A stretch of DNA of 64,000 bases from positions 434,001 through 498,000 of the forward strand of contig JADLCB010000003.1 in NCBI GenBank assembly GCA_020847375.1. The letters run 5' to 3'. This document shows, piece after piece, positions 1 through 64,000 of the stretch (position 1 is the first letter of the stretch; each line of letters starts with the position of its first letter). Both the position numbers and the translations under genes were made by a program. A model generated the notes under the pieces. The model made no database searches, was not told where the DNA came from, and worked only from the letters and a program-made list of their open reading frames with translations. This DNA is from Phycisphaerales bacterium. Its GTDB lineage: Bacteria > Planctomycetota > Phycisphaerae > Tepidisphaerales > Tepidisphaeraceae.

Positions 1-951
1 GCGAAAAGAAAAATCCATCAGAAAATCAATCCGGCATCAGCTGACCGCCAATCGGTCACGATCGGTATCACCCAGATGGCGTGTGGGGAGGATGTGCGCG
101 ATAACCGCAATCGCCAGCTCAAATTGCTGGAACAGGCCGCCAAAGATGGCGGGCAGATTCTCTGTACGCAGGAGCTGTTTGCCAGCCAGTATTTCTGCCA
201 GTCCGAGGATCATCGCTTTTTTAATCTGGCTGAAACCATTCCCGGCCCCAGTACCGAGGCGATGAGCAAAATCGCCCGTAAATACAAGACGGTGATTGTT
301 GCCAGTCTGTTTGAGCGGCGGGCGGCCGGGCTGTACCACAACACCGCAGCCATCATCGACGCCACCGGCGAGTTGCTCGGCGTGTATCGCAAGATGCACA
401 TCCCCGATGATCCGCTGTTCTACGAAAAATTTTATTTTACGCCGGGCGATACGGGGTTCCGTTCCTGGCGGACAGCGCATGGGATCATCGGCACGCTGAT
501 CTGCTGGGACCAGTGGTTTCCCGAAGCCGCACGCCTGACCGCGATGCAGGGGGCGCAGATTCTGTTTTATCCGACAGCCATTGGCTGGCATCCCAGTGAG
601 AAAAAAGAATACGGCGCCGCCCAGCATGACAGTTGGGAAACCGTGATGCGTTCCCACGCCATTGCCAACGGGTGCTTTGTGGCAGCGCCCAATCGCATCG
701 GGCTGGAGCACGTCAACGGTGTCGATGGCAAACCCGTCAACCCAGATGGGATTCAGTTCTGGGGCCAGTCGTTTGTCAGTGCGCCCGATGGGCGAATCCT
801 GCAGCGGGCATCCGTTGATCGCCAGGAGATACTCCTGCAGGAGTGCGACCTGACGCGGGTGGAGTTCAGCCGGACGCACTGGCCCTTTTTACGCGACCGG
901 CGCATTGACGCCTATGGCCAGCTCGTCAAGCGGTTTGATGATGCGCGATAA
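1..951 (+). CDS. aguB: N-carbamoylputrescine amidase, 5' end outside the window
   Basis: Nitrilase-superfamily enzyme that hydrolyses N-carbamoylputrescine to putrescine, CO2 and ammonia, the last step of the agmatine route. The frame is open to base 1. The first in-window ATG (76) lies inside the first beta strand of the fold (ITQMACGED follows an in-frame VTIG), so the true start is upstream and the entry is partial. Numbering from that ATG, the catalytic triad is visible as E33 (CTQELF), K106 (YRKMHIPDD) and C143 (LICWDQWFPEA). The YFCQ and FFNLAETIPGP segments are typical of AguB rather than of other nitrilases. aguA follows closely on the same strand and speA after it, which supports the assignment. 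The main alternative would be another C-N hydrolase, but context and motifs argue against that. Confidence 0.93.
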   Translation, partial: AKRKIHQKINPASADRQSVTIGITQMACGEDVRDNRNRQLKLLEQAAKDGGQILCTQELFASQYFCQSEDHRFFNLAETIPGPSTEAMSKIARKYKTVIVASLFERRAAGLYHNTAAIIDATGELLGVYRKMHIPDDPLFYEKFYFTPGDTGFRSWRTAHGIIGTLICWDQWFPEAARLTAMQGAQILFYPTAIGWHPSEKKEYGAAQHDSWETVMRSHAIANGCFVAAPNRIGLEHVNGVDGKPVNPDGIQFWGQSFVSAPDGRILQRASVDRQEILLQECDLTRVEFSRTHWPFLRDRRIDAYGQLVKRFDDAR

Positions 952-1018
952 CCGGCGCTGAGGGTTGCTCGCAAGAGTCGGTTTTTTTACGGGATCAATT
1001 TGTGGAAAAAGGGAAACG

Positions 1019-2143
1019 ATGGCCCGGATGAAGCAGAAGTTGATGAAACGCACACCGCGCGAGCTGGGATATACATTTCCGGCGGAGTGGCATCGCCAGA
1101 CGGGAACATGGTTCAGTTGGCCGCGCCCGGAAGGAATTTCGTTTCCTGATAAATATCATACCGTCCCCAAAAATCTGGCAGCCATTATCAGGCAGATCAC
1201 GCCGGTTCAACTGGTGCATATCAATGTGCCCAACGGCAACTGGGAGCGGATCGTGCGTCAGGAGTTGACGAAATATCGCGTGGAACTGGCGCAGGTGCGC
1301 TTTCATCATATTGCCACCAATGAGAGCTGGTGCCGCGATCACGGGCCGGCGTTTGTCATCCAGGGCAGTGGCGCAAAAATCAGTGGCCGCGCGAAATCGC
1401 CGGTTCGCAAAATTGTCAAACCAAAGCAGTCGCGGCTGGGCGTGGTTGACTGGGGGTACAATGCCTGGGGGGGTAAATATCCACCGTATGATGCGGATGA
1501 CGCCGTACCGCAGCGCATCGCCGAGCGGCTGGATTTGCCGCTGTGGCAACCCGGGATTGTGATGGAAGGTGGAGCGGTTGATTTCAACGGCCGGGGCACG
1601 GTGCTGACAACCACGGATTGTCTTTTGAACCCCAATCGCAATCCGAGTCTGTCCCAGCAGCAGATCGGACAATACCTATGCGATTATTACGGTCAGAAGC
1701 ATGTCTGCTGGTTGACCGGCGGCATTGCCGGCGATGATACCGATGGGCACATCGACGATCTGGCCCGTTTTATCAGCCCGCGGAAAATCGTGATTGGCAT
1801 CGAAGAAAATCGGCGTGACAGCAACTACCGGGTGCTGCGTGAGGTGCGCCGGCAACTGACCGATTTGCGCGATCAGGACGGACGGCCGTTTGAGATCGTC
1901 GAAATCCCCATGCCCGGCCGGGTGGAATATGACAACCAGCGTCTGCCCGCCACCTACATCAATTTTTTATTCATCAACGGGGCGGTGCTGGTTCCGACAT
2001 TCCGGCATCGTCATGATCGGGTGGCGTTGAAAATCCTGCAGCAGCATCTTCCGCGGCATCGCGTGATCGGTGTGGACTGTGTGGAGCTGATCTGGGGGCT
2101 GGGCGCGATCCATTGCCTGTCGCAACAGCAACCCGCAGTCTGA
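1019..2143 (+). CDS. aguA: Agmatine deiminase
   Basis: Converts agmatine to N-carbamoylputrescine plus ammonia (peptidyl-arginine-deiminase-like fold, cytoplasmic). About 374 aa, the normal family length. Family motifs seen are WFSWPRPEG near the N-terminus, SWCRDHGP with substrate-binding Asp and His, DDTDGHIDDLARF, and the catalytic cysteine C366 in GAIHCLSQQQ close to the C-terminus. The frame extends upstream to a TTG at 965. The ATG at 1019 is preferred because an AAGGGAAA ribosome-binding stretch sits a few bases before it and because the residues upstream look non-coding; ATG 1028 is also possible. The gene lies directly downstream of aguB and upstream of speA, so the three encode arginine to agmatine to carbamoylputrescine to putrescine. 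Confidence 0.93.
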   Translation: MARMKQKLMKRTPRELGYTFPAEWHRQTGTWFSWPRPEGISFPDKYHTVPKNLAAIIRQITPVQLVHINVPNGNWERIVRQELTKYRVELAQVRFHHIATNESWCRDHGPAFVIQGSGAKISGRAKSPVRKIVKPKQSRLGVVDWGYNAWGGKYPPYDADDAVPQRIAERLDLPLWQPGIVMEGGAVDFNGRGTVLTTTDCLLNPNRNPSLSQQQIGQYLCDYYGQKHVCWLTGGIAGDDTDGHIDDLARFISPRKIVIGIEENRRDSNYRVLREVRRQLTDLRDQDGRPFEIVEIPMPGRVEYDNQRLPATYINFLFINGAVLVPTFRHRHDRVALKILQQHLPRHRVIGVDCVELIWGLGAIHCLSQQQPAV

Positions 2144-2219
2144 ATCATCGGGCAAAGCCACAGCCACCGATGGGGCTAGAGACCAGAATCGTACGTTCAG
2201 GCGGCTGGCGACGACGACG

Positions 2220-2259
2220 GGCAAAGTCAAAAAATATGTATTTCGATCTTGACTTTGCT
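2220..2259 (+). promoter_or_regulatory. Long hairpin in the aguA-speA spacer
   Basis: A perfect 10-bp inverted repeat, GCAAAGTCAA (2221-2230) and TTGACTTTGC (2249-2258), extended by one G-U pair, closes an 18-nt loop. It stands about 85 bases before the speA start in a 200-bp spacer with no convincing ORF. No U-run follows, so it is not a standard terminator. It could be an attenuator, a stabilising processed 5' end, or an operator. The 3' arm also contains TTGACT, which could act as a -35 box, although the best -10 candidate is only 15 bases away. Confidence 0.45.
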
Positions 2260-2343
2260 GCCAACGTGATACGATTGTGCGCAGAGGTAACGGCGCGACG
2301 GTTGTACCGGCGTCTGCTTCTCGGTTAACAAAAGGCATTTGCG

Positions 2344-4368
2344 ATGGAAATGACGGCGGAGACGGGGCAGTTGCAGAATCTACCGCATTTGCGGCTGACA
2401 GTACCAAACGCGGTGACGACCGATGCGCCAACCAATGGCAGCAGTTGTACTGATGATCAGGGTAACGGAGACTGGACGATCGAAGATTCGCGCCAGCTTT
2501 ACTTTGTGCGCAACTGGGGGCAGGGTTACTTCGACATCAATAATGCCGGGCATGTTGCGGTTCATCCCAAGGCAGACCCAGCCCAGGGTCTTGATCTGAA
2601 GATACTCGTTGATGAATTGATCGGCCGCGATATCCAGTTGCCGGTGCTGATCCGCTTTACCGATATTCTGGAACATCGGTTGGCGCAGATTTACGATGCT
2701 TTTTCCAAAGCCATCAACGAACAGGAATATAAGGGGCAGTATCGCTGCGTCTATCCGATCAAGGTGAACCAGCAGCGCCATGTGGTGGAGGAGATCCATC
2801 ATTTCGGGAAAAAATATGGTTTCGGTCTGGAGGCCGGCAGCAAACCGGAGCTGCTGGCGGTGATGGCGATTGTGGATGACGACCAGACGCCGATCATCTG
2901 CAACGGGTTTAAGGATGATGAGTTTATCGAGGCGGTGATTCTGGCCACCAAGATCGGGCGCAAAATCATTCCCGTGGTGGAAAAGTTCAGCGAGCTGGAG
3001 CTGATCGTCAAATACGCCAAACAGTACAATGTTTCGCCGAGCATCGGTGTGCGGGTGAAATTGTCCGCCCGTGGGGCGGGACGTTGGGAACAGTCCGGCG
3101 GTGTGCGCAGCAAATTCGGGCTGTTCGTCCATGAGGTGATCGAGGCCCTGGAATATCTGCGCGCCCAGGGGATGGGCGACTGCCTGAATCTGCTCCACTT
3201 TCATCTGGGCAGCCAGATCAACAATATCCGCAACGTCAAGAATGCCATTGTCGAGCTGACGCGCGTTTATACCGAATTGCAACGGCTGGGCGCGGGGCTG
3301 GAATATATCGATGTCGGCGGCGGGCTTGGGGTCGATTACGACGGTTCCAAGACCAACTTTGACAGCAGCATCAACTATGCCCTGCAGGAATACGCCAATG
3401 ACGTTGTTTTCCATATCAAGGAAATCTGCGATCAAAACGGCGTGGAACATCCGACGATCATCAGCGAATCAGGCCGGGCGATGGTGGCGTATCACAGTGT
3501 GCTGGTTTTCAATGTCATTGGGTGGAGCGGTTTCAAGCGGTTTGATCTTCCCCAGCAACTCACCGATGAGCAGCGGCAGGACATGCCCGCGCCGGTGGTG
3601 AATTTGTTCGACACCTTCGCCGGTGTCAATGAAGCCAACTGTCACGAATACTATCATGATGCGCAACTGGCGCGCGAAGCGGTGCTGAACCTGTTCAACC
3701 TGGGTTACTGCACGCTGGAACATCGTTCGCTGGCCGAGCGGTTGTATTTCGGCATCTGCAGCAAAATCCTCACCTTTGTCCGCAAGCTCGAGTTTATCCC
3801 CGAGGAATTTGAAGGTCTGGAACAGACACTTTCCGATACGTATTTCTGCAATTTGTCGATTTTCCAGTCGATTCCTGACTCCTGGGCGATCGATCAGCTT
3901 TTTCCCATCATGCCAATCCACCGGCTGAAGGAGGAACCGTACTGCCGTGGCGTGCTGGCGGATATCACCTGCGACTCTGACGGCAAGGTCGATCATTTCA
4001 TCGATCAACGCGATGTGAAAAGTGTTCTGGAGCTGCATCCGTTCAAGGGTGAACCGTATTATCTGGCAGCCTTTTTAGTGGGGGCGTATCAGGAAATTCT
4101 GGGCGATCTGCATAATCTGCTGGGCGACACCAACGCCGTGCATGTGACGATCGATGATAATGGATTGCCCAGTATTGACGAAGTGATCGAAGGCGACACC
4201 GTGCGCGAAGTGCTGCAATATGTGCAGTTCAACGGCGAGGAGATGCAGCGGTCGATGCGTAAGATCATCGAAAAAGCGCTGAAGGATCAAAAGCTCAGCA
4301 TCGATGAAAGCCGGTTGCTTCTCAAGTTCTATGAACAGGGTCTGGAAGGTTATACCTATCTGGAATGA
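2344..4368 (+). CDS. speA: Biosynthetic arginine decarboxylase (PLP, SpeA type)
   Basis: Decarboxylates arginine to agmatine, the entry step of the putrescine route encoded with aguA and aguB just upstream. It has 674 aa, matching the large SpeA family (fold III PLP enzymes). The N-terminal signature WTIEDSRQLYFVRNWGQGYF is diagnostic. The PLP-binding lysine is K140 in YPIKVNQQ. Further family blocks are GLEAGSKPEL, HFHLGSQ, YIDVGGGLGVDY and ISESGRA. The C-terminal part keeps the SpeA helical region (about residues 560-674). The ATG at 2344 is the natural start because it opens a short variable leader before the conserved block. The 200-bp spacer upstream holds a strong hairpin, so speA may have its own promoter or attenuator. 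Confidence 0.95.
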   Translation: MEMTAETGQLQNLPHLRLTVPNAVTTDAPTNGSSCTDDQGNGDWTIEDSRQLYFVRNWGQGYFDINNAGHVAVHPKADPAQGLDLKILVDELIGRDIQLPVLIRFTDILEHRLAQIYDAFSKAINEQEYKGQYRCVYPIKVNQQRHVVEEIHHFGKKYGFGLEAGSKPELLAVMAIVDDDQTPIICNGFKDDEFIEAVILATKIGRKIIPVVEKFSELELIVKYAKQYNVSPSIGVRVKLSARGAGRWEQSGGVRSKFGLFVHEVIEALEYLRAQGMGDCLNLLHFHLGSQINNIRNVKNAIVELTRVYTELQRLGAGLEYIDVGGGLGVDYDGSKTNFDSSINYALQEYANDVVFHIKEICDQNGVEHPTIISESGRAMVAYHSVLVFNVIGWSGFKRFDLPQQLTDEQRQDMPAPVVNLFDTFAGVNEANCHEYYHDAQLAREAVLNLFNLGYCTLEHRSLAERLYFGICSKILTFVRKLEFIPEEFEGLEQTLSDTYFCNLSIFQSIPDSWAIDQLFPIMPIHRLKEEPYCRGVLADITCDSDGKVDHFIDQRDVKSVLELHPFKGEPYYLAAFLVGAYQEILGDLHNLLGDTNAVHVTIDDNGLPSIDEVIEGDTVREVLQYVQFNGEEMQRSMRKIIEKALKDQKLSIDESRLLLKFYEQGLEGYTYLE

Positions 4369-4468
4369 ATGCGCCGAAAGGCTTGTGGTGTAAAGGTATC
4401 AACTGCGCGCAGCGACGGTAAAGCGAGTGGTGCGCTAATGCCAGGCATGGCAGCGGGAGTGTTCAATC

Positions 4469-4918
4469 CTACGGGGCCTGCGCAGCATCTTCGGGATGTT
4501 CAATGCGGTCAGCCACGCTGCGAAAATCAGCAATGTCCTGCAGCGTCGTACTACGCAGGCTTCCGAGATACTGCCCGGATATGGCTTTCCAAGTATGGTG
4601 CAGCGGACAGGCGACGGCGTCGTTGCACAGACGCTGACCCAGCACGCACTGCTTGAATTTTTCGATTCGTTCCAGCGGATCGATAATGTCGAACAGCGTC
4701 ACCTTGTCCAGACGACGCGCGACCTTAAAGCCTCCGCCAAAACCTTTCTGGCTTTCCAGCACTTTGGCGCGCGCCAGTTGCTGAAGTATCTTGGCCAGGT
4801 AATTAGCCGGCACGCCGGTTTCCTGCGCGATTTCTTTCACGCCGCAGTAAGCACCATTGCCCTTGCGAGCCATGTAGACCAAGGCTCTTAATGCATATTC
4901 GCCAGTTTGGGTTAACAT
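4469..4918 (-). CDS. Rrf2-family transcriptional regulator, Fe-S type
   Basis: Winged-helix regulator of the Rrf2 family (IscR, NsrR, RirA relatives), about 149 aa. The sequence MLTQTGEYALRALVYMA is the usual family N-terminus, followed by the helix-turn-helix (VPANYLAKILQQLARAKVL) and the wing (GFGGGFKVAR). Three cysteines, C91, C98 and C104 in CVLGQRLCNDAVACPLH, match the cluster-binding spacing of IscR/NsrR proteins, so an Fe-S sensor is likely; iron, NO or cluster status cannot be distinguished. Longer starts exist (4930, 4957). Start 4918 is preferred because it aligns with the family start and because a good -10 box overlaps the 4930 ATG, which would make the mRNA almost leaderless. It is transcribed away from speA. 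Confidence 0.85.
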   Translation of the reverse strand: MLTQTGEYALRALVYMARKGNGAYCGVKEIAQETGVPANYLAKILQQLARAKVLESQKGFGGGFKVARRLDKVTLFDIIDPLERIEKFKQCVLGQRLCNDAVACPLHHTWKAISGQYLGSLRSTTLQDIADFRSVADRIEHPEDAAQAP

Positions 4919-4928
4919 TTCTCGTGAC

Positions 4929-4957
4929 ATTATACGAGTAGACCATTCTGGAGACAA
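4929..4957 (-). promoter_or_regulatory. Predicted sigma-70 promoter of the Rrf2 gene
   Basis: On the minus strand TTGTCT (4957-4952), a 17-base spacer and a perfect TATAAT (4934-4929). The expected start of transcription falls near 4922, only a few bases before the ATG at 4918. Just upstream (4959-4978) is a TTGTCCGATT stretch resembling the inverted repeat in front of the ABC-transporter operon at 18785. Confidence 0.55.
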
Positions 4958-5047
4958 ACCAATCGGACAATTTTATCTTATTGTATGAATCCATCGTCTC
5001 GATTGCGACCGCAAAATTGCTGAATAATCTTAAAAAACCCCTGTGTT

Positions 5048-5064
5048 ATGTGGAAATGCCACAT
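5048..5064. repeat. Inverted repeat between the Rrf2 and aroDE genes
   Basis: ATGTGG (5048-5053) and CCACAT (5059-5064) form a perfect 6-bp inverted repeat around AAATG. It lies downstream of aroDE and upstream of the Rrf2 gene. It could be an operator or a weak hairpin at the end of the aroDE message; there is no adjacent U-run. Confidence 0.3.
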
Positions 5065-5112
5065 TTCTGTGATAAATGGGGCAGGAATTAAACTGCACAT
5101 GTTCAGGCGGCT

Positions 5113-6699
5113 TTATCGGGATTCAAATTGCGGGCCGGCCAGTCGGGAAATGACAACTTGCCGCATGATCTGCATCGGCGCGGTCTGTCCTGTCCATGTT
5201 TCAAACTGGCTGACTGCCTGGCGCACAAACATTTCAACCCCACTGATCGTTTTGGCTCCTTTGCTGCTGGCCAGTTTCAGCAGTCGGGTTTCGATCGGAT
5301 TATAAATGCTGTCGAACACCAGCGACTGGCCATTCAGTGCTGGACAATTCCCGTCAAAGACACAGCCTTCGGGCTTGGGGTACATTCCCACGCTGGTCGC
5401 ATGAAAATAGATTTGACAACGCGAATGTTTCAACTCGGTCAACGGCGCAGCTTTAACCGAACCGATTTTTTGATCAAATTCATCAGCCAGCGCCTGCGCG
5501 CGGTCAAGGTTGCGGTTGTAGATTGTCACCTGCGCGCCGTAGTGCGCCAGCCCGGCCACGGCCGTGCGACCAGTGCCGCCTGCCCCGATCACCGCCACCT
5601 GATATTTGCGTAAATCCTGGCGCTGAATGTTCAGACGTTCAGTGATGCAGTCAAGAATGGCTGCATAGTCGGTGTTCAAACCGCGCAACTGCATTTGTTG
5701 ATTGCCATCGGCCGATTGACCGCGATCGATCGCGATGGTGTTTACTGCTCCGATCGACTTGGCCAGTGGTTCGATGTGCGCCCCTTTTTCCCCCAGGTAG
5801 CGCAGCGCGTTCTCCTTGTGGGGCAGGGTGATGCTTAACCCGGACAGATCCAGCGCGGTCATGGCGGTGAATGTTTCCATGAAGGCCTTGAAACTTTCAT
5901 AGCTGCCTTCCACCAGCAGCGGCAGGTAAACGCCGTCATGGTTTACCGCATCAAAAGCAGCATTGTGAATGGCGGGCGACATGGAGTGCATCACGGGTTG
6001 CGCGACGACACCATACACGCGGGTTTCCGGCCCGATCGTATCCCAGCGATACAGGCGCTTCATGTCCTGCAGGCTCACCTGCCCGGGGGCAGTTGCCTGA
6101 TCGCCGCCGAGCGAGGCGAAGGTTAAAAACGCGCCGAATTTTTTGGCTAAGATACGGGAAATAACCCCCGCTTCGCCCATGCACAGCGCGATGGTCGGTT
6201 TGGCGCGGTTGAGCAGAATTTCAAAGGCTTCGAGATTGTCGCGGATGCTGCGCGCCGTCCAGACGATTTTGGCAACATCGGCGTTGGTATCGTTGAGTTC
6301 AGACAGCAGTTGATACAGCTTGGCCGGCCGGGTGGTAAAGTCATGGCTGGAACAGATGATGCCGCTGCGCCGGGTGCGCGGTTCGGTTGACAGGCCCGCA
6401 ATGCTTGCCAGGGCCTTGAGTTCGATATCGATATAGGCGCTGCGATGGGCAGCCTCAGACAGCAGCGTCAGCCGCTGGGATTCCTCCAACTGGCAATGCC
6501 CGCCCTCCCAGGTGGGGCGGCAGGTCACGATGGCCGGCAGGCTGGACGTCTGGATCATCTGGCTGACGGTGGCGCTGTCGGTGATGTTATCCACGCGCAG
6601 TTCGATCATATCCGCCCCGGCCTCCGCCGCGGCAGCCACCTGGGCCTGCACCTGCTGCACATCACGCGCGAAAATCGCCACACATAGTTGAGTCATCAC
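5113..6699 (-). CDS. aroDE: Bifunctional type I 3-dehydroquinate dehydratase / shikimate dehydrogenase
   Basis: Single 528-aa chain catalysing two consecutive shikimate-pathway steps, 3-dehydroquinate to 3-dehydroshikimate to shikimate. Residues 1 to about 230 are a type I (Schiff-base) dehydroquinase: EAGADMIELRVD, the catalytic His in SSHDFTTRP and the Schiff-base Lys in ADVAKIVWTARS. Residues about 235-528 are AroE: VAQPVMHSMSPAIHNAAF (shikimate binding), ITLPHKENAL with the catalytic Lys, VNTI, GLNTDYAA and the NADP-binding VIGAGGTGRTAVAGL. The same domain order occurs in plants and in some planctomycetes and chlamydiae, so the fusion fits a PVC-group host. The reading frame starts with two Met codons; the first is used. 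No linked aro genes are visible. Confidence 0.93.
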   Translation of the reverse strand: MMTQLCVAIFARDVQQVQAQVAAAAEAGADMIELRVDNITDSATVSQMIQTSSLPAIVTCRPTWEGGHCQLEESQRLTLLSEAAHRSAYIDIELKALASIAGLSTEPRTRRSGIICSSHDFTTRPAKLYQLLSELNDTNADVAKIVWTARSIRDNLEAFEILLNRAKPTIALCMGEAGVISRILAKKFGAFLTFASLGGDQATAPGQVSLQDMKRLYRWDTIGPETRVYGVVAQPVMHSMSPAIHNAAFDAVNHDGVYLPLLVEGSYESFKAFMETFTAMTALDLSGLSITLPHKENALRYLGEKGAHIEPLAKSIGAVNTIAIDRGQSADGNQQMQLRGLNTDYAAILDCITERLNIQRQDLRKYQVAVIGAGGTGRTAVAGLAHYGAQVTIYNRNLDRAQALADEFDQKIGSVKAAPLTELKHSRCQIYFHATSVGMYPKPEGCVFDGNCPALNGQSLVFDSIYNPIETRLLKLASSKGAKTISGVEMFVRQAVSQFETWTGQTAPMQIMRQVVISRLAGPQFESR

Positions 6700-6838
6700 A
6701 GCCCTAGACTACCGCAGCTCGCCCCGACACGAAAGCAGGAGGTTTTATCCTGGTGCGATGCGCGAAAATTCGGTTGATTGGGTGCCAATGGGTTGTCGTG
6801 TGGGTGGCGCGGGATCAGAAAAATCAATCGGGTCTGAC

Positions 6839-6867
6839 TTGTGAGCCGGCGCCTGGCGTGCTAGGAT
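6839..6867 (+). promoter_or_regulatory. Promoter of the tRNA-Pro gene
   Basis: TTGTGA (6839-6844), an exact 17-base spacer and TAGGAT (6862-6867). The predicted start near 6875 is about eight bases before the mature tRNA 5' end, a typical arrangement for a stand-alone tRNA gene. Confidence 0.6.
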
Positions 6868-6882
6868 GGTGCGTTCGCAAGC

Positions 6883-6956
6883 CAGGGTGTAGCTCAGTTT
6901 GGTAGAGCACTAGCATGGGGTGCTAGGGGTCGAAGGTTCAAATCCTTTCACCCTGA
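6883..6956 (+). tRNA. tRNA-Pro (anticodon GGG)
   Basis: Full cloverleaf: acceptor CAGGGTG (6883-6889) pairs with CACCCTG (6949-6955), D-stem GCTC/GAGC, anticodon stem CTAGC/GCTAG around the loop ATGGGGT with anticodon GGG at 6917-6919, T-arm GAAGG-TTCAAAT-CCTTT, and discriminator A6956. The C1-G72 pair is normal for tRNA-Pro. The 3' CCA is not encoded. Confidence 0.93.
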
Positions 6957-6971
6957 TTCCGCGAAAATAAC

Positions 6972-7005
6972 AAGCCTTCCAGCCACGGGTTGGGAGGCTT
7001 TTTTG
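6972..7005 (+). terminator. Intrinsic terminator after tRNA-Pro
   Basis: AAGCCTTCCAGCC (from 6972) pairs with GGTTGGGAGGCTT around an ACG loop, with a few G-U or mismatched pairs, and is followed directly by TTTTT. It closes the tRNA-Pro transcript just before the RNase HII-like gene. Confidence 0.75.
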
Positions 7006-7037
7006 TTGGTTTGTCCAAGTCGGTTATGATTGGGGTC

Positions 7038-8147
7038 ATGATCGTGGCAGGGATTGATGAAGCGGGTTACGGGCCGCTGCTGGGGCCGTTGGTGGTCGGT
7101 TGCAGCGCGTGGGAAATTGGCGCCGATGCGCCGGGGCAACCAGGCGATGTCAGTGCGCATGAAAACTCCGCCGAAACCGTCTCCAGCGACGATCCTTCGC
7201 GCCATGATGAAAACAATCATGCCGAAGTGTTCATTCCGTGTCTGTGGCAGCGGTTGCGCAAACTGGTCTCCCGTCAGCGGTCAAGATCAGGCCAGAAGCT
7301 GCATATCAATGATTCCAAACAGGTTTACTCACCTTCAGCTGGTTTGAAAGAGCTGGAGCGAAGCGTTTTGTGTATCGCGGCAGCCAGCGGTGATTGGTCG
7401 GACAGTCTGGAACAATTGCTCCAGCACGTTGCCCCGGAAGTGATCGATGGTTCGTTGCCATCTCAGCGCGAAACCTCGCGCCGAACCAGCGGGCAGTATC
7501 TGACCGATTATCCCTGGTATGCGCCGTTTGAGAATGAAACGTTTCCATGTGAACACCAAGCCATGCCGATCAAGCTGATGGCGCGCGGGCTGGCGGCGGA
7601 GATGCAGCGCCAGCAGGTTCGCTGCGTGCACTTGAATGCCCGGATTGTGCTGGAAAAACAGCTCAATCGCCTGCTCAGCCAGACACGCAATAAAGCAAGC
7701 ACGCTTTTTTCCACCGCAGCCATGCACATCGACCACCTCCTGCGCACGTATGGTCGGCAGAATCTGACGATTTTCTGCGATCGTCAGGGAGGACGTGCTC
7801 ATTATGGGGCATTGTTGCGAATGATGTTTGACCGATGGTCGTTGCAGATCATCAGCGAAACCGACGGCCGTAGCGAATACTGTCTGCTGCGCGACGGCCA
7901 TCTTGTACGCATCATCTTCAGCGAAAAAGCCGAGGCCAAATGTCTGCCGGTTGCCCTGGCGTCGATGCTCAGCAAATATCTGCGCGAAGTTCTGATGCGC
8001 CGGTTCAACGCCTACTGGTGCGGGCTATTGCCATCGTTGACGCCGACAGCGGGTTATTACAGCGACGGGACGCGCTTTTTGGCTCAGATCAGCGATAAGC
8101 GCAACCAACTGGGCATTCCTGATGATCAGTTGATCCGCTGCCGCTGA
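7038..8147 (+). CDS. Divergent RNase HII-like protein
   Basis: Resembles ribonuclease HII, which removes ribonucleotides from DNA and RNA primers, but is much longer (about 369 aa against about 200). The N-terminal block VAGIDEAGYGPLLGPLVVG matches the HII motif with DEAGRG changed to DEAGYG. HINDSKQ matches the NDSK block, and AEAKCLPVALASMLSKYLRE aligns with the final HII motif DAxxxxxxAASIxAKVxRD with Asp replaced by Glu. A complete acidic set is therefore plausible: D7, E8, D248 (FCDRQGG) and E299. A spacer of about 60 residues follows the first motif and another long insert lies in the middle. ATG 7026 is the alternative start. Start 7038 is preferred because a TATGAT box ends seven bases upstream. 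Activity as an RNase H is inferred. Confidence 0.7.
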   Translation: MIVAGIDEAGYGPLLGPLVVGCSAWEIGADAPGQPGDVSAHENSAETVSSDDPSRHDENNHAEVFIPCLWQRLRKLVSRQRSRSGQKLHINDSKQVYSPSAGLKELERSVLCIAAASGDWSDSLEQLLQHVAPEVIDGSLPSQRETSRRTSGQYLTDYPWYAPFENETFPCEHQAMPIKLMARGLAAEMQRQQVRCVHLNARIVLEKQLNRLLSQTRNKASTLFSTAAMHIDHLLRTYGRQNLTIFCDRQGGRAHYGALLRMMFDRWSLQIISETDGRSEYCLLRDGHLVRIIFSEKAEAKCLPVALASMLSKYLREVLMRRFNAYWCGLLPSLTPTAGYYSDGTRFLAQISDKRNQLGIPDDQLIRCR

Positions 8148-8255
8148 AGCATGTCTTGACCTGAATGGCGCAGGCCTGATCGGTCGCCATCAATCCAATT
8201 CGATCGGGCGAATTGTACAGCCAGCCGCCTGTCTTTTACGATTGACCCTCTATCA

Positions 8256-9398
8256 ATGCCTGTACCGGTTGTTTATCAATCCCTGAAAGTTGATTCCCAG
8301 ACGCGAGCCCGGCTGGGTCAGGTGCATACGCCTCATGGTAGTTTTGATACGCCCGCCTTCATGCCCGTTGGCACTCAAGGCACGATCAAGGGGCTATTGC
8401 CCGATCATGTCCGCGCGACCGGTTCACAGTGCATATTGGCCAATACCTATCATCTGATGCTCCGCCCCGGGCCGCAGACGGTGGCAGAATTGGGGGATTT
8501 GCATCGATTTATGGCATGGGACGGGCCGATTTTGACCGATTCGGGCGGATTTCAAGTCTTTTCTCTGGCCGACATCAACAAAATTACGGATGAGGGGGTC
8601 ATTTTTAAGAGCCATATTGACGGGGCTATGATCGAGCTGACGCCGCAGCAGAGCATGTTTGTGCAAAACAAACTGGGGGCGGACATCATTATGATGTTTG
8701 ACGAGTGTCCGCCCGGCGATGCTCCACCAGCCTACCAGCAGCAGGCGGTGGTGCGGACGCTGCACTGGGCCAGGCAGTGTGTCAAGGCGCATGCCCGAGC
8801 GGATGAACAAGGGTTGTTCGGTATCGTTCAAGGCGGGGGCGATCTGGATTTGCGCGCCAAATGTGCAGCCGAATTGATCGATCTTGATCTGCCCGGCTAT
8901 GCCCTTGGTGGTCTGGCAGTGGGGGAGGGGTTTGGGACGATGCTTCAAGTGTTGGATCATACAACCGTCTTATTGCCGGCGGAAAAACCGCGATATTTGA
9001 TGGGTGTCGGGTTTCCGCGCGATATTGTGGCAGCGGTGGCGTCGGGGATTGATATGTTTGATTGTGTCCTGCCCACCCGCAACGGGCGCAACGCCTACGC
9101 CTTTACCAACACCGGCCCCATGCGCCTGCGCAACAGCCTATTTACCCGGGATGACCAACCCATTGAGGCCGCGTGCGACTGTTACGCCTGTCGCCATTTT
9201 TCCCGTGGGGCGATCCGTCATTACTTTTTCGCCGGCGAGATGCTTGGCCCCATCCTCGTTTCCCTGCATAATATCCGCTTCTACCAGCGGCTGATGGCGG
9301 ATATCCGTCAGTCGATAGCATCTGGCAGATTCGATCAGTTTAGGAAAAATGATCCGCGGGCGCATTTCGGTCCGTCGGAGCAGGCGGATCAGGTTTAA
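8256..9398 (+). CDS. tgt: Queuine/preQ1 tRNA-guanine transglycosylase
   Basis: Exchanges guanine-34 for preQ1 in GUN-anticodon tRNAs, in the queuosine pathway; queA, the next enzyme, is at 48361 in this window. It has 380 aa, the usual size. Recognisable blocks are TPAFMPVGTQGTIKGL, NTYHLMLRPG, LTDSGGFQVFSL with the general Asp, GIVQGG, GLAVGE, VLPTRNGRNAYAFT with the catalytic Asp region, and the zinc site CDCYACRHFSRGAIRHYF. The ATG at 8256 directly precedes the conserved first strand. A TTGTAC-18-TACGAT promoter-like pair (about 8213-8242) would give a very short leader. Confidence 0.96.
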   Translation: MPVPVVYQSLKVDSQTRARLGQVHTPHGSFDTPAFMPVGTQGTIKGLLPDHVRATGSQCILANTYHLMLRPGPQTVAELGDLHRFMAWDGPILTDSGGFQVFSLADINKITDEGVIFKSHIDGAMIELTPQQSMFVQNKLGADIIMMFDECPPGDAPPAYQQQAVVRTLHWARQCVKAHARADEQGLFGIVQGGGDLDLRAKCAAELIDLDLPGYALGGLAVGEGFGTMLQVLDHTTVLLPAEKPRYLMGVGFPRDIVAAVASGIDMFDCVLPTRNGRNAYAFTNTGPMRLRNSLFTRDDQPIEAACDCYACRHFSRGAIRHYFFAGEMLGPILVSLHNIRFYQRLMADIRQSIASGRFDQFRKNDPRAHFGPSEQADQV

Positions 9399-9501
9399 TG
9401 GTTCGGGTGTTGATCGTTGGGTTGATGTGACGCAGTGCGTATAAAGATGGCGCAGGGCGCGTCAAAAAGTTTTGTAAATTTCTTTATTGAAGGAGCATGA
9501 A

Positions 9502-10035
9502 TTGAATTCGATCTTATTTGTGGCTCAGGCAACGGCTCAAGATGCTGCCCCGGCAGCCACCTCCACGGATGCGCCGGCTGCGGCACCAGCCGCCGCCCCC
9601 ACGGCAACCCCGCCAACTGCGGCGGATGCGGCAGCACCGGCTGCTCAGCAGGTGCAAAATGCCGTTCAAGAACATGCGGCGGATCAGCAGCAGTCCATCA
9701 CCCAGGCTGATGGCACGACGCCGCCGCCTGCGCCCAAGACCGAACCACCCAGTCTGTTCAGCGGGCCGTGGGTTCCTCTGCTGCTGGGCATCGTCGTGCT
9801 CTACTTCTTTGTCTTCCGTTCCAAGCGCAACGAAGACCGCAAGCGCAAGGACATGCTCGCGCAGCTCAAGCGCGGCGACCGGGTGCAGACCATCGGCGGT
9901 ATTCTGGGCAGCGTGGTCGAAGCCAATGAGACCAGCGTGCTGCTGAAGGTGGACGAAAGCTCCAATGCCAAGATTCGATTTTCGCGTTCAGCCGTGCATC
10001 GTGTGATGACCGAGGAAAAGACCGACGCCAAGTGA
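9502..10035 (+). CDS. yajC: Preprotein translocase subunit YajC
   Basis: Single-pass inner-membrane accessory subunit of SecDF-YajC. About 177 aa, longer than the usual 85-110 because of an Ala/Pro/Gln-rich N-terminal extension of about 85 residues. The core follows: membrane helix PWVPLLLGIVVLYFFVF, basic RSKRNEDRKRKDMLAQLKRG, then GDRVQTIGGILGSVV and VLLKVDE. The start is a TTG at 9502 with AAGGAG (9490-9495) six bases before it. An ATG at 9497 inside the same site reads ATG AAT TGA and stops at once. secDF lies 200 bp downstream in the same direction, the classic yajC-secDF order. Confidence 0.92.
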   Translation: MNSILFVAQATAQDAAPAATSTDAPAAAPAAAPTATPPTAADAAAPAAQQVQNAVQEHAADQQQSITQADGTTPPPAPKTEPPSLFSGPWVPLLLGIVVLYFFVFRSKRNEDRKRKDMLAQLKRGDRVQTIGGILGSVVEANETSVLLKVDESSNAKIRFSRSAVHRVMTEEKTDAK

Positions 10036-10089
10036 ACGCGCGGAGGGTAAAACGGCCAGCCAGCCGCCGGCGGAACGAGTGAAGAAAAA

Positions 10090-10161
10090 ATGATTGATGC
10101 AGTTGTCTGGCTGCGTTGGATGACATCACCTGCTATTGTGTTGGCCGGTGTTGTCGCTTGA
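10090..10161 (+). CDS. Possible 23-residue hydrophobic leader peptide upstream of secDF
   Basis: Short frame MIDAVVWLRWMTSPAIVLAG plus VVA, lying in the 200-bp yajC-secDF spacer. There is no strong Shine-Dalgarno: only GTGAAG precedes the ATG, and a separate GGAGGG at 10042-10047 has no start codon after it. It is reported because its codons cover the 5' arm of a stable hairpin (10118-10182) and its stop sits in the loop, an arrangement typical of translated regulatory leaders. At 23 residues it is too short to emerge from the ribosome tunnel like SecM or VemP. It may be chance. Confidence 0.22.
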   Translation: MIDAVVWLRWMTSPAIVLAGVVA

Positions 10162-10212
10162 TTGCAGCAGGTCAGGTCATCCGCTGGTGGGTTGACCCAT
10201 GATCTGTCAACC
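10118..10212 (+). promoter_or_regulatory. Two-hairpin leader before secDF
   Basis: Stem 1: GGATGAC (10118-10124) pairs with GTCATCC (10176-10182) and, after a symmetric 4x4 internal loop, CCTGCT (10129-10134) pairs with AGCAGG (10166-10171). Stem 2: GGTTGAC (10190-10196) pairs with GTCAACC (10206-10212). All pairs are perfect. The second hairpin ends 25 bases before the secDF ATG. No U-run follows either stem, so translational control or RNA processing is more likely than termination. Confidence 0.5.
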
Positions 10213-10237
10213 GTGTAGTGCCTGACGAGTATTTCCC

Positions 10238-13200
10238 ATGCCGACCAAACTTTCCGGCCGTTTTACGTTAATCGCCATCCTAACCCTGGTGGCGCTGTTC
10301 GGGCTGCCCTTTATCGGGGGCGGCATTTTCCCGATCGGCCACCTGCTGGATAGCAGCATCCCCTGGGCGCAAAAGGTCAATCTCAAGCCGGGCATTGATA
10401 TGGTGGGCGGCACCAGCCTGCTGTATGAGATCAAAATGCCCGATGGGGCGCAGTCCAGCGAAAGTGTCGTCAAGGATGTGATGCAATCGCTCAAGCGGCG
10501 CGTCGATCCTGATGGCACGAAAAACCTGGTCTGGCGACCGCAGGGCACCACGAGGCTGGAAATCCAACTACCGCTGACCGCCAGCAGCGAAGGCGCGGAG
10601 GAAATTCGTCAGCAGTACCTGGCTGCCCGTCAGCAGCTCGAACGGTTGAATGTGCGTGTGATCCGCGTGCAGGCCATCCTCAAGGATGCGCGGCTTAGTC
10701 CCGAGCAGCGCCAGCAGCATCTGATGGCGCTGGCGCATGACAGCCAGAGTCGCCAGAAACTATTCACCGAGTTGCTGGACGTGGCGCGTCAGCGACAGGA
10801 GGCGAAGCAGGCATTTGAGTCAGGAGCTGATCCGCAGGCGTTCAAGAAAGACGTGCCGCTGGCGGCGCAGGAAACCAAACTGCTGCAGCAGGTTGAATCG
10901 ACCAACCTGATGCCGGGAACGCTGGAGACCATTCTTGATCTGCCCGCGGCCGAACGGCAGAAGCAGCTTCAAGCCCGTCAGGAACAACTGGCGGATTTCC
11001 CGTCGATGCAGCAGGCGATCACCGGTTATGTCGCAGCTTGGGACAAGTACGAAAAGGTGCGCGACAACCTGGACGCCGGCGCTGAACTCAAGCGCTTGTT
11101 GCGCGGTTCGGGCGTCTTGTCGTTCCATATTCTGGCCGATGACATTTCATCGGATCGGCGCGCGGAGATGGCGCGCCGTCTGGAGGAGCGCGGGCCGGTG
11201 GCTTCTGCAACCGATGACCTGCGCTGGTTTGAGGTGGACAATCCCCAGCAGTTTGACCGCGGCGCGCTGACGCAGACCTACGGCGGCAAGCAGTATGTGC
11301 TGCTTTATCTGTCCGCGGATAAATCAATGGTCAACCGCGAGGGCGAACCACGCTGGGCACTGGAACGCGCCTGGACCGGGCGCGAAGGCAGCATCGGTGT
11401 GTCGCGCGTGGTCAACTTCCGTTTTGATGCGGTGGGGGCCAAGCGGTTTGCTGATCTGACGGGCCGCAATCAAGGTCGCGCTTTGGCGATTGTGCTGGAC
11501 AGCGGCGTGATCAGTGCCCCCAACATCCGCAACGCCATTACCGGCGGGCAGGGTTATATCGAGGGGGGCAACAACGGTTTCAGCCCGACGGAATTGAATT
11601 ATCTGGTCAACACCCTCAGCGCCGGTTCCCTGCCAGCCCAGCTTAGCGATGAACCAATCAGCGAGCGCACTGTCGGCCCGCAGTTGGGCGCCGACAACCT
11701 CCGGGCTGGGTTTATTGCCTGTATTGCCGGTCTGGCCCTGACGGCGATATTTCTGATTGGTTATTACTATCTCAGCGGATTGGTCGCAACGCTGGCGATT
11801 GTGCTGAACCTGATCCTGCTGTTGGGCGTGATGGCAGCCTTCGATGCGACCTTCACCCTGCCCGGCGTGGCGGGTGTGGTCCTGACACTGGGCATGTCTG
11901 TCGATGCCAATGTGCTGATTTATGAACGATTGCGCGAGGAGCAGAAGCTGGGGTTGTCGATTCGCCAGGCACTGCGCAACGGCTACGACCGCGCCTGGTC
12001 GGCGATTGTTGACTCCAACGTGACGACCCTGATTACCGCGCTGGTGCTCTGGTATTTTGGCAGCGAGGAAGTTCGCGGGTTTGGTCTGACCCTGGTGATC
12101 GGTCTGACCACCTCGATGTTCACCGCGCTGTATGTCACCAAAACAATTTTCGCCTTCCTTCTCAAGTACACCAAGCTGCAGAATCTCAGTTCGTTGCCGG
12201 TGACATTCCCGCGCTGGGATCGGCTGATCACCCCGCGCATCGACTGGCTGGCCAAGACCCGCTATTTCGTCACGTTCAGCCTGTTGTTCATCATCGGTGG
12301 CTGCGCAGCCTTGGGCTGGCAGTTCAAACAGGGCAACATGTTTGATATCGAGTTCGCCTCGGGAACCAGCGTGACGTTTGATCTGAATCAGCCCATGGAT
12401 CAGTCCGCGGTGCGCAAGATCATCAATCAGGCCAGCAGCGAACATCCCAACGTTCTGCCCAGCCCCAGTGTTGTGTCGGTGGGAAGCGATAAGCGCAGCT
12501 ACGAAGTCGTCACCCCCAATCCCAATTCCGCGCAAGTTCAGGATGTGATCCGCACCGCGATGCGCGAACATCTGACGACGACACCCAAGCTCAGTTTCAC
12601 GGGCATGGATCAGACGCCGCAGGAGGCGATGACGCGCGGGACGATTGTTCCCATCGAAAGTGAAACTCAGGAGATTGCCGGTTTTGTCCCGGCTGATCTG
12701 GCTGACCATATCGGCGGGGCAGCCATTATTCTTCAGAACCTTCAGCCGCAACTCAGCGCCCAGGCGATGGAGTCGCGCTTGAATCGCTTCCGTCTGCTGC
12801 CCGGCAGTGCCGGCGAGGCTGAAACCTTCCGCGAGTTTGATGTGGATGTTTCGCCCGAAGGTACCGCAGTGGTGCTCGTTTCCGATCCATCATTGACGTA
12901 CAACGCCAATCCCGAGCGCTGGTTGAATGAGATCGTCGCCCCGATGTGGCGGTTGACGGTTGATGCCTCGCACTGGCAATCAGATCTTCAGCGTGTGACC
13001 AACTTTGATCCGCAGGTGGCCGGTGAAACCGCGCGCGACGCCGTGTTGGCGGTTGTGCTGTCGATCCTGGTCATCATGGCGTACATCTGGTTCCGTTTCG
13101 GCGATCTGCGTTACGCCACCGCCACCATTGTTTCGCTGGCGCATGACGTGGGCTTTTCGCTGGCAGCGGTGGGTTTTGCCCATGTGCTGGCCAATACCGC

Positions 13201-13624
13201 CATAGGCGACTGGATGATGGTCGAACCGTTCCGGGTTGATTTGAACATGGTGGCAGCGGTTCTGACCGTGCTGGGCTGGTCGATGAATGACACCGTGGTT
13301 ATTTTTGACCGCATCCGTGAAAACCGCGGCAAGTACGGTCATCTCAGCCGCCAGGTCGTTAATGATTCGATCAACCAGACCATGCCGCGCACCCTGCTCA
13401 CGGGCGGTACAACCATCCTCAGTATTTTTGTGATGTATGTTTTTGGCGGTCCGGGGATTCATGGCTTTACTTTTGTGATGCTTGTTGGCATTATCGGTGG
13501 CACCTATTCGTCTGTGGCCATCGCTTCCCCGGCTTTGATGTACGGTATTAGCGATAGTGCCCGGGATCGTTCATCTGGCCCTGCGGCTGAACCTATGCAG
13601 GTTGGTTCAATCAGCGGGCAATAA
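10238..13624 (+). CDS. secDF: Fused protein-export subunit SecD-SecF
   Basis: Proton-driven inner-membrane helper of SecYEG that pulls exported proteins into the periplasm. One 1128-aa chain contains both subunits. SecD part (about 1-640): TM1 near residues 8-30, the P1 head beginning GIDMVGGTSLLYEI (about 50), then five helices with the D4 motif GMSVDANVLIYERLREE (about 552). SecF part (about 665-1128): TM7, FDIEFASGTSVTFDL (about 701), the P4 domain, then helices with GWSMNDTVVIFDRIRENRGK (about 1012). P1 carries a Gln/Glu-rich, probably coiled-coil insertion at about residues 115-285. P4 is about 230 residues, roughly twice the E. coli size. The gene follows yajC with a structured 200-bp leader between them. 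Start ATG 10238. Confidence 0.95.
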   Translation: MPTKLSGRFTLIAILTLVALFGLPFIGGGIFPIGHLLDSSIPWAQKVNLKPGIDMVGGTSLLYEIKMPDGAQSSESVVKDVMQSLKRRVDPDGTKNLVWRPQGTTRLEIQLPLTASSEGAEEIRQQYLAARQQLERLNVRVIRVQAILKDARLSPEQRQQHLMALAHDSQSRQKLFTELLDVARQRQEAKQAFESGADPQAFKKDVPLAAQETKLLQQVESTNLMPGTLETILDLPAAERQKQLQARQEQLADFPSMQQAITGYVAAWDKYEKVRDNLDAGAELKRLLRGSGVLSFHILADDISSDRRAEMARRLEERGPVASATDDLRWFEVDNPQQFDRGALTQTYGGKQYVLLYLSADKSMVNREGEPRWALERAWTGREGSIGVSRVVNFRFDAVGAKRFADLTGRNQGRALAIVLDSGVISAPNIRNAITGGQGYIEGGNNGFSPTELNYLVNTLSAGSLPAQLSDEPISERTVGPQLGADNLRAGFIACIAGLALTAIFLIGYYYLSGLVATLAIVLNLILLLGVMAAFDATFTLPGVAGVVLTLGMSVDANVLIYERLREEQKLGLSIRQALRNGYDRAWSAIVDSNVTTLITALVLWYFGSEEVRGFGLTLVIGLTTSMFTALYVTKTIFAFLLKYTKLQNLSSLPVTFPRWDRLITPRIDWLAKTRYFVTFSLLFIIGGCAALGWQFKQGNMFDIEFASGTSVTFDLNQPMDQSAVRKIINQASSEHPNVLPSPSVVSVGSDKRSYEVVTPNPNSAQVQDVIRTAMREHLTTTPKLSFTGMDQTPQEAMTRGTIVPIESETQEIAGFVPADLADHIGGAAIILQNLQPQLSAQAMESRLNRFRLLPGSAGEAETFREFDVDVSPEGTAVVLVSDPSLTYNANPERWLNEIVAPMWRLTVDASHWQSDLQRVTNFDPQVAGETARDAVLAVVLSILVIMAYIWFRFGDLRYATATIVSLAHDVGFSLAAVGFAHVLANTAIGDWMMVEPFRVDLNMVAAVLTVLGWSMNDTVVIFDRIRENRGKYGHLSRQVVNDSINQTMPRTLLTGGTTILSIFVMYVFGGPGIHGFTFVMLVGIIGGTYSSVAIASPALMYGISDSARDRSSGPAAEPMQVGSISGQ

Positions 13625-13705
13625 ATTCTGCAGGCACTTGGGTTGGCAATGGGCTTAAACTCAAGGTGCTGATGGGTTGATACCTGCAGGGAAGGAGTCC
13701 CTCCC

Positions 13706-14605
13706 ATGCGCAAGGACGTGCGATTCGGTTTGACCATCGGCGCCATACTGCTGGCGGTTATCGTTGTTTATATTCTGGTTGTCCCTTCCGATCGCCCCAA
13801 GGGGGTGACGCTGGAGACGTTGAATCCCGATGGTTCGGTTGCCGCTTCGGTGGATGCACCGGGCGATGCCGATACGGCGGGCGCCACCAGCCAAACTCCT
13901 GCGCCCGGACCGATTGCCGACCAAACTGCCCAGCCGGCGCAGCAGGCAGATCAGACCACCTCGCCACAATTAACCCGTACACCGCAAGCTGAAGCATCCT
14001 CTGACGTGGACTGGGCGTCATTGCTCTATCGTAATCAGGCGGCTGCCGTCGAGACGCGCAAAGCGGACAACAACGCTGCAGCCCCCACGCCTGCCCAGAC
14101 TCCGGTCGTGGATCAGAATAATTTTCCCCTGGCCAATCAACCTGCTGTTGACAGTGCGCCGGTGCTGCCCGCTGCGCCGGTCAACCAACCTGCTGCCGCC
14201 GCGAACCAGACGTACACGGTGCAGTCCGGCGACAGTCTCTGGACGATTGCCCAGAAGACCTACGGCGATGGCAGCTATCATGCCAGCATCGCTGCTGCCA
14301 ATCCCGGCGTGGATTCCAATCACCTGAAAATTGGACAGGTGCTGCAACTGCCCGCCCAGACGACCCTGTCGAATAAACCTCTGGCCACCCGCGAAGCTGC
14401 CGCGCCTGCGACAATCGACGCCAGCCGTCAGTACCGTGTTCAGTCGGGCGATAGCCTCTATCGCATTGCCCAGAAACTTTATGGCAACGGCCAGATGGCG
14501 GATGAACTGTATCAGACCAATCGTCAGACCATCGGGGCTGATCCTGCCAAACTGAAGGTGGGCATGGTATTGCAACTGCCCAAGGCCCCGACGGCTGGCA
14601 ACTAA
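13706..14605 (+). CDS. Membrane-anchored protein with two C-terminal LysM domains
   Basis: 299 aa. An N-terminal membrane helix (FGLTIGAILLAVIVVYILVV) is followed by about 140 residues rich in Ala, Pro, Gln and Thr, probably an extended periplasmic linker. Two LysM peptidoglycan-binding modules follow at about residues 170-217 (TVQSGDSLWTIAQKTYGDGS) and about 243-293 (YRVQSGDSLYRIAQKLYGNG). No catalytic domain is present, so a structural or scaffolding role at the cell wall is inferred. AAGGAG sits about nine bases before the ATG, supporting the start. It follows secDF closely on the same strand but encodes an unrelated function. Confidence 0.85.
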   Translation: MRKDVRFGLTIGAILLAVIVVYILVVPSDRPKGVTLETLNPDGSVAASVDAPGDADTAGATSQTPAPGPIADQTAQPAQQADQTTSPQLTRTPQAEASSDVDWASLLYRNQAAAVETRKADNNAAAPTPAQTPVVDQNNFPLANQPAVDSAPVLPAAPVNQPAAAANQTYTVQSGDSLWTIAQKTYGDGSYHASIAAANPGVDSNHLKIGQVLQLPAQTTLSNKPLATREAAAPATIDASRQYRVQSGDSLYRIAQKLYGNGQMADELYQTNRQTIGADPAKLKVGMVLQLPKAPTAGN

Positions 14606-14714
14606 CCGCATCACGGGTGCATGGGTGGTATCGTTCGTTCTAATGCCCTTGGACGCGATGCAAGCAGATTCAGCCGTATTCGGTCACTTTTTTGAGAAAG
14701 TGGTGGGTTGATAC

Positions 14715-14743
14715 TTCTCAGCCGCTGTGGCGAAGTCTATAAT
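14715..14743 (+). promoter_or_regulatory. Promoter of the TatA-type gene
   Basis: TTCTCA (14715-14720), a 17-base spacer and a perfect TATAAT (14738-14743). The -10 box overlaps the first in-frame ATG (14742), so transcription should begin about 14750, right at the second ATG (14751). This suggests a leaderless message. Confidence 0.45.
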
Positions 14744-14750
14744 GATTCCC

Positions 14751-14969
14751 ATGCAATCAATGCTCGCACTGATCTCCTGGCCTGGCCCGTTTGAAATGTT
14801 TGTGATTGCGGGGATCGGGCTGCTTATTTTCGGCCGCCGCCTGCCCGAGGTTGGACGCAGCATCGGCAAGACGATTGTTGAGTTCAAAAAAGGGATGCGC
14901 GAAATTGAAGAAATGCCGGCTGACGATCAACCTGCCAAAAAACTCCCGGAAAAACAGGATCAAGGCTGA
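14751..14969 (+). CDS. tatA: Twin-arginine translocase subunit TatA/TatE family
   Basis: Small pore-forming Tat subunit, about 72 aa: short N-terminal membrane helix (GPFEMFVIAGIGLLIFG), the FGRRLPEVGRSIGK hinge typical of TatA, an amphipathic helix (TIVEFKKGMREIEEM) and a charged tail. The TatA versus TatB assignment rests on size and the short tail. In-frame starts exist at 14727 (GTG), 14742, 14751 and 14760. Start 14751 is chosen because a perfect TATAAT overlaps 14742; no clear ribosome-binding site helps. The matching tatC lies alone at 53254-54273, so the Tat genes are scattered. Confidence 0.88.
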   Translation: MQSMLALISWPGPFEMFVIAGIGLLIFGRRLPEVGRSIGKTIVEFKKGMREIEEMPADDQPAKKLPEKQDQG

Positions 14970-15117
14970 ACGAATCGTTCTGCTGAGGCTGGTTTGAGCG
15001 CGTGCGCCAAGCATCGGGTGGGGTTGTTAATTTCAGGTGCGGGCAATTCCGATCAGGAGAAAACTCTAGCATTTCACGTCACAGGTCCGATAATGGGTTA
15101 GTGGCACGGAGGCCGTG

Positions 15118-16182
15118 TTGAGTGACGTACTGGATCAATCCGAAGTAGATGCTTTGCTGGCAGCAGTGGATAGCGGACAGGTTCACGCTGAATCGCCCGC
15201 CCGCGGTGCGCCTCAGCGCGTCTTTGGGGCGCGGGGGAAAGTCAGTGCTGAAGTCCATACCTACGATTTCAAACGTCCTGAGCGTGTTTCCAAGGATCAG
15301 ATGCGCGCTCTGGAAGCCCTGCACGAAGGTTTTGGCCGGAATTTTGGGGCTGCGTTGTCCGGTTACCTGCGGACGATTGTTGAAGTGTCCGTCGCGCATA
15401 TCGAGCAGTTGACCTATGCCGAGTTTATCCACTCCCTGCCCAACCCGACGTGTTTTAATCTGCTTAAAAGCGAACAGTGGGATGGGCAGTTGTGTCTGGA
15501 AATCAGCCCGCTGATCATCTATCCGATCATTGATCGTCTGCTGGGAGGTTCCAACGCTGATCTGTTTATTCCCCAGCGGCCGCTGACACAAATCGAGCAG
15601 CGGCTGGTTCAGCGCATCACCGACCGGGCAATGCACCACCTCAGCGAGGCCTGGACAAACCTGCTGCCCGTCACCTTTGAGTTGCATGATTTTGAGAGCA
15701 ACCCTCAACTGGTGCAGATTGTCCCGCCGAACGAAACCGTGGTGGTTGTCAGTTTTGAACTCAAACTGGGCAGCCGTGCCGGTACGATGAGCTTGTGCAT
15801 ACCCTATAACGTGATCGAGCCGTTTATGAGTGTTCTGGCCGCCCAGAACTGGTTCAGCTATCAGAAAAAAGGTGGTCAGGAAGACAGCCAGCGCCGGTTG
15901 ACGTACAACCTCGGCAGTGCCCAGGTCGAAGGACGGGCTTTCCTGGCGCAAACCGCCATTCGTCTCAGTGAGCTGATGGGCTTGCAGGTGGGGGACATTA
16001 TCACCACGGACAAGCCGGCAACCGGCGATGTGCTGATGCAGGTAGAAGGGCGCAATAAATTTCGTGGTCAACTCGGACAATATCGGGGTAAACTGGCGGT
16101 GCGCGTAACGCGCCTGTGTGAGAATTCACTTCAATCGATGGCGGGGAGCGAATCAAACTCATCATCGCCGGCCGCCGGATGA
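15118..16182 (+). CDS. fliM: Flagellar motor switch protein FliM
   Basis: Component of the C-ring that sets flagellar rotation direction. About 354 aa, the usual length. The N-terminus SDVLDQSEVDALLAAV is the conserved CheY-P-binding peptide of FliM. The middle domain runs about 50-250 (NFGAALSGYLR, FINSLP-like FIHSLPNPT, LLGGSN, LTQIEQRLVQRI). A C-terminal SPOA domain ends the protein (LQVGDIITTDKP, GQYRGKLAVRVT). The TTG at 15118 is preferred over the GTG at 15115 because GGAGG ends five bases before it and it yields the family start MSDVL. No other flagellar gene is in the window; fliM sits between tatA and a CPBP protease. Confidence 0.92.
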   Translation: MSDVLDQSEVDALLAAVDSGQVHAESPARGAPQRVFGARGKVSAEVHTYDFKRPERVSKDQMRALEALHEGFGRNFGAALSGYLRTIVEVSVAHIEQLTYAEFIHSLPNPTCFNLLKSEQWDGQLCLEISPLIIYPIIDRLLGGSNADLFIPQRPLTQIEQRLVQRITDRAMHHLSEAWTNLLPVTFELHDFESNPQLVQIVPPNETVVVVSFELKLGSRAGTMSLCIPYNVIEPFMSVLAAQNWFSYQKKGGQEDSQRRLTYNLGSAQVEGRAFLAQTAIRLSELMGLQVGDIITTDKPATGDVLMQVEGRNKFRGQLGQYRGKLAVRVTRLCENSLQSMAGSESNSSSPAAG

Positions 16183-16212
16183 TGTGCGCAAAATGATCGC
16201 ACCGATCAGATT

Positions 16213-16983
16213 ATGACTCAAACTGCCCGCCAGTCATCTTCAAAATCAGCCTCATCCACCGGCCGACAGAATTTGCTGATCCCGGCATCATATTTTCGGG
16301 CGTCCGAACGACCGCTGGCGAGTTTGTTTTTTGTCCTGCCGTTCCTGCTGATCTATGAACTGGGTTCCCATGTTTTTCAACTGGATCAGATAAGATTTGA
16401 ATTGGTGGCCTTTCGGTTGGCGCGTCAATTTTTTCTATTTTTTGGCGCTACCGGACGATTTATCCCGGCGCTGGCGGTGGTTGGCGTTCTGCTCACCTGG
16501 CATATCGCCCGAAAAGATGGCTGGAAGGTGCGACCCGGCACGTTGGTCGGTATGACAATCGAATCAATCCTCCTGGGCATGCCATTGATTCTGGCCTGTC
16601 TGGCGCTGGCGCATTATCTTCCTCTGGCGGGTCTCAAGGGGGAAATGCAGGCCGGCATTATAATTTCTTTGGGCGCAGGCATTTATGAGGAGATGATTTT
16701 TCGCCTCTTCGCCATGACACTGCTGAGCCTGCTGCTGGTGGACGTGCTCAAATTGCGCCATTCTGTAGCGGTTGTAGTGATTGTGCTGGTTCCGGCATTG
16801 CTTTTTTCCGGATATCACTATCTGGGCGATGAGCATTTTGCCGTGGGAAGTTTCATATTTCGCTGTCTGGCCGGTCTTTATTTCGGGGTGATTTTCATGG
16901 CCAGAGGCTTTGGCGTAACTGCTGGTTCTCACGCAGCTTACGACATCTGGATTATTGGGCTGGCAGCGTGGTTTTCGGGGTAA
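16213..16983 (+). CDS. CPBP-family intramembrane protease (Abi/CAAX type)
   Basis: 256-aa polytopic membrane protein. The family motifs are present: EEMIFRLF (the EExxFR glutamates, about residues 159-160), SGYHYLGD with the first His, and GSHAAYDIW with the second His in the last helix. Bacterial members are linked to prenyl-type processing, bacteriocin immunity or membrane proteolysis; the substrate cannot be told here. About six to seven hydrophobic helices are visible. It follows fliM by 30 bases and may share its transcript. A strong -10 box and leader RNA for the next gene follow its stop. Confidence 0.85.
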   Translation: MTQTARQSSSKSASSTGRQNLLIPASYFRASERPLASLFFVLPFLLIYELGSHVFQLDQIRFELVAFRLARQFFLFFGATGRFIPALAVVGVLLTWHIARKDGWKVRPGTLVGMTIESILLGMPLILACLALAHYLPLAGLKGEMQAGIIISLGAGIYEEMIFRLFAMTLLSLLLVDVLKLRHSVAVVVIVLVPALLFSGYHYLGDEHFAVGSFIFRCLAGLYFGVIFMARGFGVTAGSHAAYDIWIIGLAAWFSG

Positions 16984-16997
16984 ATTCAATTTTTTTC

Positions 16998-17027
16998 TAG
17001 GCAAAACACCGGTTTATTGTGTATAAT
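16998..17027 (+). promoter_or_regulatory. Predicted promoter for the leader RNA and DUF2617-like gene
   Basis: A perfect TATAAT (17022-17027) with a weak -35 candidate TAGGCA (16998-17003) at 18 bases. The predicted start is near 17033-17035, immediately before the first hairpin of the leader. Confidence 0.45.
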
Positions 17028-17032
17028 CGCCG

Positions 17033-17218
17033 AAATAGTTATTCGCAGAGTGCGAATAGCCCGGCCTTGGATTTACGGTGGCTGAGAGCAAATACACGGA
17101 AGTATGAACTTTCAGAATAATGACTCGTACGGAATGAGCGGGCACGAGTACCTTAGGGCACCGTAATTGACACAGACTTGTAGGGTTCGTTTTTCGTTCC
17201 CCGTAGTCGCAGCGGAGA
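17033..17218 (+). ncRNA. Highly structured leader RNA candidate (cis-regulatory or sRNA)
   Basis: About 185 nt between promoter and ORF with four perfect or near-perfect stems. H1 is TATTCGCA-GAG-TGCGAATA (17040-17058). P1 is TTACGGTG (17073-17080) with CACCGTAA (17159-17166), enclosing P2 CTGAGAG/CTTTCAG (17082-17088/17109-17115), capped by ATAC-ACGGAA-GTAT (17092-17105), and P3 ACTCGT/ACGAGT (17123-17128/17144-17149). An alternative P3' CTCGT-ACGGA-ATGAG (17124-17138) excludes P3. Both P2 and P3' put ACGGA in a hairpin loop, and a third GGA (17214-17216) is in the presumed ribosome-binding site. I recognise no known riboswitch family. The CUGAGA word recalls TPP riboswitches, but the rest of that consensus is missing. 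Confidence 0.55.
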
Positions 17219-17806
17219 ATGTCTCTTTTTATAAGAGCATGGACGCCAATGAGTAGTCATCGTACGAAACAACGTCGCAGTGGTGGACTGACGCTAATGA
17301 TTTATCAGCGGATGCTCCATCCCGAGCTGTTCCGGATTCTCGCTTCGGAAAAGATCAGCCGTCGCGCTTATGATGCCGATGTCTGGTTGGTTGAAGGCGG
17401 ACATGTCATCGGTCTGAATGCGGGTAAGAACTCGCTCACCGAAGTCATTGTCACCCGTAACGAACCGCTCACCGATCGCGGTTTGATTCAGACCATTCCC
17501 TGCCGTGGTGAAAAATACCACGAGGAGACCTATGGCGGCAATATCCGTTATATGATCTCCACCCAGGAAGAACAGTTGACCCAGACCCTGTTCGATGCCA
17601 CCAAGCAGGAGATTCGCTCCTATGCCATCAAGCGCGAGCTGATGGCGGCGGAAGTGCCGGCGCACAACGAGCGCGGAGCCGTATTGAGCGTGCTCGATAT
17701 CGAGCGTCGCAGCCACGAGCTGCTGGTGCAGAGTTTCCATCTGTTCGATGAAAATCTGATGGTCATGAAGACTCAGTCGATCATTGAAGTGGTCAAGGGC
17801 CAGTAA
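17219..17806 (+). CDS. DUF2617-like protein of unknown function
   Basis: 195-aa soluble protein with no signal peptide or membrane helix. The block LHPELFRILASEKI, then GHVIGLN, NSLTEV, EPLTDRGL, CRGEKYHEETYGGNIRYMIS, resembles DUF2617 proteins that I recall from planctomycetes, where the LHPELF, LTEV and GGVRY segments recur. The match is from memory and was not searched. No catalytic motif is evident. The start is uncertain: ATG 17219 has GGAG only one base away, and ATG 17249 and 17297 are alternatives. Conservation starts at the third. A folded leader and its own promoter precede it and a good terminator follows, so it is probably a single-gene unit. Confidence 0.7.
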   Translation: MSLFIRAWTPMSSHRTKQRRSGGLTLMIYQRMLHPELFRILASEKISRRAYDADVWLVEGGHVIGLNAGKNSLTEVIVTRNEPLTDRGLIQTIPCRGEKYHEETYGGNIRYMISTQEEQLTQTLFDATKQEIRSYAIKRELMAAEVPAHNERGAVLSVLDIERRSHELLVQSFHLFDENLMVMKTQSIIEVVKGQ

Positions 17807-17868
17807 CTGATCTATAGCTCAGATCGCGCGACCGCGGTTTGGTTGCACGATCTTAAATACGTACCCAG

Positions 17869-17902
17869 CCCGCAGGTTTAACAACTTGCGGGTTGTTTGT
17901 TT
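17869..17902 (+). terminator. Intrinsic terminator after the DUF2617-like gene
   Basis: CCCGCAGGTT (17869-17878) pairs over 10 bp (one G-U) with AACTTGCGGG (17883-17892) around a TAAC loop and is followed by TTGTTTGTTT. Confidence 0.8.
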
Positions 17903-17975
17903 ACCGTCCCGGCGATTGGTCGGGCCAGTTGCTGTACGGAGCGATGAACCTTGACCAGCGTTTACAGGCAAAAGT

Positions 17976-18710
17976 CTACAGGGTGGATCCGCGCTGCCAC
18001 AGCAGATACCCCAGCGCTGCCACGGCGGCAATCGCCGCCATCGACAGCACAATGGCAATGCTCAGCAGGGTGGTAAACCGCGTGTTTTGCTTGAGCAAAA
18101 TTCGCTCCAGTTGGCCGTCACGCTGGTCGAGGTTGTCACGCATCTGCTGGAGAACACCAGCACTGGTCTGATTGGTCCTGCTGACATCCTGAATTGCCGT
18201 TCCGACACTGCCCAGCACCTGGCTGATATGCTCATCCTGCCGGCTCATGTCTTGCACGCGCTGATTCAATTCATCCAGTGCCTGGCGCGATCCGGTCGAA
18301 CTCTGTGATAGCTTGTCGAGAATCTCCCCAAGTTTGCTGGCCTGACCACTCTGGCTGGCCAGTTGCATGTGAATGGCTTTGAGGGTTTCGCTTTGCACGC
18401 GGTTGCTCTCGGGCAGCGACTCCAGCGCCTGGGGCAAATGCGACATGTATTGCAGCAACTCATCCTGACGCTGGCCTTGGCGCTGCAGATTATCGCGCAC
18501 GCTGGTGAGCAGGTCGCTCAGCGCATCAAACCCGTGCTGAAGATTGGAAATGGCTTGATCGCGCTTCGCCCATGGCCGCAAAAAGGTGCTGCGCGTGACA
18601 ACCGCCGGTGCGGTCTCATCATCCATAATCTCGCGTTCCAGCGGCAATTCATCATTGGATTGCCGGCGAAAAATCCGACCCAGCCGACCCATCAAACTGC
18701 TTTGACTCAC
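17976..18710 (-). CDS. Coiled-coil protein with C-terminal membrane anchor, unknown function
   Basis: About 244 aa. The first 50 residues are basic and polar, then a long helical, Gln-rich stretch (about 55-205) with heptad-like Leu/Ile spacing suggests coiled coil. A C-terminal hydrophobic helix (TLLSIAIVLSMAAIAAVAAL) anchors it, so most of it faces the cytoplasm or forms a tail-anchored filament. The region resembles the coiled-coil part of chemotaxis receptors, but no methyl-accepting signature tip is visible. The start is a GTG at 18710, fixed by a perfect AAGGAGGT (18716-18723) five bases upstream. It is divergent from the ABC importer operon and ends opposite the DUF2617 terminator. Confidence 0.75.
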   Translation of the reverse strand: MSQSSLMGRLGRIFRRQSNDELPLEREIMDDETAPAVVTRSTFLRPWAKRDQAISNLQHGFDALSDLLTSVRDNLQRQGQRQDELLQYMSHLPQALESLPESNRVQSETLKAIHMQLASQSGQASKLGEILDKLSQSSTGSRQALDELNQRVQDMSRQDEHISQVLGSVGTAIQDVSRTNQTSAGVLQQMRDNLDQRDGQLERILLKQNTRFTTLLSIAIVLSMAAIAAVAALGYLLWQRGSTL

Positions 18711-18733
18711 GTCAGACCTCCTTGCTGATCTTT

Positions 18734-18762
18734 TTGACACGTACCCTTTGCAACTTTACCAT
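18734..18762 (+). promoter_or_regulatory. Promoter of the chelate ABC importer operon
   Basis: A perfect TTGACA (18734-18739), a 17-base spacer and TACCAT (18757-18762). The predicted start near 18769 gives a leader of about 85 bases before the first gene. Confidence 0.6.
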
Positions 18763-18784
18763 CCGCGCTACGCTGGTCAACGTG

Positions 18785-18801
18785 ATAATTTGTCCAATTA
18801 T
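18785..18801 (+). promoter_or_regulatory. Inverted repeat, possible operator of the importer operon
   Basis: ATAATT-TGTCC-AATTAT, a perfect 6-bp inverted repeat about 16 bases after the predicted start of transcription. It shares the TTGTCC-R-ATT core with a site upstream of the Rrf2 gene (4959-4978, minus strand). A repressor site or a small hairpin are both possible. Confidence 0.35.
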
Positions 18802-18853
18802 GCTGCCAGCCCGGAAAATGAGAACAAAATAGTTCTTCAGGTGATGAGACGCG

Positions 18854-19831
18854 GTGTTGCCCAGATCAGCCAATTTCATTTTCACGATCCTCCTGTCAGC
18901 CCTCATCGTGGCTGGCTGTGACGCCCGCCATGAACCATCAACCGATCAGGCGCCGCGGGCGACTGTATCAGCATCGACGAAAACCGCCGGTGATTCTGAC
19001 CGTTCTGAACCACAACCGCATCGTATCACCATTGCCTCGTTGGTTCCGGCTGCTTCGCAACTGATTCTGGCGATGGGTGCAGGCGACCAACTGGTCGCCA
19101 CCAGCAACTACGATGCTGATCCGGATATTACGTCGTTGCCGCGCGTGGGGGATTATCAGACAGCCGATTGGGAGCGCATCCAGCAGCTTCGGCCGGATAT
19201 CATGGTTATTTTTCAGGAACCAAGTCGCGTCAGCCCGGGCTGGAAACAGCGGGCGCAGGCGCTGAATATCGAATTGATCAATGTGCGCACCGAAACATTG
19301 ACGGATATCTACTCCGAAACGCTGCGTCTGGGTCAATTGCTCGATCAGGAGCCAAAAGCACAAACCCTGGTAGCCGACATGCGTCGGCGCATCGATGTTC
19401 TGCGCCGGCAATTTGATCATCAGACGCCGGTTCCGACCCTTGTTTTCATGGGGGCCAGCGCTGGCGCGGTGGTGGGGCGCGGTAATTTTATCAACGAAGT
19501 GCTGCAACTGGCAGGTGGCGTCAATGTCGTGCAGACACAAGGCTGGCCTGAGATCGATCGTGAGCAAATCCGTGCGCTGGCACCGCAGGCGATTTTTATT
19601 CTTCTGTCTGGTGTTCCCCAACACGTTCAGCAGCAGGCGCTGGATCAGGTCCTGGCGATGAAGGAACTGCCCGCCGTGGTCAATGGTCGTGTCTATGTAA
19701 TCAATCAGTGGTACACCCATCTCTCGGGTTCGTGTATCGTTGATCTGGCTGAACAGATGGCGCAGGCGCTGCACCCTCGGCGTGCGGCAACCGACACCGC
19801 CCCGGTACATCAGCCAGGATCACAACCGTAG
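18854..19831 (+). CDS. BtuF/FecB-like substrate-binding lipoprotein of an ABC importer
   Basis: 325-aa periplasmic binding protein of the helical-backbone metal-chelate class (cobalamin, siderophore or heme). A signal peptide ends in the lipobox LIVAGC, so it should be lipid-anchored. The binding-protein pattern is clear: RITIASLVPAASQLILAMGAGDQLVATSNYDA, LPRVGDYQT, RIQQLRPDIM and GGVNVV. GTG 18854 is the first start that keeps a complete signal peptide. Its stop overlaps the GTG of the permease gene by one base, and the ATPase gene follows with a 4-bp overlap, giving one operon. BtuF-like sequence favours a corrinoid, but no cobalamin riboswitch is seen, so the substrate is open. Confidence 0.85.
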   Translation: MLPRSANFIFTILLSALIVAGCDARHEPSTDQAPRATVSASTKTAGDSDRSEPQPHRITIASLVPAASQLILAMGAGDQLVATSNYDADPDITSLPRVGDYQTADWERIQQLRPDIMVIFQEPSRVSPGWKQRAQALNIELINVRTETLTDIYSETLRLGQLLDQEPKAQTLVADMRRRIDVLRRQFDHQTPVPTLVFMGASAGAVVGRGNFINEVLQLAGGVNVVQTQGWPEIDREQIRALAPQAIFILLSGVPQHVQQQALDQVLAMKELPAVVNGRVYVINQWYTHLSGSCIVDLAEQMAQALHPRRAATDTAPVHQPGSQP

Positions 19832-20919
19832 TGCTGTTCATGGAGATCGGATCGATGATGGGTCGCGCTGCGGCGGAAAATAATCTTGCAACTACGGGCA
19901 CGATGCTTCGACGCTGGAGCGCGCAGCGGATGTTGGGGCTGATCGGTCTGTCCGTGCTCGTGTGGGCGGTGATTGCCGGCTTGTGCCTGCTGGTGGGGTC
20001 CACCGGAATCGGCTGGCCGGATGAGTTTCAATGGCAGGTGCGCTTTCCGCGCGTGCTGACAGCTTCGTTGGTGGGGGCGGCGCTGGCTGCGGCGGGCGTG
20101 GTCTATCAGGCGATTTTGCGCAACCCCCTGGCGGATCCCTATCTACTGGGTATCAGCAGCGGCGCGGCGCTGTTCAGCTATATCTGGCAGCGGCCAGTGG
20201 TGGCAGGCCTGCTGGTGGCGATGGGGCTTGGCCACGCTGCGATCAGCCAGCAGTTGTTCAGTTTTGTCGGGGCGCTGGTCGCGATATCGATTGTGTTTGT
20301 GGTTTCAACCCGCCGGGGAAGACTCGAACCGCTGACGCTTTTGCTGGTCGGCGTGATCGTCAATGTGGTCAATGCCGCCGTCTTCTTATTGATCAGCGAA
20401 CTGATCAAAGATCAGACCCAGCAGTCAGCGTTCCTGGTCGGGGCCATTCGTGACAGCAGCACCCAGCAACTTTTGACCGTTGCCCTGATGACCGCGGTTG
20501 GTTGGTTGATTCTGCTGGGAATCGCGTCAGCCCTGAACGTGGCGATGCTCTCTGAGGCGGAGGCGCAGGCGCTGGGCGTGCGGATTCATCGATTGCGCTG
20601 GATTGGTTTGATTGTCGCATCGCTGGTAACCGCCAGTGCCGTGGCCATTTCCGGGCCGATTGGATTCGTCGGTTTGATCTGCCCGCATCTGGCGCGCACG
20701 CTGGTCGGCAATGACCAGAGACGCCTGCTGCCCGCCGCCACCGCGGCTGGCGCAGCCCTGCTGGCGGTGGCCGATGCCCTGTCACGCGGATTTTCGCTCA
20801 CGAGCTGGGGTACGGTTTTGCCGGTGGGCATTCTCACCAGCCTGCTGGGCGGGCCATTTTTTCTGCTGCTGCTGTATCAGAATCGGCGCAGCATCGCCCG
20901 TAGCGAAGGGATGGGATGA
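19831..20919 (+). CDS. FecCD/BtuC-family permease
   Basis: 362-aa polytopic permease for the metal-chelate ABC importer. Family segments are RFPRVLTASLVGAALAAAGV, YQAILRNPLADPYLLGISSGAAL and GPIGFVGLICPHLARTLVG near the ATPase-contact loop, with about ten hydrophobic helices in all. The GTG at 19831 overlaps the upstream stop codon. ATG 19840 and ATG 19855/19858 (with GGAG upstream) are alternatives, since the conserved part begins only about 30 residues in. It is coupled to the downstream ATPase by an ATGA overlap. Confidence 0.9.
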   Translation: MLFMEIGSMMGRAAAENNLATTGTMLRRWSAQRMLGLIGLSVLVWAVIAGLCLLVGSTGIGWPDEFQWQVRFPRVLTASLVGAALAAAGVVYQAILRNPLADPYLLGISSGAALFSYIWQRPVVAGLLVAMGLGHAAISQQLFSFVGALVAISIVFVVSTRRGRLEPLTLLLVGVIVNVVNAAVFLLISELIKDQTQQSAFLVGAIRDSSTQQLLTVALMTAVGWLILLGIASALNVAMLSEAEAQALGVRIHRLRWIGLIVASLVTASAVAISGPIGFVGLICPHLARTLVGNDQRRLLPAATAAGAALLAVADALSRGFSLTSWGTVLPVGILTSLLGGPFFLLLLYQNRRSIARSEGMG

Positions 20920-21686
20920 TGCTGCTGCACGCTGAGGATCTTCACTTTGCTTACGACCGCCGTAACGTGGTTGATGGTGTGTCGTTGTCGGTTCAAGCCG
21001 GTGAAATCATCGGCCTGCTCGGGCCAAACGGTTCGGGTAAAAGCACGCTGATCAAACTGCTGCTGGGCCATCTGCTTCCGATTTCAGGTTCGGTGATGTG
21101 GTTGGATCAACCGCTGGGACGCTGGCCGCGGCGTAAACTGGCGAAAGTGGCCGCCTATTTGCCGCAATCGCCCCAGGCGGAACTGTCGCAGACCGTGCTG
21201 GAAGTATTGAAACTGGGTCGCGCGCCATATCTGCGCGCCTTCGGGCTGGAATCGCAACATGATGTGCAGGTGGTTGCGCAGGTGGCCCAGTCGCTGGAGT
21301 TGACCGACCTGCTGCATCGACCGGTGGAGGAATTGTCCGGCGGGCAGCGTCAGCGCGTTTTTATTGGGCGCTGTCTGGCGCAGGAACCGCAGGCGCTATT
21401 GCTGGATGAACCCAATACATTTCTCGATCTGCGCTATCAGATCGAGCTGTGTCAGTGGCTGGTGCGACTGGCCCGGCAACAGAAAATCGCGGTGGTCATG
21501 GCCATTCATGATTTGAATCTGGCAGCCACTTATGTCGATCGCCTGGTGCTTCTGCACGAAGGTAAAACGGCCGCTGCCGGTTCGCCACAACAGGCGCTTG
21601 ATCCGCAACTGCTCAGCCGCGTTTACGCAACGCCGCTGCAGCGCATCGACCACAACGGTCGGCCGCTGATCGTGCCGCAGATATGA
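20916..21686 (+). CDS. BtuD/FecE-family ABC importer ATPase
   Basis: 256-aa nucleotide-binding subunit. Walker A GPNGSGKST, Q-loop YLPQSPQAE, signature LSGGQRQRVFIGR, Walker B ALLLDEPNTFLDL and the switch His in AIHDLNLAATYVDR are all intact. The ATG at 20916 overlaps the permease stop by four bases, showing translational coupling. The following about 190 bp contain no gene, and the hairpin there is oriented to end rpoD on the other strand. Confidence 0.93.
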   Translation: MMLLHAEDLHFAYDRRNVVDGVSLSVQAGEIIGLLGPNGSGKSTLIKLLLGHLLPISGSVMWLDQPLGRWPRRKLAKVAAYLPQSPQAELSQTVLEVLKLGRAPYLRAFGLESQHDVQVVAQVAQSLELTDLLHRPVEELSGGQRQRVFIGRCLAQEPQALLLDEPNTFLDLRYQIELCQWLVRLARQQKIAVVMAIHDLNLAATYVDRLVLLHEGKTAAAGSPQQALDPQLLSRVYATPLQRIDHNGRPLIVPQI

Positions 21687-21811
21687 ATTGGTCGTTGGCA
21701 CCCTTGAATGGGCAGCCCCGCCAGAAGCATGACGCGATAACGAGCACGGTGTTCGGCATCGATCGGACACGCGCGGAACTTTTTGGGGATGCGCAATAAA
21801 TTATTACGGAC

Positions 21812-21850
21812 AGTAAAAAAAGAACGTGGCCACCGCAGGGGTGGCCACGT
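21812..21850 (-). terminator. Intrinsic terminator of rpoD
   Basis: ACGTGGCCACC (21824-21834) and GGTGGCCACGT (21840-21850) form a perfect 11-bp stem with a 5-nt loop. Read on the minus strand it is followed by TCTTTTTTT, 30 bases after the rpoD stop. Confidence 0.88.
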
Positions 21851-21879
21851 AGGTCAGTATGATAAAAAAGGTGGCGGCT

Positions 21880-23679
<1,800 letters not shown>

Positions 23680-23879
23680 CTGTGCAACCTTCACAATACG
23701 TTCCTGCTGCTGCCGACCGCTGGCCAAGGATCTCGGATCCGTTTCCGATCCCTGCAACGAACGCTTTCGACAACCCGCCTGCCCGGGTCTGATAAGCCCG
23801 GACACTATTTAATTGTCCAAACACCTCAATTTCAGCCACCTACTCCTGGCCGGACATCATCCCCGGCTGGAGCGCAGTT

Positions 23880-25751
23880 TCAGGAAAATCCCACCCGGCG
23901 CAAATCCGGCTGGCGGGCTTTTTCCTGAAGCTGTCTGAGCAGCGTCAGTTCCATATCCAATCCGATCGATGGCGATTCTGTCGCCTGACCGCCTTGTTCA
24001 TTACGGTGTAGTGCAGCCAGAAGTTCCTGCTCCTGACGGCGATTTTTCATCAGCACAAAATGCTGCAGCGCATCCCGCACGGTGGTCTGCGGATCGGGCA
24101 GGGTTTCGGCTTCATCAACCAGTTCCACCGCCAGTTGCTTCAACGCTGACGAATCGAGCAGCGCCAGCAATTCATTAAACACCGGCTCGCCTTCGTTACG
24201 CTGATAGGCCCAGTAAACATCCGCCAGTTGCTGACAGTGCTGGTCGGTAAAATCCGCCGCCTGAACCTGCTGCTGAACCTGCTGCCAGTAGTGCGGATGA
24301 ATCAGTAAAGTACCCAAAAGCCAGCGCTGGGCGCGATCTTGCGCGGTTCGTGGCTGATGCGATCCAGATTGAAGCTGGCGCGTGTCATCATGGCGGATCG
24401 GCTGGGGATGGCGACGGCCTGCTGAAGCCGAGGCTGCTTTAATACCAAAACGCTGGTTCAGTTCGGTTGCGGTCAATCCGGTTCGATTGCGCAGTTGAAT
24501 TAAAATCTGGCCCCATCGCACCGCATCAACCGGCCCACTGCCGCGGGCTGAGGCGATGGCGCTGAGATAATCATTGACCGCCCGCTGGCGGCCGGTCAGC
24601 GTGCTGGCCTGATCGCCCAGTTGTTGCTGAAGCCGGTGCCATTTGTAATCCAGTGCATCTTTGGCTTTGGATAAAATGACGTTGAATGCTTCGGCGCCAC
24701 GCTCCAGCAGAAATTCGTCGGGATCGACCCCCTGGGGCAGGGAAGCGATGGCAATTTCAATGGGCTGATGCAGGAACAGGTTGACGGCTTTATCAACCGC
24801 CTTATCGCCGGCGGTATCACCATCAAAAAGCAGAATAATTTTGTCCGCAAACCGGCTCAGCACGGTCACATGCTGCTCCGTCAGCGCCGTGCCCAGCACC
24901 GACACCACATTGCTCAGCCCATGCTGATGCGCCATGACCACATCGGCGTAACCTTCAACCACCACCGCCGTGCGCGTTTCAACAATTCGCTGCCGCGCCA
25001 GGTCCAGCCCAAAAATAGACTGGCTCTTATTGAACAGCGGTGTTTCCGGGCTGTTAAGGTATTTGGCAGGATCATCCGAACCAGGCATGACCCGACCACC
25101 AAAAGCAATGACACGCCCGCGCTCATCACGAATGGGAAAAATCAGGCGATTGCGAAAAGTATCGTAGCAACCATCGCCGCTTTCCCGCCGTTTAACCAGC
25201 CCAGCGATGGCCAGCAGATCCATCGGAAATTTGCGCCCCAATTCCCGGAACAATTCATCCCACGCATCAGGCGAAACACCCAGTTGAAATTGCTGGATGG
25301 ACTGCTGATTGAATCCGCGCTCAGCCAGATAGGTTTTGGCCTTTTGACCCTGCGAGGAGGTTTTAAGTAATTTCTGAAAAAAACTGCTGGCGACGCTGTG
25401 TGCATCCAGCAGGAGCTGGCGCTGGCTGGCTTGTTCTCTGCCTCCAGCCGCATTACGTCGCGGCATTTCCAGACCGGCCCGATCCCCCAGCCATTTCATG
25501 GCCTCAATAAAATCCATCCGGTCGCGCTTGATTACGAAATCAATCGCGTTTCCGCTTTCTTTGCAACCGTAACAGTGGAAAAACTGCTTGCTGAGGCTGA
25601 CGTGAAAAGAAGGGGTTTTTTCTGAGTGAAACGGACAAAGACCGACATAATCCTTGCCGCGGCGCTTCAACGCGACACTTTCAGAGATCAACTGGACAAT
25701 GTCCGTTGCCTGTAGCACCTGTGATCGAAAATCGTCGCCTGCCATCATCAT
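23880..25751 (-). CDS. dnaG: DNA primase
   Basis: Makes RNA primers at the replication fork. About 623 aa. An N-terminal CHC2 zinc ribbon (CPFHSEKTPSFHVS and FHCYGC) is followed by the TOPRIM/catalytic core (VVEGYADVVMAHQHGLSNVV and LLFDGDTAGDKA) and a C-terminal helicase-binding part that is less conserved. In-frame starts lie at 25745-25754 (GTG ATG ATG ATG) and a longer one at 25826. The cluster before AGDDFRSQVLQATDIVQLI is the natural start. A 200-bp spacer to rpoD contains the inverted repeat GGACA-N9-TGTCC (23800-23818) and GC-rich stems, so rpoD may have an extra promoter there. Confidence 0.92.
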   Translation of the reverse strand: MMMAGDDFRSQVLQATDIVQLISESVALKRRGKDYVGLCPFHSEKTPSFHVSLSKQFFHCYGCKESGNAIDFVIKRDRMDFIEAMKWLGDRAGLEMPRRNAAGGREQASQRQLLLDAHSVASSFFQKLLKTSSQGQKAKTYLAERGFNQQSIQQFQLGVSPDAWDELFRELGRKFPMDLLAIAGLVKRRESGDGCYDTFRNRLIFPIRDERGRVIAFGGRVMPGSDDPAKYLNSPETPLFNKSQSIFGLDLARQRIVETRTAVVVEGYADVVMAHQHGLSNVVSVLGTALTEQHVTVLSRFADKIILLFDGDTAGDKAVDKAVNLFLHQPIEIAIASLPQGVDPDEFLLERGAEAFNVILSKAKDALDYKWHRLQQQLGDQASTLTGRQRAVNDYLSAIASARGSGPVDAVRWGQILIQLRNRTGLTATELNQRFGIKAASASAGRRHPQPIRHDDTRQLQSGSHQPRTAQDRAQRWLLGTLLIHPHYWQQVQQQVQAADFTDQHCQQLADVYWAYQRNEGEPVFNELLALLDSSALKQLAVELVDEAETLPDPQTTVRDALQHFVLMKNRRQEQELLAALHRNEQGGQATESPSIGLDMELTLLRQLQEKARQPDLRRVGFS

Positions 25752-26143
25752 CACAAGTACGTCCGTGAGAACCCGTCCGCTAAAAACCCGCTTGCCAGTT
25801 ACGTTTGAACCGTTCCACTGCAACAAAACGTCCGTGCATTTTTACAGACGAAATTGCATTGTTTCGCGAAAGTTAATACACAACTTCCACCCGCCCGACA
25901 GACGCACGGGAAGTTGCGTGATTTTCACCTAAACGATTAAGCCGTAACAAGTTGGATATAAAACCGCATTCTACGCCATCAGAAATATAGCACCAAACCG
26001 GCAAATGGTCAAATCTGCGAGCAAGAATACACATTATAAGGCGATGTCTGATAATAACTTATGGATTAATTAACAATTATATATTTATTATTGCCATTGT
26101 ACGTTCGTACGATTCTGCGCTGCCTGATAACAAGGGGAGCGTG
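25752..26143. other. AT-rich intergenic region between dnaG and the hydrolase gene
   Basis: Divergent spacer with no supported gene until a possible 30-codon ORF at 26144. It has an unusually AT-rich stretch at about 26045-26100 and a GTACG-TT-CGTAC inverted repeat at about 26101-26112. The dnaG promoter must lie here, but I could not pick a convincing box pair. It is not a replication-origin candidate on what I see: no DnaA-box cluster was noticed. Confidence 0.4.
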
Positions 26144-26236
26144 ATGCAGTTCGCATTGATTCTGACCTCCAGGCAAGGGTCAACGCCAGATCAAAGTAAC
26201 CTGTGGCTGGCCTGGCGCGCAGATAAGTTCGAATGA
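26144..26236 (+). CDS. Possible 30-residue small protein
   Basis: ATG frame of 30 codons preceded by a strong AAGGGGAG ribosome-binding site four to five bases before the start; an in-frame GTG at 26141 adjoins it. The peptide begins MQFALILTSRQGS and ends LAWRADKFE, with no signal peptide or clear domain. The good ribosome-binding site in a region otherwise lacking genes is the only argument; it could be a leader for the hydrolase gene 93 bases downstream. Confidence 0.3.
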   Translation: MQFALILTSRQGSTPDQSNLWLAWRADKFE

Positions 26237-26328
26237 TGACTCAGGGTGATCGCCGGCTCAGAGGCGGGCAAAGTAATCTATAAAATAGAAATAGTCGCGC
26301 ATCTTTTATTATTCTGTTACCCCTATTT

Positions 26329-27648
26329 GTGGCATTGACCGTTATACTTCCGGCCATGCTGCGAATAGCGCATCAACTGATCATGCAGTGGTACTTCGTC
26401 GGGCCGGTGATTGCCCTGGCGCTGGCCATCGGTCGGTCGATCTATCTTCGTCGCCCCATACCCGTTTTGAGCTGGTTGATGACGGCGATTTCCGCCGCAG
26501 TCATCGGCGGATTTCTGAGTTTCATTTATGCCCAGTTGATCGGTGGGCGGGTGATGATCAGCCAGATGGCGCTGGTCGCCTATTTTGGTGCGGGAATGTT
26601 GTACCTGCTCAAGGGGTTGGATTATCTACTGCGCTGGTTGGCTCGCCGATTATTCGGACTGACCCGCCAGCCGCCGCGATTGTCAGATAATTCGGATGGT
26701 TCGCCGGTTCAGCCGCCGCCGTCACCGGCATTGATTCGCCGCACGGGCGCATTCGTATTACGGATTGTCCTGCTGACGACGATCGGCTTGCCGTATGTGA
26801 TGGCAGCGGTCATGACCTATCGGCTGCGCGTTGATCCGGTTAATGCCCTGGCCCGTCCATTTGAACAAATTACGTTTGTCGCCTCGGACCAGACCCAGCT
26901 CAGCGGATGGTGGATACCGGCTGATCCTGCCCCGCCGGATGCTCCGGCTGATTGGGGGCAGCGGACACTGCTGTTGTGTCATGGTCTGGGTGCCAACAAG
27001 TCAACCCAGCTCAGTCTGGGCCAGTGGGGACTTGCCGCGGGGTATAATCTGCTGAGTTTTGATTTTCGTGCTCATGGGCAGAGTCAGGGGCAACTTGCTA
27101 CATTCGGCGAGTTGGAACGGTTGGATGTTCTGGCGGCGGTGGGGTGGTTGCAGCAGAACAGGCCCGGGCAAAGCCGAAAAATTTTTGGCGTGGGCGCCAG
27201 TATGGGCGCAGCCGCGCTGCTTGCAGCAGCGGCGGACCCTTCACCGCAGGGACAGGCGATTGATGCGGTTGTGCTCTACGCCAGTTACGCTGACTTTAAC
27301 AGTCTGGCCAAAACGGTTGCTGATCGCCAGTTTATCTGGCCGTTGAATTTACTGGTGCGGTATCTGGCCGTTCCCATGGCTGAAGCGCAGACCGGTCAGC
27401 GACTCACGCAGTTTTCACCGCAGCGGTTGATTGCTGATATCTGGCCCCGACCGGTGATGATCATTCATGGGATGAATGATGAAATCATCCCCTACGAGCA
27501 AGGCGAGCAACTGGCTGAACATGCAGCCCAGCCGTTTCTGTTTCTACCCGTGCCGCGCAAGGACCATAATCAAGTCATCGATGATCCTGCCACGACGCGG
27601 ATGGTCCACTATTTTCTGGAAACGGCTCGACCCGTTCCAGCGATCTGA
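26329..27648 (+). CDS. Membrane-anchored alpha/beta hydrolase
   Basis: 439 aa. About four hydrophobic N-terminal segments (residues about 10-165) precede an alpha/beta-hydrolase domain. The catalytic triad is readable: S291 in GVGASMGA (nucleophile elbow), D384 in IIHGMNDEIIP and H413 in RKDHNQV. The oxyanion segment is LLLCHGLGANK. Such proteins are serine esterases or peptidases of the BEM46/YqkD-like group; the substrate is unknown. The annotated start is a GTG at 26329. ATG 26356 is an alternative that would keep the membrane segments. A TATAAA-like box lies about 50 bases upstream. Confidence 0.8.
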   Translation: MALTVILPAMLRIAHQLIMQWYFVGPVIALALAIGRSIYLRRPIPVLSWLMTAISAAVIGGFLSFIYAQLIGGRVMISQMALVAYFGAGMLYLLKGLDYLLRWLARRLFGLTRQPPRLSDNSDGSPVQPPPSPALIRRTGAFVLRIVLLTTIGLPYVMAAVMTYRLRVDPVNALARPFEQITFVASDQTQLSGWWIPADPAPPDAPADWGQRTLLLCHGLGANKSTQLSLGQWGLAAGYNLLSFDFRAHGQSQGQLATFGELERLDVLAAVGWLQQNRPGQSRKIFGVGASMGAAALLAAAADPSPQGQAIDAVVLYASYADFNSLAKTVADRQFIWPLNLLVRYLAVPMAEAQTGQRLTQFSPQRLIADIWPRPVMIIHGMNDEIIPYEQGEQLAEHAAQPFLFLPVPRKDHNQVIDDPATTRMVHYFLETARPVPAI

Positions 27649-27765
27649 CCATACCGATACAAACGATCGAACCGCGCAGAAAATTGGCGGCGAAACATCA
27701 GTGCCAACACAGCATGGTATCCGTGTCAGCCAGTCGTCAAAACAGGGTTTATTTGAACCATGCCG

Positions 27766-29112
27766 TCAGCGAGAGGGCAGACGCAGATGCAGAAATGTCC
27801 GAACGGCCTGCATCACTCGATTACGGAATTCAAAAAACTTGATGCGGAACCCCAGCTTCTGCAACCACGCATCGCCGGCATCGATCGCCAGCCCCTTGTT
27901 CACCCAGTGCAGCGCCTGCTCATAGTCGCCGGTGCGCTCGTACGCCAGGGCTAGATTGTACAAAGTGGGGGTGTTGGTGGGATCGAGTTCCAGCACCTGC
28001 TGACAGGCGCTGATACCCTCGTCAAAACGCGCATAGGCGAACAACGCCACCGCCAGATTCTGCCAGCCTGCCACGTTGCGCGGATCAAGCTGCACCAGGC
28101 GCTTCAGACACGCCACGGCGGAACGGGCTTCATCGATGTCCATCAACAGATTCGCCATTTCCAGAAGCGTTCGCGGTTCTTCCGGGTGCAATAGAATCTC
28201 ACTGCGCAGATGTTTGCGCGCCAGGTGAATTTCATTGCGTTTCAGGCAAATTCGCGCCAGACTGACATGGGCGCCAGCGAAGGTCGGATCGAGCTGCAAC
28301 GTGCGGAGCATCGACTGAACTGCCTGCTGTTCGTGGCCGCGCTGTAACTGCCACTGACCATAACAGTAATGCGGGCTGGGTGTTTCCGGCGACAGCTCAA
28401 TGGCCCGGCGAAATTTTTCCCCTGCTTCATCCAGCCGCCCCATCTCCACCAGCAATTCGCCCAGATCCAGCAATGTTTGCGTATTGCCCGGCTCCTGCCG
28501 CAGTGCCGTCAGATAATGACGTCGCGACTGCTCCAGCTCGCCCTTGGCGTGCAGCGCCTCAGCGATGCGCACATGGACTTCCAGATGATCGTGATCCAGA
28601 TCGAGCGTCTTGCGCCAGCAGGCAATGGCGCGATCATACTGACCACGCTGCGCCAGCGAGCAACCCATGTTGTAGTAGCAAAGCGGACATTCATCCTTGT
28701 AAAGCCGGGCGAGATAAAACATCTCCTCGGCTTTTTCATGGTCGCCCAGTGCGCAGTATGCGATGATCCGATGACAGTAGGAGGGTTCGTAGGATGGATC
28801 CAGCGCCTCGACGCGCTCAAAGGTTTTGATCGCCTGTTCGTGCCGGGTGGTGCGGAATAAATCCAAGCCCAGATGATCCAGCGACTGCAGATCGTTCTCA
28901 TCGATCTCCAGCGCCTGCTGGTAGGCTTCGATGGCTTCGTCGTAGCGACCCATTTCGTCAAGGATCAGTCCGATATTAAAAAACCATCCGTTGTTGTAGG
29001 GATTCAGACCGATGGCAGCGCGCAGCTCCTCCAAAGCCAAGGCCCACTGCTGCCGTTCAAAGAATTGGCGGGCCTTTTCAACACGCCGTTCTGCATCCTG
29101 CCAGTCATTCAT
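27766..29112 (-). CDS. Tetratricopeptide-repeat protein
   Basis: 448 aa made almost entirely of TPR units from residue 8 on (for example GRYDEAIEAYQQALEIDEN, GQYDRAIACWRKTLDLDHD, GDYEQALHWVNKGLAIDAG), about eleven repeats. No signal peptide or membrane helix is seen, so it is probably a cytoplasmic scaffold. One repeat contains the cysteine pattern ECPLCYYNMGC, which may be coincidental. It converges with the hydrolase gene. The repeats give no indication of partner or pathway. Confidence 0.82.
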   Translation of the reverse strand: MNDWQDAERRVEKARQFFERQQWALALEELRAAIGLNPYNNGWFFNIGLILDEMGRYDEAIEAYQQALEIDENDLQSLDHLGLDLFRTTRHEQAIKTFERVEALDPSYEPSYCHRIIAYCALGDHEKAEEMFYLARLYKDECPLCYYNMGCSLAQRGQYDRAIACWRKTLDLDHDHLEVHVRIAEALHAKGELEQSRRHYLTALRQEPGNTQTLLDLGELLVEMGRLDEAGEKFRRAIELSPETPSPHYCYGQWQLQRGHEQQAVQSMLRTLQLDPTFAGAHVSLARICLKRNEIHLARKHLRSEILLHPEEPRTLLEMANLLMDIDEARSAVACLKRLVQLDPRNVAGWQNLAVALFAYARFDEGISACQQVLELDPTNTPTLYNLALAYERTGDYEQALHWVNKGLAIDAGDAWLQKLGFRIKFFEFRNRVMQAVRTFLHLRLPSR

Positions 29113-29405
29113 ATCTCGCCACTTTCCTGGGTCAACGATATAAGCTGCGAGAACACGTTGCGTAAGGACACTGGCCGACCATGATATCGAAACAATGCCT
29201 CACACCCAATAATACCACAAATGTTGCCGTCTGTCTGCCCGATTGGCAAGCCTGAACCGGTAATTCAATCGAAAGTTTCGGCAGCACCGGCATAATTCGA
29301 CGCACAAAGTCAGCAGGATGTCGACGACAGCGAAATTACGCAGTAAAATCAGGCTCTGTAAAGGCTTGGCTGACGGGTTGTTTTTGCACTTTGTTCTTAG
29401 GATAA
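29113..29405. other. Intergenic stretch without recognised gene
   Basis: Divergent spacer between the TPR gene (minus) and the HEAT-repeat gene (plus). No ORF with plausible composition or ribosome-binding site is visible in this part. Promoters in both directions are expected. TAGGAT at 29398-29403 is a possible -10 for the plus strand, but its -35 is poor. Confidence 0.4.
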
Positions 29406-29530
29406 GCGATGGTTGGTCGATAAGTCTTACAACTGGCTTGCGGTAAGCCGGGTTCGTCGGCTGACGAGCATCGCAATAAAACGTTAGCACACTACAAGCG
29501 TTGATCACTCTCCGGTAAGTCGATCAACGC
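29406..29530 (+). promoter_or_regulatory. Structured leader upstream of the HEAT-repeat gene
   Basis: GCGATG (29406-29411) and CATCGC (29469-29474) can close a multibranch loop holding GGCTT-GCGGT-AAGCC (29435-29449) and CGTC-GGCT-GACG (29455-29466). A separate perfect 9-bp hairpin GCGTTGATC/GATCAACGC (29498-29506/29522-29530) ends 23 bases before the ATG. CTTAC (29426-29430) can alternatively pair with GTAAG (29443-29447). No known RNA family is recognised. Confidence 0.4.
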
Positions 29531-29553
29531 GATGCCTATGGAATTGATCGGCA

Positions 29554-31743
29554 ATGGGGCAGGATAGAACATCAATCCGACTGGTCATGACGATATTCCT
29601 GGCCGCGCCAGGGTTGTTGTTGGCCCAGGATTCGGTTCCTCTGGCTCCGGCGTCCACCCAACCTGTTTTTCCACCGACGACCTCAGCACAAGCGGATGTA
29701 GAGCAGTTATCCCGTATTTTATCGGACGCTGGCGCCCGTCAGGAAGATCGCGATGAGGCTGCACGCCGATTGGAAGATCGCCAGACACCGCAAACACGTA
29801 AAATCCTTCTTGATACGTTGATTTCCGCAGCCGACCCCGGCGGCCAGCTGGCGGTGGCACGGGCGTTGATCGGGCGTCGCCCCGAAGAGGACTTTCGCGA
29901 CCCGCTTTTCGCCTTGATTGGCCGTTCGCGCCAGCAATCCGATGCAGCCACAATGGCGCTGGCGGGATACAAGGGGGATGCGGAGGTAATCCGCCGGTTG
30001 ACCGATCTTGCCCAAGCCAGCGGCCCGGAAGCGGTTCGGTTGGCAGCCATCCGCGCTCTGGGGATGTTTACCGAGCGACGCGCCGCTGCGGCTTTGATCA
30101 GCCTTCTGGAAACGGCTGGCGAATCCGACGCAATTCACTCTGCCGCGATGGACGCCCTGGTTTACCTGACCGGTCTGGATGATTTTGGCGGCAGTTCCTA
30201 TCGCTGGCGTCAGTGGTGGCAGACCAGTCAAGCGCTGGACGAGGCTGCCTGGAACCAGCAGGTTCTGGAAGATCGTGCGGCCCGCCTCGATCGGTTGCAG
30301 CAGCGTTACCAGTTGCTGGCCGATGAGTTGGATGCCCTGATTGGTCAACAGTATCAATTGGCTGATCCCGAGCGCCGCGCGATTCTGGCGATGCGCTTGT
30401 TGCGCTCATCCAGCCCGACCGTGCGCGCGCAGGGGGCGATGCGCCTCTATGCCGACATGGTTCAAGGTTCGCGCATTGTCCCCATGGTGCAGCAGCAGGT
30501 TCGTTCGATGATCGGCGACAGCGACCCGGGTGTGCGCATCGCCGTGGCACAGGCGCTGTTTGCCATGGTGGATACCGCCGCAGTCGATGGTTTGCTCACT
30601 CAGCTCGATCAGGAGAATGATCCGCAGGTGAAAATGGAATTCGCCCGCACGCTGGCCAAGATCGGCGAGCCGCGCGCGATTGGGGCGCTGGAACATCTGC
30701 TCGATGATCCCTCGCTTCGCGTGGTGGAAGTGGCGGCCGATGCCCTGAAGGATTTTGGTCGGAATCTCCGGCAGAATAATCCTCAACTGGCGACGGAAAT
30801 CGCGCTGCATCTGGCGCAACTGCTCGATTCGGGTACACAACGATCCGCTTCGCCCCGCTTTCGGGAGGTGGTGGTCAACGCCATGGCTGCCATGCGCGAA
30901 CCCCAGCTCGGTCAGACCTTCCTGAAATTGATCCGTCCGGGTGAAAGTGTTGGTGTGCGCAAGGCGGCGCTGCGGGGAATCGCCGGTCTGCGTGATCGCA
31001 ATTTCGCCGCCACGATCCTGGCGCAGTTGGATGACCCGGATGATGGTATTCGCGGGGAGGCGGCTGCGGCGCTGCAATATACCGCCTCGCCGGTTGATGC
31101 CGTCAACCTTCTGCCGCGCCTGGATCCCCAGGTGGAACCCAACGAATCGATCCGTAATGCCATCTGGCGCGCGATGGAAAGCCTGCTGCCGGAAATGACA
31201 CCCGATCAACTTAAAAATCTGGCGGATCGGTTTGCCGAGAACGCCGCACGGCGCGTCAGTATTCAGGAAAAACGCCGCGATTTGTTGATCAAAGCCAATC
31301 AACCCGAAGACCTGGCCTTCGCCCGACAGGATCTGGGCAATACCTACATGGAGTTGAATCAACCGGAAAAGGCAGTCACCGAGTTCAGCGCCGCCCTGGA
31401 ATACTGGCGGGCACACGGACAGGTGGTGGCCAACCAGTTGATCTCCCAACTTCTGGCGGCCCATCTCAAAGCGGCGCACTACACCGAAGCGACGGTCTTT
31501 GCCGCGGAAATGATTGCCGACAACCCCGGCGCGCAGGAAGTGCTTGGGCCTATGATTCGTGATGAAGTCGAACGGTTGAAACAAGCCGGCCAGACCGATG
31601 CCGTTCAGGCGTTGATTGCTGCGGTGAAGAAAATGGATCCGCCGCTGGCCAGTCGTTTTACAGCACCGATGGAAGCATCGCCCGCGCCAACCACGCAAGA
31701 CAGCGCCGGTACTTCCGGGACAACCGCTGCCAGCCAAAAGTAG
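29554..31743 (+). CDS. Exported HEAT-repeat protein
   Basis: 729 aa with an N-terminal signal peptide (LVMTIFLAAPGLLLAQ, cleavage probably after LLAQ). Several HEAT/PBS-lyase-like repeats occupy most of the chain (DPGVRIAVAQALFAMVDTAA, DPQVKMEFARTLAKIGEPRA, DPSLRVVEVAADALKDFG). A TPR-like pair lies near residues 590-660, and the C-terminus is Thr/Ala/Ser/Pro-rich. It probably acts as a periplasmic or outer-membrane-facing scaffold; the partner is unknown. A folded leader precedes it and nth follows in the same direction. Confidence 0.78.
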   Translation: MGQDRTSIRLVMTIFLAAPGLLLAQDSVPLAPASTQPVFPPTTSAQADVEQLSRILSDAGARQEDRDEAARRLEDRQTPQTRKILLDTLISAADPGGQLAVARALIGRRPEEDFRDPLFALIGRSRQQSDAATMALAGYKGDAEVIRRLTDLAQASGPEAVRLAAIRALGMFTERRAAAALISLLETAGESDAIHSAAMDALVYLTGLDDFGGSSYRWRQWWQTSQALDEAAWNQQVLEDRAARLDRLQQRYQLLADELDALIGQQYQLADPERRAILAMRLLRSSSPTVRAQGAMRLYADMVQGSRIVPMVQQQVRSMIGDSDPGVRIAVAQALFAMVDTAAVDGLLTQLDQENDPQVKMEFARTLAKIGEPRAIGALEHLLDDPSLRVVEVAADALKDFGRNLRQNNPQLATEIALHLAQLLDSGTQRSASPRFREVVVNAMAAMREPQLGQTFLKLIRPGESVGVRKAALRGIAGLRDRNFAATILAQLDDPDDGIRGEAAAALQYTASPVDAVNLLPRLDPQVEPNESIRNAIWRAMESLLPEMTPDQLKNLADRFAENAARRVSIQEKRRDLLIKANQPEDLAFARQDLGNTYMELNQPEKAVTEFSAALEYWRAHGQVVANQLISQLLAAHLKAAHYTEATVFAAEMIADNPGAQEVLGPMIRDEVERLKQAGQTDAVQALIAAVKKMDPPLASRFTAPMEASPAPTTQDSAGTSGTTAASQK

Positions 31744-31799
31744 AATGGCACCGTCGTACCCGCCGGGTGGATCAGTTGGGTGTTGCCAGGTGACATGCC

Positions 31800-32609
31800 G
31801 TGGTTCAAGCGAAAAAACCATCCTCACGCCTTCTGACGACGCGCCGCCGGCGCGTTCAGTTGATCCTGCCGATACTGAACCAGGTTTATCCTGATGCCCG
31901 CTGCGCGCTCTATTTTTCCAATCCGCTGGAATTGCTTGTGGCGACCATTCTTTCGGCCCAGTGTACCGATGAACGTGTGAATCTGGTCTGCCGCGAGTTG
32001 TTTCAGAAATACCGATCGGCTGGTGACTACGCCAGCGCCAGCCAGGCAGCGCTGGAAAACGACATCAAGTCGATCAATTTTTTCCGCAATAAAGCCAGAG
32101 CCATTCGGGCGATGACGCAGCAGCTCATCGACGAACATCATGGCCAGGTTCCGCCGGAGATGGCGGCACTGGTCAAACTGCCCGGCGTGGGGCGCAAGAC
32201 CGCCAACGTCGTTCTGGGTAATGCCTTTAACCAGAATGTCGGCGTGGTGGTTGATACGCATGTTCTGCGTGTTGCCAATCGCCTTGAACTGACTGGGCAC
32301 CCCAGCGACGCGGTGAAAATCGAGCAGGACCTGATACGGGTTGTCCCCCAGGAGCAATGGACTCATTTCAGCCATTTGCTGATTCTTCATGGCCGGGCCA
32401 TCTGCACCGCGCGCAATCCCAAGTGTGAAACGTGCCCCATTTTTGTCCATTGCCCCACTGGCCCGCGCATTCTCGAGCAGCGCCGGCGCGTAGCGGATCA
32501 AAAAGCCCGCACCAAAGCAAAATCCAAAGTCACAACCAAAGCCAAAGCCGGGGCCAAAACGAAATCCAAGGCAAAATCCGCAACGATCCGGCGCGCTGCC
32601 CGGGCGTGA
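31800..32609 (+). CDS. nth: Endonuclease III with basic C-terminal tail
   Basis: DNA glycosylase/AP lyase for oxidised pyrimidines. The core of about 210 residues has the helix-hairpin-helix LPGVGRKTANVVLG with catalytic Lys, the catalytic Asp in VVVDTHVLRVANRL, and the [4Fe-4S] ligands in CTARNPKCETCPIFVHC (C-x6-C-x2-C-x5-C). It then continues for about 40 residues of Lys/Ala/Ser/Thr repeats (KAKSK, TKAKAGAKTK, SKAKS), a histone-H1-like tail absent from E. coli Nth. GTG 31800 is the only start that keeps the N-terminal helices. The tail may improve DNA binding, which is inference. Confidence 0.93.
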   Translation: MVQAKKPSSRLLTTRRRRVQLILPILNQVYPDARCALYFSNPLELLVATILSAQCTDERVNLVCRELFQKYRSAGDYASASQAALENDIKSINFFRNKARAIRAMTQQLIDEHHGQVPPEMAALVKLPGVGRKTANVVLGNAFNQNVGVVVDTHVLRVANRLELTGHPSDAVKIEQDLIRVVPQEQWTHFSHLLILHGRAICTARNPKCETCPIFVHCPTGPRILEQRRRVADQKARTKAKSKVTTKAKAGAKTKSKAKSATIRRAARA

Positions 32610-32705
32610 TCAAGGCGTGATTGCCGGGTGCTGGTGGGGCAATTTATTTTCTGTCCCGTCGGCGAACTCTTTCCCTTTGCTGCTCGTACAGTTAGAGTGC
32701 CGGTG

Positions 32706-33825
32706 ATGATTCACGAACACCTTCAACAAGCCATCGATGATCTCGAGGCCCGGATTTTAACGATCCGGGACTCTCTTTGACTTGCCCGCCCGACAGGTTC
32801 GACGAACCGAATTGGAACAACAGATGGGCGAGGGCGATTTCTGGAATAATCCGGAAAATGCCAAAAAAGTCGTGGCAGAACTAAAAATCATCAAGGCTCA
32901 GACCGAACCGATCATCGCGCTTCTGGCTGAAATTGCCGATGTCAAAGCCATGTTTGAACTGGCCAGCGAAGCCGGCGATACCGAGCTTCTGACCGAGGCG
33001 GACCAGACCCTGGCTGATCTGGAGCGCAAGGGCAGGCGCATTGAATTGCAGTCATTGCTTGACGGGCCGAACGATGCCCGCGACTGTTTTTTCACCATTC
33101 AATCCGGGGCCGGCGGAACCGAAGCTCAAGACTGGGCGGAAATGCTCCTGCGCATGTATCTCTACTTTTTTGAGCGCCGGCGCTGGGATGTCAGCGAAAT
33201 TGATCGTCAATTTGGTGAGCAGGCGGGAATTAAAACCGTCACGCTGCATATCAAGGGTGATTATGCCTTTGGTTATCTCAAGGCTGAAGCTGGCGTCCAT
33301 CGACTGGTGCGCCCCAGCCCGTTCAATGCCCAGGGCAAACGCCAGACCAGTTTTGCCGCCGTAACGGTCGTGCCTGAATTTGAAGCAGCCGAAGGCGCTT
33401 TTGAAATTCCTGAAACCGAGCTGGATATCGTTGCGTTTGTCCGTGCCAGCGGGCCAGGCGGGCAGAACGTCAACAAGGTGGCGTCAGCGGTGCGCATCAC
33501 CCATAAACCGACGGGGATCACCGTGACGTGTTCCGTCGAGCGCAGCCAGCAGCAGAACCGGCGCCTGGCCATGGCGATTTTGACCAGCAAGATCGAGGCG
33601 CTGGAACAGGCCAAGCGCGACGCGGAACTGAAGGAAGTCGTCGGCGATCCCAAGGCGGTCAGTTTTGGCAGCCAAATCCGCAGCTATGTTCTGGATGATC
33701 GGCGCGTGAAGGATGTGCGTACCGGCGTTGAAACCAGCAATGTCGAAAGTGTGCTGGATCGCGGCGAGCTGGATGAGTTTATCGACGCGGAATTGCGCCG
33801 ACGCAAGTCGGTTCATACGCATTGA
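32706..33825 (+). CDS. prfB: Peptide chain release factor 2, programmed +1 frameshift
   Basis: Recognises UGA/UAA stop codons and releases the peptide. Zero-frame codons 1-24 (ATG 32706) end at CTT TGA (32775-32780). Reading resumes in the +1 frame at GAC (32779), giving a product of about 371 aa. The downstream frame contains the RF2 tripeptide SPF (LVRPSPFNAQGKRQTSF) and the catalytic GGQ (ASGPGGQNVNKVASAVRITH). The N-terminal piece MIHEHLQQAIDDLEARILTI matches the RF2 coiled-coil start. A GTG at 32703 is an alternative start. The frameshift lets RF2 level control its own synthesis. Coding coordinates are joined 32706-32777 and 32779-33825. Confidence 0.95.
32767..32781 (+). promoter_or_regulatory. 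prfB programmed frameshift site
   Basis: CTT TGA C (32775-32781), the universal RF2 slippery stop, is preceded at four bases by GGGA (32767-32770), a weak version of the internal Shine-Dalgarno found in E. coli (AGGGGG). A stop at codon 25 is close to the E. coli position 26. Confidence 0.92.
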
Positions 33826-34018
33826 AAGGCGGATGTTGACCGTCTGTTGGATACGGCACGGCACGGGGGCAACGGGCCGAAACTCGTGAATTGACCAGGG
33901 AGAAAATTGAGGATTGCGCGCCTGGCGGTAAGATTGCAGATGCAGCTTTTATTAAAACTGATAGAATCGGGATGTTTGGGGTCGTGGCCTTGTCGTTTCA
34001 ACCGCAGAGAACAACACC

Positions 34019-34951
34019 GTGGCTGACTCACGCATTGACAGACTTCGTGACAATATCCGCTCCGTTTTTCTAGGCCATTCCCACGCGGTGGACCTGCTCC
34101 TGACCGCGCTGCTGGCCAGGGGACATATTTTGATCGAAGATGTCCCGGGTGTCGGCAAGACCGTGCTGGCCCGCGCCTTGGCCCGAAGTATCGACTGCCG
34201 CTTTACCCGTATCCAGCTCACGCCTGATCTCTTGCCCAGCGATGTACTGGGTGTGAGCATCTACAATAACACCACGCAGAATTTCGACTTTAAACCCGGG
34301 CCTATTTTCGCCAATATCGTTCTGGCGGATGAAATCAATCGTACCACACCGCGCACGCAGTCGGCGTTGCTCGAAGCGATGGCCGAGGCGACCGTCAGCG
34401 TGGACAACAAAACCCTGCCGCTTTCCCAGCCCTTCATGCTCGTGGCCACGCAGAACCCTTTTGAGTTCGAGGGCACTTATTTCCTGCCGGAAAATCAGCT
34501 TGACCGGTTTCTGCTGCGCATCAATGTTGGTTATCCTGATCGTCAGGCTGAACACCAGATCATCACCACCCAGCCCGGGCAACTGCCGCTGACCAATCTT
34601 CAGCCGGTGCTCAATGCCCAGGAGGTTATCGAGCTTCAGCAGCAGGCCAGCCAGGTGCGGATGGATCGCGCGATCATCGACTATATTCTGGATGTGGTTG
34701 ATGCCACGCGCCATGATGAACAACTGCATCTGGGCGTTTCGCCGCGCGGCGCTCTGGCGCTGACCCAGGCCAGTCAGGCGGCAGCGCTGGTGCAGGGGCG
34801 CGATTATGTGATTCCTGATGATGTCAAACAACTGGTCGTTCCGGTTTGTGCTCATCGTGTGATCAGCAAGACCTATCTGCACGACGGCGATGTCCATGCC
34901 ACAGCCCGTGTTCTCAAGCAGATCATGGAACAACTCGCCACGCCGGCATGA
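34019..34951 (+). CDS. MoxR-family AAA+ ATPase
   Basis: 310-aa chaperone-like ATPase. Walker A DVPGVGKTVLARALARSI, Walker B NIVLADEINRTTPRTQSALLEAM, sensor 1 FMLVATQNPFEFEGTYFLPE with the MoxR-specific QNP, and the arginine-finger region QLDRFLLRINVGYP are intact. MoxR proteins act with VWA or DUF58 partners in folding or activating surface proteins. Here the DUF58 gene overlaps its stop (ATGA), so the two are translationally coupled. The GTG at 34019 is used because no better in-frame start lies before the conserved helix. Confidence 0.93.
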   Translation: MADSRIDRLRDNIRSVFLGHSHAVDLLLTALLARGHILIEDVPGVGKTVLARALARSIDCRFTRIQLTPDLLPSDVLGVSIYNNTTQNFDFKPGPIFANIVLADEINRTTPRTQSALLEAMAEATVSVDNKTLPLSQPFMLVATQNPFEFEGTYFLPENQLDRFLLRINVGYPDRQAEHQIITTQPGQLPLTNLQPVLNAQEVIELQQQASQVRMDRAIIDYILDVVDATRHDEQLHLGVSPRGALALTQASQAAALVQGRDYVIPDDVKQLVVPVCAHRVISKTYLHDGDVHATARVLKQIMEQLATPA

Positions 34952-36177
34952 GGTGGTTCATGGCTAAGTCCAGCCGACAACATCAAGCATTGGGCGTGCT
35001 GGTACGCAAACGCCCCTCGTTGGATTTTTCCTTTGCCGGGCTGATTTACACCACGTTGATGATGATCATGGCGCTGGCGGCGATCAACTCGCAAGCCAGT
35101 CTGCTGTTCGGTGTTTTTGGGTTGATGGTTGGGGTGTTGCTGATCACGAGCTGGATCAGCCGTATCATGCTGCATCGATTGGTTGTGCAGCGTGAACTGC
35201 CCGAAAATCTGGTCGTAGCCAAGGCGGGCGCGATTACCTATCGATTTACCAACACCAAACGCTTCTGGCCAAGTCTGTCGGTCGGACTGGCGGAACTGGA
35301 CGGTAATGAGGCGTTTGATAAACAGATGTTCAGTTACATGCTGCATGCCGCAGCCGGCCAGACAGCGCAAGTTTCGGCCACCATTGTTCCGCAGCGCCGG
35401 GGTCTGACGCGGTTGGATCAATATCAATTATCCACCAGTTTTCCGTTTGGTTTTATCAAGCGCGCCACGGTCCGCCATGCGCCGGAGGCACTGCTGATTT
35501 ATCCAGCCACCGCCCGGGTCGATTCGCGGGTGCTCAGCCAGTGCCGGGCCGCCGAGAAAACAGGGGCGATGATGCGACCGCGGCGGGGCGGTATGGATGA
35601 GATTTACGGTGTCAAGGAATATCGTGATGGCGACAACCCGCGCTGGATTCACTGGCGTCGCTCCGCCCGCACGGGGCAACTGGTGGTGCGTGAGATGACG
35701 CGCGTCTCTCCGCCACGGCTGCTGCTATTGGTCGATACGTTCATTGAACAGCGCACCGGTGATACTCATGCCGCCGTGGAGCGCACAATTGCCCGGGCAG
35801 GCGCTCTGGCTGGCGTTGCGCTGGAACAGGGGCTGCTGGTGGGTCTGCTGTGCTGGAATCATGGGTGGCAGGCGGTTGCACCGAATCGCGGCAAACGCCA
35901 GCGACGGGATATTCTGACGAGTCTGGCGCGATTGCCGTTGAATACCGAGGGTCCCACACCGGCGCTGATCGATGCGGGTTTTGGGGTGCTGGAAAGTAAT
36001 ACGACGCCGGTGCTGTTTACGCCACGGGAGTTTGCCGTGAGCAAAACGGACGCCTTGCGGAGCGGGTTGGTGATTTTCAACGATCCTCACGAACAATTGC
36101 GGCAGTGGTTTGAGTTTGCCCCGGAGATTGATTTTGCCCACTGTATGCCCTTTGATCAGGAACCGGTTTGTGTGTGA
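34948..36177 (+). CDS. DUF58-domain membrane protein
   Basis: About 409 aa. Two N-terminal membrane helices (FAGLIYTTLMMIMALAAI and LLFGVFGLMVGVLLITSWI) are followed by a beta-rich segment and the DUF58 core (about 195-290), with the diagnostic GVKEYRDGDNPRWIHWRRSA block. A VWA-like fold follows. ATG 34948 overlaps the moxR stop; ATG 34960 is equally possible. Family knowledge places it with MoxR and transglutaminase-like proteins in a surface-protein maturation module of unknown biochemistry. Confidence 0.9.
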   Translation: MRWFMAKSSRQHQALGVLVRKRPSLDFSFAGLIYTTLMMIMALAAINSQASLLFGVFGLMVGVLLITSWISRIMLHRLVVQRELPENLVVAKAGAITYRFTNTKRFWPSLSVGLAELDGNEAFDKQMFSYMLHAAAGQTAQVSATIVPQRRGLTRLDQYQLSTSFPFGFIKRATVRHAPEALLIYPATARVDSRVLSQCRAAEKTGAMMRPRRGGMDEIYGVKEYRDGDNPRWIHWRRSARTGQLVVREMTRVSPPRLLLLVDTFIEQRTGDTHAAVERTIARAGALAGVALEQGLLVGLLCWNHGWQAVAPNRGKRQRRDILTSLARLPLNTEGPTPALIDAGFGVLESNTTPVLFTPREFAVSKTDALRSGLVIFNDPHEQLRQWFEFAPEIDFAHCMPFDQEPVCV

Positions 36178-36310
36178 CGCTGGCGCGCCAATGATTTTTC
36201 ACCCGGCGGTGTTGCAGCGGCAGAATCAGAACGTATCGCGCTATAATGGCTGGTTCCGGTGTTGATGCCGCCGCGTGCGCCGCAGCAATGGATTGCAATT
36301 GGATTGAAAT

Positions 36311-38605
36311 ATGTACGACATTCGCCAATTCAAGCCGACGCTCTACCTGGTGGTGCTGATGGGCATTATCGGTTTTGCCATGTCAGTGCATTCGCCGGTT
36401 TTGGGAGTGTGCGCGGCTGCAGTAATCGCCTTCAATGCCTGGTTGATCAAGACGGGCCGTTTCACGCCCCTTCCCCGGATACTGGCTAATATCTGCACGT
36501 TTGCCGCCTTTGTCTGGGCCTTTTACAGCGTCCGCACGGGTACGATCCCCATTATTGCCATTGGCACATTTTTGGTGATCCTGCAACTGATCAAGTTTTA
36601 CGAACAACGCAGCAACCGGGATTACGCCCAGTTGCTGGTTCTCAGTCTGCTGCTGATGGTGGCCGCTGCATTGAACACCGCCAGCCTGCTGTTTGGATTG
36701 CTGTTCATTGCATACCTGTTTGGTTCACTGTTTTGTTGTCTGCTGTTTCATCTGAAAGTGGAAGCCGATTACGCCAGGCAGTTGATGCTTGGCCAAAAGG
36801 CCTCGGGCAACAGCGCCACCATTCGTCAGGACCAACATTTTCTGCCCCGATCCATGCGCCGATTGACATTGCTGGTGGCAACGGCAGCCATGGTGTGCGC
36901 GGTGGGGGTGTTTCTGCTGTTTCCGCGTGGCACCGGCGCGGGACTGCTCGATCCGCTGCAAATACACGCTGGCCAGCCGGTGACCGGCTTCAGCAAGCAA
37001 CTGGGTTACAATCAGATTGCCCGAATCAGTCAGAATAATGAGTTGGTCGCCTATCTGGAGGTGCGCGATGGTGATGAACCATTACGCCAGGGACCACTGT
37101 ATCTGCGGGGGTTGGTCTATGATCGTTATTCGGGCGCTGCCGATGATCGTGGCGGGCCGTGGCAATGGCATGAGGCAGCCGCGTCCCAACCCGTCACCGT
37201 AACAGCGGTTGAGGGCCGACAAACCCCCTTTGGCAACCAGCAACCAGCCGGGCGCCAGATCACCCAGCAGTGGTCGCTGGTGCGGCCATTGAGTGCCGGT
37301 GTTTTATTTGCCATGGGCGGAGCGCAGTCGATCCAGGTGGATCGTGACCTGAAGGTGCGCTACTGGCCGAACAGCCAGACATTGGGGTTGGTCGATGGCG
37401 AAGCCGAACCGCAGCAATACACCGTGGTCAGCAGCGGAGTGTTGACCCAACCCCGCTTACTGCGGCGGTTTCTGATCAGTGATGCCGGTCAGCCACATTC
37501 ATCGCAGATTGCGCCGGAAATTGCGGAATATGCCCGCCGGCCGGAAGTATCGGGCAGTAACCAGGATGGCGCTTTGGCGCAGCAACGTCCTGTTGATGCG
37601 GTGACCCATCCGCTGGATATGGCCATTGCCGGTGCGATTGAAAACCATCTGCGTACGACCTTTGCCTATACGCTTGACCTGACGGACACCCAGCGCCAGG
37701 CGGGCGAAGATCCGCTCGTCGGGTTCTTGCTCAAGTTCAAAAAAGGTCACTGTGAATATTTCGCTGGCGCCATGACGCTCATGTGCCAGAGCCTGGGCAT
37801 GCAGGCGCGCGTGGTGGGGGGATATAAAACAGATGAGTACAACGAATTTGAAAAGCGGTTCGTGGTTCGCCAAACCTATGCCCATGCCTGGGTGGAGGTG
37901 CTGGGAACCGACGGCGTCTGGGTTACGTTTGACCCAACCAGCGGCAATGATCCGCGCTTTGAAAAACCGGTCACCCTCTGGAGCCGTTTGAAGCATCTCT
38001 ATGATTATTTTGAACAGAAATGGGACAGCAATGTGGTGGCGTATGATGCGCAAAGCCGGACGAATTTGCTGGTCAATGCTGATATTCAAATGAGCACGGC
38101 CGTGACCTCGACCAGCCAGTGGTATGCGGATCTGAAAAGCTGGCTGGATGAAAAATTGTTCTGGACGGTCTCCTCGCGACTGCTCGGTGCGCTGCTTTGG
38201 GGCATGACGGGCTGCGCTCTTGTTGCCATTGGATGGTTTGTCTACGAACGCTGGAAACTGCAGCGGCGGGCCCAGCGTATCGGGCTGGCGGGGCTGGCTG
38301 GTTCGGATCGGTTGCGCATGGTGAGGCAGCTCGGTTTTTACGATGATCTCCTGCGTCTTCTGGATCGATATCAAATTGTGCGCCAGCCGCATCTGACCCC
38401 GCTGGAATTCGCCCGGTCACTCAGCTTCCTGCCCTCGCAGGCGTATGACGATGTGCGTCGGCTGACGCGCATTTATTACCGTATCCGCTATGGACAGGCC
38501 AGCCTGCAAATGGCGCAGCGCCGCCGCCTGCAGTCGGTGCTGCTGCAGATTGCTGTCATGCTCAACCCCGCCCAGATGAACCGCGGTAGACAACGTCGAA
38601 CTTGA
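36311..38605 (+). CDS. TgpA/DUF3488-type membrane transglutaminase-like protein
   Basis: 764 aa. About six N-terminal membrane helices (residues about 15-215), then a periplasmic region with a transglutaminase-like papain fold: C481 in FKKGHCEYFAGAMTLMCQ, H525 in QTYAHAWVEVLG and D541 in VWVTFDPTSG form the triad. One more membrane helix (about 625-645) and a cytoplasmic tail follow. It is probably a thiol protease or transpeptidase acting on envelope proteins. The context moxR-DUF58-tgpA is a widely conserved trio. TATAAT at about 36243-36248 suggests an additional promoter in the 130-bp spacer. Confidence 0.9.
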   Translation: MYDIRQFKPTLYLVVLMGIIGFAMSVHSPVLGVCAAAVIAFNAWLIKTGRFTPLPRILANICTFAAFVWAFYSVRTGTIPIIAIGTFLVILQLIKFYEQRSNRDYAQLLVLSLLLMVAAALNTASLLFGLLFIAYLFGSLFCCLLFHLKVEADYARQLMLGQKASGNSATIRQDQHFLPRSMRRLTLLVATAAMVCAVGVFLLFPRGTGAGLLDPLQIHAGQPVTGFSKQLGYNQIARISQNNELVAYLEVRDGDEPLRQGPLYLRGLVYDRYSGAADDRGGPWQWHEAAASQPVTVTAVEGRQTPFGNQQPAGRQITQQWSLVRPLSAGVLFAMGGAQSIQVDRDLKVRYWPNSQTLGLVDGEAEPQQYTVVSSGVLTQPRLLRRFLISDAGQPHSSQIAPEIAEYARRPEVSGSNQDGALAQQRPVDAVTHPLDMAIAGAIENHLRTTFAYTLDLTDTQRQAGEDPLVGFLLKFKKGHCEYFAGAMTLMCQSLGMQARVVGGYKTDEYNEFEKRFVVRQTYAHAWVEVLGTDGVWVTFDPTSGNDPRFEKPVTLWSRLKHLYDYFEQKWDSNVVAYDAQSRTNLLVNADIQMSTAVTSTSQWYADLKSWLDEKLFWTVSSRLLGALLWGMTGCALVAIGWFVYERWKLQRRAQRIGLAGLAGSDRLRMVRQLGFYDDLLRLLDRYQIVRQPHLTPLEFARSLSFLPSQAYDDVRRLTRIYYRIRYGQASLQMAQRRRLQSVLLQIAVMLNPAQMNRGRQRRT

Positions 38606-38733
38606 AAGACATTCCTTTGTTGGATCTCCGGCCCCTTACCGGGCACTGGATAACGATGGCCACCGGATGATGAACCGCCGGCGATGGATCGCTTTACATC
38701 TTCTCATCTTCAAGGCAAACTCGTCCATGCCCA

Positions 38734-39798
38734 ATGATCGGATCGATAATAGAACTCTGGCAGAATAATCCGACGTACCGCATCCTGGCGGCGCTGGTGC
38801 TGTTGTACATCGCCACGCGCTCAGCCCTGAACGCGGCGTTTGATCCGCGCACGGACACTTCCGGGCGTCTGGCCTGGACCATGGCATTGCCGATCAGTCT
38901 GGTGGCGGGATTGGCGGTATTCATGGATCGGGCTGATCTAGCCATTGCGCTGCTCTTTGCCAGCTCCGTCGCGGCGCTGTCACTTGTCAGTGGTTTGTGT
39001 GCCTTCCTCTCGCCGGTCAAACAGGTGCCGGCTTGCGTCGGGCGCATCGGGTTATTTTTGATTCCCTTGGCGCTGCTGGCGATACTGACGGGTTTCAGCG
39101 GGCATCTTTCCCTGACCCACGCGGTTGTTTTCGCCTTGCAGGGTCTGTTTATTTACTATGTGCGCACTGATCCGAGCGCATCGTTGAAAAATGAATTGGC
39201 GCCGGTTTTACTGGATGATCTGCCAGCGACTTCAGCCAAACCGTCATGGCGTGTCACCGAGCTGGTGCTGGTCGGATTGACCGTACTTATCGCGACCTAT
39301 CTTGTGAACGTCTCCTCCACAGCCGCCTCCAGCCCGCTGGTGCGTTTCAGCGATTCATTGCTCGCGGTGGGCGTATTTACACCTGTCCTGCTACTGCCAA
39401 TGCTGGGTACGGGCATGGTCTTGATCCACAAGGGGCGCAATATTGTTACCGCTCACGCAGCCGTTTTACTGGCGATTATCAACCTGTGTGTCATCCTCCC
39501 GCTGGTGATTACGCTGTGTTATTTTCAACCGCTGTTGTTTCGGATAAATCATTGGTTGACGGGCAGCCGTGACGCGATTGCAGCAGGGCAAGCCGTTTCA
39601 TCGTGGCATTTGCCTTACCCGCCGTCGTTTCCGCTGGCGACATGGCGCGTTGATAGCGTTGTGCTGCTGATTCTCGCTGTCGCCGCGTTGCCTGTAGCCA
39701 CCAATAAATTGCCGCTGGGCCGCCGCGAAGGAATGGCGCTGATCATGCTTTACGCCCTTTATCTGATCACCAGCGCCTTAATCGGCGCGCGCTATTGA
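38734..39798 (+). CDS. Polytopic membrane protein, degenerate CaCA-exchanger-like
   Basis: 354 aa with about ten hydrophobic helices and a polar loop in the middle (about residues 145-170). The layout and two internal segments (LPISLVAGLAVFMDRADLAI and DSLLAVGVFTPVLLLPMLGT) look like the two alpha repeats of sodium/calcium exchangers. The C-terminal GRREGMALIMLYALYLI resembles the last helix of that family. The cation-binding GNxxE and GSN motifs are missing, so exchange activity is doubtful. The family call is from memory of the pattern. Position after the transglutaminase gene suggests the same operon. Confidence 0.45.
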   Translation: MIGSIIELWQNNPTYRILAALVLLYIATRSALNAAFDPRTDTSGRLAWTMALPISLVAGLAVFMDRADLAIALLFASSVAALSLVSGLCAFLSPVKQVPACVGRIGLFLIPLALLAILTGFSGHLSLTHAVVFALQGLFIYYVRTDPSASLKNELAPVLLDDLPATSAKPSWRVTELVLVGLTVLIATYLVNVSSTAASSPLVRFSDSLLAVGVFTPVLLLPMLGTGMVLIHKGRNIVTAHAAVLLAIINLCVILPLVITLCYFQPLLFRINHWLTGSRDAIAAGQAVSSWHLPYPPSFPLATWRVDSVVLLILAVAALPVATNKLPLGRREGMALIMLYALYLITSALIGARY

Positions 39799-39887
39799 TT
39801 CGGGCGGGGCGCAAAGACAGTACCGGATGGTAAGCGGATACAACCCGGCATTTTCACCGCCACCACACAACAGAGGGTCGCCAAGCC

Positions 39888-40406
39888 ATGCGCATCTTAG
39901 GAATCGATCCCGGACTTCGCCTGACCGGTTACGGCGTGATTGATTTCACGTCGATCCGCCGCAGTCAGGTGATCGATGCTGGCGTGGTGCGCCTGAAAAC
40001 AACCGCCAGCGTGGCGCAGCGACTGGTGGAGCTGGAGGCGGCGCTGGAGCAGATCATCACGGAACACCAACCGCAGATCGTCGCGGTGGAACAGTTGTAC
40101 GCGCACTATGCCCATCCGCGCACCGCCATCATCATGGGCCACGCCCGCGGCGTTATTTTACTGGTGGCAGCCCGCCATGATTGCCAGTTGCAGGAGCTGG
40201 CCGCCAACCGGATCAAGCAGGCGGTTGCCGGCCACGGTCATGCAGCCAAGTTGCAGATGCAGCGGGCGGTGCAATCAATCTGGAATCTGCCCCAGTTGCC
40301 TCAACCGCCCGACGTGGCTGATGCACTGGCCATTGCCTATGCCTGCGGGTTGGACAAGGCGACCAATCGAACCGTAACCAAATCAACCCGAACCCGGCGA
40401 ACCTGA
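39888..40406 (+). CDS. ruvC: Holliday-junction resolvase RuvC
   Basis: 172-aa homodimeric endonuclease that cuts four-way junctions held by RuvAB. RNase H-like fold with the acidic residues in MRILGIDPGLRLTGYG (Asp 7), VAVEQLYAHYAHPRTA (Glu) and PPDVADALAIAYA (two Asp). The lysine-rich loop KQAVAGHGHAAKLQMQRAV is also conserved. The ATG at 39888 gives the family start. ruvA follows 185 bp downstream; ruvB is not in the window. Confidence 0.96.
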   Translation: MRILGIDPGLRLTGYGVIDFTSIRRSQVIDAGVVRLKTTASVAQRLVELEAALEQIITEHQPQIVAVEQLYAHYAHPRTAIIMGHARGVILLVAARHDCQLQELAANRIKQAVAGHGHAAKLQMQRAVQSIWNLPQLPQPPDVADALAIAYACGLDKATNRTVTKSTRTRRT

Positions 40407-40517
40407 GCAAACATGGCGTTGATCCGCTGACGATCCGCCAATCATCGGGATCAATCGATGGGGCGTAGTGCCGTTGCATTGCCTGCGATTCGTGGAATAT
40501 CTATCATGACAGGGCAA

Positions 40518-40541
40518 TACGACATTGGTTGTTCAATGTCG
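40518..40541 (+). repeat. Hairpin in the ruvC-ruvA spacer
   Basis: ACGACATTG (40518-40526) pairs perfectly over 9 bp with CAATGTCGT (40533-40541) around GTTGTT. No U-run follows. It could be a processing or attenuation element about 50 bases before ruvA. Confidence 0.45.
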
Positions 40542-40591
40542 TTGTGGCGGAGATCAATTAACGTGTTTTTACCAAAGAAAAACGACCCGAC

Positions 40592-41227
40592 ATGATTTGC
40601 GCCATTTCTGGTGAGTTGAAACAGGTTGAAGAAGACCGCGTGCATCTGGCGGTCGGGGCGGTTGTCTACGAACTGCTGATACCATCGTCTGATCAGGCGC
40701 TGTTGCAGGGGCAAATCGGTCAGGAAATCATATTCCACACGCTTTTATATCTGGAAGGCGACACCAGCGGCGGAAACATGCAACCGCGCCTGCTGGGTTT
40801 TTCGCAACTGGCGGACAAGCGTTTTTTTGAGAAATTCATCACGGTCAAGGGAATCGGGCCAAAAAAGGCGCTGCGCGCGCTGGCGGTTCCCGCCGGCGAG
40901 ATCGCCGCGGCAATTGAAAATAAGGATGTGCGTTTTCTCATGCAGTTGCCAGCCATCGGCAAGCGCATGGCTGAACAGGTCATCGCGGAATTGTCCGGTA
41001 AGGTGCAGCAGTTTGTGCTGGTTGCCTCAGCCCGTAAGGCTGCGCCGGCGGGCCGGGGTCATCTGCGCACGGAGGAGGAAGACGCCCTGCAGGCGCTGAT
41101 GCAGCTTGGCGAACGGCGTGATGCTGCCGAAGCGCTCCTGCAGCGCGCCAAGGCGGGTCATGAGACACCACAATCCGCCGAGGTGCTGATTCGTGACATG
41201 CTCCGTCTGCGTGCGGTGCGCGCCTGA
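40592..41227 (+). CDS. ruvA: Holliday-junction branch-migration protein RuvA
   Basis: 211-aa tetrameric DNA-binding subunit that loads the RuvB motor on junctions. Domain I is an OB-fold (MICAISGELKQVEEDRVHLA), domain II has two helix-hairpin-helix units (FITVKGIGPKKALRALA and LMQLPAIGKRMAEQVIAEL), and domain III (about 160-211) contacts RuvB. Start ATG 40592 matches the family N-terminus MI. It converges on the M29 aminopeptidase gene. Confidence 0.96.
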   Translation: MICAISGELKQVEEDRVHLAVGAVVYELLIPSSDQALLQGQIGQEIIFHTLLYLEGDTSGGNMQPRLLGFSQLADKRFFEKFITVKGIGPKKALRALAVPAGEIAAAIENKDVRFLMQLPAIGKRMAEQVIAELSGKVQQFVLVASARKAAPAGRGHLRTEEEDALQALMQLGERRDAAEALLQRAKAGHETPQSAEVLIRDMLRLRAVRA

Positions 41228-41268
41228 ACCAATGGTGCGCACCTGGCTGGCCGAGGGGATCACATCAA

Positions 41269-42393
41269 TTATTTCAATTGATCGGGGTTCAACCCGTTGA
41301 GCTGGGGCAGAACAAACTGGCCATCAGCACGCACGAGCTGATCATCAAAATAAATCTGACCACCACCGTAATCCGGGCGCTGAATCATCACCAGATCCCA
41401 GTGAATCTGGCTGTGATTACCATTGCTCGCCTCGTCGTAACAGGCGCCGGGAGTGAAGTGGATGCTGCCGGCGATTTTCTCATCAAAGAGGATATCTTTC
41501 ATCGGTTTGAGGCAGTACGGGTTGAAACCAATGGCGAATTCGCCGACATAACGGCCCCCTTCATCGGCATCGAGCACTTCATTGAGCTTCTGTGTCTGGG
41601 TGCTGGTTGCTTCAATAATTTTACCATTACGGAAGGTCAGCCGCACATCGCTGTGGGTCACGCCGCGATAGATGGTGGGGCAGTTGAAGTGGATCACACC
41701 GTTGACACTTTCACGCACCGGCGCGGTGTAGACTTCGCCATCGGGGATATTGCGCTGCCCGTCGCAACCAACAGCAGGAATATCCTTGATGCTGAATCGC
41801 AGGTCCGTGTCACCTGGCCCTTTGAGGTGTACGCGATCAGTCCGGTTCATCAATTCGATGAGTGGCTGCATCGCCTTGCTCATCCGCGCGTAGTCGAGCG
41901 TGCAGACATTGAAATAAAAATCCTCAAACGCGGGTGTGCTCATCTCCGCCATCTGCGCCATACTGGGCGTCGGCCAGCGCAGGACACACCAGCGCGTCTT
42001 TTTCACCCGAATTTCGTGATGTACCCGGTGCCAGACGGATTGTTCATATAACCGCTGTTTTTCCGCCGGGACATCGCTTAATTCGCTGGTGTTGGCGCTG
42101 CCGCGCACGCCCAGATAGCACTGCATCTGCTCCATCTGCCGGCGCTCGACATCCGTGATGATGTTCCACTGTTCCGCCGAGCCGTTGAGCATTAGCGCGC
42201 GATTGATCTGATTACTCTTAAGCAGCACCAGTGGCCGCCCACCTGCTTGCGCACAAAGTCGCACCAGTTCGCTGGTGAATTCATGGGGGATATCAATGGC
42301 TTCGATCAGCAGATTATCACCGGCTTTGACAGCACAGGAATAGTTGATCAGAACATTCGCCAGACGGGTCATACGTGGGTCAATCATGGTCAA
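41269..42393 (-). CDS. M29-family metallo-aminopeptidase
   Basis: 374-aa cytosolic aminopeptidase (AmpS/aminopeptidase T type), shorter than the usual 400-410. The metal-binding region is recognisable: NIPDGEVYTAP (Glu), YVGEFAIGFN (Glu), SIHFTPGACYDEA with Tyr/His, and NHSQIHWDLV with His and Asp. The N-terminal half is the family's helical domain. ATG 42393 and 42387 are both usable. It is divergent from the zinc-hydrolase gene, with a 119-bp shared promoter region. Confidence 0.88.
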   Translation of the reverse strand: MTMIDPRMTRLANVLINYSCAVKAGDNLLIEAIDIPHEFTSELVRLCAQAGGRPLVLLKSNQINRALMLNGSAEQWNIITDVERRQMEQMQCYLGVRGSANTSELSDVPAEKQRLYEQSVWHRVHHEIRVKKTRWCVLRWPTPSMAQMAEMSTPAFEDFYFNVCTLDYARMSKAMQPLIELMNRTDRVHLKGPGDTDLRFSIKDIPAVGCDGQRNIPDGEVYTAPVRESVNGVIHFNCPTIYRGVTHSDVRLTFRNGKIIEATSTQTQKLNEVLDADEGGRYVGEFAIGFNPYCLKPMKDILFDEKIAGSIHFTPGACYDEASNGNHSQIHWDLVMIQRPDYGGGQIYFDDQLVRADGQFVLPQLNGLNPDQLK

Positions 42394-42512
42394 TCAGCTC
42401 CTGGAATAGAACTTCAACTAACTGAATCAAGTGTAGGATAGCCATCCGACGGTTGCGACGATAGCGGTGAAAAAGAATATAAAATGCAGCGACGATCAGG
42501 CGGATTGGTGGT

Positions 42513-43697
42513 ATGGTTACGCCCATGCCCAAGCGCCTGATTGCTCTGATGATCGTGCTGCTGATGTCATTGACCAGCATTGCCTCGGCGTGGAGTACCA
42601 AGGAACATATTTTGCTGACACGCCTGGCGGTGATGCGCTTGCTGGCGGAGGAACAAACCCCGCCAGCCATGAAAGACTGGTTGCGTCGCATTACGCCCGG
42701 ACCTCTGGATGAGCCGAGCCTGCATCAGTGGTATATGGATTCGCGACAGGGGGTTTTTCCGCGCGGCGAAGATGGCGCCCCGTTCTGGGCGGTTGTGCCT
42801 GATCTGAAGGCGCTGACTTCCTGGCCGCAGGAAACCGTCGCCCCCTGGCCAGTCGGCGAACGCCTGCTGCACTTTATCGATCTGGAATATTTTGACCCCG
42901 CGCAGCAGACGCCCAGCTCCAAGCCGCAGTACAAACTCGGCGGGGCAGCCAAACCCGAGCTGAGCCAGATTCCGCGCGATCCCGCTGATGGGCGCTACAA
43001 GCAGGCCGGTATGCTGCCGTTTCGCATCGAGCAGGTTTATGGCAAGCTCGTGCGGTCGATCCGGGCGGGAAGGTTGACCGATGCGCCGGGGCAGTTTCCG
43101 CGTGACGAACATGCTGCGCATTGGGCCGGGTTTTTGTCACACTACATCGCCGATAACACCCAGCCCCAGCATTCATCCGTGGATTATAAAAGCCGCGTGT
43201 TTTTTCCACCCGGGGCGCACGTTCCCAATGTCCATGCCCAGATGGAATATATTCTGGTGGATGATGAGCGTGCTGATTTTCCTGAGCTGCGCGAACAGTT
43301 CTGGCAGTTGTTGCAGCAAAAGCTCACCAGTGTGAACGATGAAGCGACGATGGACGATTTATGGGTCGGTTCGGTGCAGACTTCGTTGCGTGCTTACGAT
43401 GCACTGGAGCTGGTCGGAGCCGCCGCCGCGGCTGCATGGAAACGCGCAGAGGGTTCGGATAATCCATCGACGCCGTGGGTGATCGATACGACAGCCTTCT
43501 ACAACTACCGGATGACCCAAAACGGAGTGAGCGTCAGCCTGGCGGAGAAAAAGGCGGAATTGCAGGCGCTGGCGGTGATCCGAATTGCTGAACATCTGCG
43601 CCAAGCGTGGGATGAAGCGATGAAAGCCGGGCCGATCGAACCATCAACCATCCCTGATGCCAGCGATCAGAATACCGATCAGGAAAAAGCCGGATAA
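42513..43697 (+). CDS. Secreted S1/P1-nuclease- or phospholipase C-like zinc hydrolase
   Basis: 394 aa with a signal peptide (LIALMIVLLMSLTSIASA) cut so that the mature chain starts with Trp (WSTKEH), whose amino group is a zinc ligand in this superfamily. Further likely ligands are the His in TKEHILLTRLA and the HWAGFLSHYIADNTQPQH block (H-x6-H-x3-D-x4-H), the hallmark of the S1-P1/zinc-PLC fold. Whether the substrate is nucleic acid or phospholipid cannot be told. ATG 42513 or 42525 may start it. Its export signal is Sec-type. Confidence 0.75.
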   Translation: MVTPMPKRLIALMIVLLMSLTSIASAWSTKEHILLTRLAVMRLLAEEQTPPAMKDWLRRITPGPLDEPSLHQWYMDSRQGVFPRGEDGAPFWAVVPDLKALTSWPQETVAPWPVGERLLHFIDLEYFDPAQQTPSSKPQYKLGGAAKPELSQIPRDPADGRYKQAGMLPFRIEQVYGKLVRSIRAGRLTDAPGQFPRDEHAAHWAGFLSHYIADNTQPQHSSVDYKSRVFFPPGAHVPNVHAQMEYILVDDERADFPELREQFWQLLQQKLTSVNDEATMDDLWVGSVQTSLRAYDALELVGAAAAAAWKRAEGSDNPSTPWVIDTTAFYNYRMTQNGVSVSLAEKKAELQALAVIRIAEHLRQAWDEAMKAGPIEPSTIPDASDQNTDQEKAG

Positions 43698-43763
43698 CCG
43701 CAATTATTTGTCGGAGGTGCTGTAGTTGAGCGCCGCATCCCTTGACGATAAACTGGCGGTTTC

Positions 43764-43837
43764 GGTCCGTTAGCTCAGTTGGCTAGAGCAGAGCTTTTAC
43801 ACAGCTAAGGTCGGGGGTTCGAGTCCCTCACGGACCA
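43764..43837 (+). tRNA. tRNA-Val (anticodon UAC)
   Basis: Cloverleaf: GGTCCGT (43764-43770) with ACGGACC (43830-43836), D-stem GCTC/GAGC, anticodon loop TTTACAC with TAC at 43798-43800, T-arm GGGGG-TTCGAGT-CCCTC and discriminator A43837. The top pair of the anticodon stem (G-A) is mismatched, leaving four pairs. CCA is not encoded. Confidence 0.92.
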
Positions 43838-43903
43838 TCACCTGCCGGTGCCCCGAATCCTTGACGCGATTTTATTCACGATATGGATATAAATGAAGTC
43901 GCC

Positions 43904-44029
43904 ATGAGCCGATCTTATCTCCTGTCCACTATTCTGGTTGTCGCATCATGCGCGTTGGGCTGCCCCGCCAGTCCGGGCAACGGTGCTGATCAGCGAGTGG
44001 GGGAAGTCGATCGGCGACGACCGGCTTGA
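43904..44029 (+). CDS. Tiny lipoprotein
   Basis: 41 codons from ATG 43904 (an in-frame ATG at 43883 adds seven residues). The peptide MSRSYLLSTILVVASCALGC is a complete lipoprotein signal: basic n-region, hydrophobic core and a lipobox-like ALGC, followed by about 20 polar residues. Entericidin-like or anchor peptides have this form. Alternatively it is the 5' remnant of a frameshifted gene: another frame from ATG 44041 reads MAWLILYDGRVLSAYRRLD and stops at a TAG before the TPR gene. Confidence 0.45.
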   Translation: MSRSYLLSTILVVASCALGCPASPGNGADQRVGEVDRRRPA

Positions 44030-44150
44030 ATGGACAGACAATGGCCTGGCTGATCCTGTACGATGGACGGGTCTTATCAGCCTACCGCCGGCTGGATCGT
44101 CCGGGCCTCTGGTTGAACCTGGCGCGGCTGGATGAGGTACAATAGGGGGG

Positions 44151-44180
44151 TTGACGTTCGGGTAAAAGTATCGATTTGAT
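44151..44180 (+). promoter_or_regulatory. Promoter of the TPR-protein gene at 44217
   Basis: TTGACG (44151-44156), an 18-base spacer and TTTGAT (44175-44180). The predicted start near 44187 leaves a leader of about 30 bases before the ATG, which has GAGGTG just upstream. Confidence 0.4.
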
Positions 44181-44216
44181 CAAAAAACGCATCGCAGCAC
44201 GCCAACGAGGTGTTGT

Positions 44217-45695
44217 ATGATCCGCCAGGACTGGTTGCTGACAATCATCATTCTGATGGCAGCCAGCGCGCTGCGCGCTGATGTTGTGGAACTGCGCGAC
44301 GGGCGGCAATTGGAGGGGGAGCTGACCAAAACATCGCAAGGGTGGGTGCTGACGACAACCGACGGCATTAAAACAACACTGAGCACCGACCAGATCAAAC
44401 GTATCGAAATAAAACCGCGCAGCGGAGAGTCAGTGCAGGTTCAGGTGATCCAGTCGCGGCTGGACTCATTGCAGCGCAGCGTCGATGCGCAAAGCGACGC
44501 AGCGACCGTCGTGCAGCGATATCAGGATTTTATTCGTCAATATGGTGATACACCTGTTGGCGAGTCAGCCAGGGAGCAACTGACGTTGTGGCAATCACGC
44601 CTCGACCAGAAACTGGTGAAACAGGCCGATCAGTGGGTGACTCGTGAACAGGCGGCGCAGATGCGGAGGCAGGCTGGTTTGCTCAGTCAGCAGGCGCGCG
44701 AACTGCTCGTGAACAATCAAATGACCCAAGCCAGCGCAGCGGTGGAATCAGCGTTGAAGCTGGAACCAGCCGACGCACTGGCGCTGTATCTCAAAGGCGT
44801 GCTGGTCTACCGGGGGGATGATCTCAACGGGGCGCGGCGGGCGTGGGACGGAGTGATACAGGCCTTGCCGGCCCACGGTCCGACGCTGAATAATCTGGCG
44901 GTCATCGCCTGGCGGCAAAACCGCCTGACCGAGGCGCTGACGTTTTACCGTCAAGCTCTGGATGCCCTGCCCGTCAACGAAACGATCATCGCTAACTGCG
45001 CCGAAGCGATTAACAGCCTGTCTGATGATCAACTGCAAACGCCACTCGCCCAGCGCCTGTTTCAGCGCTACGTCGAACAGGATCAGCAGCTCAGCCGCGT
45101 TATGGCGGAGAAGAATCTGTACAAATGGGGCAGCCGCTATATCACCAATCAGGAAAAGGCGCAGATTGACGCTCAGACAAAGGAGATCGAAGAACAGCTC
45201 AACGACATGGCCGACCGGTTTAACCGTGTCGAGGCGGATATCCAGCAGATGGGGCTTACCATTGAGCGCAACACCCGCACCTTGCGGCAGATCGAGTCTG
45301 ATTCGTGGCGACGTGATGAAGAGGGACGTTTGTTTCGCCTGTCACTTCCTCCGGTTTATTACGAGATTCAACGTGAAAACAATCGTCTGAGTTCGTTGCA
45401 GAAACAGGCGAAAAATGAGCTGCAGCGGCTGCAGACTCAGGCGCATGATGCGCGCCGGCAATTACCGCAACCGCCCTTTACGGGGGTACAGCAGATCATG
45501 GGCGCGGAATCAGCGCCGGTGGTAAACCCACAGATAAATCCCATTTTGGTGACGCCTGCACCCACCACCACCCAGCCAGTGATAACGGATTCAGTCCCGA
45601 CCTCCCAGCCCACGACCGCCCCTGCCGAGGGTGCGGAGCCTATCCAGATCAAGATCGGCCCGGCCACGCAGCCAGCCAGTCCGGCGGCTCCATGA
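44217..45695 (+). CDS. Exported TPR protein with coiled coil
   Basis: 492 aa. A signal peptide (LLTIIILMAASALRA) is followed by a small beta domain (DVVELRDGRQLEGELTKTSQGW) of the kind often found at the N-terminus of planctomycete exported proteins. TPR repeats follow at about 155-270 (NNQMTQASAAVESALKLEPA, NRLTEALTFYRQALDALPV), a coiled coil at about 315-425, and a Pro/Thr-rich tail. A GAGGTG ribosome-binding site lies five bases before the ATG. It may form an envelope unit with the porin gene just downstream. Function unknown. Confidence 0.78.
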   Translation: MIRQDWLLTIIILMAASALRADVVELRDGRQLEGELTKTSQGWVLTTTDGIKTTLSTDQIKRIEIKPRSGESVQVQVIQSRLDSLQRSVDAQSDAATVVQRYQDFIRQYGDTPVGESAREQLTLWQSRLDQKLVKQADQWVTREQAAQMRRQAGLLSQQARELLVNNQMTQASAAVESALKLEPADALALYLKGVLVYRGDDLNGARRAWDGVIQALPAHGPTLNNLAVIAWRQNRLTEALTFYRQALDALPVNETIIANCAEAINSLSDDQLQTPLAQRLFQRYVEQDQQLSRVMAEKNLYKWGSRYITNQEKAQIDAQTKEIEEQLNDMADRFNRVEADIQQMGLTIERNTRTLRQIESDSWRRDEEGRLFRLSLPPVYYEIQRENNRLSSLQKQAKNELQRLQTQAHDARRQLPQPPFTGVQQIMGAESAPVVNPQINPILVTPAPTTTQPVITDSVPTSQPTTAPAEGAEPIQIKIGPATQPASPAAP

Positions 45696-45879
45696 ATTCG
45701 TTTGTTCCCTCATCGTTTTGCTAATCAGAGGTATTATTTTCGGCATATCCAGTGTGCGAAAAAACCAGCTTGAATTGCATCGTCGATGAAAAAAGTCATC
45801 ATCTGACAAAGCATCGCTCGCGCAGCACGCGGGATGGACGATTGACGACAAATTTGCTGACTCTGGGAAAGGCCGTTTT

Positions 45880-47178
45880 ATGGGCAGGATTGACTGGATC
45901 AACGTCATGGCAGTAATAGCCCTTGGAGCGGGTTACGCCTGCGCCCAGACCTCTGCGCCTGAAATTCAGGCGCTGCAGGCGCAGATTCAGCAGTTGCAGG
46001 CTCAGGTGGATGAGCTGAAAAACCAGCAGGCGCAGGTACTCAACACAGCCGATGTTGACCTCACCGTCGATCAGGTCATGCGCGACGCAGCCGCCCGCAG
46101 CCAGTTGTTGCAGGTGCAGGGTTTTACCGCAGGCTGGAACAACGAACGATTTGTTGTGCAGAGTGATGATGGCAACTATTCATTGCGGCCGGGTCTGCAG
46201 TTGCAATTCCGGCATGTCATCAATTCCCGCGATACCGATCATGGCCAGGAAACCGACCACGGTTTTGAAATGAAACGGGTGAAGTTTTCCATCGACGGCA
46301 ACTTCATGTCCAAACGGCTGACTTATTTTTTCCTTTGGTCCAGCCAGACCAACGGCGGCAATTTGTTTCTGGAACATGCCTGGGTCAAGTATGCGCTGAA
46401 CGACAACTGGGCGGTGCGCGGGGGACAAATGGGCAACCCGGTTTTCAAGGAACAATCGACCAGTTCGCGTCGGTCGCTGGCGGTGGATCGCTCGCTGGCC
46501 AACGTCGTGGTCACCGGTTCCAACGAGGCGCAGTTGCAGGCTGTCACGCTGGCCTATCAGGATAATCCGTTTTACATCGAAGGGGGATATGGCGATGGGT
46601 TCGTCAGTGCTGATACCGACTGGGCGACACCCGGCAACTGGAACGTTTTCGTCCGGGCGGATTATGTGCTCGATGGATCGATCAAGCAGGCGAGTGAATT
46701 CACCGCGCGCGGCAATCGTGATCCGTTGATGGTTGTTGGTGGGGGGCTGGATATCACCGACGGGCCTGACGCAGTTTATTACCGCCACACTGCTGATGTG
46801 CAGTACAAGGATGCCGGCCAGTGGGGTTTGTTTGCTGCCTATATCGGCAACTACCGCAAGCTATACGGCGGTGGCAATGATTATGATTTGGGGTTCATGG
46901 TGCAGGCAGCGTACGCCATAAACGATCAGTGGGAATTATTCGGCCGCTACGGTGTGAGCATTCTGGATCAGGCGGTTACTTTCGCCAGCGGCAGCGAAGA
47001 TACATTTCACGAGCTGACTTTCGGTGCCAATCGCTATTTCTTTGGCCATTCCGCCAAGTTCAGCATCGACCTGACCTGCCTGCCCAATGGTTCGCCATCC
47101 GATCAAAAAGGTCTGGGTTTTTATCAGGGCGACGACGTGCAGTTTGTTGTGCGCAGCCAGTTCCAACTGCTGCTGTAA
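45880..47178 (+). CDS. OprO/OprP-type outer-membrane porin
   Basis: 432 aa. Signal peptide (MAVIALGAGYACAQ), a short N-terminal coiled coil (IQALQAQIQQLQAQVDELKN), typical of trimeric anchored porins, then a beta-barrel rich in alternating aromatic strands. The LRPGLQLQFRHV, FEMKRVKFSIDGNF and VRGGQMGNPVFKEQ segments match the phosphate/pyrophosphate-selective porin O/P family. The C-terminus ends VRSQFQLLL, the usual terminal strand signal. Substrate selectivity cannot be read. AAAGG lies seven bases before the ATG. It indicates a Gram-negative type outer membrane. Confidence 0.85.
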   Translation: MGRIDWINVMAVIALGAGYACAQTSAPEIQALQAQIQQLQAQVDELKNQQAQVLNTADVDLTVDQVMRDAAARSQLLQVQGFTAGWNNERFVVQSDDGNYSLRPGLQLQFRHVINSRDTDHGQETDHGFEMKRVKFSIDGNFMSKRLTYFFLWSSQTNGGNLFLEHAWVKYALNDNWAVRGGQMGNPVFKEQSTSSRRSLAVDRSLANVVVTGSNEAQLQAVTLAYQDNPFYIEGGYGDGFVSADTDWATPGNWNVFVRADYVLDGSIKQASEFTARGNRDPLMVVGGGLDITDGPDAVYYRHTADVQYKDAGQWGLFAAYIGNYRKLYGGGNDYDLGFMVQAAYAINDQWELFGRYGVSILDQAVTFASGSEDTFHELTFGANRYFFGHSAKFSIDLTCLPNGSPSDQKGLGFYQGDDVQFVVRSQFQLLL

Positions 47179-47230
47179 TCAGCGCATAAGACCGACCCGA
47201 TACAAGCAGCGTATTGAGTGCAGGTTTGCT

Positions 47231-47449
47231 TCAGGCGACCGCGCTGGCGCTTTGCGGGATGTGCTGATTTTGTAGGCACAGGGCGACAAAAATGTGTTGC
47301 AGGCGCTCGACGGGGGTCTTATTGAGAAAGTCAGGGGTGAAATCGACAGGAAACCGGCCTTGCCACCGATTGAACTGGCGGATCAGTTCCTGGCGATTCA
47401 TGGCCGCAACGGCGCAGATGATTTCTTCGACTTGCTCGCTGGCCAGCAT
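47231..47449 (-). CDS. Small conserved-looking protein of unknown function
   Basis: 72 aa, acidic at the start (MLASEQVEEIICAVAAMNRQ), then a basic helical segment (ELIRQFNRWQGRF), FTPDFLNKTPVERLQHIFVALCL and a short tail. Composition looks like a real, compact helical protein. The frame extends to an ATG at 47518. Start 47449 is preferred because GAGGG stands seven bases before it. A perfect inverted repeat (47490-47508) lies just upstream and could be its operator. I do not recognise the family. Confidence 0.6.
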   Translation of the reverse strand: MLASEQVEEIICAVAAMNRQELIRQFNRWQGRFPVDFTPDFLNKTPVERLQHIFVALCLQNQHIPQSASAVA

Positions 47450-47489
47450 AGTTCTGCCCTCGTACGAATTATGACGCATTGCACCGTGA

Positions 47490-47508
47490 TTCGTTAGTGC
47501 ATAACGAA
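47490..47508. repeat. Inverted repeat upstream of the 72-aa protein gene
   Basis: TTCGTTA-GTGCA-TAACGAA, perfect 7-bp arms, between the two small minus-strand genes and followed on the plus strand by AAAAAA. Its position, about 40 bases before the 47449 start, suits an operator. Read on the minus strand the U-run precedes the stem, so it is not a terminator for either gene. Confidence 0.45.
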
Positions 47509-47514
47509 AAAAAT

Positions 47515-47994
47515 TCACATAAAAATATCGAGCAAATTGCCCTTACAGATTGTATCGACCTTATAAACCACCGGCTTAATCACCGGCCGCAACGGCGGCA
47601 GTTGCTGAACGGGCACGGTTTTCCATGGCGGCACCAATGCACTTTTACCGTGATAGCTCGCCGGGGCGGTTACGGGGATCTGCCCCGGTGGAGCAAAAAT
47701 CGGTTCAGGATGGTGCACGCGGCGTGGTTCAAAAATGGCGGCGGGTTGAATATGTCGTGGCGCATTGGCGGGCGAATTGGCGTGGGTCAGCTTTGACGGT
47801 TCGAGGCGCGAGGGGGAATGCAACACACCACCAGCGCCACCAGCCAGACCAGGCTGCATCGCAGCACGGAGCAACTGAACCAGCTTCAGGTCCATGCTTG
47901 CGATAATCAGGCTGGCGGTTGCGGAGATAGCCACACTCAGGGCAGAGCAAACGGCAGCGACAGAAATAACGAATTGTTTTTCAGACTGATTCAA
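47515..47994 (-). CDS. Proline-rich protein with N-terminal membrane helix
   Basis: About 159 aa starting at a TTG (47994) with a weak AGGG upstream; the start is uncertain. A hydrophobic segment (FVISVAAVCSALSVAISATASLI) looks like a signal anchor. The rest (about 55-150) is rich in Pro, Ala, His and Val without a recognisable domain, suggesting an extended periplasmic segment. It is upstream of, and in the same direction as, the 72-aa gene. No clear relatives come to mind. Confidence 0.5.
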   Translation of the reverse strand: MNQSEKQFVISVAAVCSALSVAISATASLIIASMDLKLVQLLRAAMQPGLAGGAGGVLHSPSRLEPSKLTHANSPANAPRHIQPAAIFEPRRVHHPEPIFAPPGQIPVTAPASYHGKSALVPPWKTVPVQQLPPLRPVIKPVVYKVDTICKGNLLDIFM

Positions 47995-48360
47995 GCCCTG
48001 TTTTTACGGGCAAAAATGGGCATCCAATTTTTCGCACCGAAAATTAAATTAGTCCGGTTATGCCGGATGATGTAATTTCGCAACATTGGTGTTGCCGTTG
48101 CGCAACGTCGCGCATTGGTCATCCCATCTGGCGATGCTGTCATCGACTGATTTATCAGACGCTGATGGATGTTCACTTCCAGCCTCTGCTGTCCAATTCC
48201 TGCGGGTTGTTTGATCTTCGCGTGTGTGCCTCACCCGTGCATCTGGTTGCGCCTCCGGTTGGGTGTATCAGCCAACCTCTTTTGCGCGGGAGTATTGCGT
48301 CGTACACTTGCGAAGCTTTGATGGAGATCGCGCAACGGCGATCCACCGGTTTGATATGTC
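47995..48360. other. Spacer before queA
   Basis: About 365 bases. An ORF crosses it on the plus strand (48060-48470) but is Cys-rich, lacks a ribosome-binding site and overlaps queA, so I do not accept it. An AATTTT/AAAATT inverted repeat lies near 48030-48050. Nothing else is recognisable. Confidence 0.35.
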
Positions 48361-49395
48361 ATGCTGACCAGCGACCTCGATTTCTTTCTTCCCCCGCAAC
48401 TGATTGCGCAGACTCCGGCGGATCGGCGCGAGGCTTCACGCCTGCTGCACTATCACCGCGCAACCGGTGAGGTGGCGCATCGTGTTTTTGCTGATTTACC
48501 GGACTTGCTTCGCGCTGGTGATCTGCTGGTGCTCAATGATACCCGCGTTGTGCCGGCGCGGCTGGATCTGCGCAAGGCAACTGGCGGGCACATCGAGGGG
48601 TTGTTCCTGCATGAAACAGCGCCCGGTTCGTGGCGTGTCATGCTTCGCGGCATGGGCCGAAGTCGCGCCGGGCTGCACTTTGCCAGCGATCCTGCCATCA
48701 CCGCCAGCATCATCAGCGTCTACGACAACGGTGAATATGAACTTCAGTTATCCGTCCCAGCCCCGGCAACAGAGTTGCTCAAGCGACTAGGCCGTATGCC
48801 CCTGCCTCCCTATATCAAACGTCAGCGCGAGCATGATCAGCGTGATCCGCTTGACCAGCAGCGTTACCAGACAATTTACGCTCGTGATGGCCAGTCGGTT
48901 GCCGCGCCCACAGCGGGTTTGCACTTCACGCCTGAGCTTTTCCAAACGTTGGAACAACGCGGCATTAACAAAACATTTGTCACACTTGATGTTGGCCTGG
49001 GCACGTTCAAACCGGTTACGGCTGACAGGCTTGATCAGCACCTCATGCACACCGAGCATTACACCATCACCCCACAGGCCGCTGCCGACCTGAACGCCGC
49101 GCGTCAACAGAAGCGCCGGATCATCGCTGTCGGCACCACCGCTGCCCGCGTGCTGGAATCTCAGCCGCAGGCTGCGTTCGAGCCACGCGTCGCCAGTACA
49201 TCAATTTTTATTCATCCACCCTATGACTGGAAACATGTGGATGGGTTGATCACCAATTTTCATCTGCCCCGCAGCACACTCATTGCGCTGGTGGCGGGTT
49301 TCATCGGATTGGCCGAGCAGCGCCGCCTGTATCAACTGGCCATTCAGCAGGAATATCGCTTTTTCAGTTACGGCGATGCCATGTTCATCGACTGA
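48361..49395 (+). CDS. queA: S-adenosylmethionine:tRNA ribosyltransferase-isomerase
   Basis: 344 aa. Converts preQ1 in tRNA to epoxyqueuosine using the ribosyl part of SAM, the step after Tgt (8256). Family blocks are LDFFLPPQLIAQTPADRREASRLL, DLLVLNDTRVVPARL, MPLPPYIKR, RYQTIYARDGQSVAAPTAGLHFT, VTLDVGLGTFKPV, MHTEHY and VDGLITNFHLPRSTL. Start ATG 48361. The queuosine genes are thus split within this window, 40 kb apart. Confidence 0.95.
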   Translation: MLTSDLDFFLPPQLIAQTPADRREASRLLHYHRATGEVAHRVFADLPDLLRAGDLLVLNDTRVVPARLDLRKATGGHIEGLFLHETAPGSWRVMLRGMGRSRAGLHFASDPAITASIISVYDNGEYELQLSVPAPATELLKRLGRMPLPPYIKRQREHDQRDPLDQQRYQTIYARDGQSVAAPTAGLHFTPELFQTLEQRGINKTFVTLDVGLGTFKPVTADRLDQHLMHTEHYTITPQAAADLNAARQQKRRIIAVGTTAARVLESQPQAAFEPRVASTSIFIHPPYDWKHVDGLITNFHLPRSTLIALVAGFIGLAEQRRLYQLAIQQEYRFFSYGDAMFID

Positions 49396-49513
49396 CGTGC
49401 GCCCCTTTCAGCCAAAATAATCTCGTTTTCCGATGCGATTCCTTCCGTCAGCACAGACCAAAAAATGCTGATTCATCCGACGGCACTGACGCAAACACAA
49501 GAAGCGATCGCTA

Positions 49514-49542
49514 TTTTCAGCCAAGGCTGATTCAGGTATAAA
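49514..49542 (+). promoter_or_regulatory. Promoter of the I9-like small protein gene
   Basis: TTTTCA (49514-49519), a 17-base spacer and TATAAA (49537-49542). The spacer contains the palindrome TCAGCCAAGGCTGA. The predicted start of transcription coincides with the ATG at 49550, implying a leaderless message. Confidence 0.45.
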
Positions 49543-49549
49543 CCAAGCC

Positions 49550-49870
49550 ATGGATCATCATGATGCTGAAATAACCGAGGTGGTGGTGGTACTCAATCAG
49601 CAGTTCGCCAACCAACTGACGCAGGCCCGTCAGATGCTGGAAGAAGCGGGAATGACGATCGACTCGGAAGATCACGATAACGGAGTCATGCACGGGAGTA
49701 TTGATTCAAAGAATCTGCATGCGCTGGAAAAACTGCCCTGCGTGCAGTACCTGCGTCCGGTTTTCACGTATGTGGCGGATTATCCCACCGGCGACCCCCG
49801 CGATAAGGATGACGATCTGGATGACAACGCCGATGAAGCGCCGGATGGCGGTGATCCGAAGCATCAATAA
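49550..49870 (+). CDS. Small peptidase-inhibitor-I9-like domain protein
   Basis: 106 aa. Residues about 8-80 (EVVVVLNQQFANQLTQARQM, LEEAGMTIDSEDHDNGVMHG, SIDSKNLHALEKLPCVQYLR) follow the beta-alpha-beta pattern of the ferredoxin-like I9/propeptide fold seen in subtilisin prodomains and in small stand-alone proteins. The tail is very acidic (DPRDKDDDLDDNADEAPDGG). There is no signal peptide and no protease gene beside it, so a free-standing inhibitor or chaperone is only a guess. The assignment is from pattern memory. Confidence 0.6.
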   Translation: MDHHDAEITEVVVVLNQQFANQLTQARQMLEEAGMTIDSEDHDNGVMHGSIDSKNLHALEKLPCVQYLRPVFTYVADYPTGDPRDKDDDLDDNADEAPDGGDPKHQ

Positions 49871-49968
49871 TCCAAATCACTCAAGCAACCAATCAACTGA
49901 AATCAGTCGGAATGACCGTGGTATTTTGCACTGCCTGACGCGGGAAAATCAGAACGGTTGAATCAGCT

Positions 49969-50949
49969 TCATAGCGTGATCCCCAGCCAGCTCCACGATT
50001 CACGCCATAAACTGGACGTTTGGACGGCTTCTTCGGGGTATGTGTGGTGACCGGCGGTGCGGACGAACAACTTCTTTTGCGTGTGCAGTGCGTTGTAAAC
50101 GGCGAATTGCCCTGGCGGTGGTACGGCTGGATCGAACATGGCAGCAGCCACCATGGTTGGCGTTCTGCTTGCATGGGCATGAATGGCTGCATCAAAAAAG
50201 GATAATACATTCAGCACGGATGGATCGTGCTGATAATAGGTGCGCACGGCGGCGCCGCTGCCGGTGCATGGGAGCGTTACGCGCAAGCGGTGGTTGCCAA
50301 AGCTGGGTACGTCGAGAAACGCACGGCGGATACGCTGATCCCACGGTACGGCCATCGCGCCAATACCCCCGCCGAAGCTGCCTCCCCAGTAGCGCAGATT
50401 GCCGCTGACATCATTCACCACCGCCGACAAGGCACTGCCCGCCGCCCACAAGTCGGCAGCACAAAGTCCGTGGCTGTAGGTCTGGATGGATTCGATTCCT
50501 TTGAGCACGTGCGCCTGAGCATCGTCCGGCCAGTCCGGTCGGGCGGAGCGATGAAATCCGCGCGCACACGGAAAGATTGTCGCGGCGTTGCACGGTTTGT
50601 CCCATACGTCCGGGTGCGGGCGACCACCGTAACCGTGCCCCATGATCAGACCGATTTTCGCCGGTTGATGGCGCGGGATGGAAATCCACCCGCCGACGCG
50701 AAAGCCGTCAAATGAATCGAACTCGATTTCCGACACGTCATAGTGTTCGTTGGACAAATCGGTGGGATGCAGCAGCGGGCGTGGCGGTGTTGCGATGGTT
50801 TGCAGATACCGGCGTTGCCAAAAGGTGGACAGGCCGGCGGGCGCCGGTGGAGCGCTGACATTCAATAGCGCATGCAGATCGTACCCATGGGTCGGATCAA
50901 AAGGGTAATCATGCGGCAGATGGACAGTCCGGTTGGGCAACATCGACAA
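49969..50949 (-). CDS. Acetyl-xylan-esterase (AXE1/CE7)-like alpha/beta hydrolase
   Basis: 326 aa, close to the size of CE7 esterases (cephalosporin-C deacetylase/acetyl xylan esterase). The N-terminal cap lies before DVSEIEFDSFDGFRVGGWIS. The oxyanion strand is LIMGHGYGG. The nucleophile elbow is WGGSFGGG (G-x-S-x-G) rather than the more usual GxSQGG. The Asp is in AAMFDPAVPPPGQ and the His in RTAGHHTYPEE. No signal peptide is seen, so it is probably intracellular. The substrate is likely an acetylated sugar, by inference. Starts 50949 and 50943 are both possible. Confidence 0.8.
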   Translation of the reverse strand: MSMLPNRTVHLPHDYPFDPTHGYDLHALLNVSAPPAPAGLSTFWQRRYLQTIATPPRPLLHPTDLSNEHYDVSEIEFDSFDGFRVGGWISIPRHQPAKIGLIMGHGYGGRPHPDVWDKPCNAATIFPCARGFHRSARPDWPDDAQAHVLKGIESIQTYSHGLCAADLWAAGSALSAVVNDVSGNLRYWGGSFGGGIGAMAVPWDQRIRRAFLDVPSFGNHRLRVTLPCTGSGAAVRTYYQHDPSVLNVLSFFDAAIHAHASRTPTMVAAAMFDPAVPPPGQFAVYNALHTQKKLFVRTAGHHTYPEEAVQTSSLWRESWSWLGITL

Positions 50950-51061
50950 TCAATTCTAACAGAATCAGAAAGCAATTGATTGTCCAAGGCGCGGTTTCAC
51001 GCGAGGTGAAGGCGTGCAACAGCGATACAAGTCCATCCGGTTATGGTTATACTGCTGGCCA

Positions 51062-51493
51062 ATGGATCAAGAAGCATCAGGTCTTGAGTTGGCGCCGGGG
51101 GTTTATGTCGCTGCGATGATGTTGCGATTTAAGTATGCACGTAGTTCGGGTCCGGGCGGGCAGAATGTCAACAAAGTTTCCAGTAAAGCGGAATTATGGG
51201 TCGCGGTTGAAGCGATGACAGGGATGAATTTCTGGGCCAAGCAGAGGCTGCGCAAGCTGGCGGGGGCGCGCCTGACGCGCAGCGATGAAATTCATCTGAC
51301 CAGCGACGAAACGCGCAGCCAGGAGAGTAATCGTCAGATCGTGATGCAACGATTGCGCGATTTGATCGTTGAAGCATGTCGTCCGCCCAAAGTGCGCAAA
51401 AAGACCAAACCATCGCGTGCTGCCCGCCAGCGCCGGCTGGATACAAAGAAGCAGCGGGGTCAGGTCAAGCAATTACGCCGTCAGATGCCGTAG
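51062..51493 (+). CDS. arfB: ArfB-type ribosome-rescue peptidyl-tRNA hydrolase
   Basis: About 143 aa. Releases stalled peptides from ribosomes with truncated mRNA. The GGQ domain is intact (RSSGPGGQNVNKVSSKAEL), followed by ITLTSDETRSQ-like IHLTSDETRSQESNRQ and a basic C-terminal tail (KVRKKTKPSRAARQRRLDTK) that inserts in the mRNA channel. A GTG at 51014 would add 16 residues without homology; ATG 51062 fits the family. It lacks the codon-recognition domain of RF1/RF2, distinguishing it from prfB in the same window. Confidence 0.9.
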   Translation: MDQEASGLELAPGVYVAAMMLRFKYARSSGPGGQNVNKVSSKAELWVAVEAMTGMNFWAKQRLRKLAGARLTRSDEIHLTSDETRSQESNRQIVMQRLRDLIVEACRPPKVRKKTKPSRAARQRRLDTKKQRGQVKQLRRQMP

Positions 51494-51552
51494 CGACAAC
51501 GGGCTGCAATTTGATCAGCGGTCAGCGCGACAATCACTGGCGGAGAGTTTCC

Positions 51553-52488
51553 ATGTCCGTCTGCGATCGTTATTCTTTGTCGCTCATGTGGCCGTGGTTG
51601 ATTGTTTGTATGGCGGTGCTGTTGATTGGCGTGACCAAGAGCGGGTTTGGCAGCGGTATGGGGCTGCTGAATATCCCGATCATCGTGCTGGCGATGGGTC
51701 ATACGGATCGGGGTTCGCAGGCGGCGCTGGGGTTGATGTTGCCGCTGCTGATTCTGGGGGATTTATTAGCGGTTTGGCAATATCGGCGGCTGTTCAAACC
51801 GGGTGGACTTTCGTCCGTGGCGACTACCCAAAACGATCGTACCCAGGATCCTGAGCAGAAGCTGGATCAAGTGCAGCCTGTGTTGCCACCACAATCGGCG
51901 CCGCTGCATACCGGCCCGCAACTAATCAAGGCGCTCTTGCCTGGAACAGCGCTGGGCGTGGTGATTGGTGGCGTATTGTTGTGGTGGTTTCATCAGTATC
52001 ACGCCATGGTGGGAACGATCATCCGTCTGGAGATCGGGCTGGAATGTATTGTGATGGTTGGGCTGCATTGGTGGCGGCAGTACAAGGGGGTGCAGACGCA
52101 TCTATTACCTGAACCGCTGCGCAGTTGGGTGACAGGTTGTTTCGCGGCTGTCAGTTCGACCCTGGCCCATGCCGCCGGGCCGGTGATTGCGATGTATCTC
52201 CTGCCAATGAAGCTGGATCGTAAGCTGTTTGTCGGAACCAGTGCGCTCTATTTTTTCCTGCTCAACAGCGCCAAACTGCCAGCCTATTATGCCAGTGGGA
52301 TGTTTGCCCAGGCGGAGCTTGGGTTTACGATTCAGTTTGCGCCGCTGGTGCTGGTGGGTGCGGCACTGGGTTACTGGGTGCTCAAGCGATTGAACGACCG
52401 CCATTTTTCCGTCATTATTTACGCGGTGACGTTTATTCTGGGCTGGTATCTGCTGGGTGATGGTATACTGCGGTTGTTCCAGCCCTAG
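51553..52488 (+). CDS. TSUP/TauE-SafE family membrane transporter
   Basis: About 311 aa with about eight hydrophobic helices in two repeats: WLIVCMAVLLIGVTKSGFGSGMG, the family signature region near the N-terminus, and a second copy after residue 185 (TGCFAAVSSTLAHAAGPVIA). Family members export sulfite, sulfoacetate or other organosulfur anions; the substrate is not deducible. The frame runs upstream to 51376 and overlaps arfB, but ATG 51553 with GGAGAG seven bases before it is preferred. A polar loop (about 75-100) is longer than usual. Confidence 0.85.
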   Translation: MSVCDRYSLSLMWPWLIVCMAVLLIGVTKSGFGSGMGLLNIPIIVLAMGHTDRGSQAALGLMLPLLILGDLLAVWQYRRLFKPGGLSSVATTQNDRTQDPEQKLDQVQPVLPPQSAPLHTGPQLIKALLPGTALGVVIGGVLLWWFHQYHAMVGTIIRLEIGLECIVMVGLHWWRQYKGVQTHLLPEPLRSWVTGCFAAVSSTLAHAAGPVIAMYLLPMKLDRKLFVGTSALYFFLLNSAKLPAYYASGMFAQAELGFTIQFAPLVLVGAALGYWVLKRLNDRHFSVIIYAVTFILGWYLLGDGILRLFQP

Positions 52489-52593
52489 TCAGCCGTGATT
52501 GAAGACAGCCCGCCAACACCACGGGTGCTGCCAGCGGCGGGCGGTCGCACGGATTTCAGATTGTGATCCAACAAAAAATGCAGGCGAGATAAA

Positions 52594-53253
52594 ATGCCCA
52601 CCAGTACCGTCGAAAATTATCTCAAGCATCTGTACGTTCAGCAGAACCATGACGCGCAGGCGCTGGTGCCGCTGGGACGACTGGCGACGGTGCTGGGGGT
52701 GACGCCGGGCACGGTGACAACCATGATCAAAACCCTGGCAGATTCGGGGCTGGTTTTTTACGAACCGCGCACAGGTGCGCGTCTGACGCCTGGTGGCGAG
52801 CAACTGGCGCTGCTGGTGTTGCGTCGGCATCGCCTGGTGGAGCTGCTGTTGGTGCGCCTGCTGGGTCTGGACTGGTCGCAGGTTCACGACGAAGCAGAAG
52901 AATTGGAACATGCCATCAGCGATCGGTTGCTGGATCGAATCGATCAGGTGCTGGGTTATCCGCAGTTTGATCCGCATGGTGATCCGATTCCCACGGCCAG
53001 CGGCCAGATCATTCAGCGACCGATGCTGCGCCTGAGTGCCTGTGAAGCGGGCCGGCAGGTGTCGATTGCGCGGGTGGACGACCAGGATCAGGAGTTTTTA
53101 CGATTTGCGGCCGACAGTGGTTTGACACCCGGCGCGGTGGTTCATGTGCTGGCTCACAACAACGCGGCCGATGCAATTACCATTACGGTGGGTGATGGGA
53201 AGGAACATCTAACCCTGGGCAGCGCTGCAGCGGGAAAAATTTTTGTGGAATAA
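52594..53253 (+). CDS. DtxR/MntR-family metal-dependent repressor
   Basis: 219 aa. Winged helix (TVENYLKHLYVQQN, LATVLGVTPGTVTTMIKTLADSGLV), dimerisation and metal-binding helices (RRHRLVELLLVRLLGLDWSQVHDEAEELEHAI with His/Glu ligands), and a C-terminal SH3/FeoA-like domain (about 145-219). It probably represses metal-uptake genes when Fe(II) or Mn(II) is bound. It ends directly against tatC, which is read from the other strand, with no spacer between stop codons. The TSUP gene just upstream may or may not be a target. Confidence 0.92.
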   Translation: MPTSTVENYLKHLYVQQNHDAQALVPLGRLATVLGVTPGTVTTMIKTLADSGLVFYEPRTGARLTPGGEQLALLVLRRHRLVELLLVRLLGLDWSQVHDEAEELEHAISDRLLDRIDQVLGYPQFDPHGDPIPTASGQIIQRPMLRLSACEAGRQVSIARVDDQDQEFLRFAADSGLTPGAVVHVLAHNNAADAITITVGDGKEHLTLGSAAAGKIFVE

Positions 53254-54273
53254 TCAATCGGCCGTTTTTTCGGCTTCGACGCTGCTCCGCTGCGGGCCGA
53301 GCATGGCCAGCCACAAACCAAATTCATAGAGCAGGATTAACGGTATCATCAGGGCGATGGTAACCGTGATAACATCGCCGGGGGTGATGACGGCGGCGAC
53401 GATCGACATGATGAAATAGACGTACTTGCGCCCGCGCTTGAGCGCGTCGAGTTTGACAAAACCAAGGCGCACAATCGCCATCACCACCAGGGGCATCTGG
53501 AAGCACAGCCCAAAGGTCAGCAACATGCCCATGACCAGACTGATGTAGTTGGGCAGGGTGAACTGCATCGCCAGCAGGTTGCTGGGGCCAAAGGGGATGA
53601 CCCGCACATCGCTGCCGTTGCCGGTGAAAACCTTCAATCGATTTTCCATGAGATTGAACCAGACCATCGGCTGGCCGGGATGGAGCGTGGCGGGGTCGCC
53701 CTTAATCGCGGCAATGGCGGTTCCCGGCTGATCGATGGTGACCTGCGCCGGGCTGTTCATTCCCGGCAGGGGGATGCCAGCGCCGAAATCAATGAAAAAT
53801 ACGATGGTCCATGGCAGCACCAGCCAGTAGACCATCGCCATACCTGCCAGCAGCAGGCCGATGCTGGAGGGTGCGATGATGTGTACCCACCGACGTTCGT
53901 GTGGATAAAGCCCGGCGGCAATGAACTTCCAGAGCTGATACAAAATCCAGGGTGAGGAAACCGCCGTGGCGCAGATCAGGCTGATCTTCAGGAAGACCAT
54001 GAAGCTATCGGGCAGGTCAGTGACAAAAAGCTGGGGGCTGAGATCGTGGCTTTCCAGCGTGTTGATCAACGGAGCGCTGAAGATCGACATCATTTCCTTG
54101 CCAAAAATCAGACAGACCACAAGAACCAAAAAAAATCCGATCAGCCCGTAGATCATCCGCCGGCGCAGCTCATCCAGATGCTCGCCCAGGCTCATGCGAT
54201 TGGCATCAGGATTGGAGGCATCGTCGATGGGTTCAGGTTGGATCGTGTTGTCGGCGACCATCGTCAGTGGCAT
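53254..54273 (-). CDS. tatC: Twin-arginine translocase subunit TatC with enlarged loop
   Basis: About 339 aa, well above the usual 240-260. The N-terminal MSLGEHLDELRRRMIYGLIG and the FGLCFQMPLVVMAIVRLGFV and TPGDVITVTIALMIPLILLYE helices are classic TatC. The extra length is a polar segment of about 75 residues between helices 3 and 4 (starting FGAGIPLPGMNSPAQ). That segment should face the periplasm. ATG 54273 is preferred over the much longer frame start at 54390; ATG 54261 is also possible. tatA is far away at 14751. It receives Tat substrates with RR signals. Confidence 0.93.
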   Translation of the reverse strand: MPLTMVADNTIQPEPIDDASNPDANRMSLGEHLDELRRRMIYGLIGFFLVLVVCLIFGKEMMSIFSAPLINTLESHDLSPQLFVTDLPDSFMVFLKISLICATAVSSPWILYQLWKFIAAGLYPHERRWVHIIAPSSIGLLLAGMAMVYWLVLPWTIVFFIDFGAGIPLPGMNSPAQVTIDQPGTAIAAIKGDPATLHPGQPMVWFNLMENRLKVFTGNGSDVRVIPFGPSNLLAMQFTLPNYISLVMGMLLTFGLCFQMPLVVMAIVRLGFVKLDALKRGRKYVYFIMSIVAAVITPGDVITVTIALMIPLILLYEFGLWLAMLGPQRSSVEAEKTAD

Positions 54274-54334
54274 TATCCTACACCAGATCAGATGACAATT
54301 CGCATGGCTGATCGCTCGAATTATTGGCCGACAT

Positions 54335-54363
54335 AAAAAAACCAGCCCGACGGGCGGACTGGT
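54335..54363 (-). terminator. Intrinsic terminator of the oxidoreductase fusion gene
   Basis: On the minus strand ACCAGTCCG and CGGGCTGGT form a 9-bp stem (one G-U) with a CCCGT loop, followed by TTTTTT. It lies 70 bases after the fusion gene stop and before the tatC start, so tatC is not co-transcribed with it. Confidence 0.85.
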
Positions 54364-54433
54364 GCGCAGATCAAGATTGCAGCCGCGCAAGTGCGGATAA
54401 ACCGCCGCTGAGAGCGAGCTTTATAATCAAGGA

Positions 54434-56449
54434 TCAGTCTTCCAGATTCAGATATTTCAGCTCCTCGTGGCTGAGCTGGATATCCAAGCCCGGCAGGGTG
54501 GTATGGGTTTCGGAAAGCATCCGCGGCCCGACGAGTGCGAAGGTCGGGAAGGGCTGACACAGCACATACGCCAGGGCGATATTGATGGGCAGCACCTTGT
54601 ATTTGTCAGCCAGTTCAATCGCACGGGCTTGGCGGCGGAAATTATCGTCGCTGTACCAGCAGCGCACACGTTCGGCGTCGTCGGTTTTGTCCGGGGCGGA
54701 TATTTCAGGGACAAAAAATCCGCGCGCCTGACTGGACCAGGAGAGCAGGGTTGTCTGACTTTGCGTCAACCATTTTCGACTGGCGGGGTCACTGGCGGCG
54801 ACACAACCGGGCCAGATGGGATCGACCATGCGGGCGAGGCTGAAGTTGTTGTTCAGGATGGAAAATGGCTGCAACCCCTTTTGCCGGGCATATTCGTTGG
54901 CTGCGGTGAAGCGCTCGATACTCCAGTTGCTGCCTCCGAACGTTTTGATTCGGCCAGCCTTGACGTGCTCATTAAGCACATCGACAAACTCACCCACCGG
55001 AACTTCGGGGTTGTCACGGTGCATGATGTAAATATCCGCATGATCAAACTGCAACCGCTCGAGGCTGGTCAGAAGCTGGCGGGTCAGGTCGGCGGGGTTG
55101 CAAAAGGGTGTATGAGCACCTTTGGTGATGACCGTGACCTGATCGCGCACGCCGCGCGTTTTGATCCACTGGCCGAGAAACAGTTCATGCCGGCCGCCAC
55201 CGTAAATATAGGCGGTGTCAAAAGTATTGCCGCCGCGCTCGAACCAGTCATCGAACATGACGGCAGCGTGGGGCAGGGAAGGTTGATTGTCGCAACCCAT
55301 GATCAGACGGCTGATGCGTTTTTCCAAATGCGGCACCTGGCCATAGCGCATGTTATTTTGCGGCGCGACGTTCAGGGGCTGGCCGGTGATTGTGGTGATA
55401 TTGCCCGGCTTTTCCATGTCAAAAGTCATGCCGATTGACTGGCGCCACTGATCCATCGCCCGCAGATTGCCGAGGGTGTCAGCCGGTGTCATGGCGGGGT
55501 AGTCGGCCTGAGTTTTACCCGCCAGAATCGCCCGGCCGGCGTAATCGATTTCCAGGCCATAGGTGTTGTTGTCAGCGGTGAGCGTATATTGCTGTGGTTC
55601 TTTTACGTCATTTTTGTAGACGCTGATCGTGCCGGTGCTGGGGTTCGTACGATCCGCCAGCCAGGGATTGGTCAGCGTGATGCGCCCCTGGTCGCCGTAG
55701 ATATGAACAGCGTTTTCCAGATTCTGCTGAACTGCGGTGGAAAGCTCGGCGATGATGGCGCCAGGAAATTCCGCGACTGCGGCAGTGTAATGATCGACGC
55801 CGGTCGGGCCGAGATGAGCAACCGCCTTGACGTGAAGGGGTTCAGCCGGAGCGTTTTTTCCCGTCGCAGCGCCGGCGATGAGGCGCGCCATGGAAATCGG
55901 GTAGCAGCCGACATCCATCAGGCCACCGCCGGCCAGATCATTGGCATACACGCGGCTGGTGGCGTTGAAACCCATGAAAAAACCGAAGCTGGCCCGGATC
56001 AGTTGCACCTGACCGATGGCCTTTGCCTTCAGCAGTTCAATCAACTTCAGGGTTTGGCCGTGGCAGCGATACATGAACGCTTCCATGAACAAAACCTGGT
56101 TGAGCCGGCAGGCTTCGATCATCGCCATTGCCTGGGCTTGGTTGATCCCAGCGGGCTTTTCGACCAGCACATGCTTGCCGGCTTGGGCGGCGAGAATCGC
56201 CCATTTGGCGTGCATGGGGTGGGGCGTGGCGATGTAGACGGCGTGAACATCCCGATCAGCCAGCAGTTCGTCATAACTGCCGTAGCTGCGACAAGCACCG
56301 GTGACGTATTGGTCAACAAACGCCTGCGCCCGGGCCTTGTCGCGCGAAGCCACCGCCACCAGCGAACCGGTTTGCGAACCGACGATCCCGCGCGCAAATG
56401 CCTGGGCAATGCCGCCTGCCCCAATGATGCCCCAACGAATACGAGACAT
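54434..56449 (-). CDS. Gfo/Idh/MocA oxidoreductase fused to an aldo/keto reductase
   Basis: 671-aa two-domain enzyme. Residues 1 to about 345 are a Gfo/Idh/MocA oxidoreductase: Rossmann motif WGIIGAGGIAQAFA, the EKPAG motif with the catalytic Lys region, and GGGLMDVGCYPI. Residues about 370-671 are an aldo/keto reductase barrel: NTFDTAYIYGGGRHE (Asp and Tyr of the tetrad), VITKGAH (Lys) and IYIMHRDNPEV (His). Each half looks complete. A joined enzyme suggests consecutive oxidation and reduction of a sugar or polyol with nicotinamide recycling; that is inference. ATG 56449; an inverted repeat lies just upstream and a terminator downstream. Confidence 0.88.
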   Translation of the reverse strand: MSRIRWGIIGAGGIAQAFARGIVGSQTGSLVAVASRDKARAQAFVDQYVTGACRSYGSYDELLADRDVHAVYIATPHPMHAKWAILAAQAGKHVLVEKPAGINQAQAMAMIEACRLNQVLFMEAFMYRCHGQTLKLIELLKAKAIGQVQLIRASFGFFMGFNATSRVYANDLAGGGLMDVGCYPISMARLIAGAATGKNAPAEPLHVKAVAHLGPTGVDHYTAAVAEFPGAIIAELSTAVQQNLENAVHIYGDQGRITLTNPWLADRTNPSTGTISVYKNDVKEPQQYTLTADNNTYGLEIDYAGRAILAGKTQADYPAMTPADTLGNLRAMDQWRQSIGMTFDMEKPGNITTITGQPLNVAPQNNMRYGQVPHLEKRISRLIMGCDNQPSLPHAAVMFDDWFERGGNTFDTAYIYGGGRHELFLGQWIKTRGVRDQVTVITKGAHTPFCNPADLTRQLLTSLERLQFDHADIYIMHRDNPEVPVGEFVDVLNEHVKAGRIKTFGGSNWSIERFTAANEYARQKGLQPFSILNNNFSLARMVDPIWPGCVAASDPASRKWLTQSQTTLLSWSSQARGFFVPEISAPDKTDDAERVRCWYSDDNFRRQARAIELADKYKVLPINIALAYVLCQPFPTFALVGPRMLSETHTTLPGLDIQLSHEELKYLNLED

Positions 56450-56470
56450 AACGACCTTTCAAAAAATCAG

Positions 56471-56511
56471 ATTCGTTTCACTGCTCCAACAAAACAGTGA
56501 TTGTGACGAAT
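56471..56511. promoter_or_regulatory. Nested inverted repeat upstream of the fusion gene
   Basis: ATTCGT (56471-56476) with ACGAAT (56506-56511) and, inside it, TCACTG (56478-56483) with CAGTGA (56495-56500). It is 22 bases upstream of the ATG at 56449, so it may be an operator or a 5'-UTR hairpin. Confidence 0.4.
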
Positions 56512-56641
56512 GAATTGCACCCATGGTAGCAGCGCGTATCTACGGTTCAATCAACCACAGAAAAAACGCACCTGCAAAGATTGAAAAAACAACATCAGGA
56601 GTGTCTGCATCAAGCCAGCAATTTCTTGATCTGGCACGCGA

Positions 56642-57133
56642 TCAGGAGCTGGTGGTGTCATCCTGTTCGATTTCATTGAGGTAGGTCAGGGCGCGTTCCA
56701 GCTCGCTTTTGAGGTGACGAACGCGCAGCAGGCTTTTGACGCGCGTCAGAAGTTCAAATTTATTCACCGGTTTGGAAACAAAATCATCCGTGCCGCACTC
56801 GCTGGCTTGTTCAATGTCGCCCAGTTCATTCAGCGCGGTGACCATCAGAATCTGGATATCGCGCGTGGCAGGATCGGCCTTGAGTTTGCGGCAGACCTGA
56901 AATCCGCTCATTTTAGGCATCATGATATCCAGCAGGATCAGATCCGGGTTGTGATGGGCAACCTGCTCCAGCGCCTCAACTCCGTCGCTGGCGGTGATGA
57001 TCCTGACCGGCAGGGATTCGAGAAAAGCCTGGAGCAGTTCCACATTCTGAGCATTGTCATCGACGATCAATACTGTTGATGGCGGAAGGGCGTTGTCGGT
57101 TGGGCTGGTTGGTTCCTGAGTCATATCATCCAT
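56642..57133 (-). CDS. Single-domain response regulator (CheY/PleD-REC type)
   Basis: 163 aa. A receiver domain occupies about residues 18-140: acidic pair VLIVDDNAQN, phospho-acceptor Asp in LILLDIMMPKMSGF, Thr in LMVTALNE and Lys in FVSKPVNKFEL, all present. A short helical C-terminal tail (VRHLKSELERALTYLNEIEQ) has no output domain. It resembles the first receiver domain of PleD. No sensor kinase lies next to it. It could pair with chemotaxis or a distant kinase. Confidence 0.9.
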   Translation of the reverse strand: MDDMTQEPTSPTDNALPPSTVLIVDDNAQNVELLQAFLESLPVRIITASDGVEALEQVAHHNPDLILLDIMMPKMSGFQVCRKLKADPATRDIQILMVTALNELGDIEQASECGTDDFVSKPVNKFELLTRVKSLLRVRHLKSELERALTYLNEIEQDDTTSS

Positions 57134-57267
57134 CTCTTGCTGGAAACAGTCGCATTTTATTTATCTTGACGAGCCTCGGTGATTGAATGATCGGGGCAGA
57201 GCCGCGACCCGTCAACGCCAGCGTCCTGGCTCCTGGTGTAAAACCACTGTCTGAATCGTAGGCGCCT

Positions 57268-59739
57268 TCATCCTTTGGGCTGATAAAACAGCAGCCTGAG
57301 CGAGTTGAGAACGACAACAATTGTAGAGCCTTCATGGAAAAGGACCGCCACTCCCAGAAAAGCCAGCCCAAGCGCCGCCAGCGGGGCGAGAACCGCGATA
57401 ACACCCAAGGCAATGATCAGATTCTGAGCAATAATGCGCCGGCTGAATCGCGATAGACCAATGGCATCAGGCAGTTTCGCCAGATCATCAGCCATCAGCG
57501 CCACATCCGCCGTCTCCAGCGCCACGTCCGTACCGGCTCCGCCCATGGCGATACCAACCCCCGCTGCCGCCAGGGCCGGCGCGTCGTTGACACCATCGCC
57601 GACCATGGCAATTTCACCGTATTTTTGACGTAATTGGCTGACAAGGTTCAGCTTGTCTTCGGGCATGAGCTGGGCATGAAACTCATCAATATCCAGATCA
57701 GCGGCGATCTGCCGGGCGACCGCGGTTTTGTCGCCGGTAAGCATAATCAGGCGGCGCAGCCCAATCTGGCGCAACCGGGCGATGGTGGCAGCGGCATTGT
57801 CACGCGGCCGGTCCGCCAGAGCGATCAGGGCAATGGGCTGATCATCAACGGCGATCAACACCGTACTTTTTCCCTCTTGCCCCAGCCGATCAAGCTGGGG
57901 GGTGATGATGCCAGGCCAGTTGCGATTTTCGGGGTGATCCGGGGTGTCGTTGAGCATCTCCGCCCGTCCGGCGGTGATGGTTTGGCCGTCAACCTGACCG
58001 CGCACACCCAGACCGGGGAGCTGTGTTATTTGAGTGGCATTGAGCACGGGCAGGTGGCGGTTGGCTGCCTCATTGACGATGGCGCTGGCCAGTGGGTGGG
58101 AGCTGCTGCGCTCGACAGCGGCTGCCAGCGACAGACAGGTTGATTCATCCAGTTTCCCCAGCGGAATAATATCGGTAACGACTGGTTTGCCGCGGGTGAG
58201 TGTGCCGGTTTTGTCAAACGCGATGACGCGCACTTTGCCGAGGTTTTCCAGATGCACACCCCCTTTGACCAACACGCCGATGCGCGCCGCCCGGGCGATG
58301 CCGCTGAGGACGGCGGCGGGTGTTCCAATGGCCAGCGCGCACGGCGAGGCAGCGGTGAGAAAAGCCATCGCCTGATAAAACCAGCCCGACCAGATCGATT
58401 CCGGGATCGATCGTGGCGTCAGACCGATGAGCGGGGGAATCAGCGCCAGGCCGAGCGTTGCGATCAATACCAGGGGGACGTAGTAGTGTTCAACCTTGCC
58501 GGTGAAAACTTGCGTGGGGCTTTTGGTGGTCTGCGCTTCATTGACCAGACGGATGATGCGCGCCAGGGTTGACTGGCTGGCTTGTTTGGTGACGCGGGCG
58601 ACCAGCAATCCCTGACCGTTGATGGTGCCAGCGTAGATATTTTGGCCGGGCGTTTTTTCAACCGGCATGGATTCGCCGGTAAGCGGTGATTCATCGAGGG
58701 CGGAATTGCCGCGCACGACGGCGGCGTCGGTTGGTACACGCTCAAATGGTTTGATGATGACCTGATCGTCCTTATTCAGTGTTTCAACGCGAACCAGCTC
58801 CTGCGTTCCGTCGGGGTCGAGGCGGGTCGCCGTTTCCGGCGCCAGTTGCGCCAGCGCTTCAATGGCGCGCCGGGCCTTGCCCATCGCCAGTTCTTCACCA
58901 GCGCTACCCAAGGCAAAAAGAACCAGCAGAAAAGCGCCTTCTTCAAAATGCCCGAGAGTGGCAGCCCCGAACGCAGCGGCGAACATCAGCACATCAATAT
59001 CAAAGCGCAGACGACGCAAGACCTGGAATGTATCAATCGCGGTGTACCAGCCAGCAATTATGAAGCTGGCCGTGATGATCGCATAGCGCGCGGTCTCCGG
59101 CCCGGCCTGACGATGGATGACAAAAGCGATGGCGCACAAGACGCCGCCGATCAACCCCATCAACAGTTTGTGATAATCGGTCAGCCACATCCGCCACGAA
59201 CGAGATGAGGTTGCTGATTGCGTTGGCCCGGGTGCGTGGGTTTGACTGGTCGCGATTGGGCTGATCAGCAGTCCGTCCTTTTCATCCGGATCAAGGGGGC
59301 GCAGTCGATAACCCAACTGGCTGAGCCGCATGGCAATGTCAGCCATCGCGCAGGTGGTGCGGTCAAACTCAATACGCAACGACCGCGAGGCAAAGCTGGC
59401 TGAGGCGACGACCCCCGGCAATTTGGCCAGTGCCGATTCGATCTGCTGCTCATTGCGCGGCGCGATCATGCCGTCAATGCCCATGACGATCTGCCGACGC
59501 TGCGGATGCAGGCACAGCGAAGCATGACGAACCTGGGCATCGAGCTGATTCAGCGACAAAAGGCGCGGGTCATAATCAAGATGGACAATCGCCTGATCGT
59601 TGGTGTCGGTTCGTTGCAGGTCGATTTTGCGAATGCCGGGCATTTGGCCAAGACGTTGACGCAGGCATTGGCTGCACGTCTGCCAGTGTTCGGGTTGCTC
59701 AAGGCAATGGGCGGGCATGCGCAGGGTATGGGTAGCCAT
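57268..59739 (-). CDS. P1B-type heavy-metal translocating ATPase with two N-terminal HMA domains
   Basis: 823 aa. HMA domain 1 has a TCSQC metal motif (C-x2-C). HMA domain 2 (about residues 84-150) keeps the fold but has lost the cysteines. The pump core follows: actuator loop SPLTGESMPVEKTPG, membrane site ASPCALAIGTPAAV, phosphorylation DKTGTLTRGKPV, SSSHPLA for ATP binding, hinge MVGDGVNDAPAL and the terminal-helix motif FHEGSTIVVVLNSLRLL. The SPC and HEGST motifs together are those of P1B-4 pumps (Co/Fe/Zn export) rather than CPC copper or zinc pumps. The ion is therefore inferred. Start ATG 59739. Confidence 0.9.
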   Translation of the reverse strand: MATHTLRMPAHCLEQPEHWQTCSQCLRQRLGQMPGIRKIDLQRTDTNDQAIVHLDYDPRLLSLNQLDAQVRHASLCLHPQRRQIVMGIDGMIAPRNEQQIESALAKLPGVVASASFASRSLRIEFDRTTCAMADIAMRLSQLGYRLRPLDPDEKDGLLISPIATSQTHAPGPTQSATSSRSWRMWLTDYHKLLMGLIGGVLCAIAFVIHRQAGPETARYAIITASFIIAGWYTAIDTFQVLRRLRFDIDVLMFAAAFGAATLGHFEEGAFLLVLFALGSAGEELAMGKARRAIEALAQLAPETATRLDPDGTQELVRVETLNKDDQVIIKPFERVPTDAAVVRGNSALDESPLTGESMPVEKTPGQNIYAGTINGQGLLVARVTKQASQSTLARIIRLVNEAQTTKSPTQVFTGKVEHYYVPLVLIATLGLALIPPLIGLTPRSIPESIWSGWFYQAMAFLTAASPCALAIGTPAAVLSGIARAARIGVLVKGGVHLENLGKVRVIAFDKTGTLTRGKPVVTDIIPLGKLDESTCLSLAAAVERSSSHPLASAIVNEAANRHLPVLNATQITQLPGLGVRGQVDGQTITAGRAEMLNDTPDHPENRNWPGIITPQLDRLGQEGKSTVLIAVDDQPIALIALADRPRDNAAATIARLRQIGLRRLIMLTGDKTAVARQIAADLDIDEFHAQLMPEDKLNLVSQLRQKYGEIAMVGDGVNDAPALAAAGVGIAMGGAGTDVALETADVALMADDLAKLPDAIGLSRFSRRIIAQNLIIALGVIAVLAPLAALGLAFLGVAVLFHEGSTIVVVLNSLRLLFYQPKG

Positions 59740-59962
59740 GGGTTATTCCGCCGAAAATTTCCGGTGAAGATCCGTTTAACGATAATTTGATCTGGTCTGA
59801 TGATGCATCAGTGCCCGGCTGCTTCGTGGCCTGTACACGGGCAACGATTATAGCTGGGTCGGTACGTAAACAAACAGTGCGTGAGGCAATCGCATCAGGC
59901 AGAGGGGGTGGCGGTTAAATTGCGGGCCGGTTTTAATCGCCTGATCGATGACTGTGATTGAA

Positions 59963-60793
59963 TCAGGCGGCGAGATTCAAATCAGGGCGAAACAGCGAAA
60001 GCCCCGCAGATTTTAGGGCAACGCGCAGGCGCGGATCAAGCAGGGCATCGCGCTCGCCGGTCCAGTCGAAATGCCAATCGTCGTAACGTGCTTCCAGGGC
60101 AGGCGTATTCACCCCCGGGTGCATGACGAGTTCGACAATGGGGCTGGTTGAGGGTTTGGCTGGTTTTAACGGGCTGGCGGTGTCAAGACTGGTCAGTTCA
60201 CGAGTCAGAATGTCGATGTCGTTGTGGCCAGCCCACGACAGGCCGAGGCAGGGCAGAGGCTGATCCACGCCGGCCGCGCGCCATCGCGCCAGAGTTTGCA
60301 GTGCCAAGCCGGGAATGTTTTTCTTGATCAGCTTCAGACCGGGGCAAAATGGCGTGCGGATACGGGCGATGGCGTGTTGACGTTGCAGCCGCCGGGCTGT
60401 TGACCAGATGGCGGGAAATACATGCACATGCTGGTGGCTGTCGATGTGATCCAGATGGATATTATGCTCAAGGCACTGACGCATCTGCCAGTCAGCCTCA
60501 GCATCCAACGCCCGGCGGGCATTTGATCCACCCAGCGTGACCCAGCGCACCAGTTGTGGCCACTTGGTAAAGACCCGTCCATCAGTACCCCACGGTTCAC
60601 CGACCAAGGTCAGGTGCAACCCAACCTTGACACCCCTGCGGGCAAGTTGGGCGAGCAGGGTCCAGTCCAGGCTGACACCTTGGGGTGAAAAGGAGATGCT
60701 TTGCACCACCCCGGCGTCGATGCACTGCAGAATGCCGCGGTCGATATCCGCGTGCAATCCGAAATCGTCAGCATTAACCAGTACGGTGGACAT
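59963..60793 (-). CDS. ChbG/YdjC/HpnK-type carbohydrate deacetylase
   Basis: 276 aa. The family metal site is seen in VNADDFGLHADIDRGIL (Asp pair), VGLHLTLVGEP (His) and HIDSHQHVHVFPA (His residues), with the closing LVMHPGVNTP. Members remove N-acetyl groups from oligosaccharides such as chitobiose or from lipid-linked sugars. The neighbouring GT2 and PIG-V-like glycosyltransferase genes on the same strand suggest a glycolipid or cell-surface role, an inference from context. ATG 60793. Confidence 0.88.
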   Translation of the reverse strand: MSTVLVNADDFGLHADIDRGILQCIDAGVVQSISFSPQGVSLDWTLLAQLARRGVKVGLHLTLVGEPWGTDGRVFTKWPQLVRWVTLGGSNARRALDAEADWQMRQCLEHNIHLDHIDSHQHVHVFPAIWSTARRLQRQHAIARIRTPFCPGLKLIKKNIPGLALQTLARWRAAGVDQPLPCLGLSWAGHNDIDILTRELTSLDTASPLKPAKPSTSPIVELVMHPGVNTPALEARYDDWHFDWTGERDALLDPRLRVALKSAGLSLFRPDLNLAA

Positions 60794-60871
60794 TCAATCA
60801 TTGATCCAATCCGGCTGGGGCTGAGGTCAATCAGCACTCAACCGGCCAGACTCTTAAGTCAAATAAACGGT

Positions 60872-61942
60872 TTACGAGACGGCGGCGTACACATTCACCT
60901 GGGGTGACAGCGCACCAGGGGCTGCCTGATCCATCACGATATAACCCGGGCGGCCGCGTGTCTGTTCCACGATCATCATCAGGTAGCGACCGAGGACACC
61001 CACCGATGCCAGAATGCAACCGCACAGGAAGCAGATGGCCACGATGATGTCGGTGTAACCGGAAGTGATCTGATGCCACGATAGCAGTTTGTTCAGGATT
61101 GACGCGACGCCAAAAATCATGCTGCCAGCAGCCAGCAGACACCCGCAGGCGAAGACCACCCGCAGGGGAACTGTGCTGAAATCAAACAACGCCTTGCTGG
61201 CCAGTTGCAACGACTTGCGGAAGGTGTAACTGGGTGTGCCGTGCAGTCGCTCTGCCTGTTCATAGGGCAGGGAAATCTGCCGAAAACCCAGGGCGGGGAT
61301 CAAACCGCGCAAAAATTTCTCGCGCTCGGGAATATGATTCAGCACTTCCAAAAACCGGCGCGACAGCAGCCGGAAATCAGAGGCGTCCGGCGTGATGCGC
61401 GTATCGGCCAGGGCATTGAATACGCGATAAAAACCGGATGAAAGCAGCCCTTTGCTGCCGCCAGCCTGATGCTGGCGAACCATCTGCACCACGTCGTAGC
61501 CGGCGTCAAACTGTTCGAGCATTTTCGGGATCATCTCCGGTGGGTGCTGGAGATCGGCATCCATGCTGATGACAGCCTCGCCGGGGGCGTTATTGAGTCC
61601 AGCCTGCAATGCAGCCTGATGTCCAAAATTACGCGAAAATTGCAAATAGCCTACCGGTGTTCCACCAGCGCGAATGGATTTGACTTTCAACAGCGAATCA
61701 TCGCGGCTGCCGTCATCCACCAGCAAAAGGCGCAAATCCCAATGTTCCAACTGGCTGGCGACCGCCTTGAGGCGCTCGACCAAGGCATCGAGGTTGGCCG
61801 ATTCATTGTGCATCGGCACGACCACGCAAACGGTGCGTTTTTCAGCAGTTGGACTGACCTCGGGCATTTGATGGACACTCTGTTTGTTGTTCGGGGCAGC
61901 CAGTTCGTTGTTCGTCAGAAGATTGTATGTTTCGTCAGCCAA
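60872..61942 (-). CDS. Family 2 glycosyltransferase, polyprenyl-phosphate type, two C-terminal membrane helices
   Basis: 356 aa. The GT-A catalytic domain (about 35-260) has VCVVVPMHNESANLDALVER, VDDGSRDDSL, DADLQHPPE (the metal-binding DxD region) and YEQAERLHGTPSYTFRKSL. Two membrane helices follow (about 265-330: VPLRVVFACGCLLAAGSMIF and IIVAICFLCGCILASVGVLG), the layout of GtrB/ArnC/DPM1-like enzymes that attach a sugar to undecaprenyl phosphate. It overlaps the downstream end of the PIG-V-like gene by eight bases, so the two are co-translated. Confidence 0.9.
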   Translation of the reverse strand: MADETYNLLTNNELAAPNNKQSVHQMPEVSPTAEKRTVCVVVPMHNESANLDALVERLKAVASQLEHWDLRLLLVDDGSRDDSLLKVKSIRAGGTPVGYLQFSRNFGHQAALQAGLNNAPGEAVISMDADLQHPPEMIPKMLEQFDAGYDVVQMVRQHQAGGSKGLLSSGFYRVFNALADTRITPDASDFRLLSRRFLEVLNHIPEREKFLRGLIPALGFRQISLPYEQAERLHGTPSYTFRKSLQLASKALFDFSTVPLRVVFACGCLLAAGSMIFGVASILNKLLSWHQITSGYTDIIVAICFLCGCILASVGVLGRYLMMIVEQTRGRPGYIVMDQAAPGALSPQVNVYAAVS

Positions 61943-63350
61943 TCCACACCCCGCGAGAAAAGAGTATTGCGTAATAAACCTGCATCAACAGTTGCGCGGC
62001 AACAATTACGCTCAGCACGGCCGGGCGTTTCAGTGACAGCAACATTATAGCCAACAGGGCAAAACACGGTAGTGCCGCAGTTTCGTACCGTGCCACCGAG
62101 CTGGCGCGTTCACCCCAGGCGGGCAGGTAAGCCATGAGGAAAATGAACCCTGACAAGGCGAACAGTTCCCGCCGCACGCGGGTGGTGCGCGCCAGACCAA
62201 GGATGGTCAAGGCGACAATGCCCCACATCATGCCGCGATTCCAGGCTTGCGGGGTCAGGGCTTTGCCAGCCAGATGGCTGAATTGCTGGGCGAATGCAGA
62301 GGTCTGTGCGGATTGGCGCTGGACCGATGCCTCCCAGGCAGCGTGCGCTTCCTGAGCTGCTTCCAGACGAAGCTGCTCAGCCGTCCGCAGGCCTCCGGGT
62401 TGCCAGTAGGTCTGGGCTTGGAAATAGACATCAAACCGATCGTAACGCTGCCAGAGGTAATACTGGTAGGTGCTGATTCCGGCGGTGCTGATCGCGCCCA
62501 GCAGGATCAGTCGGCGGATCAAGGGCCAGTTAGCGCTACCTTGGATCGCCTGGCGCAACCGGGCTGTCCAGCCTGGGCAACCGCCGCGCTCAAAAAGCTG
62601 CGGGTGGGTATAGCGCAAATGTTGTAACCAGACCCAGAGCAGGAGTGTGATCGCCAGCGGAAGCGCCGTGGGGCGCAGAGCGGTTGCCAGACCGCAAACC
62701 AGCGCTGCGATGAAATAGCTTTGGCGTTGCAGCATCAGTAGCACGATTGCCACACACATCATGAACGGGCCTTCGGTCAATGCGCCACTGAAAAAGGCGG
62801 ATGTGGGGAACGTCGCCAGCAGCAGGCACGCCCAGAAGGCGGTCCGGCGGTTGGTGATGCTTCGGGTCCATTCAAAGAAGAAACCAAAACCGATGATGGT
62901 GGCGAGGTTGGAAATAACCACCAGCGATGTTTCGGGGCTGAGGTATACCGTTAGTGCGCGCCCCAGGATGGGCAGGAGCGGGAAAAAGGCAATTTCGGGC
63001 GGGATGGCGGTGCTGGGATATCCATCGCGCAAAATCTTCAGGTAATGCTCACTGTCAAAGGCGATCCAAGCATGACCGGTGGCATACATGCCGAAGGAGG
63101 TGGCGGTGTCCGTGGAGATCACCCCGACGATGAAGATCAGCGCCCGGATGACGATGACACAGGCCAGGGTAAACAACAGGACTGATGAGGCCGATTGCTG
63201 TTGACCAAGGCGGTCTAACAGCTCCTCGCGGGTGACGGCCGTCCGCGACGGCGTCAATAGTTCACCGGAGATACCGCCGGAGATCCTGCCCATGGCTATT
63301 AAATCATGTTCGTTGCCGCCGTCGGCGACAGCTTTGCGAAATAGTCCCAT
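61935..63350 (-). CDS. PIG-V/Gpi18-like polytopic mannosyltransferase candidate
   Basis: 471 aa with about nine to ten hydrophobic helices after a soluble N-terminus of about 55 residues. The first periplasmic segment (AFDSEHYLKILRDGYPS) has the D-x2-HY pattern, and the following AFFPLLPILGRAL, GALTEGPFMMC and GLATALRPTALPL blocks resemble GPI mannosyltransferase 2 (PIG-V) family members in bacteria. It probably uses a polyprenyl-phosphate sugar donor such as the product of the overlapping GT2 enzyme. The acceptor is unknown. ATG 63350 with GAGG seven bases before it. Confidence 0.7.
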   Translation of the reverse strand: MGLFRKAVADGGNEHDLIAMGRISGGISGELLTPSRTAVTREELLDRLGQQQSASSVLLFTLACVIVIRALIFIVGVISTDTATSFGMYATGHAWIAFDSEHYLKILRDGYPSTAIPPEIAFFPLLPILGRALTVYLSPETSLVVISNLATIIGFGFFFEWTRSITNRRTAFWACLLLATFPTSAFFSGALTEGPFMMCVAIVLLMLQRQSYFIAALVCGLATALRPTALPLAITLLLWVWLQHLRYTHPQLFERGGCPGWTARLRQAIQGSANWPLIRRLILLGAISTAGISTYQYYLWQRYDRFDVYFQAQTYWQPGGLRTAEQLRLEAAQEAHAAWEASVQRQSAQTSAFAQQFSHLAGKALTPQAWNRGMMWGIVALTILGLARTTRVRRELFALSGFIFLMAYLPAWGERASSVARYETAALPCFALLAIMLLSLKRPAVLSVIVAAQLLMQVYYAILFSRGVWIG

Positions 63351-63591
63351 CTCAACGCCTCACTTTCTCCCAATTTCCTATAGTGAATGCCCAGATTTGT
63401 GATCAGGCACTGACCAGTGTTAGCGAACTAACCTTTGAGTGCATCGGCGGGAAAGAGGAGGAGCTTAGCGCACAATGCGGCTTTTCGTCGCCTTTTTATG
63501 GTTATAGGACAAACAAATAGCGCTTTGGTTAGTTTGGATCGGATATTTGGTTTGGAGGGGACGAAACGAGCGGCGCAGGATTGATCAGCGA

Positions 63592-63987
63592 TCAGATGTT
63601 TTCCCCAGCCAGTCCGATGGCGCTGGCGGTGGCATGCGTTTCGATATGCGACATGGAGACGTGCCAGGCGGTGATTCCGCGTGACAGGGCGATTTTGAGC
63701 GCTTCGCCGCTCAGGATGACACGTGGCTGGCCGGAGGGTTCACGGATGAGTTCGATGTCAATCCACTGAATACCGCCGCTCCAGCCGGTTCCCAGGACCT
63801 TGAGAATCGCCTCTTTGGCAGCAAAGCGGCCGGCGTAATGTTCAAAACGCCGCTTGGGGTTGCGGTTGCAGTAGGCTTGTTCGCTGGGTGTGAAGCATCG
63901 ATCCAGAAACCGCTGACCGTGAATTTCCACCAGATGGCGGATACGGGCGGTTTCGACAATATCAATGCCGTGGCCAAGAATGGACAT
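63592..63987 (-). CDS. acpS: Holo-[acyl-carrier-protein] synthase
   Basis: 131 aa. Transfers 4'-phosphopantetheine from CoA to apo-ACP. The two signature blocks are intact: GHGIDIVETARIRHLVEIHG with the metal-binding Asp and RFAAKEAILKVLGTGW with the catalytic Glu. The remainder, SGEALKIALSRGITAWHVSM, is typical of the family. The ATG at 63987 lies 13 bases from the window end and is the natural family start (MSILGHGIDIV). The 240-bp spacer upstream of the PIG-V-like gene has no recognisable gene. Confidence 0.95.
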   Translation of the reverse strand: MSILGHGIDIVETARIRHLVEIHGQRFLDRCFTPSEQAYCNRNPKRRFEHYAGRFAAKEAILKVLGTGWSGGIQWIDIELIREPSGQPRVILSGEALKIALSRGITAWHVSMSHIETHATASAIGLAGENI

Positions 63988-64000
63988 TGTTGCTCAAGGG

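Follow-up and report, generated by a model that had tools for sequence, protein, structure and literature searches.

A conserved structured leader upstream of DUF2617 genes in one family of Phycisphaerae, a candidate target of CsrA

Background

When several hairpins are packed between a TATAAT box and a coding sequence, two questions arise, namely whether the hairpins form a real element and, if so, what reads it. Such a stretch precedes a DUF2617-like gene in the 64,000-nucleotide piece of a 3.0-Mb Phycisphaerae genome assembly that was analysed here (hereafter the window). A preliminary description, made from the letters alone, had viewed it as either a CsrA-regulated leader or a new riboswitch or small RNA class. 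The literature library that was searched contained no paper dealing with CsrA targets of Planctomycetes or with leaders of DUF2617 genes.

We are nearly certain that the structured leader in front of the DUF2617 gene is a real element, and a comparison of related sequences suggests that we are probably dealing with a new CsrA-controlled gene rather than with a new riboswitch. If this is true, the leader would provide Planctomycetes with a defined non-flagellar target of CsrA, it would tie DUF2617, which is widespread in the class, to the flagellin/FliW/CsrA status of the cell, and it would offer a test case for a folded domain that unites distant CsrA sites.

Results and discussion

Architecture of the leader

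The leader begins at about position 17034 and ends at 17248, directly before the true start codon, which is ATG 17249. The features of the locus, in window coordinates, are:

16998..17027, + strand: sigma-70-like promoter, TAGGCA-18-TATAAT, with a predicted transcript start at about 17034
17038..17060, + strand: 5' hairpin (Hp0), GUUAUUCGC[AGAGU]GCGAAUAGC, with a pentaloop of the form RNNGU that is also seen in relatives
17073..17166, + strand: P1 domain, the outer stem of which (17073-17080 with 17159-17166) encloses P2 and P3
17082..17115, + strand: P2 hairpin, CUGAGAG/CUUUCAG, an internal loop and AUAC[ACGGAA]GUAU
17123..17149, + strand: P3 hairpin, ACTCGT...ACGAGT, with a window-specific loop ACGGA at 17129-17133
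17167..17212, + strand: P4 hairpin, GAC...GUC, conserved in position and not in sequence (judged by eye)
17214..17226, + strand: P5 hairpin, GGAGA[AUG]UCUCU, the counterpart of GAAGRR..YYCUUC in the relatives
17237..17246, + strand: Shine-Dalgarno region, GCATGGACGC, GC[AUGGAC]GC, the second candidate CsrA site
17249..17806, + strand: DUF2617 gene (PF10936 match), with ATG 17249 as the true start
17866..17895, + strand: intrinsic terminator-like hairpin and T tract

The general outline had been described correctly, i.e. the gene is DUF2617-like, a TATAAT box (17022-17027, with a weak -35) is followed by hairpins, and a closing stem holds two arms. The start of the gene had been placed at ATG 17219, which lies in the P5 loop and is off by 30 nucleotides; the start codon must be ATG 17249 because protein homology begins there, at M(S/P)NRTKQRRSGG. 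The ribosome-binding site had likewise been misplaced by 30 nucleotides: the GGA that had been assigned to it (17214-17216 region) is part of the 5' strand of P5, although the real site at 17237-17246 does hold an ANGGA. ACGGA had been noted in two hairpin loops and is indeed present at 17096-17100 and 17129-17133, but the second copy, in P3, is not conserved outside the window.

Within the window CUCUU (17223-17227) can pair with AAGAG (17233-17237) in competition with P5, and this pairing is favoured in the predicted fold. A conserved CUCUU/AAGAG switch before the Shine-Dalgarno sequence is unsupported, as AAAGAG is constant in most relatives whatever P5 is. Two further candidates were rejected: an interaction between the 5' tail and the Shine-Dalgarno site would depend on bases that precede the likely start of the transcript, and an upstream open reading frame from the ATG behind the P2 GGA occurs in some leaders and is not conserved.

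The terminator-like hairpin at 17866-17895 and the location of the next open reading frame on the other strand suggest that the DUF2617 transcript is probably monocistronic. Directly upstream of the leader lies a gene for a CAAX-type protease (window 16213-16983), which is a conserved neighbour in that the C-terminal coding sequence of such a protease also lies upstream in many relatives of the family. A stretch resembling RATTWTTTYCTAC recurs in many family orthologs some 19-21 nucleotides ahead of the TATAAT box (window 16987-17027, equivalents in L035-L051); it is an unusual -35 region and may point to a lineage-specific type of promoter.

Conservation within one family

Folded by itself, the 186-nucleotide stretch that had been singled out originally is mildly more stable than its shuffles (z -1.5; 14 of 200 shuffles as good). 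The corresponding scores are -3.8 for the P1 domain (none of 200 shuffles as stable), -4.65 for P2 alone and -5.5 for the 5' hairpin alone, with a mean of -3.1 over 21 leaders of the family. Whether the structure exceeds chance was decided by comparison among orthologs. An equivalent leader of 180-260 nucleotides precedes about 20 of the 23 DUF2617 orthologs of the family, and displays in whole or in part a common plan, namely a 5' hairpin, the outer stem P1 around P2 and P3, and then P4 and P5. A TATAAT, TATACT or TACAAT box occupies the matching place in 21/23 orthologs, some 180-260 nucleotides before the start.

Because MAFFT alignments of the leaders misregistered the stems, a structural alignment of 16 leaders was made by hand. 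The stems keep their pairing across differing sequences: 94.4% of the cells pair, compared to 38-46% in a control in which the partner was slid, and 25 of the 26 pairs have changed on both sides, counts that are biased towards the model since the alignment was made by pairing and variable loops were padded or masked with N. The conservation of the stems in relatives, a check that the preliminary description had put forward, is borne out in this alignment, and three less biased results agree with it. A covariance model built from four relatives, with the window excluded, ranks the window leader first of the 64 kb (both strands), be it with a weak E of 0.6. The same model recovers the left-out leader L038 at an E of 0.003. 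In plain minimum-free-energy folds, finally, 11 of the 15 P1 domains have a GGA in their first apical loop, against a shuffle expectation of 1.36 +/- 1.1 (maximum 4 in 300 shuffles). In the covariance-model searches, an approach that had been advised, the scores for left-out leaders are mostly weak; covariance model R2 was diluted too much by the padding for a whole-genome search. A crude count of GGA hairpins over whole leaders is weakly above the shuffles (19/21 versus 15.8), and for hairpins with longer stems it amounts to 14 versus 7.8. Two leaders, L048 and L051, have one more small hairpin, GCG[G(G/T)AA]CGC, within the junction between P2 and P3.

DUF2617 is present in 187 of 248 genomes of the class, and orthologs of the window's gene occur in metagenome-assembled genomes labelled Phycisphaerales and Humisphaera. 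No counterpart of the leader was seen in the upstream regions of 50 DUF2617 genomes outside the family, in which a visible promoter box usually lies close to the gene. A DNA-level search with the leader in 60 relatives gave short chance matches only; a recurrent 20-nucleotide match was discarded, as it mostly represents coding sequence of unrelated genes, several reading MSGH. The leader thus looks specific to one Phycisphaerae family and, within that family, to one gene.

Conserved motifs and the case for CsrA

The only invariant columns of the structural alignment, which was anchored partly on them, are those of the GGA. The apical loop of P2 reads ACGGAA in the window and AGGGAU, ACGGAU, AGGGAA, AUGGAU and others in the relatives; L040 has no GGA in this loop, and several loops are longer than a hexaloop or do not start with an A. 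Immediately before the start codon the motif GCANGGAMGC is found in 19 of 21 family orthologs and ANGGA in 20 of 21. Comparison shows that this GC[ANGGAM]GC, an ANGGA mini-hairpin at the Shine-Dalgarno sequence, is conserved in the one family while most of the sequence varies, although part of this conservation could simply serve ribosome binding. Genome-wide the pattern is not enriched (47 matches versus 46 for the reversed pattern). The RNNGU pentaloop of the 5' hairpin constitutes a third and weaker motif: GCRNNGTGC occurs in 7 of 21 leaders, compared to 0.43 in shuffles.

A GGA in the loop that caps P2, combined with an ANGGA at the Shine-Dalgarno sequence, makes up the layout of a CsrA/RsmA target. 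The gene csrA is encoded in all 26 genomes of the family; in that of the window, where its presence had been proposed as a check, it is adjacent to fliW and to a flagellin gene (recognised by its sequence), and the protein keeps the RNA-binding residues V42-H43-R44, in the numbering of E. coli CsrA. In FliW-containing organisms, flagellin is the classic target of CsrA. In the window's genome the flagellin gene carries over its Shine-Dalgarno sequence a perfect ANGGAN hexaloop hairpin, CAAUC[AUGGAG]GAUUG (L164:2355-2370, - strand), which is identical in two other genomes of the family and is likely the CsrA site of the fliW-csrA-flagellin block. The hexaloop of P2 is of the same kind, and RsmE/CsrA is known to recognise ANGGAN hexaloops on short stems (PMC7652899). 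Of the options raised beforehand we thus favour the CsrA-regulated leader, and we consider it fairly probable that the leader is a lineage-specific element with CsrA as its binder and with the P2 loop (ACGGAA, 17096-17101) as the candidate high-affinity site. Ortholog L047, from genome G008, has no ANGGA at the ribosome-binding site; in that genome csrA is present and FliW was not found, a single case that may hint at a link between loss of FliW and loss of the leader.

The leader is probably the structured 5' untranslated part of a single-gene DUF2617 transcript. Under CsrA control, a CsrA dimer would bind the P2 loop tightly and then cover the Shine-Dalgarno site, so that the 30S subunit is denied access and less DUF2617 is made; repression is likelier than activation because one of the candidate sites overlaps the Shine-Dalgarno sequence. 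The 5' hairpin might shield the transcript. FliW would probably titrate CsrA, so that DUF2617 output would follow flagellin status. The two conserved GGA sites of the window are 140 nucleotides apart, which exceeds the 10-63 nucleotides over which bridging on model RNAs is reported (PMC7652899); a spacing within this range is seen in several CsrA targets and may not be required of all. Hence either the folded domain, with P1, P4 and P5 as a scaffold, would unite both sites or each would be bound separately. The third, unconserved ACGGA of the window lies about 30 nucleotides from the P2 site.

The leader might instead be a conserved cis-regulatory element to which another protein, such as DUF2617 itself or a ribosome-associated factor, binds without involvement of CsrA, with contacts at the GGA of P2 and at the RNNGU pentaloop of the 5' hairpin. 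We consider this unlikely. CsrA does not explain the conserved RNNGU pentaloop, the N-terminus of the gene product (RTKQRRSGG) is basic and the same gene stands behind all leaders, but a GGA loop with an ANGGA at the Shine-Dalgarno sequence matches the recognition pattern of CsrA, and this genome's flagellin gene has a hexaloop of the same type. Moreover, the DUF2617 proteins of several relatives devoid of the leader start in a similar way (e.g. with QTKQR), so that the protein does not clearly differ according to whether the leader is present. It is possible, if doubtful, that the leader represents a new class of cis-regulatory RNA within this one Phycisphaerae family, in which the multibranched domain gives CsrA a long-range loop site or in which another binder reads the RNNGU 5' hairpin together with the P2 GGA loop.

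That the hairpins do no more than stabilise the 5' end and set the spacing of the ribosome site, the GGA being a Shine-Dalgarno sequence and nothing else, is improbable. This would account for the strong hairpin at the 5' end and for the GGA that evidently serves ATG 17249 as Shine-Dalgarno element; what it leaves unexplained is why a GGA is kept in the P2 loop through compensatory changes in the stem, and why an A and the GC...GC are kept around the GGA at the Shine-Dalgarno site. A metabolite riboswitch is very improbable: the P1/P2/P3 three-way junction with its closing stem would suit it, as would the mutually exclusive pairings that had been reported for CTCGT, which can indeed pair with ATGAG (17134-17138) or ACGAG, but this alternative was seen (by eye) in the window only, the leader precedes a single gene, no Rfam 15 family matches it at the gathering score, and the conserved nucleotides reside in the P2 loop and the ribosome-binding site while those of the internal loop and the junction vary freely among the leaders, which argues against a small-molecule pocket.

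Comparison with known CsrA targets

The proposed CsrA-controlled leader resembles several established systems in part. The E. coli glgC leader pairs a hairpin site with one that overlies the Shine-Dalgarno sequence (PMC7652899), and it shares with the DUF2617 leader the combination of an upstream hairpin-loop GGA and a Shine-Dalgarno GGA; the sequence and the gene are unrelated, however, and the two conserved sites of the DUF2617 leader are 140 nucleotides apart across a multibranched domain. With the Bacillus subtilis hag leader and its FliW-CsrA control, the likeness resides in the fliW-csrA-flagellin block of the window's genome and in the ANGGA over the Shine-Dalgarno sequence, whereas the DUF2617 leader contains several extra hairpins and the gene does not encode a structural flagellar protein. 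The hairpins bound by RsmE/RsmA (hcnA, RsmZ) consist of a short stem topped by an ANGGAN hexaloop, as is also found in the window (AUAC[ACGGAA]GUAU), but the DUF2617 leader is a cis leader with one conserved loop site, unlike a multi-site sponge RNA.

The DUF2617 protein

DUF2617 has been described as a predicted enzyme with a beta-sandwich fold in which two histidines, one Asp and one Glu are conserved; it is found in variant phage-shock-related operons, together with genes of polyamine metabolism (PMC11237479). A comparison of the AlphaFold2 model of the protein (window 17249-17803) with the PDB gave no convincing match (best TM about 0.2); the model itself is confident (pLDDT 91.9). The protein is 55-80% identical among the family orthologs, with an invariant HPE at residues 24-26 and other, nearly invariant positions occupied by His, Glu and Trp.
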